A stretch of 37,287 bases of DNA. It comes from a virus. The notes under the pieces are model-generated. The model was given only the letters and a program-made list of their open reading frames with translations, was not told where the DNA came from and did not search any database. The stretch spans positions 1 to 37,287 of the IMG/VR virus record IMGVR_UViG_3300030110_000321; one strand, written 5' to 3'. The position numbers and the translations under genes are program-made. Below are positions 1-37,287 of the stretch, piece after piece (the first letter of the stretch is position 1; every line of letters begins with the position of its first letter).

Positions 1-98
1 AAGCATGACGTTAGCGGACACTATAGTTAACGTAGGTTGTATAGCTAGAGACTCAGTACAACATACTGGCACTGACATTATATTTCTTTCGGACACAG
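1..98. repeat. Terminal direct repeat, left copy (circular closure)
   Basis: These 98 bases are identical to 37189-37286; only the last base of the window (37287, A) differs from its counterpart at 99 (G). The repeat lies inside a tail gene whose frame continues across the join, so it is best read as the overlap left when a circular or circularly permuted genome is assembled. Closing it gives about 37,188 bp. Confidence 0.95.
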
Positions 99-817
99 GA
101 GTTAGAAGCTTAGGTAGGACAATTCAAGAAAAGTCTGTTCCTATGACGGATGTATCTAAAAACGTCAGGGACACTTTATTGCAAGATATAAGCGCAGAAG
201 CAACATTACCAATTAAATCAGCTTACAGTCCTGAAGAATCTTTTTATTTACTATTCCTACCTACTTCCAAAAAAGTATATTGTTTTGATACTAGAGCAGC
301 TTTGGAAGACGGCAGTTTAAGAGCAACTGTCTGGCCCGTAGCCACTACTATTTTAAGTGGGTTAAGAGCAAGTGATGGTACTCTTTATTTTGGAAATGTT
401 TCAGGAATTAACAAATACAATGATTATTTGGATAACACAAGCACTTATCGTTTAAAGTACTACACTAACCCTATGTCGTTTGGGGACGCAACAAGACTTA
501 AAATATTAAAGGAAATTTCATTAACAATAGTAGGTGGTCAAAACAGCACAGTAGCTATAAATTGGGGTTATGACCACACTGAGTCTTACAACAAACAAAC
601 ATTTACTTTAGCAAGTAGTAAAATAGCGGAATATGGAGTTTCCGAATACAACGTAAGTTCATCCGAATATAACAGTTCAATAATAATTGATACAGCTAGG
701 ATAAAACCAAATAAGTCTGGAAATATAGTTACTATTGGCGTTGAAGCAGTTATCAACCAAGGAGCTTTATCTCTTCAAGAGCTAAATACACAGGCACTAA
801 TAGGTAGAATGATATGA
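2..817 (+). CDS. Tail tube/nozzle-like structural protein, C-terminal part of a gene split by the window ends
   Basis: This is the 3' part of the gene that begins at 36476. Because 1-98 equals 37189-37286, the ATG at 5 corresponds to 37193, in frame with 36476, so it is an internal Met and not the start. The joined protein is about 509 residues. It is rich in beta-prone segments, as expected for a podovirus tail tubular protein B or nozzle component, and it directly follows a small adaptor-like protein (35823-36476) and precedes the fibre, the usual order for such tail genes. Its TGA overlaps the fibre ATG (ATGA at 814-817). The role is inferred mainly from position and size; no catalytic motif is visible. 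Confidence 0.75.
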   Translation, partial: SMTLADTIVNVGCIARDSVQHTGTDIIFLSDTGVRSLGRTIQEKSVPMTDVSKNVRDTLLQDISAEATLPIKSAYSPEESFYLLFLPTSKKVYCFDTRAALEDGSLRATVWPVATTILSGLRASDGTLYFGNVSGINKYNDYLDNTSTYRLKYYTNPMSFGDATRLKILKEISLTIVGGQNSTVAINWGYDHTESYNKQTFTLASSKIAEYGVSEYNVSSSEYNSSIIIDTARIKPNKSGNIVTIGVEAVINQGALSLQELNTQALIGRMI

Positions 818-3800
818 CAAACTATACAAAAGCTGTTGACTTTGCAGCTAAAGATTCTTTAACTACAGGAAATTCAGCAAAGATAGTTAAAGGGACTGAA
901 ATAGATACGGAGTTTAATGCCATATCTACAGCCATCGCAACTAAATCAAACATAGCTGGACCTACTTTTACAGGAACAGTAACAATACCAACTGCTACTA
1001 TTTCAACTGTTATTGTTCCGGATGCTTCAGACGGAGCTTCTATAGGTTCTAGTTCCTTAGAATTTAGTGATTTATATCTTGCTGATGGTGCGCTTATCTA
1101 TTTAGGGGACGATCAAGACACAACATTAACCCACGTTGCTGACACAGGTATACTTCTTAATTCAACCAGGCAACTACAGTTTGGAGATTCAGGAACTTAC
1201 ATACACCAAAGCGCAGACGGTGTGCTGGACCTTGTAGCGGACACAGAAATAGAAATTAATGCAACTACTATTGACATTAACGGTGCTGCTGACGTATCAG
1301 GAAATTTAGCTGTAGGAGGCAATCTTACAGTTACAGGCACAGCAACTATTGCTGGTAACTTAACATTTGGTGACGCTGCTTCAGACACAGTAGCGTTTAC
1401 TGCTGACGTTGCTTCTAACTTACTTCCAAGCGCAGACAATTCATACGACTTAGGTGCATCAGGGTCTGAGTGGAAGGATTTGTTTTTAGACGGAACAGCT
1501 CATATAGACACTTTGGACATAGACGAAAATGCTGCTATTGCTGGAACTTTAGCAGTCACAGGTGTTATTAGTCCTACAACTCATATAGATATGCCTGACA
1601 GTGCCAACATTAAACTAGGTGCTGCTGACGATCTACAAATGTACCATGATGGTTCTCATTCTTATATTACTAACGCTACTGGTACAATGAAGATTGCTAC
1701 CGAAACTAGTGGTATAGCAGTTACAATAGGACACACAACTTCAGAAACTACCGTAGCTGATAATCTTACAGTCACTGGAGATACTTCCATTGGAGGAAAC
1801 CTGACTGTAACTGGAACTACTTCTTTTTCCGGAAATCAAACTTTTGGTAACGCAGCAAGCGACACTGTTACTTTTTCTGCTGATATTGCTTCAGATTTAC
1901 TTCCTAGTGCTGATGGAACTCACGATTTGGGAGCTTCCGGTGCTGAATGGGAAGACTTGTTTATAGACGGAACTGCAAACATAGACAGTTTAGTGGCCGA
2001 CACAGCGGACATTAATGGAGGTACAGTAGACGGAGCAATAATAGGTGGAGCTAGTGCAGCAGCAGGAACATTTACTACTATATCTGGAACTACTGTTACA
2101 GCTAGTACTAGCTTAAAAACTCCTTTAATTGAATACACAGACGGTGACGATGCAATTACTATTGCTGACGGTGGTGGAGTTACTATTGCTGATTTGACTG
2201 CAACAACTGCTGACATTAACGGTGGAACAATAGACGGAACAGTTATTGGAGGAGCCAGTGCTGCTGCTGGTACATTTGCAGCTATAACTGGAACTACAGG
2301 AACATTTTCATCAAATGTGACTATTAGTACAGCGGATAATACAGATACTTTGACGCTTACTAGTACTGATGCTGATGCAAGTGTTGGCCCTACTCTTGCT
2401 TTGTACAGAAACTCATCTAGCCCTGCTGATTCAGATATAATTGGTTCTATAGATTTTGATGGTAGAAATGATAATTCACAAGATGTTCAGTATTCAAGAA
2501 TAATTTCTCAAATAGTAGATGCAAGTGATGGAGCAGAAGATGCTACTCTTTATGTACAAACAATAGCTGGTGGAACAAATCAAGATAGAATAACTATTAA
2601 ATCATCTGAAACTGTTTTTAATGAAGATTCAAATAACCTAGATTTCCGTGTTGAGTCTGATGGCAACGCTAATCGTTTATTTGTAGATGCAGGTCAAGAT
2701 AAAGTTCTTTTTGGAACTACAGCATCTAGGGCTATGTCAGGAGTAACTCCTTCAATATTTCAAGAAGGAACAAGTTATGATTTAGCCAGTTTAGGTTTAG
2801 TATCTAATACTAATGCTGCAAACGGAGCTTATTTGATGTTAGGAACTTCCAGAGGAACATCTAATGGCTCAAGTACCGTAGTTCAAGATAATGATGAGCT
2901 TGGTGGTATTTTCTGGCATGGAGCAGACGGTACTGATATTGCTTCTGCTGCTGGTTATATAACTGTAAACATAGACGGTACACCCGGATCAAATGATATG
3001 CCGGGAAGTATGCACTTTGCTACAACAGCAGATGGGGCTAGTTCTGCAACAGAAAGGATGCGGATTGACAGTTCAGGTAGAATTATAATTGGCACATCTA
3101 CTGCTAATGGTCATGTAAGTATTGATCCAGCAGACGGTGTAGCTGATGAGGCTTATGCTCTGTTTGTTCGTAATAACGAAGCTACGGACGGTAGAAACTA
3201 TGGATTAACAGTTCGTGCTGGCAGCACATCTGCTGATGAATCTTTTAGTGTTCGTGACCATGCAAATGCTTCAACGTATTTTAAGGTTCGTGGGGATGGA
3301 AATGTAGGAATTGGCGTTGCGGCTCCTACTTTAACTCTTCAAACTAACACTAGCGCAACAGGAAGTTTACCGACTGACGGAACAGTTGGCGTAACTACAG
3401 CTAATTCTAACATTATTATCGGAGCGCATAACGAATCCAATTCAGCAACTTACTCGGGAATTGCGTTAGAAACTAGAACCACTGGAGCTTCAAGATGGCT
3501 AATTGCTAATGAGTGGAAATCTACTTATTTAGGCGATTTGGTTTTTGCAACAAGATCAGGTGGGTCTGCAAGCTCACCTAGATTACGCATGTCTAATTCT
3601 GAATTGTCAGTTTATCCCGCAACTGGAAACAGTCAAACTGGTGCAATAGATATATACGGAACTAACGGATCTAGTTTTGGTGGGTCAGTAATAGCTCGGA
3701 GTAGAATTGCAAGCACTACTGACGGTACGGCTTACGGTTCATATCAGTCATTCTGGACAACAAATACATCTAACGTATTAACAGAAGCTATGCGTATTAA

Positions 3801-4440
3801 CGACGATCAGCGTGTAATGATAGGCCAAACTAGCCCCGGTGTTTCAGGATTTACTAGTGCAAAATTTACTGTTGGTCAATCCGTAGCTGATTATGGAGTC
3901 GCTCTTATAAATACAAACGCCAGTGATCCTTATGGTTATATTGTAAAATATACTGCGGATGTTCCAAATGATACTAGTCATGTATTTTATTTAGGTGGGG
4001 ATGATTCAGCTTGGAGATTTTATGCTGCATCTAATGGAGATGTTTTTACTGTATCAGGAACTGATATACAGGCTATTTCCGATAAACGATTAAAAGAAAA
4101 TACTGCTGATTTTACTGATGGTTTAAAAGTTTTAAATACTTTAAACCCCGTAACTTACACTTGGAAAGAAGGGCAGGGTCAAGATAAAACAGGTACTCAG
4201 TACGGTTTTCTTGCTCAAGACATAGAAGCGTCTAGTGAAGTTAAAGCTAATATGAATTTGTTTAGTAAAAAAACTTTAGGAACAGATCCTACTTTTCCGA
4301 AGAAAGATTTAATTGATGATGATATTGAGTACGCATCTCAGTTAGCAGCTAAAGATGCTTTGTACATTTCTGCTATACAAGAATTAAGTAAAGAAATTGA
4401 AACATTAAAAGCTGAAGTTAAAGCACTAAAGGAGGCTTAA
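814..4440 (+). CDS. Tail fibre/spike with C-terminal peptidase S74 chaperone domain
   Basis: A 1208-residue Thr/Ser/Gly/Asp-rich beta-structured protein. The N-terminal third carries repeated modules of the type NLTVTGT...FGxAASDTV...DLGASGxEW.DLF.DGTA, followed by two copies of a module ending GGASAAAGTF. The C-terminus is an intramolecular chaperone (peptidase S74): SDKRLKEN begins at Ser1089, with the Ser and the following Lys residues placed for the Ser/Lys self-cleavage known in the family, followed by LNPVTYTWKEG and YGFLAQDIE. A terminal coiled coil covers about residues 1175-1208. In the family the chaperone drives trimerisation and is then released. Receptor binding is inferred. It is coupled to the tail gene upstream through ATGA. 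Confidence 0.9.
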   Translation: MTNYTKAVDFAAKDSLTTGNSAKIVKGTEIDTEFNAISTAIATKSNIAGPTFTGTVTIPTATISTVIVPDASDGASIGSSSLEFSDLYLADGALIYLGDDQDTTLTHVADTGILLNSTRQLQFGDSGTYIHQSADGVLDLVADTEIEINATTIDINGAADVSGNLAVGGNLTVTGTATIAGNLTFGDAASDTVAFTADVASNLLPSADNSYDLGASGSEWKDLFLDGTAHIDTLDIDENAAIAGTLAVTGVISPTTHIDMPDSANIKLGAADDLQMYHDGSHSYITNATGTMKIATETSGIAVTIGHTTSETTVADNLTVTGDTSIGGNLTVTGTTSFSGNQTFGNAASDTVTFSADIASDLLPSADGTHDLGASGAEWEDLFIDGTANIDSLVADTADINGGTVDGAIIGGASAAAGTFTTISGTTVTASTSLKTPLIEYTDGDDAITIADGGGVTIADLTATTADINGGTIDGTVIGGASAAAGTFAAITGTTGTFSSNVTISTADNTDTLTLTSTDADASVGPTLALYRNSSSPADSDIIGSIDFDGRNDNSQDVQYSRIISQIVDASDGAEDATLYVQTIAGGTNQDRITIKSSETVFNEDSNNLDFRVESDGNANRLFVDAGQDKVLFGTTASRAMSGVTPSIFQEGTSYDLASLGLVSNTNAANGAYLMLGTSRGTSNGSSTVVQDNDELGGIFWHGADGTDIASAAGYITVNIDGTPGSNDMPGSMHFATTADGASSATERMRIDSSGRIIIGTSTANGHVSIDPADGVADEAYALFVRNNEATDGRNYGLTVRAGSTSADESFSVRDHANASTYFKVRGDGNVGIGVAAPTLTLQTNTSATGSLPTDGTVGVTTANSNIIIGAHNESNSATYSGIALETRTTGASRWLIANEWKSTYLGDLVFATRSGGSASSPRLRMSNSELSVYPATGNSQTGAIDIYGTNGSSFGGSVIARSRIASTTDGTAYGSYQSFWTTNTSNVLTEAMRINDDQRVMIGQTSPGVSGFTSAKFTVGQSVADYGVALINTNASDPYGYIVKYTADVPNDTSHVFYLGGDDSAWRFYAASNGDVFTVSGTDIQAISDKRLKENTADFTDGLKVLNTLNPVTYTWKEGQGQDKTGTQYGFLAQDIEASSEVKANMNLFSKKTLGTDPTFPKKDLIDDDIEYASQLAAKDALYISAIQELSKEIETLKAEVKALKEA
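1315..1518 (+). repeat. Fibre internal repeat, unit 1
   Basis: About 200 bp within the fibre gene encode a module also present at 1793-1992. The proteins match strongly (both contain DLGAS and DLF.DGTA) while many third-codon positions differ, so this is an old duplication kept at protein level. Confidence 0.75.
1793..1992 (+). repeat. Fibre internal repeat, unit 2
   Basis: Second copy of the 1315-1518 module. A shorter related pair follows: ADINGGTVDG...GGASAAAGTF around 2010-2110 and ADINGGTIDG...GGASAAAGTF around 2212-2300. Confidence 0.75.
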
Positions 4441-4441
4441 A

Positions 4442-4756
4442 ATGGCAGCAACATGGACAGTGACTGATACAAAAAGAGTTGTATCTTTAAATTCAAAAGA
4501 AGATGTAATTAGTTCTCTTCATTGGACTTGTACGGATAATGATGGAGATCATGCGGGCAGCGCGTATGGCTCAGTAGGCTTAGATACTTCGGATCTTAGT
4601 AGTTTTACAGCTTTTGCAGATGTAACAGCCGACAAAGCTGTTGAATGGCTTAAAGATGCTTTAGGAGAAGAAGAAGTAAAAAGCACTGAAGAATCTGTAG
4701 CTTCTCAAATAGAATATTCTAAAAACCCAAAAAGTAAAACAGGAGTACCTTGGTAG
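4442..4756 (+). CDS. Small conserved phage protein of unknown function (DUF7936-like)
   Basis: A 104-residue protein beginning one base after the fibre stop. The pattern WTVTDTKR...LHWTCTDNDGD...GSVGLDTSDLSSFTAF and a final GVPW is one I recall from many marine phages next to tail-fibre or lysis genes, probably the family called DUF7936; that assignment is from memory. It has no signal peptide, membrane segment or metal motif. A fibre-associated or structural role is plausible from position only. Its TAG overlaps the GTG start of the next gene (TAGTG). Confidence 0.75.
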   Translation: MAATWTVTDTKRVVSLNSKEDVISSLHWTCTDNDGDHAGSAYGSVGLDTSDLSSFTAFADVTADKAVEWLKDALGEEEVKSTEESVASQIEYSKNPKSKTGVPW

Positions 4757-4920
4757 TGGAAATAATATTAGACATATTCAACATTGTAACAGCAGCAGTA
4801 GCTTTAGCTTCAGCAGTTGCAGCAGTAACCCCTACACCTAAAGACGACGAATGGGTTGCCAAAGGTTACAAATTTCTTGATATGATTGCGCTTAACGTAG
4901 GTTTAGCAAAGGATAAATAA
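4756..4920 (+). CDS. 54-residue small membrane protein with GTG start (lysis-cluster candidate)
   Basis: A GTG at 4756 overlaps the previous stop (TAGTG) and the frame stays open to TAA at 4918-4920, which overlaps the next ATG (TAATG). The product begins VEIILDIFNIVTAAVALASA: an N-terminal hydrophobic Ala/Val stretch (about residues 3-25), then TPTPKDDEW and an amphipathic tail ending LNVGLAKDK. Coupling at both ends, the membrane segment and the place before a holin-like gene make it a credible real gene in a lysis cluster. It could be a holin partner or antiholin, or a membrane protein with another job. Size filters and the GTG start would make annotation software miss it. Confidence 0.7.
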   Translation: MEIILDIFNIVTAAVALASAVAAVTPTPKDDEWVAKGYKFLDMIALNVGLAKDK

Positions 4921-5111
4921 TGTCATTGGACGCAGAAGCAGTTAAGTCGGGAGTGGACGTATTGGCAGTCTCTACTACTGCTTCAGCGTTAATGGGATGG
5001 TTGCCTCCTTTGGCAGCTTTAGCAACATTAGTATGGACTAGTATCCGTATATATGAAACACAAACTATAAGGAGTTTTTTGAAGAAAGATGAAGATGAGG
5101 ATAATACTTAG
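4920..5111 (+). CDS. Holin-like small membrane protein
   Basis: A 63-residue protein: an N-terminal region (about 1-22), one strong hydrophobic segment (GWLPPLAALATLVWTSIRI, about 26-44), and a highly charged tail ending KKDEDEDNT. Short length, a single membrane span and a charged C-terminus fit a T7-type class II holin, and I recall similar proteins annotated as holins in cyanophages. Holins make the inner-membrane lesions that release or activate endolysin. It overlaps the following lipoprotein gene by 23 bp and is translationally coupled to the gene before it. A second holin candidate lies at 33353-33700, so which one times lysis is unclear. Confidence 0.65.
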   Translation: MSLDAEAVKSGVDVLAVSTTASALMGWLPPLAALATLVWTSIRIYETQTIRSFLKKDEDEDNT

Positions 5112-5364
5112 TTTACTTTTAGCATTGTTTATAAGTGGCTGTGCTACGACAGTTGAACCTTTAAATTATTTTCAGCATCCTTTGGAAGAAGAACGGTTTA
5201 AAATACACAAGGAATGTTTAGTCAATCCTGATTACTTTGGTTATACAATGAGCAGAATGGAATATAGTTTTTTTAGATCAAATGGTTTTGAAATTAGACC
5301 TACACCGGGAAGTTATTGCTACACAGTTAGCAGGGAACTGGTGTTTGGGAATAAGGTAGGATAG
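5089..5364 (+). CDS. Small predicted lipoprotein (spanin-like position)
   Basis: A 91-residue protein with a classical lipoprotein signal: basic MKMR, a hydrophobic core, then the lipobox LFISGC with the lipidated Cys at residue 18. The mature part has two further Cys residues but no clear Pro-rich region. Its place directly after a holin-like gene, overlapping it by 23 bp, is where an outer-membrane spanin is often found. The mature domain is not recognisably a spanin, so the role is inferred from position and lipobox only. A second in-frame ATG lies two codons downstream and would give nearly the same signal. Confidence 0.65.
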   Translation: MKMRIILSLLLALFISGCATTVEPLNYFQHPLEEERFKIHKECLVNPDYFGYTMSRMEYSFFRSNGFEIRPTPGSYCYTVSRELVFGNKVG

Positions 5365-5368
5365 AGAT

Positions 5369-6691
5369 ATGTCTGAAGTTGATTTTAAAGATCCTAGTTC
5401 TTGGGATTATGGAAATATATTTAAAGGTTTATTTGGAACAGGAGCTACCTACGCTGCTGTAGACGATATTTTAAACAGGTTAACTAGTGCTGGTCAGGGA
5501 TTATCTGAAGAATTTCCAAAGATAGGCATTGAAGCAGCAAATAGAGCAGCTTTTAAACCATTTACTGTAACCACTGGAACTGGTGGAGTTGGCACTACTC
5601 CTGAAGGTGGGATTAATCTTCAATTAGGAGGTCAAGGAGCAGGACAAACACAAGCTATACAAAATATACTAGGTGGTATGTTAGGTGGTTTTCAGTCTGA
5701 TCCTACTGCTGGAGCTGCTAATTTACTAGGAGACACTGCATTTGGCGGTGCACAGAATTTCTTAGGTTCAGCAATGACTGATCCATCCGGAGGAATGATT
5801 GGAAGGTCAGGACAAGCAGCTTTAACAGGAGCAGGTAACTTATTACAAAATATAGGTGTTGACCCTACTGGTGGAATGGCTGGTGGAATTAGAGACACAG
5901 CGTTAGGAAACGTAGGAAATTTAATTGGTTCTGCGTTAGGAGACAGAGCTGCAAGAGAAAGTGATATATACAACAGAATTAGAGCTATACAGTCTCCGGA
6001 AGAACAAAGACAGCGTGAAGCATTAAACGATCAGTTATTAAGTCAAGGAAGACTAGATTTAATGACTTCAGCTTACGGAGGTAGTCCAGAACAGTTTGCT
6101 ATGGACAAAGCTAGAGCGGAGGCTATGAACCAAGCAGCTTTGTCAGCAATGAATCAAGCAGGGACTGAAAGAGACAGAGACTTGGGAATGGCCAGCAGCT
6201 TGTACGGCTTAGGTGCAGGAGCAGCAGGTCTTCCAACACAGTTACAAGCAGCGGACGCAGGGCTAGCTAGTAACTTATTTGGCATGGGAACTCAAGCTCA
6301 GTTTATACCACAACAGTTAGCCCAAGGAAACTTAGGATTATCAACAGGAATGTTTGGATTAGGTTCTCAAGCTAGACAATTACCTACACAACTACAAGGT
6401 ATGCAGGGGCAAAACATAGCTCAAATGATGGGTTTACAGTACTTACCGGAACAACAAATGTTAGACGCTCTTGGAGCAGGAACTAATGTAGCTTCCATAG
6501 CTGACTTGGGTAGAAGACAAGGTGCTGGTCTGTTTGATGAATCAGCGGGTGCAGGTCTTGAAGCATTAATGAACACTGAACTAGCTAAAGCTGACATGCT
6601 TAAATCTATTTACTCCGGAGCTTTAGGCGGCGGTGGTGACGAAGGTGGTAGTTGGTTTGGTGATATAATCAGTGGAATATTTGGAGATTAA
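5369..6691 (+). CDS. Gly/Ala/Gln-rich virion-associated protein, ejection-protein candidate
   Basis: A 440-residue protein dominated by Gly, Ala, Gln and Leu. Residues about 75-200 are a low-complexity region with recurring GG, GAxNLL and DPTGGM motifs. Residues about 210-270 are a charged helical segment (SPEEQRQREALNDQLL). After that come repeated short elements, LPTQLQ twice and FGMGTQA/FGLGSQA. The end is GGGGDEGGSWFGDIISGIFGD. No enzyme motif is seen. It opens a block of four large genes between the lysis-like cluster and the lytic transglycosylase, where podoviruses keep internal virion proteins ejected into the host. That role is inferred. Confidence 0.6.
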   Translation: MSEVDFKDPSSWDYGNIFKGLFGTGATYAAVDDILNRLTSAGQGLSEEFPKIGIEAANRAAFKPFTVTTGTGGVGTTPEGGINLQLGGQGAGQTQAIQNILGGMLGGFQSDPTAGAANLLGDTAFGGAQNFLGSAMTDPSGGMIGRSGQAALTGAGNLLQNIGVDPTGGMAGGIRDTALGNVGNLIGSALGDRAARESDIYNRIRAIQSPEEQRQREALNDQLLSQGRLDLMTSAYGGSPEQFAMDKARAEAMNQAALSAMNQAGTERDRDLGMASSLYGLGAGAAGLPTQLQAADAGLASNLFGMGTQAQFIPQQLAQGNLGLSTGMFGLGSQARQLPTQLQGMQGQNIAQMMGLQYLPEQQMLDALGAGTNVASIADLGRRQGAGLFDESAGAGLEALMNTELAKADMLKSIYSGALGGGGDEGGSWFGDIISGIFGD

Positions 6692-6696
6692 AGCAA

Positions 6697-8052
6697 ATGG
6701 CTAAATTAAGTTCTGGAACATTGGAAGCCATAAGAAACTTTGGCAGAGGAGGAGGAATGTTAACTGGCTCCGGGCAAGGCTTGGCTCCAGTTGATCCTAT
6801 GATGCAGTTAGGGAAAAGTTTTGGTGGTTCTCTTAAAAAAACTTTAGGAGGACTTACTGGAAGAGACTTTAGAAATCCTATTGAAAAATATAGAGATCAG
6901 TTAGCTGGTATTGCTAATGATGCTAAAATAGGAACTATAACTCCAGACGAAGAACAAACTCAAATATTAAGATTAAATTTACAATTAGCAGCAAACAGAG
7001 GAGACAGAGCTGCACTGGCTCAAGCTACAAAAGCAATACAATTACACGAAGCAAATTTAAGACAAAAAAGAGCGGATGAAGACGCATTTAAAGTTGCTGA
7101 AAACGAACAAGCTATAACTAGTATATTATTTAAATCTAACGATCCTTATGGTGCAGCAACAAGACAAGAAATAGGAGAATTTGCGTTAAAGAATAAAGTA
7201 ACAGCTCAATCAGTAACTAATGCTTATGAAGCTTTAGAATCTACTTTAGGAACTAGTAATGACCCACAAAACTTTTCAAGAATTGGAGTAGTTCAAGATA
7301 AAAATGGAGTTGAATTTTCAGTTACTCAAAATAAAAGTAAACCTACTGAATTAACATACACAAGAATTGGGCCTCCACCGGAAGATTGGGAAGGAGGAGA
7401 ATACAGTAATCCTATAGGAAAACCTGAGGAAATTGATTTTGTTAGTACTACAACTGGATTAACAGGTAAAGAAACTCAAGAAGGTAGGATAGATCTGGCT
7501 AATAAACAAGATGCTTTAAGAAAAGAGGCAGAAAAATTAACAACATTTAGAAATATTAGACAAGCTAATCGAGATGAAGCTTTAACTGTAGCTAAAACAA
7601 TTACTCAAGCTACTGATATGTTAACAATTTTAGATGAGCTGGAAAGAGTAGGAGCTAATACAGCAGGGTTAACGCAAAAAGCTTTGTTAGCACTGGAAAG
7701 AACCTTTGGAATAAGTGATCCTACTACTATTAATTTACAACTCTTTGATTCAAAAAGTAAAAACATGATTAAAATAAGTTTACAGGGTTTTACAAATCCA
7801 ACGGAAGGTGAACGAGATTTTGCTAAACTTATAAATCCAAGAATAGACGCTTCTACTGCTACAAATAGAGCATTATTAAACGATATTCTTAAATACGCTA
7901 AATTAGCAAGAAGCAGAATAGACCATGTTTTAAATTTTAGAGATGAGGCTGCTAGTTTAGACGCTTATGACGATTATCTTTTAAGAGAAAAATTAGCAAC
8001 TGAAGCAAGTAAACGAGGCTCTGGTAATTTTAGAGCACCCGCTAGAAACTAG
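6697..8052 (+). CDS. Predicted internal virion protein (unknown function)
   Basis: A 451-residue, mostly helical, charged protein. It starts with a Gly-rich stretch (NFGRGGGMLTGSGQGL), then long alpha-helical segments with many Lys, Glu, Gln and Ala residues (about 60-190 and 260-440) and a short beta-rich middle section. No signal peptide, membrane segment or catalytic motif is evident. It begins five bases after the preceding gene and precedes the 669-residue gene with 13 bases between. Helical ejection or scaffold-like core protein is the best guess from context; I do not recognise the family. Confidence 0.6.
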   Translation: MAKLSSGTLEAIRNFGRGGGMLTGSGQGLAPVDPMMQLGKSFGGSLKKTLGGLTGRDFRNPIEKYRDQLAGIANDAKIGTITPDEEQTQILRLNLQLAANRGDRAALAQATKAIQLHEANLRQKRADEDAFKVAENEQAITSILFKSNDPYGAATRQEIGEFALKNKVTAQSVTNAYEALESTLGTSNDPQNFSRIGVVQDKNGVEFSVTQNKSKPTELTYTRIGPPPEDWEGGEYSNPIGKPEEIDFVSTTTGLTGKETQEGRIDLANKQDALRKEAEKLTTFRNIRQANRDEALTVAKTITQATDMLTILDELERVGANTAGLTQKALLALERTFGISDPTTINLQLFDSKSKNMIKISLQGFTNPTEGERDFAKLINPRIDASTATNRALLNDILKYAKLARSRIDHVLNFRDEAASLDAYDDYLLREKLATEASKRGSGNFRAPARN

Positions 8053-8065
8053 TTAAGAGTAGAAA

Positions 8066-10075
8066 ATGGAATATAAATCAAGAGCAGTAGAAAACCCTGC
8101 AACTGGCGAAACTGTTTCTATAGATGTACGTATTGATTCTTCTGGAAAAGAAATTGATGAGTACACAGATCAAGAGCTGCTTAATCTGGCTTTAGAAAAC
8201 GATATGTTTTCTATAATGCACAATCCAGAATTAACCACAACTCCTGAACCAGAACCTACATGGGCTAAACAGTTTACTGACTTTACTAAAGAAAATTTAG
8301 ACATACCGGGAGGATTAGTTGGTGCTGCTCTAGGAACAAGAGGTGGTCCTGCGGGCATGATAATGGGTGGAGCAGCAGGAACTTTTGCTGGTGTAATAGG
8401 CTCTGACTATTTAACGGAAGAAGATATAAGTTATGCAGATGCTATGGAGGAATCAGCGTGGTCCGTAGGAATAGATTTAGCTACTTTAGGAACAGGTAAA
8501 GCTTACACTAGAATATTAAGACCTTTAATAGAATCAGGATGGTTAGCCGCTCAAAGAAAACTAGGAAAAACTCCAAAAGAATCAGTAGAAGAATTATTAA
8601 GAAAAACTGGAGAAGGAACAGCGGAAGCAGGTACAAAAGGTTCTTTATTAGCTTCTCAACGAATGTTAGGAGAAGAAGGACTTACTTTACTACCAAGCAA
8701 TGTATCAGAAAAAAATAACATGATTCAAGCAATAGCTGAATTAGGTTTATTTAGTTCTCCTATAATGTCTAAAAGCGCAGATGATATTAACAACTTTGTA
8801 CAACAAAATATAACTGACATCGTAAACAAAGGATTTGTAGTAGGAGATCCAAGTCAGCTTGGGGAAACTGTTTATGATTTACTGGACGTAGCTAGAAAAT
8901 CTTTAAGTCAAAACTATGAAACTACAATGAATAATGTAGTTTTACCTAAACTTAAAAAACGTGGCCCTATAGATGTAACTGGTATAAAAAATAAATTAGA
9001 TTTTACTATTAATAACAGTATGATTCCCGGTGTTAAAAGCATGTCTGAATTAGACGATGCTACTTTAAGTTTTTTAGGACAGTTAAGAGAATCTTTAGCA
9101 GAAACTAAATCTCTTACTCCTGAAGCATTATTTGCACTTGAAAAGAAAATAACTGCACAAGTTAATAAGTTAGGTGAAAGAGGGTCAGCACAGTTTAACG
9201 ATGCTGCTGCAAGAGAATTATTTCAATTTTCAACTACTATAAAAGATGAATTTGGTGCAGCATTAGCTAAAGTTGATCCTGATGCGGCTGCTGAATACCT
9301 TAAAGTTAAAAAAGCATACGCCAAAGGAATGCAAGGAATACTTCCGGAATTAAATTCTAGTTTTGTAAGAAGAGCTAAAAAAGAAGATTTTAGTGCACTA
9401 GGTAATATGGTTTCAGGAAATGGAAGTATAGATCAAGTTCGTAAAATGTTTAGTAGTATAGATAGAGCTTATGCTACTATGAGTAAAGAAGCAAGAACTG
9501 AACTACCGTACAAAACAGCTAAAGAAGCAAAACAAGCTATTAGAGGAAGATACTTAGAAAACATTTTTGATGATTTGTCTTCCGATGTGTTTGACATAGG
9601 AAAACATAGAACTAAAATTAAAAATTTATTAAAGAAAGGTGGAGACAGAAAAGCTCAAACTATATTAGGTGAAGATTACGCAAGAGCTAGACAAGTGTTT
9701 AATTTAATTCAAGAAGCTGGAACAAAAGAAAGAAGTACAATAGGAACTCTTTTTCTTAAAGCTAAAGAATTTACAGCAATAACTAATTTAACAGCAGGGG
9801 CGGCTGCTATGGGCGGTTTAATGGGAGCAGGAGCAGCACCTACAGCATCAGGCATAGGAGGAGCAGTAGCTATTCTAACTGCACCAATATTTTTAGCTGC
9901 TGTAGCTAAATCTCCTAAGTACGTTAATAAATTAGTTATGCTGGACAATAAAAAGTTTGGTACACCAGCGTTAGCTGCAACTGCTGTTGCTAATTTTATT
10001 ACAGACGTTATGTTAACAATGTCTGAGGAAGAACAAGCTGAAGTTAAAAACATTGAAAGAGGTGTTACTCAGTGA
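8066..10075 (+). CDS. Large predicted ejection protein with glycine-zipper segments
   Basis: A 669-residue protein with two Gly/Ala-rich segments that could insert in a membrane: about residues 88-116 (LVGAALGTRGGPAGMIMGG onwards) and about 570-615 (LTAGAAAMGGLMGAGAAPTA and the following hydrophobic stretch). Between them is a long helical, Lys/Glu-rich region. Glycine zippers flanking a helical core suggest a pore-forming internal virion protein that lets DNA cross the inner membrane, as proposed for T7 core proteins. This is inferred; no family is recognised. The stop overlaps the GTG start of the next gene (GTGA at 10072-10075). Confidence 0.6.
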   Translation: MEYKSRAVENPATGETVSIDVRIDSSGKEIDEYTDQELLNLALENDMFSIMHNPELTTTPEPEPTWAKQFTDFTKENLDIPGGLVGAALGTRGGPAGMIMGGAAGTFAGVIGSDYLTEEDISYADAMEESAWSVGIDLATLGTGKAYTRILRPLIESGWLAAQRKLGKTPKESVEELLRKTGEGTAEAGTKGSLLASQRMLGEEGLTLLPSNVSEKNNMIQAIAELGLFSSPIMSKSADDINNFVQQNITDIVNKGFVVGDPSQLGETVYDLLDVARKSLSQNYETTMNNVVLPKLKKRGPIDVTGIKNKLDFTINNSMIPGVKSMSELDDATLSFLGQLRESLAETKSLTPEALFALEKKITAQVNKLGERGSAQFNDAAARELFQFSTTIKDEFGAALAKVDPDAAAEYLKVKKAYAKGMQGILPELNSSFVRRAKKEDFSALGNMVSGNGSIDQVRKMFSSIDRAYATMSKEARTELPYKTAKEAKQAIRGRYLENIFDDLSSDVFDIGKHRTKIKNLLKKGGDRKAQTILGEDYARARQVFNLIQEAGTKERSTIGTLFLKAKEFTAITNLTAGAAAMGGLMGAGAAPTASGIGGAVAILTAPIFLAAVAKSPKYVNKLVMLDNKKFGTPALAATAVANFITDVMLTMSEEEQAEVKNIERGVTQ

Positions 10076-11982
10076 CCATTGGTGAGGACATTTTAAACGA
10101 AACTCAGCAAAGAGCTATGCGTAATATTTCAGCTAGGCGTAGAAAACCTATGACTGCTGAAGAAAGACAAAGATCAAAACAATCTTGGGACCAATCTTAC
10201 CTTGGTGGTATTGTTAATAAATGGGATCAAGACACAAGAAAAACAGCGCAGCAGTACGAAAGAGGTGAGATAACTATAGGAGAAGAAATTCTTAGAGATA
10301 CTGCTGCTGGTATTAATGCAGTCTTTACTCCAGTTTCCGACGTAACTGGTGCAGTACTGTCAACAGCGGACGAAACTTTGCTTGGAGGTGCAGGAGGAAG
10401 AAGTTTAGAAGCAGCAGGAGAATATCTTTCGGAAACGGATGCAGGGGAAGCACTGATAGAATACATACAGGAAAACCCCAGAACTGCTGAAAATATAATG
10501 GCTGCTATAGACGTAGCTGGTGTTATTCCTATAGCTAGAATTGTTAAATCAGGAATAAACAGGCCAGCCGCTGAAGTAAAAACTTTGCTTGAAGGTTTTT
10601 ATGGAGCAGGTGTTGGTTCAGCCAGTAAAGGAGCAGCAGCAGCACAGGGGTTAGCTGAAGCTTTGCCTTCTTCAATGCTTAACGCTTTTAAACCTAGTGC
10701 TATTGCATACGAAAGAGTAACAGGAATACCTAAAGGAAAAAGTAAAGATATTACAGAACTACAACAAGAAAAAAATATTCTTTTAAAAGAAAAAGAAGGT
10801 AAGACAACATACGTAGTTGATACGGACGGAAAAAGACATATTCTAAATTCTAATAAAATGAAAAGAGATAAACTTGGTAGAGATTTTATCGAAGATAAAG
10901 ATACTGGAGAATTAAAAAGATTAGTTGCTGAGAAAAAAATAGTAGACAGGCCTAAAGGAGACAGAATAGGAGCAGCGTTTACTGCTGAATCCATAGCCCA
11001 ACAAAGAGGAGCTAAGCCGGGAACAACAATTATAGGGGAAGGTCCGTTAGGTGTTGTAGATGAAATAGCAGTTATTCAAGCAAACAATACAGCGGAAGTA
11101 TCCAGACAGTTATTTTCCAAAGGTGTTAACGTAGGTTATGACGTTCCTGACGCAGTAAAAAATAAACATTTAGATCATGTTTACAAAGTATGGGGGGTTA
11201 ACAAAAACAAAACGGACATCAAAATAAAAAATCCTGAAGGTCCAACTTCTCAACTAAGTACTGAAGCTAGGTTAGGTAACGAAAAAATACCTAAAGCAAC
11301 TCCATTAAAAGCCTTAGGTGTTAAAGGGAAAGTAACCTTAGTTGCTAAAAAAAATAAACCAAATTTAAAAGCGGACGGTTTATCTGAGTGGGCTAAAAAT
11401 CAAGACATTGAAGTTAAAGATTTAAAGAAAAAACATATTAAAGCTTACTACGGCTATTTAAACGGCCAGTTAGAAAAAGCAGGAGAAAAGAAAAGATTTA
11501 GACTGGAAGACAATAACGACGGCTTTTTACATATAAGTGACAGTCACGGCTCCAGAGAAAAAGAGCTAGGTGGTGTTAACGACATGATTTCCATTCATCC
11601 TGAATCTGGAAACATCTACACTACCATTAGTGACCAACATGATATGTTTGGAATAAACCCATTAGGAGGAAAAGGATTAGTTGCCGTAACTCCTACTCAA
11701 AAATCTAATTTTAAAACAGACGTTAAATTTGACGTAGAAGACAACTTAAATAAAAAAGAAACATTAGCTAAAATGGAAGAAGCAGCGGACTTTATAGAAC
11801 AAAAGTATAAAGTTCCAAGAGAAAAAAATGAAAATGCAGTTACTTACCATATGAGGGTACTAGGCGAAATAGATCCTAAAGCTAATATTAAAGACTACGC
11901 TAATGTAGCAAGGAGGGCAGGTATGTTAACAGGTGTTACTCAATCCACTCTAGGCGCGGAACAAGAAGAGCAAACCTACTAG
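10072..11982 (+). CDS. Large predicted virion protein with GTG start, unknown function
   Basis: A 636-residue protein that starts with GTG overlapping the previous TGA. The N-terminus contains two similar short motifs, TIGEDILNE and TIGEEILRD, followed by an Ala/Gly-rich region. The second half is hydrophilic and Lys-rich. Around residues 480-545 is a more ordered stretch, HISDSHGSREK...ISDQHDMFGINPLGGKGLVAVTP, with several His/Asp residues resembling large polyvalent phage proteins; I cannot assign a catalytic activity. It is the last of four large genes in the putative ejection block and is followed 29 bases later by a lytic transglycosylase. Confidence 0.6.
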   Translation: MTIGEDILNETQQRAMRNISARRRKPMTAEERQRSKQSWDQSYLGGIVNKWDQDTRKTAQQYERGEITIGEEILRDTAAGINAVFTPVSDVTGAVLSTADETLLGGAGGRSLEAAGEYLSETDAGEALIEYIQENPRTAENIMAAIDVAGVIPIARIVKSGINRPAAEVKTLLEGFYGAGVGSASKGAAAAQGLAEALPSSMLNAFKPSAIAYERVTGIPKGKSKDITELQQEKNILLKEKEGKTTYVVDTDGKRHILNSNKMKRDKLGRDFIEDKDTGELKRLVAEKKIVDRPKGDRIGAAFTAESIAQQRGAKPGTTIIGEGPLGVVDEIAVIQANNTAEVSRQLFSKGVNVGYDVPDAVKNKHLDHVYKVWGVNKNKTDIKIKNPEGPTSQLSTEARLGNEKIPKATPLKALGVKGKVTLVAKKNKPNLKADGLSEWAKNQDIEVKDLKKKHIKAYYGYLNGQLEKAGEKKRFRLEDNNDGFLHISDSHGSREKELGGVNDMISIHPESGNIYTTISDQHDMFGINPLGGKGLVAVTPTQKSNFKTDVKFDVEDNLNKKETLAKMEEAADFIEQKYKVPREKNENAVTYHMRVLGEIDPKANIKDYANVARRAGMLTGVTQSTLGAEQEEQTY

Positions 11983-12011
11983 CTCTTTCCCCCTAACTTT
12001 CCCCTACCCCC

Positions 12012-12686
12012 ATGAAAATCCTATCTGGTGTTCAAGCACTAGCGGTTTCCTGCACGTTAACTTTAGGGTTAATAACGCTTGACATTGGTAAATATTCGGA
12101 AACCTACATTAGTTCGGAACTCCAGCTACCCAAGATAACAACCAGAGCAACCAATGAAACCTTGACAAACCACTTTAGTGATCGTCTGGTTAAAGGCTTT
12201 GGTGTTAAACCTAAAGTAGCGTCTGAGTTTTCTGGTTGGATATTGGAAGCCTCTGAACGCCAGAAGATCCATCCGGAAGTTTTAGCTAGTCTTTTAATCA
12301 CTGAAAGCTCCTTTAGAAAACATGTAGTGTCTCATGTTGGTGCAGTTGGTCCTGCACAGGTTAGACCGGAGTATTGGTCTGAGTACTGTGGTATGACGGA
12401 AGCTCTCCTAAGCGATCCTGAGGCTAATGTACACTGTGGAGCTATGGTTTTAGCCTACTTCAAGGATCGTTGCTTAGGGAGCCTCCTGTGCGCTCTCAAA
12501 GCCTATAATGTTGGGTTGTACAATCAACATCTAAAGGCAGCGCACAGATACATCACAAAGATAAAAAAGTACTTGGCTAGTCTTCTGTGTTACCCCCATT
12601 TTTCGCCTGAGACTCATCCACCTCACAGTATTCCAGTGCGCTTAACAGATCGCCAAACTCCCCAATGTACTTTAACTCTTCTTTAA
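12012..12686 (+). CDS. Lytic transglycosylase (SLT family), peptidoglycan-cleaving
   Basis: A 224-residue protein. A hydrophobic N-terminus (about residues 1-25) looks like a signal or membrane anchor. The SLT domain (about 75-190) has the catalytic glutamate in LLITESSFRKHVVSH, then VGAVGPAQVRPEYW and, near the end, KAYNVG, matching the ES, GLMQ-like and AYNxG motifs. These enzymes cut MurNAc-GlcNAc bonds forming anhydro-MurNAc, locally opening the wall for DNA entry or at lysis. The start is the only in-frame one after an upstream TAA, and the C/T-rich leader has no Shine-Dalgarno. The last 36 residues or so are Pro/Thr-rich and read antisense to the end of the facing gene, so the domain may once have ended earlier. 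Confidence 0.85.
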   Translation: MKILSGVQALAVSCTLTLGLITLDIGKYSETYISSELQLPKITTRATNETLTNHFSDRLVKGFGVKPKVASEFSGWILEASERQKIHPEVLASLLITESSFRKHVVSHVGAVGPAQVRPEYWSEYCGMTEALLSDPEANVHCGAMVLAYFKDRCLGSLLCALKAYNVGLYNQHLKAAHRYITKIKKYLASLLCYPHFSPETHPPHSIPVRLTDRQTPQCTLTLL

Positions 12687-12855
12687 CAGCGTCAGTAAAG
12701 GAAGTGTGATCCGGTAGAGCAGTAGGATTTTTAAGCATTACTTCCACGTTCATCCTATGTTTCTCAAGTCCTGCTAAAATTTCATTACGTATTGACTTAA
12801 CAATGTCGTCCCTGAAGTTAGAACCATTACCGTTTAGTCTGGTTATGTTGCTCAT
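12577..12855 (-). CDS. Unknown small protein at the end of the leftward arm
   Basis: A 92-residue acidic, mainly helical protein. The start overlaps the nrdB stop by four bases, so it is probably co-translated with nrdB. There are no Cys pairs of glutaredoxin or thioredoxin type (only one Cys), so it is not an obvious RNR reductant. The last 110 bp overlap, in antisense, the 3' end of the transglycosylase gene on the plus strand. It is the last gene of the leftward transcript and no hairpin plus T-run terminator is evident beyond it. Function unknown. Confidence 0.65.
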   Translation of the reverse strand: MSNITRLNGNGSNFRDDIVKSIRNEILAGLEKHRMNVEVMLKNPTALPDHTSFTDAVKEELKYIGEFGDLLSALEYCEVDESQAKNGGNTED

Positions 12856-13829
12856 TCCGCTATCACCTCCATAAAGTTTACTTTGTCCATGTTACCCCTG
12901 AGTCCTGCCTTCATGTAGGACGTGGATCTCCCTTCAAAGAAGTTCTGGTGTTCCACTCCCAACACTGTGTCAAGCCACTCCAGAGGATTGTCCTTAACCT
13001 TGTAGTTAGGCTTCAGTCCTAACTGTAGCAGCCTCCTGTCCGCTATGTACCTAATGTACTGTTGCATTTCTCTTTGGGTTAGTCCTTCTATGTCACCCAT
13101 CTGGAACACTAGGTTAAGAAACCTGTCCTCTAGGTCAACCATGTCCCTACAAGCCTGATAAATTTCCTTCTTAAAGTCGTCAGTCCACAGGTCTATGTTT
13201 TCCTGTATGTACTCCCTGAATAACTTAGTCATGGCTTCTACGTGCAAAGACTCATCACGTATGCTGTACGTTATTATCTGTCCCATGCCCTTCATACGTC
13301 CAAATCTAGGAAAGTTAAGAAGGATAATAAAGCTGGAGAATAACTGTAGACCTTCAGTAAACCCAGAGTAAACAGCCAGAGCCTTGGCTATGCTTTTCCT
13401 GTCCCTGTTAGACACTTTAATGCTGTTAACGTATTCATGCTTGTCTGCCATGGAAGTGTACTCTGAGAAAGCCTTGTACTCAATCTCAGGCATGCCCACA
13501 GTGTCCAGTAGAAGACTGTAAGCGTGTTGGTGTATGGACTCCATGTTGTTAAACGCACCCATCATCATACGTGCCTCAGGCTTCTTAAAGATACGCATGT
13601 AGCGATCCACATAGCCAGAGCTAACGTCCACGTCGGACTGAGTAAACAGTCTAAAGATTTGAGTCAACAAGTTCTTCTCATGTTCCTCTAAGTCCTGCCA
13701 ATCCTTAACGTCGTTGTGTAGTGGTACGTCCTCAGGAAACCAGTGCATCTGGTTCTGCTGCACGTAGTAGTCAAACATCCAAGGATGGTCAAAGGGTTTG
13801 TAGTAGTCCCTAGTTCCAGTTAAGCTCAA
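12852..13829 (-). CDS. nrdB: Class I ribonucleotide reductase, beta (radical) subunit
   Basis: A 325-residue ferritin-like protein carrying the full metal and radical set. Asp66 lies in FTQSDVDV. Glu97, His100 and Tyr104 sit in MESIHQHAY, in the E..H...Y spacing of E. coli Glu115/His118/Tyr122. Glu159 is in TEGLQLF, and Glu193 and His196 are in RDESLH. It makes the tyrosyl radical used by NrdA to reduce ribonucleotides and so boosts dNTP supply. The start appears to be TTG at 13829, eight bases after a strong AGGAG, and no better in-frame ATG lies nearby. It overlaps the next gene by four bases. Two small genes lie between it and nrdA. Confidence 0.92.
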   Translation of the reverse strand: MSLTGTRDYYKPFDHPWMFDYYVQQNQMHWFPEDVPLHNDVKDWQDLEEHEKNLLTQIFRLFTQSDVDVSSGYVDRYMRIFKKPEARMMMGAFNNMESIHQHAYSLLLDTVGMPEIEYKAFSEYTSMADKHEYVNSIKVSNRDRKSIAKALAVYSGFTEGLQLFSSFIILLNFPRFGRMKGMGQIITYSIRDESLHVEAMTKLFREYIQENIDLWTDDFKKEIYQACRDMVDLEDRFLNLVFQMGDIEGLTQREMQQYIRYIADRRLLQLGLKPNYKVKDNPLEWLDTVLGVEHQNFFEGRSTSYMKAGLRGNMDKVNFMEVIAE

Positions 13830-13850
13830 TTTATTTTCTCCTCCCTTATT

Positions 13851-14000
13851 CTAAAGATTAATGTCGTAAGGACTAAGATTATCAAAGTGAGTTCTCCACC
13901 CTGTAGAATCTATTAGCTCATAGTCCTTTGACATTAACTCATTGTAACTGACAAACTCCTTGGTTTCGCTTATGTAGTACTTAGCGTCTTTAATGCTCAT
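13851..14000 (-). CDS. 49-residue unknown protein between nrdA and nrdB
   Basis: The ATG at 14000 overlaps the TGA of the preceding gene (ATGA). The product begins MSIKDAKYYISETKEFVSY and ends SPYDINL. It is polar, with several Tyr and Asp residues and no recognisable motif. The stop is 21 bases before the nrdB start, leaving room for the strong nrdB ribosome-binding site. Overlap with its neighbour and the lack of another gene in the gap support it as real. Function unknown; an RNR accessory role would be guesswork. Confidence 0.6.
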   Translation of the reverse strand: MSIKDAKYYISETKEFVSYNELMSKDYELIDSTGWRTHFDNLSPYDINL

Positions 14001-14191
14001 AGTAATGCTCCTAATTTACTATTGATTTCCCACAGGAGATAAGCAACTAAACCTAACTCCGCTGCAAGTATAGTATGATACCACACCCATCTGGCTTTGT
14101 ATATCCTTAGCTCCAATCTTTTTTCTTCTTCCACCATTTCGTACCTATGCACCACTTCCTTTAGTTTATGTTCAAATATCTTATCCTTCAC
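13997..14191 (-). CDS. Small membrane protein between nrdA and nrdB
   Basis: A 64-residue protein with a charged helical N-terminal half rich in Lys and Glu, then one hydrophobic segment (about residues 36-56, VWYHTILAAELGLVAYLLWE) and a short tail. It looks like a tail-anchored, single-span membrane protein with the charged domain in the cytoplasm. It overlaps nrdA by 11 bp and the next small gene by four. A membrane protein inside an RNR operon is unexpected; it could be an unrelated passenger or a host-takeover factor. Confidence 0.6.
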   Translation of the reverse strand: MKDKIFEHKLKEVVHRYEMVEEEKRLELRIYKARWVWYHTILAAELGLVAYLLWEINSKLGALL

Positions 14192-16061
14192 AGGCCAAAC
14201 ACTCCACGTCCTCTAGGTTAATTCTTGGTATTTTTATGTTGACATTCTCAGAGTTCCTAGCTGCGTTGGATCTTAGGTAGTACATGGACTTTAATCTCCT
14301 TGCACCAATCCAGTGCACATTGTTAACGTACTCTAGGTATTCGTCATGTACCTCCTGTGGTTCTGTAGCCTTAGGAGGAGCAAAGAACAGGTTAACTGAC
14401 TGACTCTGACAAATGTACTTCTGTCTGTGATGTGCATGTTCAATTACCCACAACTGGTTTATCTCAGGAGCAGTCTTAAATACCTCCTTCTCTTCTTCGC
14501 TGAGTCCCTCAATACTCTGTACAGAGCCTTCAGCAGCCGCAATGTCCTTCCAAGTCTTTTCATTGTCTAGCCCTTTTTCTTGAAGAAGAGATAGAAGATA
14601 CTTGTTCCTAACTTGGTAGCTTCCGGTAAGAGTCTTGTGCGTAAAAACATTAGCACGTTGCGGCTCAATACTAGGAGAAGTCTGACCACAAATAATGCTA
14701 GAAGAAGCATTAGGAGCAACAGCGAGAAGACAACTATTACGACGATTAGAACCCACCATATCAGGAGACTCCCCACGGCTTTGAGCCAGAGCTTCACTAG
14801 CTGCTGTGGCTCTCTCCTTAATATGAGAAAACGATCTGTTGTTAAAACTTGAGGCGTACATTCCCTCAAAAGGAATTCCGTTGCGCTGTAGATAAGCGTG
14901 AAACCCCATCGCGCCAAGTCCAACAGCGCGTTCTCTGTAAGCTGAATAAGCTGACTTAGCAAACCCTTTAGCGGATTCTTTAACATAGCTGCTAAACCTC
15001 TCAAAGTTCATATTGTTAGTTTTAAGCTTACTAGTGTCTCCTACTGCATGACCAATAAAATGCTCCAGTACGTTGTCCAGCATAGTTATCAGGTCACTAA
15101 TAAACAATTCTTCGTCCTTCCATTCGTCAAAGTATTCTAGGTTAACACTTGACAAGCAACAAACAGCAGTTCTCTCTTCGTTGGTTGGTAAGGTTATTTC
15201 GGAACACAGGTTGGACTGAGTAATCTCCAACCCTAATTCCTTTTGTTGTTCAGGCAATGCTTCATTACACCTGTCAATGTTAACAATGTACGGCTCACCT
15301 GTCTCCGCTCTGGTGTGTATCAAAGACCACCAAAGATCCCTAGCGGACACAGTTTTAACTGCTTCCTTGGATTTAGGATCTATAAGTCTCCATGGCAAGT
15401 CCTCCTTAACTGCGTCCAAGAATGAGTCCGTTATTGTTACTGCGTTGTGTAGGTTAAGACACTTACGGTTTAAGTCTCCTCCAGTACTCTTACGCATCCC
15501 TACAAACTCTTCTATTTCAGGATGGCTAATGTCCATGTAAGCAGCGTAGGAACCTCTTCTGGTTACGCCTTGGTTAAACGCCAGCATCTGTGAGTCAACT
15601 ATGTGCATAAATGGTATGCTACCAGTAGATTCACTGCCGTTAGAAGTAGGAATACCATTGCTTCTAACACTACTCCAACATCCACCCAAGCCTCCACCTC
15701 CACTTGCGAGCCATATGTTCTCATCGTAGTGAGCAGATAAACCAGTCCTTGAATCAGGAACATGATTAAGAAAGCATGAGATAGGTAAACCACGGCTCGT
15801 TCCTGCGTTGCTAAGGATAGGAGTGCTATAAGAGAACCAATGCGAACTTGAGTAGTTATAAAGTCGCTGTGCAAGATCGTAGTTAACAATTCCCTGATAA
15901 GTTGCACAGTATACAGAAGCCCTAGCCAAAGCCTGTTGAGCATACTTTTCCTCCTTCCAGAAGTATCTGTCCTTCAATGTGTCCAAGGAGAAATCACTTA
16001 AATTTTCCTCCTTGGCGTAGTCTATTTGAATACCAAGGTAGTCCTCAATCATCCTCTTCAT
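14181..16061 (-). CDS. nrdA: Class I ribonucleotide reductase, alpha (catalytic) subunit
   Basis: A 626-residue protein with the whole catalytic set. Cys96 (GLPISCF) and Cys301 (AVCCLSS) form the redox pair. NLCSE gives Asn284, Cys286 (thiyl radical) and Glu288. Tyr594/Tyr595 in MYYLRS are the radical-transfer tyrosines, and the C-terminal CLAC gives the swinging-arm cysteines 621 and 624. The CxxC tail and the NrdB partner indicate an aerobic class I enzyme regenerated by a thioredoxin or glutaredoxin; no such gene is seen here, so the host probably supplies it. There is no N-terminal ATP-cone (E. coli NrdA has 761 residues), so dATP activity control may be missing. It overlaps both neighbours by 11-17 bp. 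Confidence 0.93.
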   Translation of the reverse strand: MKRMIEDYLGIQIDYAKEENLSDFSLDTLKDRYFWKEEKYAQQALARASVYCATYQGIVNYDLAQRLYNYSSSHWFSYSTPILSNAGTSRGLPISCFLNHVPDSRTGLSAHYDENIWLASGGGGLGGCWSSVRSNGIPTSNGSESTGSIPFMHIVDSQMLAFNQGVTRRGSYAAYMDISHPEIEEFVGMRKSTGGDLNRKCLNLHNAVTITDSFLDAVKEDLPWRLIDPKSKEAVKTVSARDLWWSLIHTRAETGEPYIVNIDRCNEALPEQQKELGLEITQSNLCSEITLPTNEERTAVCCLSSVNLEYFDEWKDEELFISDLITMLDNVLEHFIGHAVGDTSKLKTNNMNFERFSSYVKESAKGFAKSAYSAYRERAVGLGAMGFHAYLQRNGIPFEGMYASSFNNRSFSHIKERATAASEALAQSRGESPDMVGSNRRNSCLLAVAPNASSSIICGQTSPSIEPQRANVFTHKTLTGSYQVRNKYLLSLLQEKGLDNEKTWKDIAAAEGSVQSIEGLSEEEKEVFKTAPEINQLWVIEHAHHRQKYICQSQSVNLFFAPPKATEPQEVHDEYLEYVNNVHWIGARRLKSMYYLRSNAARNSENVNIKIPRINLEDVECLACEG

Positions 16062-16398
16062 TCTCCTGCTGTTCTAAGTCCTTAATCATTTCCTTTAAGT
16101 ACCACTTGGCTTTTTTTAAGTCCTGTAGTCCATCTTTGTACTTAAACCTGTGCATGTACTTCAGGACTGCTCCGTAACAGTAAGCTTGAAACTCATGCCC
16201 TAGCTGCTGCTTAATGTACGATATAGCTTCTATGTCCCCATTGTTATAATGGATAGGCTTATGTACTGGATCAAAGTTTTTAGTTGATGTACTTGCCATG
16301 TTAATAATTTCTGCGTATTTCTCGCCTAACTTTTCCCCTATCCTGTTTTTATTAATTTTGTCCCATTCCTGTGGTGTTGCGTCGTCAATGCTGCTCAT
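16045..16398 (-). CDS. DUF3310 protein (T7 gp1.7-like nucleotide kinase family)
   Basis: A 117-residue protein whose second half carries the DUF3310 signature: HYNNGDIEAISYIKQQLG, then YCYGAVLKYMHRFKYK, then LQDLKKAKWYL. The T7 member, gp1.7, has been described as an unusual phage nucleotide kinase, so nucleotide metabolism fits, and its position directly upstream of nrdA, overlapping by 17 bp, agrees. The N-terminal 40 residues are polar and variable. No P-loop is present, as is usual for this family. Kinase activity is not shown by the sequence itself. Confidence 0.8.
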   Translation of the reverse strand: MSSIDDATPQEWDKINKNRIGEKLGEKYAEIINMASTSTKNFDPVHKPIHYNNGDIEAISYIKQQLGHEFQAYCYGAVLKYMHRFKYKDGLQDLKKAKWYLKEMIKDLEQQENEEDD

Positions 16399-16582
16399 CT
16401 ATATAAGTCTCCTCTGTTGTTTCTTCCTTCAGGTCTTCCTCAAATCTGTCCAACCTGTTAATTAGTTTGTCCTCAAAGCGATCTAAAAGTTCTTCACTGG
16501 TTACTGCCAAAGCTTCCACCAAGTCGTCCACTTCATACCGCTCAAGTAGTTTCTCCTTAATTTCATTCATCGTCAGTGACAT
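16385..16582 (-). CDS. Small acidic coiled-coil-like protein, unknown
   Basis: A 65-residue, strongly charged helical protein (LLDRFEDKLINRLDRFEEDL) with heptad-like hydrophobic spacing. Two starts are possible: ATG at 16582, or ATG at 16570, four codons later, which overlaps the endonuclease stop (ATGAATGA). The second would be the coupled start. It overlaps the DUF3310 gene by 14 bp. No function can be assigned; a small protein-binding or regulatory role is possible. Confidence 0.55.
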   Translation of the reverse strand: MSLTMNEIKEKLLERYEVDDLVEALAVTSEELLDRFEDKLINRLDRFEEDLKEETTEETYIDEQH

Positions 16583-16970
16583 AATCCATTAACTCATCTT
16601 TTTGTTGTACTGTAAAGTATTTAAACCCTTCCTTGTCGCACCATTGAGACATAGTTATTTTAGCACCTTTCCGTACTTTTTTAAAGGGGTCCGACAAAAC
16701 AAATATTAATTCGTCGTCGCAACAATCCCTAACTGATTTGTACTTTAGTGTGTCCCCCTGTCTAAAATAACCTTTGCACTCAATCATTTTGCCAGTTGGT
16801 TTGTGTACGAAGTCAGGCTTATAAGTCCTTTTGGTTATGTACGGAACGTCATAAGGTTCGTAAACAAAATCCTTCTTTGGATAAAGAGTGGCAAACGTCT
16901 TCTCAAGTCCGGATCTAAACATCTCTTTAAACGGTCCTTTTTTCTTTGATCTCAGATACTTTCGGTTCAT
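16563..16970 (-). CDS. T7 endonuclease I-like Holliday junction resolvase
   Basis: A 135-residue protein matching T7 gp3. FRSGLE (Glu23) corresponds to the T7 FRSGLE with Glu20, YKPDF (Asp53) to YTPDF with Asp55, and IECKG (Glu64, Lys66) to VETKG with Glu65/Lys67. The later SQWCDKEG matches the T7 EWCEKHG region. These PD-(D/E)XK residues bind the metals that cut branched DNA, resolving recombination and replication junctions before packaging and, in T7, helping to break down host DNA. The start at 16970 is supported by GAGGT seven bases upstream, although it overlaps the previous gene by 44 bp. Confidence 0.92.
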   Translation of the reverse strand: MNRKYLRSKKKGPFKEMFRSGLEKTFATLYPKKDFVYEPYDVPYITKRTYKPDFVHKPTGKMIECKGYFRQGDTLKYKSVRDCCDDELIFVLSDPFKKVRKGAKITMSQWCDKEGFKYFTVQQKDELMDYVTDDE

Positions 16971-17799
16971 TTTTTACCTCTATTAAAAAACGTGGACCTG
17001 TAGAGTAAGCGAATACTCGCAAGTCCGGATAGCATGATCTTTTGAACTGACAGTAAGAGCAGCCTACGGCGAGTTTCAGGTTCCCACTCTTTCCATCTGG
17101 CAATGGCTCGTAACAGGGTAAAGGCCGCTCTTCTACCCCTACCATCTTTTTTACGTGCCGTATCCTCTCAGCTATGTCTTCCTTCAGGACTTCATAAACA
17201 GGAGCCTGAGTGTCCTCCAAGTCGTACTGTAGGAAAGTCAAGTGTCCGTTCTGTTTGTCCATGGCAAGCCAACCAAACTTGGTTTCATTCTCAGAGTAGG
17301 CGTATGCCTTTATCTGGTCTATGTAACCAAAGGGATCGTCAAAGGCCAGTGATCCGTCCTTGAACTTCTTAAAACCGTAGGAGCTAGTTGACTTAACGTC
17401 AGTTACTATTCCGTCAATCCTACAGTCCATGTGACCCTTGATACCTTCAACCTCACATTCCTTTTGTTCGTCGGTGACTGTATGTCCTGCCATCCTAGTC
17501 AGGAACAACAGCATCTCCTCTATTAAGTGACCGTACAGAAACTTAACCAGCGTATGCGGTTCTATAGCTTCCTTGGCTACTCCCCGAAAATGGTTCCATA
17601 AGTATCTGTCTTCCCTACCTACGTTGGACAAGCGTAGTTTTCTAGCGTCAAAACCTCTGTTTACGAACTCTTTACGCATTAAGTCCTTCATGGCTTCACC
17701 AAAGCGTTCTATCTCCGCTTCAGCGTCCACTTCACTGTCAACACGTTTAGTCTTAACTAGTTTATATATGTCCTGTACTAATGTACTAATGTGTTTCAT
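16927..17799 (-). CDS. RecB/Cas4-like PD-(D/E)XK exonuclease with probable Fe-S cluster
   Basis: A 290-residue protein. Nuclease motifs: GHMDCRIDG (Asp125), TDVKS (Asp134, Lys136) and YIDQIKAYAY with the QxxxY motif starting at Gln162. Near the C-terminus are four cysteines, Cys229, Cys247, Cys250 and Cys256 (VGCSYCQFKRSC), in the CxxC plus C layout that holds a 4Fe-4S cluster in Cas4 and AddB nucleases. It probably resects DNA ends for recombination or host DNA degradation, filling the place of T7 gp6 exonuclease. It overlaps the neighbouring nuclease gene upstream by four bases. Substrate polarity cannot be read from sequence. Confidence 0.85.
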   Translation of the reverse strand: MKHISTLVQDIYKLVKTKRVDSEVDAEAEIERFGEAMKDLMRKEFVNRGFDARKLRLSNVGREDRYLWNHFRGVAKEAIEPHTLVKFLYGHLIEEMLLFLTRMAGHTVTDEQKECEVEGIKGHMDCRIDGIVTDVKSTSSYGFKKFKDGSLAFDDPFGYIDQIKAYAYSENETKFGWLAMDKQNGHLTFLQYDLEDTQAPVYEVLKEDIAERIRHVKKMVGVEERPLPCYEPLPDGKSGNLKLAVGCSYCQFKRSCYPDLRVFAYSTGPRFLIEVKNEPKVSEIKEKRTV

Positions 17800-18113
17800 A
17801 CTTTATGCCCTACAAAATGTAATTTTCTGTTTTTAGGATTAAAAGTTAGTATTTGTACTCCAAGTTTTTTCTGTAATGGAGTACGCATAGATTTATTAGC
17901 AAGAGCGTTTGGATACCTGTAGTCTCTACGGCCAGTTTTTACGTCAATAAGAACAATGTCTCCATTTTCACGATCAAAGGAAATCATATCCACAGGTCCA
18001 GTACACCCCGAGTTTTTAAAGACATCAAATCCTTGATCCCATAGATAAGTTATAGCGTAATGTTCCGCTATGTCTCCAAGCCTACTTGAATCTTTATTTT
18101 TAGTGGGTTTCAT
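17796..18113 (-). CDS. Small PD-(D/E)XK nuclease, resolvase-like
   Basis: A 105-residue protein with a compact nuclease core: SRLGDIAEHYAITYL (Glu17), GPVDMISFD (Asp42) and VLIDVKTGR (Asp57, Lys59). This is the order seen in archaeal Holliday junction resolvases and other small restriction-like nucleases. It starts 14 bases inside the polymerase gene and ends overlapping the Cas4-like gene, so it belongs to the replication operon. Since an endonuclease I homologue is also present, it may act on other branched structures or nick host DNA. The exact substrate is inferred. Confidence 0.8.
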   Translation of the reverse strand: MKPTKNKDSSRLGDIAEHYAITYLWDQGFDVFKNSGCTGPVDMISFDRENGDIVLIDVKTGRRDYRYPNALANKSMRTPLQKKLGVQILTFNPKNRKLHFVGHKV

Positions 18114-19815
18114 ACCAGTTATCTCCTATCTTGTATTCACCTGCTAAGGGACAGTTTAATTTAAAGTGATTACCAGCAGCCTCGATACAGCTAACCGCCA
18201 GCCTACCAAACTTCTCAGCTTGATCCGTCTTCACCTCCGTCTGTACTTCGTCATGGATGTTACCTACGAACCTGTAATCCAGTTTCCACTGTTTAGCGTA
18301 GTCGTCCAAGAGTAGTAAAGCCTGTTTCATAACTATGGCTCCAGCACTTTGCAGCAGGGTATTTAATGCGCTGTGCTGTGACCTAACGTGTACCAACCTA
18401 CCGTCCAAGCCAGTTACCATTTGTGGTCCATAAGAGATTTTGCTTTGTATTCTTTCTCTAAGTACTCCAAATGAGCGGAGATTGCTGCTAAAACGCTCTC
18501 TAAGGCTTTTACCTGCCCTTTGGTTGCCCCCAACCACTGATCCAAGCTTCGCATCTCCTGCCCCGTATAGAAGGGCATAGATAAAAGTTTTTGCTGTATC
18601 CCGTGATTCAAGTCCTGCAAGTCTTTGGTTTGTTGAATGTATGTCTCCGTTGACCACTTCATTTATGTATTCCTTGTCATTCATGTAGTGAGCCAACATG
18701 CGTAACTCAAGACCACTCGCATCAAAACCCACCAGTTTGTAGCCTTCACGGACGGACCAGCACTCCCTGCAATCCTTACCATAAGGACTGTAGGACGCAG
18801 GTACTTGAGCTAGATTAGGACTGTTATGAGTCATACGTCCTGTTACCGCTCCATTGCTGTTAACCTTACCGTGAACCCTGCCTGTAGTTGGTGAGACTGC
18901 ATCAATCCAGCTTTGAACCTGTGCAGTACGTTTCTGTACCATCAGGTACTCAGCAATTAATTTAGCCTCCGGTATGTCATTTATCTTTGACAGAGTTCCT
19001 TCGTCAACTATCGGTTGACCAGTTTCAGTAAAGCTACAGGGCTTCCACCCAAAGTACTGTAAGTACCTGCCTATCTGTTGTCTGGACCCTAAGTTAAACG
19101 GAGGAAACTCTATCCTGCTGAACGGTCCCTCAACAGAGTCCCAAGAATCTCCTAAGAATTTAAGACCTACTATTGAAAGAGAACCGTCCTTTTTAATCTT
19201 TGGTTGCACCTCCTTAACAAATACTGGTAACGGTAAAAAAGTCTTTTGAACTTTATCTTCAAGGCCAAGTTTTTTCTCCTTTAGTTCCGCAAGCAGCATG
19301 TAGGCTTTCTCTTCGTCCAGTTTCCAGCCATTGCGTACCTGCTCTTGTATAATAAATTGAACTTTGTGTTCTAAGTCTATGGATTCCTGAGAAAACTCAG
19401 ACAGTTCGTCAATCAACTTAAAATAAGTTTTTTCAGTGACCGCTACGTCCTGTATGCAATATTCCACCATCTCCTGTGAACACTGTGACCAATCATTGTA
19501 GTCTCCTTTTGGAAAGCCTAGTCTCTCACCCCATGAGCGTAAAGAATGACCACCTTCTCTCTGAGGATTAGCTAACCTAGACAACACTAAAGTGTCTATG
19601 ACCTTCTCAGGAGCTACAGAAACGTCCCATAGCGATTCTAAGACAGGGAGGTCATATCCTATTAGGTTTTGTCCTACAACCTTATCTGAGCCTTGTAGGA
19701 GGTCTAATAAGGTGTCCGGAGTATAATGAACTTTATAAGCTCCGTCATGGTTAGTAGCCACCATCCAGATTTTACTGGCATTTAAACCGTCTGTTTCTAT
19801 GTCCAAAAAAATCAA
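18100..19815 (-). CDS. DNA polymerase, family A (T7 gp5-like) with proofreading domain
   Basis: A 571-residue replicative polymerase. The exonuclease domain has DIETDGL (Asp5, Glu7), Asp55 (GYDLPVL) and Asp123 (YCIQDV). The polymerase domain has motif A FDASGLELRMLAHYMND (Asp365), motif B RDTAKTFIYALLYGAG (Arg405, Lys409, Tyr413) and motif C HDEV (His521, Asp522, Glu523). Tyr413 takes the place of E. coli Phe762, as in T7. The thumb insert before NLGSRQQIGRYL, where T7 has its thioredoxin-binding loop, looks shorter (about 45 against about 75 residues), which with a smaller exonuclease domain explains the size (T7 704). The ATG overlaps the primase-helicase stop by four bases. Confidence 0.95.
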   Translation of the reverse strand: MIFLDIETDGLNASKIWMVATNHDGAYKVHYTPDTLLDLLQGSDKVVGQNLIGYDLPVLESLWDVSVAPEKVIDTLVLSRLANPQREGGHSLRSWGERLGFPKGDYNDWSQCSQEMVEYCIQDVAVTEKTYFKLIDELSEFSQESIDLEHKVQFIIQEQVRNGWKLDEEKAYMLLAELKEKKLGLEDKVQKTFLPLPVFVKEVQPKIKKDGSLSIVGLKFLGDSWDSVEGPFSRIEFPPFNLGSRQQIGRYLQYFGWKPCSFTETGQPIVDEGTLSKINDIPEAKLIAEYLMVQKRTAQVQSWIDAVSPTTGRVHGKVNSNGAVTGRMTHNSPNLAQVPASYSPYGKDCRECWSVREGYKLVGFDASGLELRMLAHYMNDKEYINEVVNGDIHSTNQRLAGLESRDTAKTFIYALLYGAGDAKLGSVVGGNQRAGKSLRERFSSNLRSFGVLRERIQSKISYGPQMVTGLDGRLVHVRSQHSALNTLLQSAGAIVMKQALLLLDDYAKQWKLDYRFVGNIHDEVQTEVKTDQAEKFGRLAVSCIEAAGNHFKLNCPLAGEYKIGDNWYETH

Positions 19816-21479
19816 AACTGAGTCTCCATGTCGTTATTGGAAGGAGGACCAACTTCCGACATTCGGCCTGTAAACCTGTCGTACTTCAGATAACAGGCAG
19901 CACCAGTTAGACCTGCGTAACGATTCTTCAGGATTCTTACCGTAGTGGTATTCCTGTTTTCTTCGTCTTCGTCCTGTTGGTTACGCTCTAGGCCGATCAC
20001 CATGTCGGAAAGTTGGGCTATAGCCTGAGATCCCCGAAGTTCACTCAAGCTAATTCTTCCTCCGTCCTCATGCGGTTTGCCTTGTGTTCTCTTTAAGTGA
20101 GAAACCAAAAACAAACCTACACCTAACTCCTGAACCAGTGTTCTAAGTTTAGTCATAATCGCGTCAATAGCTCTGCGCTCATCGTCCGACTCCTGACTAC
20201 TGACAACTATAGATAGGTGGTCCAGTATGATCCATTTGCAATCCAAAGCCTTAGCCATGAATCGGACTCTGGAAAGTAGGTTATCCTCCGACGTTGATCC
20301 CCAATGGTCAAACAGGAAGTATCTTCCAGTTCCCATAGTGGCTTGCCAGTAAGGTTTAACCATCTCCTCATCAATTTCCTCCTCTAAGTGTAATGGACAG
20401 TCCGCAGCTATGGACATGATCCCCAACGCAGTCCTGCTAATGTCCTCCTCCAGTGCTAGGACTCCTATGTTGTCCTCCGTAGCGTTTAAAAGGTAGTACT
20501 CCAGCTCCCTGACTATCTGGGACTTACCCATGCCAGATCCCGACGTTATGGTGACTAACTCATAAGGTCTGAAACCTTTAGTGTAGTCATTGAGTCCATG
20601 CCACGGATAAAGTATGGATTTAACTTTCATCTTACCTGTGATGGCTTCCCATGTGTCAGTACCTGCGATAATACCGTCAGGTTGATAACATTTTGAGTTC
20701 CACCATGAGCTAGTGAAGTCCTTAACCTTACCGGCCTGTAACATCTCTCCAGCGTCCTTCATAGGAAGCTTGCATATCTTCAGCTTGTTAGGGCTAAATA
20801 TATCCTTGACGGAATCGACCGCAGTCTGTCCAGCTTTGTCACTGTCGAAACATAACACTACGTTGTCGTAGTTCTCTAGAAACTCTAGTTGTTCCTTAAC
20901 TTCCCTAACTGCTCCACCAGCTCCGGACCTAAGACTCACTACGTCCCATCTATTATCAAACATCTCAGAGACAGCTAGACAGTCTAACTCTCCTTCCGTG
21001 ACTGTGATAAACTTTCCTGATCCTTTACAAGTGTCCTGTCCAAACAAACCTACGTTTTCTGCGGACCCTGAGTAGGAAAAGGACTTATTTTTAATACTTT
21101 TTTTCTTATGGCCCTTGACTTCTCCAGTGTCAAGGTCTTTGTACGGATAAAAGTGATTATTTATCGTCCCTGTAGCGTCATATTGGATTGTAACACCAAA
21201 CTTTCGACAGGTATCATGAGATATTCTTCTGTCCGGTATGGCTGCTATGACTCCAAGTTCGTCCTCAGTAGTTAGTTTTTCATTTTTCATATGACCCCAC
21301 GCATTATCAGATTCTTTTGCAATTTTATTCCTAAATTCTACAAAGTCTGTGCTGTGTTCATGGTGTGTGCATCCTGCTGCGAAGCAATGCCCTGACCCGT
21401 TGCTATAACGGGCCAGAGCGTCACTAGATCCGCAGGACGGGCATGGTTCATGCCTGACAAACTTAGAATCCTTCTTCAA
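19812..21479 (-). CDS. Bifunctional primase-helicase (T7 gp4-like)
   Basis: A 555-residue fusion like T7 gp4 (566). The N-terminal zinc site has CPSC (Cys13, Cys16) and HCFAAGC (Cys32, Cys37), so the second pair is CX4C instead of T7's CX2C. TOPRIM primase: TEGELDC (Glu162) and FDSDKAG (Asp212, Asp214). The RecA-like hexameric helicase has SGSGMGKS Walker A (313-320), LALEE (about 341-345), WIILDHLS Walker B (Asp420), SHLKR (His461) and LKNRYAGLTG with an arginine-finger-like Arg520. It primes lagging strands and unwinds the fork with the neighbouring polymerase and SSB. It overlaps the SSB gene by 17 bp. Confidence 0.94.
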   Translation of the reverse strand: MKKDSKFVRHEPCPSCGSSDALARYSNGSGHCFAAGCTHHEHSTDFVEFRNKIAKESDNAWGHMKNEKLTTEDELGVIAAIPDRRISHDTCRKFGVTIQYDATGTINNHFYPYKDLDTGEVKGHKKKSIKNKSFSYSGSAENVGLFGQDTCKGSGKFITVTEGELDCLAVSEMFDNRWDVVSLRSGAGGAVREVKEQLEFLENYDNVVLCFDSDKAGQTAVDSVKDIFSPNKLKICKLPMKDAGEMLQAGKVKDFTSSWWNSKCYQPDGIIAGTDTWEAITGKMKVKSILYPWHGLNDYTKGFRPYELVTITSGSGMGKSQIVRELEYYLLNATEDNIGVLALEEDISRTALGIMSIAADCPLHLEEEIDEEMVKPYWQATMGTGRYFLFDHWGSTSEDNLLSRVRFMAKALDCKWIILDHLSIVVSSQESDDERRAIDAIMTKLRTLVQELGVGLFLVSHLKRTQGKPHEDGGRISLSELRGSQAIAQLSDMVIGLERNQQDEDEENRNTTTVRILKNRYAGLTGAACYLKYDRFTGRMSEVGPPSNNDMETQF

Positions 21480-21837
21480 TTCCGTCCCCAGATTCTTCGC
21501 CTAGCTCCAATACCCTAACCGCATTAAGGTACGTTGGTGTGGCGTGAACAGGGTGCGAGTCTCCTAGTTTGTACTGCACTCTAACCTTAGAACCTTTTGG
21601 TATGTTACCCATAAATGGTTCATCTTCGTTGTTAACAATCCTAACCGGAAACTTACTAGCAAACTTGCGTTGTGAAGTCCCTTCGTAGTCTTTAACTTTA
21701 ACACCCTCAGAGGATAGCTTTTCTGCCATGTCCTCTTCCAGTGATAAGGTTAAAGTGTATCTACCAGTGTCTTGACCTTGGTAGACTTCCGTTTTTTGTA
21801 GGTTTTGAAACGCTACAGTTCCTTCTAGTAATGGCAT
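21463..21837 (-). CDS. Single-stranded DNA-binding protein, T7 gp2.5-like
   Basis: A 124-residue protein with beta-rich OB-fold-like segments (RYTLTLSL, KFPVRIVN, SKVRVQYKLGD and LNAVRVLEL) and an acidic tail GEESGDGIEEGF. Ending in an acidic stretch with a terminal Phe is the hallmark of T7 gp2.5, whose tail contacts polymerase and helicase. Position directly before the primase-helicase agrees. The start is ATG at 21837 with AGGAG upstream. It follows a 163-bp AT-rich leader with a long inverted repeat, so it may have its own control. Confidence 0.8.
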   Translation of the reverse strand: MPLLEGTVAFQNLQKTEVYQGQDTGRYTLTLSLEEDMAEKLSSEGVKVKDYEGTSQRKFASKFPVRIVNNEDEPFMGNIPKGSKVRVQYKLGDSHPVHATPTYLNAVRVLELGEESGDGIEEGF

Positions 21838-21870
21838 ATGTGGTTCTCCTATATGTTACCATTGTTTATG

Positions 21871-21938
21871 CTATAGAATACTAAAGAATACTTAATATGA
21901 TGATTATGGTTATATAAAGTATCTTTAGTATACTATAG
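21871..21938 (-). promoter_or_regulatory. Long AT-rich inverted repeat in the SSB gene leader
   Basis: Arms at 21871-21893 and 21916-21938 are complementary except for one mismatch and one extra base; the loop is 22 bases. The left arm contains CTAAAGAATACT, whose complement AGTATTCTTTAG also occurs at 25071-25082 just after the rightward promoter. It could be an operator, a processing hairpin or part of an origin. No convincing -35/-10 pair is seen in this 163-bp gap (21838-22000). Confidence 0.6.
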
Positions 21939-21987
21939 AATAGTATAAGGCATAAATGTTACAGAATTATGACACAAACTAACTAAA

Positions 21988-22005
21988 TTGTTACAAATTG
22001 TTACA
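21988..22005 (-). promoter_or_regulatory. TGTAAC double motif, copy 2
   Basis: Read on the minus strand this is TGTAACAATTTGTAACAA, 17 of 18 identical to 24989-25006 on the plus strand. Each copy points along its own direction of transcription. A third half-copy (TGTAACATTT) is at 21954-21963. The element touches the stop codon of the gene ending at 22001. Confidence 0.5.
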
Positions 22006-22183
22006 GAAAGTCATCTAAGTTAACACTATCTGCCTCGTTAGGTATCTCTGAATCATACTCAATCAGAGTTTCGTTACTGACTTTGTAACAAGTGTTACAT
22101 AAGTCTAGAAAATTTCCTGTTAGTTTGTCCTTCCTAGCTAATTCCGTTTCCTCTAGTAGCTTGTTACATGCTTTACATCTCAT
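22001..22183 (-). CDS. Zinc-ribbon microprotein (60 residues)
   Basis: A small protein with CKAC near the N-terminus (Cys3, Cys6) and CNTC (Cys29, Cys32): MRCKACNKLLEETELARKDK, then LDLCNTCYKVS, then an acidic tail ending LDDFL. Two CxxC pairs some 22 residues apart should bind one zinc. I recall closely similar proteins in marine T4-like and podoviruses, all of unknown function. The ATG overlaps the preceding stop (TAATG). It may bind nucleic acid or a host protein. It is one of three tiny zinc ribbons in this early region. Confidence 0.75.
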   Translation of the reverse strand: MRCKACNKLLEETELARKDKLTGNFLDLCNTCYKVSNETLIEYDSEIPNEADSVNLDDFL

Positions 22184-22431
22184 TAGTGTATCTCCGTGTT
22201 TAAGTTCATTAGATCCCTATTAAAAACTAGATTGTGTTCTTTGTCTAGCTCTATGGCAGTCATATTGTTATAGACTGACTCCATTTGGTCCTTAGCTAAG
22301 CTTATCAAGTCCACCATCTTAATGATGTTCATATGGTATTCTATCAAGTCCTGAGTCTTTATCTGTCTCTCAACAAAGTCTTCCCCATCGTCGTCGGTTA
22401 CGTCTACATCATGGCTGTATTCGTCGCTCAT
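22183..22431 (-). CDS. Acidic early protein, unknown
   Basis: An 82-residue acidic protein: a Asp/Glu-rich N-terminus (VDVTDDDGEDF) followed by a mostly helical region (IEYHMNIIKMVDLISLAKDQ) and a C-terminus ending NLNTEIH. No motif is recognised. It overlaps the zinc-ribbon gene before it by 23 bp and the one after by one base (TAATG), so it belongs to the same early transcript. Acidity and early position are compatible with a DNA-mimic or host-inhibitor role, but nothing in the sequence proves that. Confidence 0.65.
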   Translation of the reverse strand: MSDEYSHDVDVTDDDGEDFVERQIKTQDLIEYHMNIIKMVDLISLAKDQMESVYNNMTAIELDKEHNLVFNRDLMNLNTEIH

Positions 22432-22567
22432 TGCGTTTTCTCCTGTTTTTTCGTTGTCTGGTTACATCCTTTAAGTCTAGGTAACAACTAGCGCATAGAG
22501 GCTCTGTGTAGTCTCTAAGAAATACCACAGAGTCCTCTGATTTACAACTAGAGCACCTAACTCTCAT
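22409..22567 (-). CDS. Zinc-ribbon microprotein (52 residues) with basic tail
   Basis: The ATG at 22567 opens a 52-residue frame beginning MRVRCSSCKSEDSVVF. It has Cys5/Cys8 and Cys25/Cys28 (PLCASCYLDL), a treble-clef or zinc-ribbon pattern, then a strongly basic tail (TRQRKNRRKRNERR). The basic tail suggests nucleic-acid binding. It overlaps both neighbours (11 and 23 bp), like other genes of this cluster. The Cys pattern and coupling make it credible, although it is short and overlapped. Confidence 0.7.
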   Translation of the reverse strand: MRVRCSSCKSEDSVVFLRDYTEPLCASCYLDLKDVTRQRKNRRKRNERRIQP

Positions 22568-22754
22568 CGTCCTGCCTCTGAAATCTCATAGTCCTACCTT
22601 CAGCAGCAAACAAAATCAAAGCTTTTCTATTGCCGTCAGTGTCTATTATCTCCACGTCGAAAGTATCCCAAGTAGTACCTACGGCCTCTACCGATCTACG
22701 TTTAACAATCACGTCCTGAACGTCGTGTATTGATTCTCTACTAAATGTACTCAT
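22557..22754 (-). CDS. Small early protein, unknown
   Basis: A 65-residue protein: a polar N-terminus (MSTFSRESIHDVQDVIVKRR) then alternating beta-prone segments (WDTFDVEIIDTDGNRKALIL) and a final MRFQRQDDES. It resembles a small beta-sheet domain. No metal or catalytic motif is present. It overlaps the next zinc-ribbon gene by 11 bp, and the gene before it ends one base upstream of its start. Function unknown. Confidence 0.65.
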   Translation of the reverse strand: MSTFSRESIHDVQDVIVKRRSVEAVGTTWDTFDVEIIDTDGNRKALILFAAEGRTMRFQRQDDES

Positions 22755-22755
22755 A

Positions 22756-23139
22756 TTAATCTATCCTTGCTATTTTAGTTTCTTTAGTTTCAGTGTCACG
22801 TATTGCTGTGACTCCATATTTGTAGACTATACATTCATATCTATTGCCTGTAAAGACAACTAATGGCTGTAATGGTTCTTCGTCCTTAAACTCTGAAATG
22901 TATTCGTTATTGTCTCCTAGTGTACCTTTCCATGGATTACTATGAAATCCTCCAAAACCATAACAACAATCAAATTCTTTTGTGAAGTCCTCTAGGTTAT
23001 CATATTCCAAGCGTAGGCAATCGTTAAAGAATGACGGAATTATGCCGCATCGTTGTTGCAATTGATCTATTGATAAGTCTTTAAACTTACAATTTGGATC
23101 ATAAGCTATGCCATTTATGTATGCTATGTTAATTCTCAT
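22756..23139 (-). CDS. Early protein of unknown function, Cys-containing
   Basis: The best start is ATG at 23139, with GAGGAG about nine bases upstream; the frame could open from TTG at 23175 but that would overlap the zinc-ribbon gene at 23142-23261. The 127-residue product starts MRINIAYINGIAYDPNCKF, contains several Cys residues (including DCCYGFGGFHSNPW) and a beta-rich C-terminal half (LVVFTGNRYECIVYKYG). I do not recognise the family. The start lies two bases past the previous stop. Confidence 0.65.
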   Translation of the reverse strand: MRINIAYINGIAYDPNCKFKDLSIDQLQQRCGIIPSFFNDCLRLEYDNLEDFTKEFDCCYGFGGFHSNPWKGTLGDNNEYISEFKDEEPLQPLVVFTGNRYECIVYKYGVTAIRDTETKETKIARID

Positions 23140-23141
23140 AT

Positions 23142-23261
23142 CTATATCTCCTCTGTGTATTCGCAATCGGGACAATAGTATAGGCCTTCTATGCCTACGT
23201 CACGCTCCTCTGGTTGTAGTTCTAAATCTTCCTCGCAAACTGGGCAAAATCTACTAGACAT
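23142..23261 (-). CDS. Zinc-ribbon microprotein (39 residues)
   Basis: The ATG at 23261 opens a 39-residue frame: MSSRFCPVCEEDLELQPEER, then YYCPDCEYTEEI. Cys6/Cys9 and Cys30/Cys33 form a minimal rubredoxin-like zinc knuckle. It sits between the gene starting at 23139 and the small gene ending at 23264, spaced by two bases on each side, which argues for a real gene. The GAGGAG near its 3' end serves as ribosome-binding site for the next gene. Confidence 0.7.
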   Translation of the reverse strand: MSSRFCPVCEEDLELQPEERDVGIEGLYYCPDCEYTEEI

Positions 23262-23263
23262 TG

Positions 23264-23389
23264 TTATAGTCCTAATTCAGTTTGTTTCTGGACAATGTAA
23301 TTATCTATGTCCGCGTCGTCCTCTAATCCTAAACGTAAAGCTTCCTCGTAAAGGTTCTCTATAAATTCCTCAGTGTATGGATTACTCAT
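23264..23389 (-). CDS. 41-residue acidic small protein
   Basis: The ATG at 23389 opens MSNPYTEEFIENLYEEALRL and ends VQKQTELGL. It is an acidic, amphipathic helix-like peptide. I recall similar short sequences in cyanophage early regions, without function. It fills the gap between the zinc-ribbon and GP88-like genes with minimal spacing. Low complexity and size limit certainty. Confidence 0.55.
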   Translation of the reverse strand: MSNPYTEEFIENLYEEALRLGLEDDADIDNYIVQKQTELGL

Positions 23390-23421
23390 TTTATGTTCCT
23401 CAATTTTTGCCCAGTATGAAC

Positions 23422-24057
23422 CTATGTTGCACTAGTTGCAATGATTTTTTTCATTTTATTACCATGTGCTACATAAGCGACTACAGGCACTGTTTTATCC
23501 CAACATGCTCTACACTTTCCGCATTTACCATTGTTATTGTACGCTGGGCATTTGTGATGCTTTGTTATCATGTCCTCTGGTACTATAGTGCTAGTTGTTA
23601 TACCTTTAATTGTTACACCTAACACAGAGTCACTGGACTTCCTGATAACTACATTGTCTAGAGATTCCATGGCATCTAGTATGCTAGTGAACTTTTTAAA
23701 TTTGTACATTCTAGTGGGTAACCAATGTTTAACCCATGGAGTCAATTTCATAATCTCTAGAATCTTTTCTGCTAGTTGTAGGGAGTACATGTCACCACTA
23801 TCAAACCAACGAAAGTATCTGTCCGTGTCTAGTTCGTCCACCATGTCCTGTACCCAGCTATCACGCTGCCAATCTTCTTTATTATCCTGTCTAGGTTTTT
23901 TTACGTTGGGCATATGATACATGCCAGTAGTCGCATAACATCCTTTACACGCTGGCACTAACTCACCATTGCTGTCCTTAGATGCTGGGCATGTTACTAG
24001 TGCCTCTAATGACCATGAGCGACATGGCATTTTAGATGTTTTAGATAATTTAATCAT
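23422..24057 (-). CDS. GP88-like Cys-rich phage protein
   Basis: A 211-residue protein starting MIKLSKTSKMPCRSWSLEAL. The N-terminal part with SKTSKMPCRSW, then Cys23, and ACKGCYATTGMYHMPNVK (Cys37, Cys40) matches the mycobacteriophage gene product 88 domain. A second cluster is near the end: CPAYNNNGKCGKCRAC (Cys170, Cys179, Cys182, Cys185). A metal or Fe-S site is likely, and a radical-SAM-like fold has been proposed for this family, which I cannot confirm here. It is the largest gene of the early leftward cluster. A stem-loop (24087-24112) lies in its 69-bp leader. Confidence 0.75.
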   Translation of the reverse strand: MIKLSKTSKMPCRSWSLEALVTCPASKDSNGELVPACKGCYATTGMYHMPNVKKPRQDNKEDWQRDSWVQDMVDELDTDRYFRWFDSGDMYSLQLAEKILEIMKLTPWVKHWLPTRMYKFKKFTSILDAMESLDNVVIRKSSDSVLGVTIKGITTSTIVPEDMITKHHKCPAYNNNGKCGKCRACWDKTVPVVAYVAHGNKMKKIIATSAT

Positions 24058-24086
24058 TCTCTACTCTGTTAGTTAATAGTTACACT

Positions 24087-24112
24087 ATAGCACACTATTG
24101 CTAATGCGCTAT
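24087..24112 (-). other. Stem-loop between early genes
   Basis: In minus-strand RNA, AUAGCGCA and UGUGCUAU can pair over eight base pairs (one G-U) around a 10-base loop. No U-run follows, so it is not a simple terminator. It lies in the 69-bp gap before the GP88-like gene and could be an RNA processing or stability site. Confidence 0.4.
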
Positions 24113-24126
24113 GGGTTTAACTACTG

Positions 24127-24411
24127 TTATGCGTCCCTATTCATATAATCTTCGTAATCGAACATGTTGCCAATACTAACAGAATATAGTTTGAATTCAT
24201 CCTTTTCTGATAGTTCATTAACTAAAGCATCTAAAGCTTCTTTAGTTGGCTCTATCTTTTCTGCCCAAATGTCCGTGACGTTATCCACCATCCAATATCC
24301 ATTAACAACTACATACAGACAATTCAAAAGTATGTCTGTGTTGTCTACTATATTCTGTTCTAAGTCTGTGTATCCGTCGCTTAATATTATGGTCATGTTA
24401 TCTGCCTCCAT
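24127..24411 (-). CDS. Early protein, unknown
   Basis: A 94-residue acidic protein (MEADNMTIILSDGYTDLEQN...) with a central hydrophobic/aromatic segment LLNCLYVVVNGYWMVDNVTD and an acidic C-terminus FDYEDYMNRDA. No family is recognised. It overlaps the first early gene by 14 bp. Its size and acidity fit an early host-interaction protein, but this is only context. Confidence 0.65.
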   Translation of the reverse strand: MEADNMTIILSDGYTDLEQNIVDNTDILLNCLYVVVNGYWMVDNVTDIWAEKIEPTKEALDALVNELSEKDEFKLYSVSIGNMFDYEDYMNRDA

Positions 24412-24598
24412 TTTGTCTACGTTTAATTTCTTCCTGACAGTACAATATCTCGTCTAGGTACTGATTCCATTTATCCGTGTACATTTCGGGATTAGCTGCT
24501 AGAGCCTCTTTACAATCGTTAATAACATAGTGGAGTTGGTACCCACTCATGTTTTTAACTCTGTTCATATAGTCAGTGTGCCAATTTGAATCTGTCAT
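24398..24598 (-). CDS. First gene of the leftward arm, conserved small phage protein
   Basis: A 66-residue protein; the segment YQLHYVINDCKEALAANPEM followed by YLDEILYCQEEI resembles a small helical family I recall from marine phages, function unknown. The ATG at 24598 has AAGG nine bases upstream, in the loop of a possible TATTA/TAATA hairpin. The predicted transcription start of the leftward promoter is about 25 bases upstream, so this is the first gene read. Confidence 0.7.
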   Translation of the reverse strand: MTDSNWHTDYMNRVKNMSGYQLHYVINDCKEALAANPEMYTDKWNQYLDEILYCQEEIKRRQNGGR

Positions 24599-24601
24599 AT
24601 G

Positions 24602-24622
24602 TATTACCTTAGTTAGTTAATA
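24602..24622 (-). promoter_or_regulatory. Leader hairpin of the leftward transcript with ribosome-binding site in the loop
   Basis: TATTA (24622-24618) can pair with TAATA (24606-24602), leaving an 11-base loop that ends in the AAGG ribosome-binding site of the first leftward gene. It starts at about the first transcribed base. A five-pair A/T stem is weak on its own; the parallel with the leaders at 25072-25099 and 30728-30755 is what makes it notable. Confidence 0.35.
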
Positions 24623-24629
24623 TTTACGG

Positions 24630-24658
24630 ATAATAATCTATTGTTAATCTAATGACAA
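24630..24658 (-). promoter_or_regulatory. Leftward sigma-70-type promoter
   Basis: On the minus strand TTGTCA (24658-24653), a 17-base spacer, then TATTAT (24635-24630): one mismatch in each hexamer and ideal spacing. Predicted start near 24623, some 25 bases before the first leftward ATG. It should drive the early/replication arm. Confidence 0.75.
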
Positions 24659-24740
24659 CTATTTATTACTGTCTTATATGGCTGCTATATTGACTCTCAC
24701 ATGTCTACTTTTATTTACACTTGTTTGCATGTGATTCCTT

Positions 24741-24763
24741 TGCAATATCTGTGCCAAAGTTTT
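24741..24763 (+). repeat. Direct repeat 1 in the control region
   Basis: TGCAATATCTGTGCCAAAG followed by TTTT; matches 24841-24863 with few differences. The copies are exactly 100 bp apart, iteron-like. Confidence 0.5.
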
Positions 24764-24840
24764 CTCTAGTTTTCTCATGTAATCTCTTGACAAACAGATG
24801 AAAGTATGAGCAAGCTAGAGTTGGCCTGACTTTTGCACCA

Positions 24841-24863
24841 TGCAATTTCTATGCCAAGATTTA
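24841..24863 (+). repeat. Direct repeat 2 in the control region
   Basis: TGCAATTTCTATGCCAAGA followed by TTTA; partner of 24741-24763. Confidence 0.5.
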
Positions 24864-24988
24864 TTTTTGACACCGGGACCCCCTTTGACAATCCATGGTA
24901 ACAGTGGCTCCCACTAACATACAAAAAAAGCCAAAAGTCAAACAAAAGTAAACACTTGTAAACCTTTGATCTATAACATCTTTTTAAT

Positions 24989-25006
24989 TGTAACATTTTG
25001 TAACAA
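24989..25006 (+). promoter_or_regulatory. TGTAAC double motif, copy 1
   Basis: TGTAACATTTTGTAACAA, two TGTAACA units 11 bases apart, about 30 bases upstream of the rightward -35. It differs at one base from the minus-strand copy at 21988-22005. Possible binding site for a regulator or replication protein. Confidence 0.5.
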
Positions 25007-25036
25007 AAAGGGCTTGACATTAACACTAGATTATGG

Positions 25037-25065
25037 TTGACATTTGCTTAAAAATATGGTAAAAT
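25037..25065 (+). promoter_or_regulatory. Rightward promoter 1 (sigma-70 type), terminase/portal operon
   Basis: A perfect TTGACA (25037-25042), 17-base spacer and TAAAAT (25060-25065). Predicted start at about 25072. Another TTGACA at 25014 has no -10 at suitable distance. The downstream leader is homologous to that of promoter 2 (30694-30722). Confidence 0.82.
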
Positions 25066-25071
25066 AATAGA

Positions 25072-25099
25072 GTATTCTTTAGCTACAAAGGTAAAATAC
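25072..25099 (+). promoter_or_regulatory. Leader hairpin 1 with ribosome-binding site in the loop
   Basis: GTATT (25072-25076) can pair with AATAC (25095-25099), placing AAGG (25088-25091), the ribosome-binding site of the terminase gene, in the loop. The hairpin starts at the predicted 5' end of the RNA. A homologous hairpin (GGTATT/AATACC) follows promoter 2. Confidence 0.5.
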
Positions 25100-25100
25100 A

Positions 25101-25493
25101 ATGAACGAAGAAGTACAAATTAAAAAACCTAGAGGTAGACCTCCTAAAGCTAAAGTTAATCAAAAGAAGGTAGGTAACAGAAAAGCCTTAGGTAGACCAA
25201 AGGGTGATGCAGGGATCATTAACGAATACAAAGCTAGAATGTTAGCTTCCCCTAAGTCTAAGAAAGTAATTGAAGCTATATTTGATGCAGCTTTAGACGA
25301 CGATCATAAAAACCAATCAGCAGCATGGAAACTAATTATGGACAGGATGTTACCTGTTAGCTACTTTGAAAAGGAAGCTTCCGGGGGCAGGTCAGCAGTT
25401 TCCATAACCATATCAAGTTTAGGTGGTACTGAAGCCACTATAACCCAAGAAAAAGAAGTTATTGAAGGGGAGGTTATTCCAGACGATGTTTAA
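25101..25493 (+). CDS. Terminase small subunit (predicted)
   Basis: A 130-residue protein. The basic N-terminus has two AT-hook-like motifs, KKPRGRPPKAK (8-18) and KALGRPKGDAG, suited to minor-groove DNA binding. A helical middle (INEYKARMLASPKSKKVIEA...AAWKLIMDRMLPVSYFEK) resembles terminase small subunits of marine podoviruses; this small subunit recognises the genome and recruits the motor. The C-terminus is acidic (EGEVIPDDV). It is the first gene after promoter 1 and is close to the large subunit, which supports the call. The M15 peptidase start overlaps its 3' end by eight bases. Confidence 0.78.
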   Translation: MNEEVQIKKPRGRPPKAKVNQKKVGNRKALGRPKGDAGIINEYKARMLASPKSKKVIEAIFDAALDDDHKNQSAAWKLIMDRMLPVSYFEKEASGGRSAVSITISSLGGTEATITQEKEVIEGEVIPDDV

Positions 25494-25830
25494 ACATTTT
25501 AGTAAAGATGAATTTGCTTGTTCTCATACAGGCAACAATGAAATACAAGATAAGTTTATAGAAATGCTTGACATTCTTAGGGAGAACTGTGGTTTTCCTT
25601 TTGTAATCACAAGTGGTTATAGAGATCCTTCCCATCCTGATGAAGTTTCTAAAGAACAGCCGGGGACGCACAGTAGAGGCATAGCTGCTGATATTTATGT
25701 TAGTGACGGTGCACAACGAAGATCAATTATAGAAAATGCCATAGACATAGGTTTTGGAGGTATTGGAGTAGCCAAGGGCTTTGTCCATGTAGACATTAGG
25801 GATACTACACCAGTTATGTGGACTTATTAG
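25486..25830 (+). CDS. M15 family peptidase, endolysin-like
   Basis: A 114-residue enzyme starting at the ATG at 25486 with GGGGAGG 12-18 bases upstream; a TTG at 25462 would add eight residues without support. Zinc-peptidase motifs are visible: SGYRDP, then HSRGIAADI (the HxxGxAxD metal motif) and FVHVDIR (HxD/H type second motif). M15A enzymes cleave peptidoglycan cross-links (D-Ala-D-Ala carboxypeptidase or L-Ala-D-Glu endopeptidase type). It has no signal peptide, so it would need a holin. It sits far from the holin-like genes, inside the packaging genes. A virion-assembly wall role is also possible. Confidence 0.85.
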   Translation: MFKHFSKDEFACSHTGNNEIQDKFIEMLDILRENCGFPFVITSGYRDPSHPDEVSKEQPGTHSRGIAADIYVSDGAQRRSIIENAIDIGFGGIGVAKGFVHVDIRDTTPVMWTY

Positions 25831-25955
25831 TGGACATTACAAAAATTGAAATCAATAAACAAGCTGAAAAAATCAAAACCCAAGGAAGAACACTTAAAAC
25901 CCAAGAACGACAAATCAAAGAACAGCTACAAAGAATATTTGGCAAAGCTAACTGA
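25830..25955 (+). CDS. 41-residue charged helical protein with GTG start
   Basis: A GTG at 25830 overlaps the M15 stop (TAGTG), exactly the junction used at 4756. It reads VDITKIEINKQAEKIKTQGR and ends QRIFGKAN, a Lys/Gln/Glu-rich amphipathic helix with coiled-coil character. It ends 17 bases before the terminase large subunit. The coupled start and helical composition make it plausible; function unknown, possibly a terminase accessory or regulator. Confidence 0.55.
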   Translation: MDITKIEINKQAEKIKTQGRTLKTQERQIKEQLQRIFGKAN

Positions 25956-25972
25956 TTTAAATTGGGACGGTA

Positions 25973-27229
25973 ATGACTGAATTAAACATAGAGTTACTAC
26001 CTTGGCAGCAGGAAGTATGGAACGACGAAACAAGGTTCAAGATTGTTGCTGCGGGTAGAAGAACTGGTAAATCTAGGTTAGCAGCTTGGATGTTAATCCT
26101 AAGAGCCTTACAGACTGAGAAGGGTCATGTATTCTACGTAGCACCCACTCAAGGACAGGCCAGAGACATTATGTGGCAAACATTGCTGGAGTTAGGTAAT
26201 CCAGTAATAGTCAATAGTCACATTAACAATCTACAATTAAAACTGGTCAATGGAGCTACAATATCCTTAAAAGGGGCTGACAGGCCGGAAACCATGCGTG
26301 GTGTTAGTCTTAGGTTTTTAGTTCTGGACGAATACGCAGACATGAAGCCTGAGGTATTTGAGCAGATTCTAAGGCCAGCTTTAGCGGACCAGAAGGGTGA
26401 TGCGTTGTTTATAGGGACACCTATGGGACGTAATCACTTTTATGACCTATATCAATACGGAGAATTAGGGGACGACCCAACCTACAAAACTTGGCACTTT
26501 ACTTCCTACTCTAATCCATTACTGGACTCAGAGGAAATAGACGTAGCCAAGAAGAGCATGTCAAGCTACGCTTTTCGTCAGGAATTTATGGCTTCCTTTG
26601 AGGCCAGAGGTAGTGAGATGTTTAAAGAGGATTGGGTTAAATTTGGAGAACCAGACGACGAGGAGGTAGGAGATTACTACGTTAGCATTGACTTGGCAGG
26701 TTTTGAGGAAGTTAACAAGAAAAGAACGAAGAATTCCAACCTTGACGAGACTGCAATCGCTATTGTCAAAGTTAACCCTAACGGTTGGTTCGTTGAGAAC
26801 ATAATACACGGTAGATGGGAATTGTCGGAAACGGCAAGAAAGATATTTGAAGTAGTTAGGGACTATGAGCCTATTAGAGTAGGCATAGAAAAAGGCATAG
26901 CTAGACAGGCAGTTATGTCTCCTTTGACTGACTTAATGAAAAGAAATCAAAGATTCTTTACTGTGGAGGAATTAACCCACGGTAACAAAAAGAAGACTGA
27001 CAGGGTAATGTGGGCGTTACAAGGTAGATTTGAAAACGGTTACATTACTTTAAACAAAGGTGAATGGAACAGTAGATTCTTGGATCAGTTATTCCAGTTT
27101 CCTGACCCTTTGACTCACGACGATTTAGTGGATTCTTTAGCGTATACGGATCAGTTAGCTAAAGTTGCGTACCACTACGACTTTGAGATAGAAGACGAAG
27201 AAATACTGGACATAGTAGCAGGATATTAA
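25973..27229 (+). CDS. Terminase large subunit (packaging ATPase-nuclease)
   Basis: A 418-residue protein with the classical motor and nuclease. Walker A is GRRTGKS (28-34), Walker B is FLVLDEYAD with Asp119/Glu120, and FIGTP (147-151) lies in the coupling region. The RNase H-like nuclease uses Asp240 (SIDLAG), Asp258 (LDETAIAIV) and Asp384/Asp387 (HDDLVDSLAY). It pumps DNA into the procapsid through the portal and cuts it. Length and domain order are usual for short-tailed phages. The portal follows one base later, as usual. Whether it makes terminal repeats or headful cuts cannot be told from this sequence alone. Confidence 0.96.
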   Translation: MTELNIELLPWQQEVWNDETRFKIVAAGRRTGKSRLAAWMLILRALQTEKGHVFYVAPTQGQARDIMWQTLLELGNPVIVNSHINNLQLKLVNGATISLKGADRPETMRGVSLRFLVLDEYADMKPEVFEQILRPALADQKGDALFIGTPMGRNHFYDLYQYGELGDDPTYKTWHFTSYSNPLLDSEEIDVAKKSMSSYAFRQEFMASFEARGSEMFKEDWVKFGEPDDEEVGDYYVSIDLAGFEEVNKKRTKNSNLDETAIAIVKVNPNGWFVENIIHGRWELSETARKIFEVVRDYEPIRVGIEKGIARQAVMSPLTDLMKRNQRFFTVEELTHGNKKKTDRVMWALQGRFENGYITLNKGEWNSRFLDQLFQFPDPLTHDDLVDSLAYTDQLAKVAYHYDFEIEDEEILDIVAGY

Positions 27230-27230
27230 T

Positions 27231-29324
27231 ATGAATTATATGGACGAAGAAAAAACCTTAATGAGCGAACAATCCGTAGAAGATTGGGTTATGGCTAAGT
27301 GTGATACTTGGAGAGATCACTACGAAGCTAACTACGCTCAAAAGTTTGACGAATACTACAGACTTTGGAGAGGTATCTGGTCCTCCGGAGACATGGAACG
27401 TAAAAGCGAACGATCTAGGATTATTAGTCCTGCGCTACAACAGGCAGTGGAATCCAGTGTAGCTGAAATAGAAGAAGCCACCTTTGGTAGAGGCAGATTC
27501 TTTGACGTGACGGACGACATAGGTGACAGAGAAAGACAGGACATTTCCTTTCTTAGAAACAAACTACATGAAGACTTTGACAAAGCACAAGTTAGAAAAG
27601 CAGTAGGTGAGTGCCTGATTAACTCAGCAGTCTACGGCACAGGCGTTGCTGAAGTAGTCCTAGAGGAAGTCAGGGAGATGGCTCCCGCTACACAACCAGT
27701 AATGGGTGGAGACTTACAGGCTGTGGGTGTTAACATTAAAGACAGGACGATGGTTAAACTACGTCCAGTTATGCCACAAAACTTCCTGATAGACCCCATA
27801 GCCACCAGCATAGACGACGCTTTAGGCGTAGCTGTAGATGAATTTGTGTCAAAGCATCTTGTGGAACAACTACAAGAAGAAGGAGTCTACAGACAGGTTT
27901 ACGTAGGCCAAGCAGCCTCAGACTTTGAAATAGAACCAGACCATGAATTGTCCGTTCACGAAGACGACAAAGTTAGGTTAACTAAGTACTACGGCCTAGT
28001 TCCTAGAGTGCTTTTGGAAGCTGCAAATAATCCAGAGGAAGAAGACGTAGACTCCGACTTAACTGTAGCCCTAGAAGAAACCAAAGACACTGAAGACCAA
28101 AGCTACTACGTGGAAGCACTGGTAGTTATAGCCAACAATGGAATACTACTAAAAGCGGAAGAAAACCCATACATGATGGGAGACAGGCCCATAGTAGCAT
28201 TTCCTTGGGACGTAGTACCGTCAAGATTCTGGGGCAGAGGAGTTTGTGAAAAAGGCTACAACAGCCAGAAAGCCCTTGACACAGAGCTTAGAGCAAGGAT
28301 TGACGCTCTTAGCCTGACTGTACACCCAATGATGGCTATGGACGCTACACGGCTTCCCAGAGGCTCCAGACCGGAAGTTAGACCCGGAAAGATCATATTA
28401 ACCAATGGAGATCCTAAGTCAGTACTACAGCCTTTTAACTTTGGTCAGGTTAGTCAGATTACCTTTGCACAGGCTGAAGCTTTACAACGAATGGTACAGA
28501 CTTCCACAGGAGCCATAGACTCTGCTGGTGTACAAGGGTCAGTTAATGGTGACGCTACTGCCGCAGGAATTAGTATGTCTTTGGGTGCAATTATTAAACG
28601 TCACAAGCGTACTTTGATTAACTTCCAGCAGTCCTTTCTAATACCATTTGTAAAGAAAGCTGCTTGTCGTTACATGCAGTTTGACCCTGAAAGTTATCCT
28701 GTAGCGGACTACAAGTTTAACGCTACGTCTTCTTTGGGTATTATTGCCAGAGAGTACGAAGTAACACAGCTAGTTCAATTGTTACAAACTATGTCACAGG
28801 ATTCACCTTTGTATCCTACGCTTATACAGTCAATCATTGACAACATGAACTTGGCTAATCGTGAGGAACTACAAGCTAAACTAGAACAGGCCATGCAGGA
28901 AGGGCAACCTTCTCCGGAAGAACAACAAATGCAAATGGCTGCACAACAAGCACAGCTACAATTCCAGCAATCACAAACAGCAGCCTTACAAGGACAAGCT
29001 GCCGAATCTCAGGCCAGAGCAAGTAAAGCTATGATGGAAACACAACTAGCACCTCAAGAACTTGAGATTGATAAGATTAAAGCCATAACCACCAACATTA
29101 AGGAAGGCGACGGTGACGACAGAGAGTTTGAGAGAAGAATGAGAATAGCTCAGTCTTTACTTAAAGAAAAAGAATTAGAACTTAAATTTCAACAACCATC
29201 TACAGCACAACAAGGAGTAGGCAATGGTAGTCAGCAAGCAGGAACTGATAGACTTAGTGGAACAGATCAACAGCAAGTTCGACCAACTCTCCAAGAGGTT
29301 GGAGGACTTGGAGGAATTCAATAA
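27231..29324 (+). CDS. Portal protein
   Basis: A 697-residue protein directly after the terminase. The N-terminal half matches podovirus portals in style (YRLWRGIWSSGD, then RSRIISPALQQAVESSVAEI, and MPQNFLIDP). The middle has the wing and crown-like region (FWGRGVCEKGYNSQKALDTE). The C-terminal 130 residues are Gln/Ala-rich (QQMQMAAQQAQLQF), probably the helical barrel or tail-contact segment. It forms the dodecameric ring through which DNA passes and onto which the tail is mounted. Its last 101 bp also encode, in another frame, the start of a small coiled-coil gene (29224-29379). Confidence 0.92.
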   Translation: MNYMDEEKTLMSEQSVEDWVMAKCDTWRDHYEANYAQKFDEYYRLWRGIWSSGDMERKSERSRIISPALQQAVESSVAEIEEATFGRGRFFDVTDDIGDRERQDISFLRNKLHEDFDKAQVRKAVGECLINSAVYGTGVAEVVLEEVREMAPATQPVMGGDLQAVGVNIKDRTMVKLRPVMPQNFLIDPIATSIDDALGVAVDEFVSKHLVEQLQEEGVYRQVYVGQAASDFEIEPDHELSVHEDDKVRLTKYYGLVPRVLLEAANNPEEEDVDSDLTVALEETKDTEDQSYYVEALVVIANNGILLKAEENPYMMGDRPIVAFPWDVVPSRFWGRGVCEKGYNSQKALDTELRARIDALSLTVHPMMAMDATRLPRGSRPEVRPGKIILTNGDPKSVLQPFNFGQVSQITFAQAEALQRMVQTSTGAIDSAGVQGSVNGDATAAGISMSLGAIIKRHKRTLINFQQSFLIPFVKKAACRYMQFDPESYPVADYKFNATSSLGIIAREYEVTQLVQLLQTMSQDSPLYPTLIQSIIDNMNLANREELQAKLEQAMQEGQPSPEEQQMQMAAQQAQLQFQQSQTAALQGQAAESQARASKAMMETQLAPQELEIDKIKAITTNIKEGDGDDREFERRMRIAQSLLKEKELELKFQQPSTAQQGVGNGSQQAGTDRLSGTDQQQVRPTLQEVGGLGGIQ

Positions 29325-29379
29325 AAACTGTTCCTGTGGTAAAGTAAAAAGTACAGGTAGGAAAAAAGCAAATGCTTAA
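29224..29379 (+). CDS. 51-residue coiled-coil protein overprinted on the portal 3' end
   Basis: An ATG at 29224 with AAGGAG six bases upstream opens a +1 frame relative to the portal and ends at 29379, overlapping the next gene by eight bases. The product begins MVVSKQELIDLVEQINSKFD and continues LSKRLEDLEEFNKN, an ideal leucine-type coiled coil, then CSCG and a basic tail ending GRKKANA. A strong ribosome-binding site, a sensible coiled coil and tight coupling to the following gene argue that it is translated. Function unknown. It would be missed by overlap filters. Confidence 0.65.
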   Translation: MVVSKQELIDLVEQINSKFDQLSKRLEDLEEFNKNCSCGKVKSTGRKKANA

Positions 29380-29641
29380 AAAACGAAAGAAAGAAAACCC
29401 CATTAGAAAAACAACAGGTCCGGGTGGTAACTTTAGAAAAACTGAAGCTGGTGCAGGAATGACTGCAAGAGGAGTTAGAGCACATAGAGCAGCTAACCCC
29501 GGATCTAAGTTAAAAACTGCTGTAACTGGTAAAGTCAAAAGAGGCAGTAAAGCAGCTAAAAGACGTAAATCTTTTTGTGCTAGGTCTAAAGGGTGGACAG
29601 GGGAACGTGGCAAAGCAGCAAGAGCAAGGTGGAAATGTTAA
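29372..29641 (+). CDS. Basic small protein (DUF6321-like)
   Basis: An 89-residue, very basic protein: MLKKRKKENPIRKTTGPGGN, then the conserved-looking core NPGSKLKTAVTGKVKRGSKA, SFCARSKG and a final ARARWKC. I recall this pattern (KAAKRRKSFCARxxG) as DUF6321 in many marine phages, function unknown; the assignment is from memory. With the next two genes it forms a run of Lys/Arg-rich proteins after the portal. Capsid-internal DNA binding is possible. Confidence 0.75.
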   Translation: MLKKRKKENPIRKTTGPGGNFRKTEAGAGMTARGVRAHRAANPGSKLKTAVTGKVKRGSKAAKRRKSFCARSKGWTGERGKAARARWKC

Positions 29642-29791
29642 ATGGCTAAAGGTTTGTATTCTAATATTCATGCTAAACGCAAAAGAATTAAATCGGGTTC
29701 AGGGGAAACCATGAGAAAACCCGGATCTAAAGGTGCGCCTACTTCTAAGGCGTTTAAACAATCAGCTAAAACAGCTAAAAAGAGGAAATAA
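29642..29791 (+). CDS. 49-residue basic protein
   Basis: The ATG at 29642 directly follows the previous stop. The product begins MAKGLYSNIHAKRKRIKSGS and contains GETMRKPGSKGAPTSKAFKQ, ending KTAKKRK. I recall near-identical small proteins in many marine phages next to structural genes. It is rich in Lys, Gly and Ser, with no fold signal beyond basicity. Probably real given the recognisable sequence; function unknown. Confidence 0.72.
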   Translation: MAKGLYSNIHAKRKRIKSGSGETMRKPGSKGAPTSKAFKQSAKTAKKRK

Positions 29792-29793
29792 CT

Positions 29794-29916
29794 ATGCCTA
29801 CAGTTAACGGTAAGAAATACCCATACACAGTTGCAGGTAAATCAGCAGCTAAAAAAGCAAAGCGTTCACAGAACAAAAATGCTGGGATGCGTAAAAAAAG
29901 CCCTAGAGGACGTTAA
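29794..29916 (+). CDS. 40-residue basic protein
   Basis: The ATG at 29794, two bases after the previous stop, begins MPTVNGKKYPYTVAGKSAAK and ends MRKKSPRGR. The motif MPTVxGKKYPYT is one I recall from small marine phage proteins. It is the third in a row of basic microproteins. A DNA-compacting or capsid-internal role is conceivable but not shown. Confidence 0.68.
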   Translation: MPTVNGKKYPYTVAGKSAAKKAKRSQNKNAGMRKKSPRGR

Positions 29917-29922
29917 AATTAA

Positions 29923-30393
29923 ATGGTCTTTGAGTCCATTGCAGCAATTACAGCCGCTCTTGGTGCTGTCAATGGGCTTATTAATCAAGTCAAGGAGTCC
30001 GGTGGACACATAAATTCCGTTCTGGACCGTATGCAAGCTATAAACAGCGGTATGCAACGGTTGGAAATAGAAAAACGTGAGTCATTAGTACAGCCTTTGA
30101 CCCCACAGGAGGCTTTAAAATTATCAATGGCTAAGCAACAGGTTACTCGTTTTCACGAAGAACTCCGAAACATGGCAGTTTTATCCAGAGATCATCAACA
30201 ATTTGTAGATGAATACTTTAGGATTATGGAGGATTCGCGTAAACAGCATGAAGCCAGTGTAAAAGCCATAATTGAAAAGAAAAAAGCCAGAAAACAGCTA
30301 CTACACGACCTGTTTATTTGGACTTCCGTATCAGGCATAGGTTTAATAATAGCTTTTGTTATAATTGCTCTAGTTATTGCTATGTTAACATGA
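29923..30393 (+). CDS. Coiled-coil membrane protein, unknown
   Basis: A 156-residue protein: a moderately hydrophobic start (SIAAITAALGAVNGLINQ), a long helical, charged coiled-coil region (about 25-130), and a strongly hydrophobic C-terminal segment (SGIGLIIAFVIIALVIAMLT). It looks like a tail-anchored, single-span membrane protein with a cytoplasmic rod. Similar proteins occur in cyanophages without known function, by recall. The stop overlaps the next ATG (ATGA). A lysis or host-membrane role is possible. Confidence 0.7.
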   Translation: MVFESIAAITAALGAVNGLINQVKESGGHINSVLDRMQAINSGMQRLEIEKRESLVQPLTPQEALKLSMAKQQVTRFHEELRNMAVLSRDHQQFVDEYFRIMEDSRKQHEASVKAIIEKKKARKQLLHDLFIWTSVSGIGLIIAFVIIALVIAMLT

Positions 30394-30605
30394 CAATATT
30401 AGCTTTTATGTTAGTTGTTATTGTAAATAATAACACTTTGGAAAACGAAGGTTGGTATTTTAGGGACATTTATCGTTGTAATCAATTTGCACATGCAATA
30501 GAACACGGAAATGTAACTTTTAGAGACAACAGACCAAGGCAACATAACATATCAGCTTATTGTTTACCTGTCATGCTACCTAATAATACTAAATTTTGGG
30601 ATTAA
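30390..30605 (+). CDS. Small protein with hydrophobic N-terminus, unknown
   Basis: The start is the ATG at 30390, overlapping the previous TGA (ATGA); longer readings of the frame would run through the upstream gene. A 71-residue product begins MTILAFMLVVIVNNNTLENE and contains WYFRDIYRCNQFAHAI with two conserved-looking Cys (one in ISAYCLPVM). The N-terminal hydrophobic run could be a short export signal or anchor. I recall WYFRDxYRC as a marine phage family of unknown function. Confidence 0.68.
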   Translation: MTILAFMLVVIVNNNTLENEGWYFRDIYRCNQFAHAIEHGNVTFRDNRPRQHNISAYCLPVMLPNNTKFWD

Positions 30606-30608
30606 TGT

Positions 30609-30692
30609 ATGAAACAACAACCTAGTTTACTGACTAAAAAACAACTTAATAACTTAATACAACAACAAAAAGACAAAAAACATAACCAATAA
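30609..30692 (+). CDS. Possible 27-residue microprotein
   Basis: A short frame MKQQPSLLTKKQLNNLIQQQ ending KDKKHNQ lies between the previous gene and promoter 2. It is Gln/Lys-rich and amphipathic, and starts just after the preceding stop. There is little evidence beyond position, and the A-rich composition could give such a frame by chance. Confidence 0.3.
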   Translation: MKQQPSLLTKKQLNNLIQQQKDKKHNQ

Positions 30693-30693
30693 C

Positions 30694-30722
30694 TTGACAT
30701 TTAACACAAAATGTGATATAAT
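30694..30722 (+). promoter_or_regulatory. Rightward promoter 2, consensus sigma-70, capsid operon
   Basis: Perfect TTGACA (30694-30699), 17-base spacer, perfect TATAAT (30717-30722). The predicted start is about 30728-30729. With the terminator at 33109-33144 it defines a unit of about 2.4 kb with the scaffold and major capsid genes. Sequence from the -35 to the start codon resembles that at promoter 1. Confidence 0.88.
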
Positions 30723-30727
30723 AACAA

Positions 30728-30755
30728 GGTATTCTTAACAATAAGGTAAAATACC
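30728..30755 (+). promoter_or_regulatory. Leader hairpin 2 with ribosome-binding site in the loop
   Basis: GGTATT (30728-30733) pairs perfectly with AATACC (30750-30755) around a 16-base loop holding AAGG (30743-30746). The A/A end pair at promoter 1 is replaced here by G/C, consistent with a kept stem. Confidence 0.5.
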
Positions 30756-30757
30756 AA

Positions 30758-31042
30758 ATGAACAAAGACTTAGAAGTATATTTTAATAATTATTTTGAGA
30801 TGTTCCGAAGCGAAGGTTGGAAACAACTTTTAAAGGATTTTCAACAAAATGTTGTTAATATTAATTCAGTTGAACAGACTACGGACGCTGATAACCTTCA
30901 TTTTAGGAAGGGCCAGTTAGCTATATTAGCTACCATAGTCAATCTAGAAAATCAAATGGACAATGCACACAAAAACGCATTGGAAGAAGAGGAAAAATCC
31001 TCAGAGGAAGAGGAAGCCTTGGCAGAAGAAACAAATGAATAA
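30758..31042 (+). CDS. Conserved small phage protein at the head of the capsid operon
   Basis: A 94-residue protein: an aromatic helical start (MNKDLEVYFNNYFEMFRSEG), a core with LHFRKGQLAILATIVNLENQ, and a very acidic end (EEEEKSSEEEEALAEETNE). I recall similar proteins upstream of scaffold or capsid genes in marine podoviruses. Function unknown. It is the first gene after promoter 2, and the next gene's ATG overlaps its 3' end by eight bases. Confidence 0.72.
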   Translation: MNKDLEVYFNNYFEMFRSEGWKQLLKDFQQNVVNINSVEQTTDADNLHFRKGQLAILATIVNLENQMDNAHKNALEEEEKSSEEEEALAEETNE

Positions 31043-31268
31043 GTTTGTTTTGTATGACTTCAGATGCAAAAAAGGGCATGTCTTTGAAGAGCTAGTAACA
31101 AGGTCCACCCACACTACTAGGTGCAGTTGTGGGCTGGAAGCAGAGCGAATAATCTCTCCCATACGGAGCCAGTTAGAAGGCATAAGTGGGGATTTTCCTG
31201 ACGCAGCAGACCGCTGGGTTAAGAATAGAGAATCGCACATCAAATATGAACGTAAAATGAGTTCATAG
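31035..31268 (+). CDS. FmdB-like zinc-ribbon protein
   Basis: The start is the ATG at 31035, overlapping the preceding gene; a longer reading from 30963 would be an overprint. The 77-residue product begins MNKFVLYDFRCKKGHVFEEL and has RCSCGLEAERII. One Cys in FRCKKGH plus CSC in TRCSCG gives the FmdB-type zinc ribbon (CxxxH...CxC). Such proteins are common in marine podoviruses next to the scaffold gene. The C-terminus is basic (WVKNRESHIKYERKMSS). Function in the phage unknown; DNA- or RNA-binding is likely. Confidence 0.78.
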   Translation: MNKFVLYDFRCKKGHVFEELVTRSTHTTRCSCGLEAERIISPIRSQLEGISGDFPDAADRWVKNRESHIKYERKMSS

Positions 31269-31302
31269 CCCTCCACAATACTATAAAGTACGGAGTTTAA
31301 TA

Positions 31303-32112
31303 ATGGCTAAAATTATAGATCAAGAGCGTCAGGAAACAGTTGAACAAACTACTCAAGAACCTGTACAGGAAGAGTTTAACTTGGATCAGGCAGTTGCTAG
31401 TGAGGAACCACAACAACCACAACCTGAACAAATTGAAAACCTTCCTGAAAAGTACAAAAATAAATCTGCACAGGAACTTGTCCAAATGCACCAAGAAGCT
31501 GAAAAGCTTTTGGGCAGACAAAGTTCTGAAGTGGGTGAATTACGCAAGGTAGTTGACGACTACATACAGACACAACTCACAAAGGAAACAGCACCGACTC
31601 AAACAGTCGAAGAGGATGTAGATTTTTTTACTGACCCTGAAAAGGCAGTACAGAAAGCAATAGAGAATCATCCTAAGATTAAAGAAGCTGAAAACATTAA
31701 TCAGGAATACAGGAAGACAACGGCTTTAAACCAATTAAAGACTCGTCATCCGGACATGGAGCAAATACTCCAAGATCCAAAGTTTGCTGAATGGATTAAA
31801 GCTTCCAATATTAGGACTCAATTGTTTGTCTCAGCGGACAAAGAGTATAACCATGAAGCTGCTGATGAACTTTTTACTTTGTACAAAGAACGTCAGGAAG
31901 CGGTTACTCAGACTGCTGTGGCAGAGAAGCAGGACAGAAAACAGGCAGTTAAGAGTGCTAGTACAGGCTCTGCCAGAGGTTCTTCCGAAGCTTCCCCAAA
32001 GAAAATTTACAGACGACAAGACATTATTAGACTTATGAAAAACGACCCTGATCGTTATGCGTCTTTGTCGGAAGAAATTCTAAAGGCGTATGAAGAAAAG
32101 AGGGTCAGATAG
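31303..32112 (+). CDS. Scaffold/capsid assembly protein
   Basis: A 269-residue hydrophilic, highly charged protein immediately upstream of the major capsid gene. The N-terminal 60 residues are Gln/Glu/Pro-rich and disordered, followed by helical segments (about 55-95 and 120-210). The C-terminus is basic with SPKKIYRRQDIIRLMKNDP and KAYEEKRVR, as in scaffolds that bind the capsid inner face through a positive tail. It is lost or ejected after procapsid assembly in the T7 family. Position, composition and length all agree. Confidence 0.85.
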   Translation: MAKIIDQERQETVEQTTQEPVQEEFNLDQAVASEEPQQPQPEQIENLPEKYKNKSAQELVQMHQEAEKLLGRQSSEVGELRKVVDDYIQTQLTKETAPTQTVEEDVDFFTDPEKAVQKAIENHPKIKEAENINQEYRKTTALNQLKTRHPDMEQILQDPKFAEWIKASNIRTQLFVSADKEYNHEAADELFTLYKERQEAVTQTAVAEKQDRKQAVKSASTGSARGSSEASPKKIYRRQDIIRLMKNDPDRYASLSEEILKAYEEKRVR

Positions 32113-32131
32113 TACTTAGGAGGTACTAACA

Positions 32132-33100
32132 ATGACTGATTCAACATATCCTGCCACTGGTGGTTTTGTAGACAACACCAGCGCAGCAACTTTTATACCA
32201 GAGATATGGAGTGATGAGATTATCGCTGCATATCAGAAGAACCTAGTTCTGGCTAATCTGGTTAAGAAAATGTCTATGTCAGGTAAAAAAGGGGATACTA
32301 TTCATGTACCCAAGCCTGTCCGTGGTGATGCACACGCGAAAGCAGAAAACACCGCAGTAACTGTTCAAAATGCAAGTGAATCCGAAGTTCAGGTTTCAAT
32401 TAACAAGCATTATGAATACTCCCGTCTTATTGAAGACATTACTGACGTACAGGCTCTGTCCTCTTTACGTCAATTCTACACGGAAGACGCTGGTTATGCC
32501 CTAGCTACTCAAGTAGATACTGATCTACACAGCTTGGCTACTGGCCTTGGTACTTCCGGTACTACAAGTACTACGTATGCAAACAATGCTGGTACTTTCT
32601 TTAACGATGCCTCAAACGGTCTTTCAACTTACACAGTAGACACTGTTGTTTCTGCGGACGTATTTGAAGACGACGCTTTCCGTGGCATTATTCAGAAGCT
32701 AGACGATCAAGACGTACCTATGGATAACAGACATTTTGTTATTCCTCCAGTGTTGAGAAACACTATTATGGGTATTTCACGATACGTTAGTTCTGACTTC
32801 GTTAATAACTCTACAGTTGTTAACGGTAAGATTGGGCAGCTTTACGGTATTGACGTTTACGTTAGCACCAACTGTCCTACTGTTGAAGCTGCTGGTGATA
32901 ACTCAGCTAGCTCAGTGGACTCTATTGGAGCTTTGTTGTTCCATAGAGACGCAATGGTTCTTGCGGAGCAAGTCGGTGTTAGATCACAGACTCAGTACAA
33001 GCAGGAATGGTTGGCTAACCTGTTTACCTCTGACACCCTTTACGGTGTAGCGGTACTCAGACCAGCTTCAGGTTTGACTTTGGTTGTACCTGCTAGCTAA
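32132..33100 (+). CDS. Major capsid protein
   Basis: A 322-residue protein with an excellent ribosome-binding site (AGGAGG, nine bases upstream). Features typical of podovirus HK97-fold capsids: SDEIIAAYQKNLVLANLVKK near the start, GDTIHVPKPVRGDA, INKHYEYSRLIEDIT, LATQVDTDLHSL, then VDTVVSADVFEDDAF, DNRHFVIPP and a C-terminal KQEWLANLFTSDTLYGVAVL. It assembles the icosahedral shell with the scaffold just upstream. A strong terminator follows, and the consensus promoter 2 is upstream, matching the need for high expression. No extra decoration domain is visible. Confidence 0.93.
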   Translation: MTDSTYPATGGFVDNTSAATFIPEIWSDEIIAAYQKNLVLANLVKKMSMSGKKGDTIHVPKPVRGDAHAKAENTAVTVQNASESEVQVSINKHYEYSRLIEDITDVQALSSLRQFYTEDAGYALATQVDTDLHSLATGLGTSGTTSTTYANNAGTFFNDASNGLSTYTVDTVVSADVFEDDAFRGIIQKLDDQDVPMDNRHFVIPPVLRNTIMGISRYVSSDFVNNSTVVNGKIGQLYGIDVYVSTNCPTVEAAGDNSASSVDSIGALLFHRDAMVLAEQVGVRSQTQYKQEWLANLFTSDTLYGVAVLRPASGLTLVVPAS

Positions 33101-33108
33101 TAGAAACA

Positions 33109-33144
33109 GGGGCTACTAGTAATAACGCTAGTAGTCCCTTTTTT
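33109..33144 (+). terminator. Rho-independent terminator after the capsid gene
   Basis: The stem GGGGCTACTAG (33109-33119) pairs with CTAGTAGTCCC (33128-33138) with a single mismatch, around an eight-base loop, followed by TTTTTT. It lies eight bases past the capsid stop. Genes from 33147 onward need read-through or another promoter, and none is obvious. Confidence 0.9.
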
Positions 33145-33146
33145 AT

Positions 33147-33350
33147 ATGATAGATCCAGTTGCCTCAACAACACCCATAGGTACATGGGCTAAACACAAC
33201 ACAGTGGAAGTCGTTAAGCATGACAGAAAGCATGGTGAACAACATAGACTCCAGACAGTGTTTAGGACTATTTATTACGAATTTGCAGACGGAAGAGTTC
33301 AGTTAAAAAATTATACTTCTCAAAACTCAAGCATAGACCTTAAAGCATAA
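33147..33350 (+). CDS. Small unknown protein after the capsid terminator
   Basis: A 67-residue protein: MIDPVASTTPIGTWAKHNTV, a charged region (KHDRKHGEQHRLQ), then a beta-rich end (TVFRTIYYEFADGRVQLKNY). It looks like a small beta-sheet domain. I recall similar short proteins in uncultured marine phage genomes without a known role. It begins three bases after the terminator T-run and ends two bases before the next start. Confidence 0.68.
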   Translation: MIDPVASTTPIGTWAKHNTVEVVKHDRKHGEQHRLQTVFRTIYYEFADGRVQLKNYTSQNSSIDLKA

Positions 33351-33352
33351 TC

Positions 33353-33700
33353 ATGTTAAAAATGTTAATAGGCCCAATTAGTGAATTAGCAGGAACTTTT
33401 ATAAAGAATAGAGCTGCTGAAAAACAGGCTGTACATGATTCTAAAATGAGACGTATAGAAGCTGACGCTGATTGGGAAACTACCCAAGCGGAAGCATCAA
33501 AGAACTCTTGGAAGGACGAATGGTTTGCTTTAGTTTTAAGTTTGCCACTCATAGGAGCTTTTATACCCAGTATGGTTCCTTACGTACAAGAAGGATTTAA
33601 CGTGTTATCAACAATGCCAGATTATTACAAAGCTTTCTTAGGAGGAGCCATAGCTGCTAGTTTTGGTATAAAAAGCATGTCTTCTTGGAGTAAGAAGTAA
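33353..33700 (+). CDS. Holin-like protein (GTA-type 3-TM holin family)
   Basis: A 115-residue protein. An amphipathic, charged N-terminal half (about 15-60) is followed by hydrophobic segments: WFALVLSLPLIGAFIPSMV (about 57-75) and FLGGAIAASFGI (about 96-107). The pattern KDEWFALVLSLPLIGAFIP...YYKAFLGG...GIKSM resembles the family known as gene-transfer-agent release holins, seen in many marine phages. It may be the main holin for the M15 peptidase. The stop overlaps the next start (TAATG). A second holin candidate lies at 4920-5111. Confidence 0.72.
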   Translation: MLKMLIGPISELAGTFIKNRAAEKQAVHDSKMRRIEADADWETTQAEASKNSWKDEWFALVLSLPLIGAFIPSMVPYVQEGFNVLSTMPDYYKAFLGGAIAASFGIKSMSSWSKK

Positions 33701-35826
33701 TGTTTACTCAACAATATCCTTCTTATCCTTACAGACCTTCTACTAATCTTAATTACACTGATGCTATAGGTACTTCAAAAGATGATTATTATACAGGATT
33801 AGGAAGCGTATTTGGAAGATGGAATCCAATTCCTATAGGTGCTTATGCTGATATAATTATTCGGCAAATGGGAGCTACTACTAAAGACATAGAAGCTCAT
33901 TTAAGAAATGTAATTGGCAAAGAAGTATCAAAAACTCAACCTTTTATTTTTATCCCTAATGCTAATGCTCCCGGTAAATCAGGAGGCTATTTCTACGACA
34001 AACAAACTGGTCAAATACATACTGAAGAACAAATGGGGCAGAAATCCCCTATATACGTTCAATTAGCTAAAGGCGAAATAACTGAAGATGAAGCTAAAGA
34101 GCAAATAAGTGGTGTTAAAGATATAGGAGGTAATGTTTGGAATCCTACTGGAGACAACACTGTTGACGATAAAACAGGAGGCAGTGACCAAGACGGTGAC
34201 AACAACCAGCAAGATGAAGATGAAGACGGAACAACTACTGCGCCAACTACTTCAGGAACAACTAATAAATTTCCCGGTGTCAGCTCAAATACAGCAGTTT
34301 TTTCCGGAGGAAATATATGGGTAAGAAACAGAGACACTAAAATATGGGAAATATGGGTAGACCCTACTTTACCGGAATGGATAAAGAAAGCTATAGATGA
34401 AGATAGTAATGTTGATGAAACTATTGATATTTTGTCTAGTTCTACTGAAGATTTAGACGGAGATGGTATTCCTGACTTTTTAGATCCAGTGGATGATACT
34501 GCTTCAGACGACGATGGTGCAACAGACCCAATAGAAAATCCTTTTCCGGACAAACAGCCTCCTTTAAATAATACTGATCCATCTAATCAAATAACTTGGT
34601 TGGATGAAATACCATCAACAGGTCAAGACATAGTTAAAAAAATGCTTGAGATGAACCCTGATGCTAATGTATCTAAAGAACAAATATTGTCTCAGTTTTA
34701 TTTTGACGGTAGGCCAAACACTAGAGCTATTGCTAATTTTTATTCAAACTACAGCACATGGAAAACTAACAAATCTCAAAAAGAATGGAATGAGGGTGAC
34801 GCTGACGACGATGGAGTTTTAAACGAATTTGACGCTAATGATTTTTCAATTAACGCTTTTGTTGGTGGAAGCAACGTAGATACTGATAATGACGGTGTTC
34901 CGGATTCTTTAGATCCTTTTCCAAATGATCCTAATAGAAACAGCATTACTGAAGTTGGTGCTTTTGAAATTAAATGGACAACAAAAGATGGAAGAATAAT
35001 AAAAATTCCTATTTGGGGAGGAGAAAACGCTAAAGAAGGTTTAAACGCTACAATAGACGCTGATGGAAATGTTAAAATATCTATAGGTATTAACGTAGGT
35101 GGGGCGGTTGTAGAACATGATCTAGGTTCTCCTGAAGAAATAGGGAATAAAATAAATGATGCAATAGATAATGGAACAGCTAAAGTAGAGGAAATTCAAG
35201 AAACTACTGTTGATATTTTTAAAATAATTTTTGGTATTAAAGATAAGGATGAAGAAGAAGAAGAAGAAACAGTACTTGTAGACAACGACGGAGACGGTGT
35301 TTATTCAGACGTTGATTATGATGATGATGATTATGATGTTCAAACTAAAGATCAAGTAAGCGGTGGAAAGGCTGTTCTTCCTGCTTTGGGAGGGGACGAC
35401 AGCCAAGAGCCTGTTGGTACAATAGTTTCACCACCTACTTCTACTATAGAAGATCCAGTTAAATCTATTTTAGATACAACAGACTCTAAAAAACCTAATG
35501 ATAAAATAAATATAAAAGACTCTGATAGAACAAACTATAGTAGTAAATTAGGTACTGAATCTGGTAAAAAACAAGAAGATACGGTAGAAACGGAAGAAAC
35601 GGGAGAAACTACAACAAGCATTGAAGGACAAGATCCTTATGAAGACATAATAGAAACAGAAACTTCAATAGCAGCAGGACTTGGAGGCGGTGGGTTATTT
35701 CAAGGAACTACTGCTGAAGCTTTAGGAAGATTTATGCCAAAGGAAATAGTACAGCCAGTTCCTTTTGCAAGAAGAGCAGCATCTTACAAACGTCCAAGGT
35801 ACAGTCTTTTTAGTGAGTATATATGA
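33700..35826 (+). CDS. Acidic protein with four thrombospondin type 3-like calcium motifs
   Basis: A 708-residue acidic protein. Four DxDxDG-type loops are visible: DLDGDGIPDFLD (251-262), DADDDGVLNEFD (367-378), DTDNDGVPDSLD (394-405) and DNDGDGVYSDVD (528-539). These match the calcium-binding TSP3 repeat (DxDxDGxxDxxD). The N-terminus (about 1-150) is structured, the middle is Asp/Thr-rich, and the C-terminus is basic (FARRAASYKRPRYSLFSEYI). It lies between holin-like and tail genes, so a calcium-stabilised virion or appendage protein is likely; no enzyme motif is seen. Its TGA overlaps the next ATG (ATGA). Confidence 0.7.
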   Translation: MFTQQYPSYPYRPSTNLNYTDAIGTSKDDYYTGLGSVFGRWNPIPIGAYADIIIRQMGATTKDIEAHLRNVIGKEVSKTQPFIFIPNANAPGKSGGYFYDKQTGQIHTEEQMGQKSPIYVQLAKGEITEDEAKEQISGVKDIGGNVWNPTGDNTVDDKTGGSDQDGDNNQQDEDEDGTTTAPTTSGTTNKFPGVSSNTAVFSGGNIWVRNRDTKIWEIWVDPTLPEWIKKAIDEDSNVDETIDILSSSTEDLDGDGIPDFLDPVDDTASDDDGATDPIENPFPDKQPPLNNTDPSNQITWLDEIPSTGQDIVKKMLEMNPDANVSKEQILSQFYFDGRPNTRAIANFYSNYSTWKTNKSQKEWNEGDADDDGVLNEFDANDFSINAFVGGSNVDTDNDGVPDSLDPFPNDPNRNSITEVGAFEIKWTTKDGRIIKIPIWGGENAKEGLNATIDADGNVKISIGINVGGAVVEHDLGSPEEIGNKINDAIDNGTAKVEEIQETTVDIFKIIFGIKDKDEEEEEETVLVDNDGDGVYSDVDYDDDDYDVQTKDQVSGGKAVLPALGGDDSQEPVGTIVSPPTSTIEDPVKSILDTTDSKKPNDKINIKDSDRTNYSSKLGTESGKKQEDTVETEETGETTTSIEGQDPYEDIIETETSIAAGLGGGGLFQGTTAEALGRFMPKEIVQPVPFARRAASYKRPRYSLFSEYI

Positions 35827-36476
35827 GTACAACATACGTAAATTTAGTTAACCACGTTATGAGAAGATTACGTGAGGATGAAGTGTCAAGTGTTACTAAC
35901 ACAACTTATTCAACAATGGTTGGAGATTTTGTTAATGACGCTAAACGACATGTTGAAGATGCCCATGACTGGTCTGCATTAAGAGCTACTATAACTGTTA
36001 GCACTTCCGATGGTACTGCTGGTTATACATTAACTGACAGTGGAGACAGAGTAAAAGTTATTAGCGCAACTAACGATACTTCCAATTGGTTTATGCGTTA
36101 TCAAAACCCTACTTGGATGGAAAGTGCTAATTATATTAGTTCCGCTGCAAATGCTCCTCCGGAGTATTATACATTTAATGGAGTTGATTCATCCCAAGAT
36201 TCTAAAGTACAGTTTTATCCTATTCCTGACGGAACGTACTCAATACGCTTTAACTTAATAAAAAGACCAGTAGATTTATCAAATGATTCAGACACTGTGG
36301 ACATTCCATTTATGCCAATAGTTCATCAGGCAATAGCTTTACTAGCTAGAGAACGTGGTGAAACTGGAGGAACTAGCGCAGCGGAGTACTTTGCTATAGC
36401 AAGTCAATATTTATCAGACGCAATAGCACATGACGCTTATAAAAACCCTGAAGAATTTATATTTAGACCTGCATAA
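35823..36476 (+). CDS. Tail tubular protein A / head-tail adaptor
   Basis: A 217-residue protein with the features of adaptor proteins of the T7 gp11 or SU10 kind: N-terminal helices (YVNLVNHVMRRLREDEVSS and FVNDAKRHVEDAHDWSALRA), a beta-rich middle (YTLTDSGDRVKVISA; VQFYPIPDGTYSIRFNLIKR) and C-terminal helices (IPFMPIVHQAIALLARERGE). It forms the ring linking portal and tail. It directly precedes the larger tail gene, the usual order. The stop TAA overlaps the next ATG (TAATG at 36474-36478). Confidence 0.82.
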   Translation: MSTTYVNLVNHVMRRLREDEVSSVTNTTYSTMVGDFVNDAKRHVEDAHDWSALRATITVSTSDGTAGYTLTDSGDRVKVISATNDTSNWFMRYQNPTWMESANYISSAANAPPEYYTFNGVDSSQDSKVQFYPIPDGTYSIRFNLIKRPVDLSNDSDTVDIPFMPIVHQAIALLARERGETGGTSAAEYFAIASQYLSDAIAHDAYKNPEEFIFRPA

Positions 36477-37287
36477 TGGCTCAAGCAAGACAAAATATTT
36501 ATATAGGTGCACCGGGATTTAAGGGTTTAAATACTCAAGATTCTTTGGTTAACGCTGATCCAGCTTTTGCTTCAGTAGCTGAAAATGCAATTATTGATAA
36601 ATACGGAAGAATTGGAGCTAGAAAAGGAATTGATTTAGTCACTAGCAGTGCTACTCCTTTAGGAAGCAGTAATGGTATTGAATCAATAGGAGAATTTATT
36701 GCTTTAGACGGAGCAAAAAAAATATACTCCACAGGAAACAATAAAATATTTAGCGGTACTTCAACGCTTACGGACGAAACTCCCGGTAGTTACACTGTTT
36801 CAGCTAATAATTGGAAAATGGTTAATTTTAATGACCACATGTATTTTTTTCAACAGTCGCATGAGCCTTTAGTTTATCAAGACGGTGGGACTTTAGAAAA
36901 AATGTCCGTACATAGCGGAGCTTCAGGAACTCCTCCTCAAGCTAACGAAGCTTTAGCAGCATTTGGTAGGATTTGGGTTTCAGGCTTTGCTAACGATGGA
37001 AATACTTTACAGTTTTCAGATTCACTGGACGGTACTGATTGGAACTCAGGATCATCCGGAACTTTAAATGTAAGGACTGTTTGGCCTACTGGTTATGATG
37101 AAATTACAGCTTTAGCTTCCTACAATAACTTTTTAGTTATTTTTGGCAAGCGTTCTATACTTATGTACACAGGAGCAGGTACTCCTTCAAGCATGACGTT
37201 AGCGGACACTATAGTTAACGTAGGTTGTATAGCTAGAGACTCAGTACAACATACTGGCACTGACATTATATTTCTTTCGGACACAGA
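36476..37287 (+). CDS. Tail tube/nozzle-like structural protein, N-terminal part (continues at 2-817)
   Basis: The ATG at 36476 overlaps the adaptor stop (TAATG). The frame is open to the end of the window and joins in frame with 2-817 through the 98-bp overlap; the whole protein is about 509 residues. It begins MAQARQNIYIGAPGFKGLNT and continues in beta-rich segments (NNWKMVNFNDHMYFFQQSHE; FGRIWVSGFANDGNTLQFSD; YNNFLVIFGKRSILMYTGAG), a propeller-like pattern that fits a tail nozzle or tubular protein B. Function is inferred from position and pattern. Confidence 0.8.
   Translation, partial: MAQARQNIYIGAPGFKGLNTQDSLVNADPAFASVAENAIIDKYGRIGARKGIDLVTSSATPLGSSNGIESIGEFIALDGAKKIYSTGNNKIFSGTSTLTDETPGSYTVSANNWKMVNFNDHMYFFQQSHEPLVYQDGGTLEKMSVHSGASGTPPQANEALAAFGRIWVSGFANDGNTLQFSDSLDGTDWNSGSSGTLNVRTVWPTGYDEITALASYNNFLVIFGKRSILMYTGAGTPSSMTLADTIVNVGCIARDSVQHTGTDIIFLSDT
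37189..37286. repeat. Terminal direct repeat, right copy
   Basis: Identical to 1-98. Base 37287 (A) differs from base 99 (G), probably a read-end error or minor variant at the contig end. Confidence 0.95.

Follow-up and report, generated by a model that had tools for sequence, protein, structure and literature searches.

A conserved leader hairpin and a putative internal promoter before the SSB gene of an uncultured marine podovirus group

Gene 2.5 of phage T7 has its own promoter, phi2.5, which is transcribed by the RNA polymerase of T7 itself, and the intercistronic hairpins of this phage are RNase III-type processing sites. The SSBs of T4 and RB69 exert autogenous repression via a structured, AU-rich leader, the sequence of which diverges between the two phages (PMC535899). 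Stem-loops of the ompA type, placed at the 5′ terminus, are described as stabilising bacterial mRNA in the work of Emory et al. (1992), as cited in PMC7509114.

The window analyzed here is a whole 37-kb virus record (37,287 nucleotides) with divergent gene blocks, of which the leftward one carries SSB, primase/helicase, polA, a Cas4-type exonuclease, an endonuclease and ribonucleotide reductase, and the rightward one carries terminase, portal, head and tail genes. Among the window genes tested or annotated, none was recognised as coding for a phage RNA polymerase, and no tRNA or tmRNA was found. Residues 32–119 of the SSB match the Gp2.5-like SSB phrog_112 (E=1.2e-6), and the closest cultured-phage match was that of Pseudoalteromonas phage Slicky01, at 29.8%. 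No relative of the SSB was found in Genome_contigs, and a search of cultured phage records yielded no match at the DNA level for the 1.6-kb region. The features detected are listed in Table 1.

Table 1. Positions of the features described in the window
Feature	Position	Strand	Remarks
SSB gene, 124 aa	21463–21837	−	Distant relative of T7 gp2.5-type SSB; directly precedes primase/helicase and polA
SSB leader (intergenic gap)	21838–22000	−	Compared with nine clade-1 relatives
3′ arm of leader hairpin, AAGTATTCTTTAGTATTCTATAG	21871–21893	−	Includes the 12-mer, 21881–21892
5′ arm of leader hairpin, CTATAGTATACTAAAGATACTT	21917–21938	−	Fold and pairing comparison
Candidate −10, TATACT	21942–21947	−	Predicted start about 21934–21936, at the hairpin foot; invariant in aligned relatives; no good −35
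Alternative promoter candidate, GTAACA-17-CATAAT (extended TG)	21966–21994	−	Not kept in L003 and L010
TGTAAC direct-repeat pair, 10 bp apart	21990–22005	−	Third copy at 21958–21963
Intercistronic hairpin before gp88-like gene	24058–24126	−	z −4.6; same leftward operon as SSB
TGTAAC direct-repeat pair, 10 bp apart, upstream of promoter 1	24989–25006	+	Motif scan, relatives
Promoter 1, TTGACA-17-TAAAAT	25037–25065	+	Conserved in relatives
Promoter-1 leader hairpin, GTATTCTTTAG...AAAGGTAAAATAC	25072–25099	+	Encloses the Shine-Dalgarno sequence
Second promoter, TTGACA-17-TATAAT, and leader GTATTCTT...AAGGTAAAATAC	30694–30754	+	Before the gene at 30758

Leader hairpins in the leftward operon

The gap before the SSB gene, its two repeat arms, the TGTAAC copies and the 12-mer AGTATTCTTTAG lie at the positions, and in the order and orientation, given by an earlier sequence-only reading, and the inverted repeat proposed there (21871–21893 and 21916–21938) is borne out, with the minus-strand RNA folding at a z of about −4 to −5. 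On the transcribed strand, the leader gave a z of −4.0 over 146 nt and of −4.8 over 119 nt, with no shuffle folding equally well. Folding predicts a plain hairpin that lies 5′ of the Shine-Dalgarno sequence without enclosing it, and no window match was obtained from Rfam at the gathering score. The attenuation point that had been proposed for this gap is not favoured, since the stem is AT-rich and no U-run stands behind it; an intrinsic terminator or attenuator was rejected on the same features, and none was listed there by the terminator scan.

The palindrome, expected to be kept in relatives if it matters, is the best-conserved part of the gap across nine related contigs and looks functional. 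Contigs with an SSB 91–99% identical retain the leader hairpin, and in L003 and L010 the end of the upstream gene is replaced and TGTAAC is gone, yet the TATACT box and the hairpin are kept. Among nine sequences (the window and eight relatives), 98.9% of the stem cells pair, and the covariation score was reached by 7 of 500 shuffles, with slid structures scoring far lower. Two stem pairs changed on both sides, both in L009, and the compensatory support in clade 1 thus comes from one sequence, with few changes overall. The clade-1 stem displays no G-U asymmetry between the strands. Conserved pairing of this kind, seen here over few changes, is a property of an mRNA-stabilising 5′-terminal stem-loop, and we regard a conserved 5′-UTR hairpin of the SSB gene as well supported. 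One relative, L004, carries a multi-branched, strongly folded insert of ~105 nt (~1045–1150; z −4.8) between the hairpin and the SSB ribosome-binding site, which ends in a U-run and for which neither an Rfam match nor another copy was found. The CTGTCATAATTCTGTAACA repeat of L002 and L004 was also considered as a Pho-box-like (phosphate-regulator) site and rejected as a resemblance only, as it degenerates in relatives.

A scan that used an SSB alignment yielded 78 loci, with gaps of many types. In other clades, with SSBs 47–62% identical, the gap sequences are unrelated, and many again harbor a hairpin. The gap of clade 2 (SSB 52–58% identical) differs in sequence and folds again, and owing to its sense-strand G-U pairs the sense RNA folds far more strongly than the antisense RNA (−22.6 vs −11.1 in L144); in the L159-type leaders the pairing of a short hairpin is maintained through swaps from A-U to G-C. 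Outside clade 1, the SSB leaders are rich in CTTTAG/CTAAAG (17 vs 3.5) and in CTTTAG/CTAAAG/CTTAAG (30 vs 5.4); CTTWAG was nevertheless rejected as a specific site, being largely a general non-coding excess of the more distant relatives. The non-coding DNA of L186, L190 and L197 has a strong excess of CTTTAG/CTAAAG/CTTAAG (22 vs 3.5 expected in L190).

Strong folding of the sense strand was also observed in the 69-nt gap before the gp88-like gene. This hairpin stays with its gene where the upstream gene differs, its stem changes preserve pairing, and no conserved promoter was seen at it. The leftward operon therefore holds at least two gene-attached intercistronic hairpins, which keeps alive the reading of such hairpins as RNase III sites.

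Promoter candidates and the transcript start of SSB

In several other clades, the hairpin closely follows a sigma-70 consensus promoter located where the upstream gene ends. Consensus promoters at this place read TTGACA-17-TATAAT in L186, L190 and L197 and TTGACA-17-TAAAAT in L192, and the one in L188 has 16-bp spacing; L195 and L202 have no promoter of that kind before SSB. Over 22 leader types, the promoter scores exceeded those of shuffles (Fisher p 3e-8), carried mainly by L186, L188, L190, L192 and L197. An internal SSB promoter is well supported in several relatives. For the window, its predicted activity is moderately supported, and the window's own promoter score (p 0.043) comes from the alternative CATAAT site.

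As for the transcript start, a hairpin was seen to open 17 of 21 leaders when these were taken from their predicted starts, whereas shifted positions gave 34%, a comparison that is partly circular, some of the −10 boxes having been chosen with the hairpin in view. When the −10 was chosen by score alone, the hairpin stood at the start in 5 of 11 leaders (background 0.375), which is not significant, and in L186, L188, L190 and L192 no hairpin lies right at the predicted start. Because the former test is partly circular and the score-only test not significant, we treat a hairpin sitting at the start of the transcript as plausible only.

The 12-mer shared with promoter 1

At promoter 1, AGTATTCTTTAG forms the predicted transcript start and the 5′ arm of a short hairpin that encloses the Shine-Dalgarno sequence (GUAUUCUU...AAGGUAAAAUAC); only a few bases separate it from TAAAAT, and base pairing joins its GTATTCTT to AAGG...AAUAC before the start codon. 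The same type of leader recurs at the second promoter (30694) and in relatives. Twelve distinct leaders of this type pair in every cell, with one pair alternating between U-A and A-U, though the leaders were collected by a pattern requiring GTATT/AATAC-like outer ends and only the inner switch is independent support. The window copy alone folds weakly (z −1.0). The second promoter, which is strong and of the sigma-70 type, lies upstream of a 94-aa gene, between the portal and scaffold-like genes. A leftward promoter candidate, TTGTCA-17-TATTAT, was also observed at 24601–24658, followed by AAGGTAATACATATG, which resembles the rightward leaders. In the Slicky01 record (L205, OQ508958.1), the search listed three places, and the promoter at 49118–49171 is very like promoter 1, GGTTCTTTAGG standing at its predicted start.

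The window contains exactly two copies of the 12-mer, where 0.015 would be expected. A shared 12-mer between the SSB gap and the promoter-1 stretch was found in 10 of 1000 shuffles, and in 32 of 1000 when the whole 502-bp divergent region was compared on both strands, which makes the match uncommon but not overwhelming. All other-clade contigs holding both places keep GTATTCTT at the promoter and none has it in the SSB leader, and the SSB leader of L009, within clade 1, is also without it. The shared regulator that the sequence-only reading had suggested does not follow from the 12-mer, as the promoter-1 hairpin is kept in relatives whose SSB leaders lack it, and a common operator was rejected on the same relatives. 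We take the match to be mainly a coincidence between two AT-rich hairpins, a setting in which a shared 12-mer can mislead.

Competing explanations and likeness to described systems

The account that we favour, by somewhat better than an even chance, combines a 5′-UTR hairpin of the SSB gene with an internal sigma-70 promoter, the hairpin protecting or processing the SSB message. Transcription of the leftward replication operon would run through the hairpin in the gap, a leader element of the SSB gene. An extra SSB transcript, starting at or near the hairpin foot, would come from a promoter inside the gap that is read by host sigma-70 and probably has TATACT as its −10. The hairpin would most likely protect or process the SSB message, so that more SSB would be made than primase and polymerase, which are encoded downstream; whether as stabiliser, RNase III site or operator, its role is putative. 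Rather unlikely, though worth weighing, is that RNase III-type processing of a polycistronic leftward transcript takes place at the hairpin and that the window clade has no promoter of its own there. Consistent with such a site are the length and nearly perfect pairing of the stem, its place in a wide gap of the operon, the second strong hairpin without a conserved promoter and the weak −35 of the SSB promoter in the window clade, but clear promoters stand in the same gap of other clades, where several hairpins are only 7–8 bp and hence short for RNase III. By analogy with T4 gp32, the SSB might also bind its own leader and repress translation, and, like the T4 and RB69 leaders (PMC535899), the leader diverges in sequence, here between clades in which a hairpin is often kept; this operator appears improbable, however, for an SSB that is gp2.5-like and not gp32-like and for a hairpin that leaves the Shine-Dalgarno sequence free.

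A DNA-level operator or origin, in which the palindrome and the TGTAAC repeats bind a regulator or initiator common to promoter 1, draws on the repeats. The motif scan found TGTAAC alone not to be over-represented (32 copies vs 26 expected in the window), whereas the TGTAAC pairs are non-random. Pairs exactly 10 bp apart occur in the window only at the SSB gap, where the copy at 22000–22005 overlaps the end of the upstream gene, and at promoter 1, which 0 of 300 shuffles matched. Most clade-1 members keep TGTMAYA-like repeats ~11 bp apart just upstream of the candidate −10. The tandem pair at promoter 1 is likewise present in most members of clade 1, but L031 and the other clades seen lack it. 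Against such a site, TGTAAC before SSB is lost in L003 and L010 and does not occur in the further leader types tested, the 12-mer is not common to both places in other clades or L009, and the distance from the repeat pair to the 12-mer is about 97 nt at the SSB gap vs 66 nt at promoter 1. The GC-skew minimum lies at the divergent promoters near 25 kb with no turn at the SSB gap, which also speaks against the second replication site once suggested for it. We give the DNA-level reading little chance, although the paired repeats could be a clade-specific protein site common to both places.

The favoured combination of leader hairpin and internal promoter provides this uncultured marine podovirus group with a testable promoter-and-leader map, in which the SSB gene and the gp88-like gene each have an attached hairpin leader and a leader enclosing the Shine-Dalgarno sequence recurs at two rightward promoters. 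It is doubtful that the SSB leader hairpin acts as an autogenous operator of the gp2.5-like SSB, or as one of several related leader hairpins (those of SSB, the gp88-like gene and promoters 1 and 2) by which the phage group tunes messages made by the host RNA polymerase. The locus resembles that of T7 gene 2.5 in having an SSB gene with a dedicated promoter, a candidate here, inside a replication operon; unlike in T7, the window promoters are of the host sigma-70 type, and no phage RNA polymerase is among the annotated genes. With the ompA-type stem-loop, as cited, it would share a hairpin at or near the 5′ end of the message, here the predicted SSB start. The likeness to the gene 32 leaders of T4 and RB69 lies in a structured, AU-rich 5′ leader before a phage SSB gene, whereas T4 gene 32 has a pseudoknot and UUAAA/UAAA repeats reaching the ribosome-binding site and encodes a gp32-type SSB, and in the window the SSB is gp2.5-like and the long hairpin lies upstream of the Shine-Dalgarno sequence.
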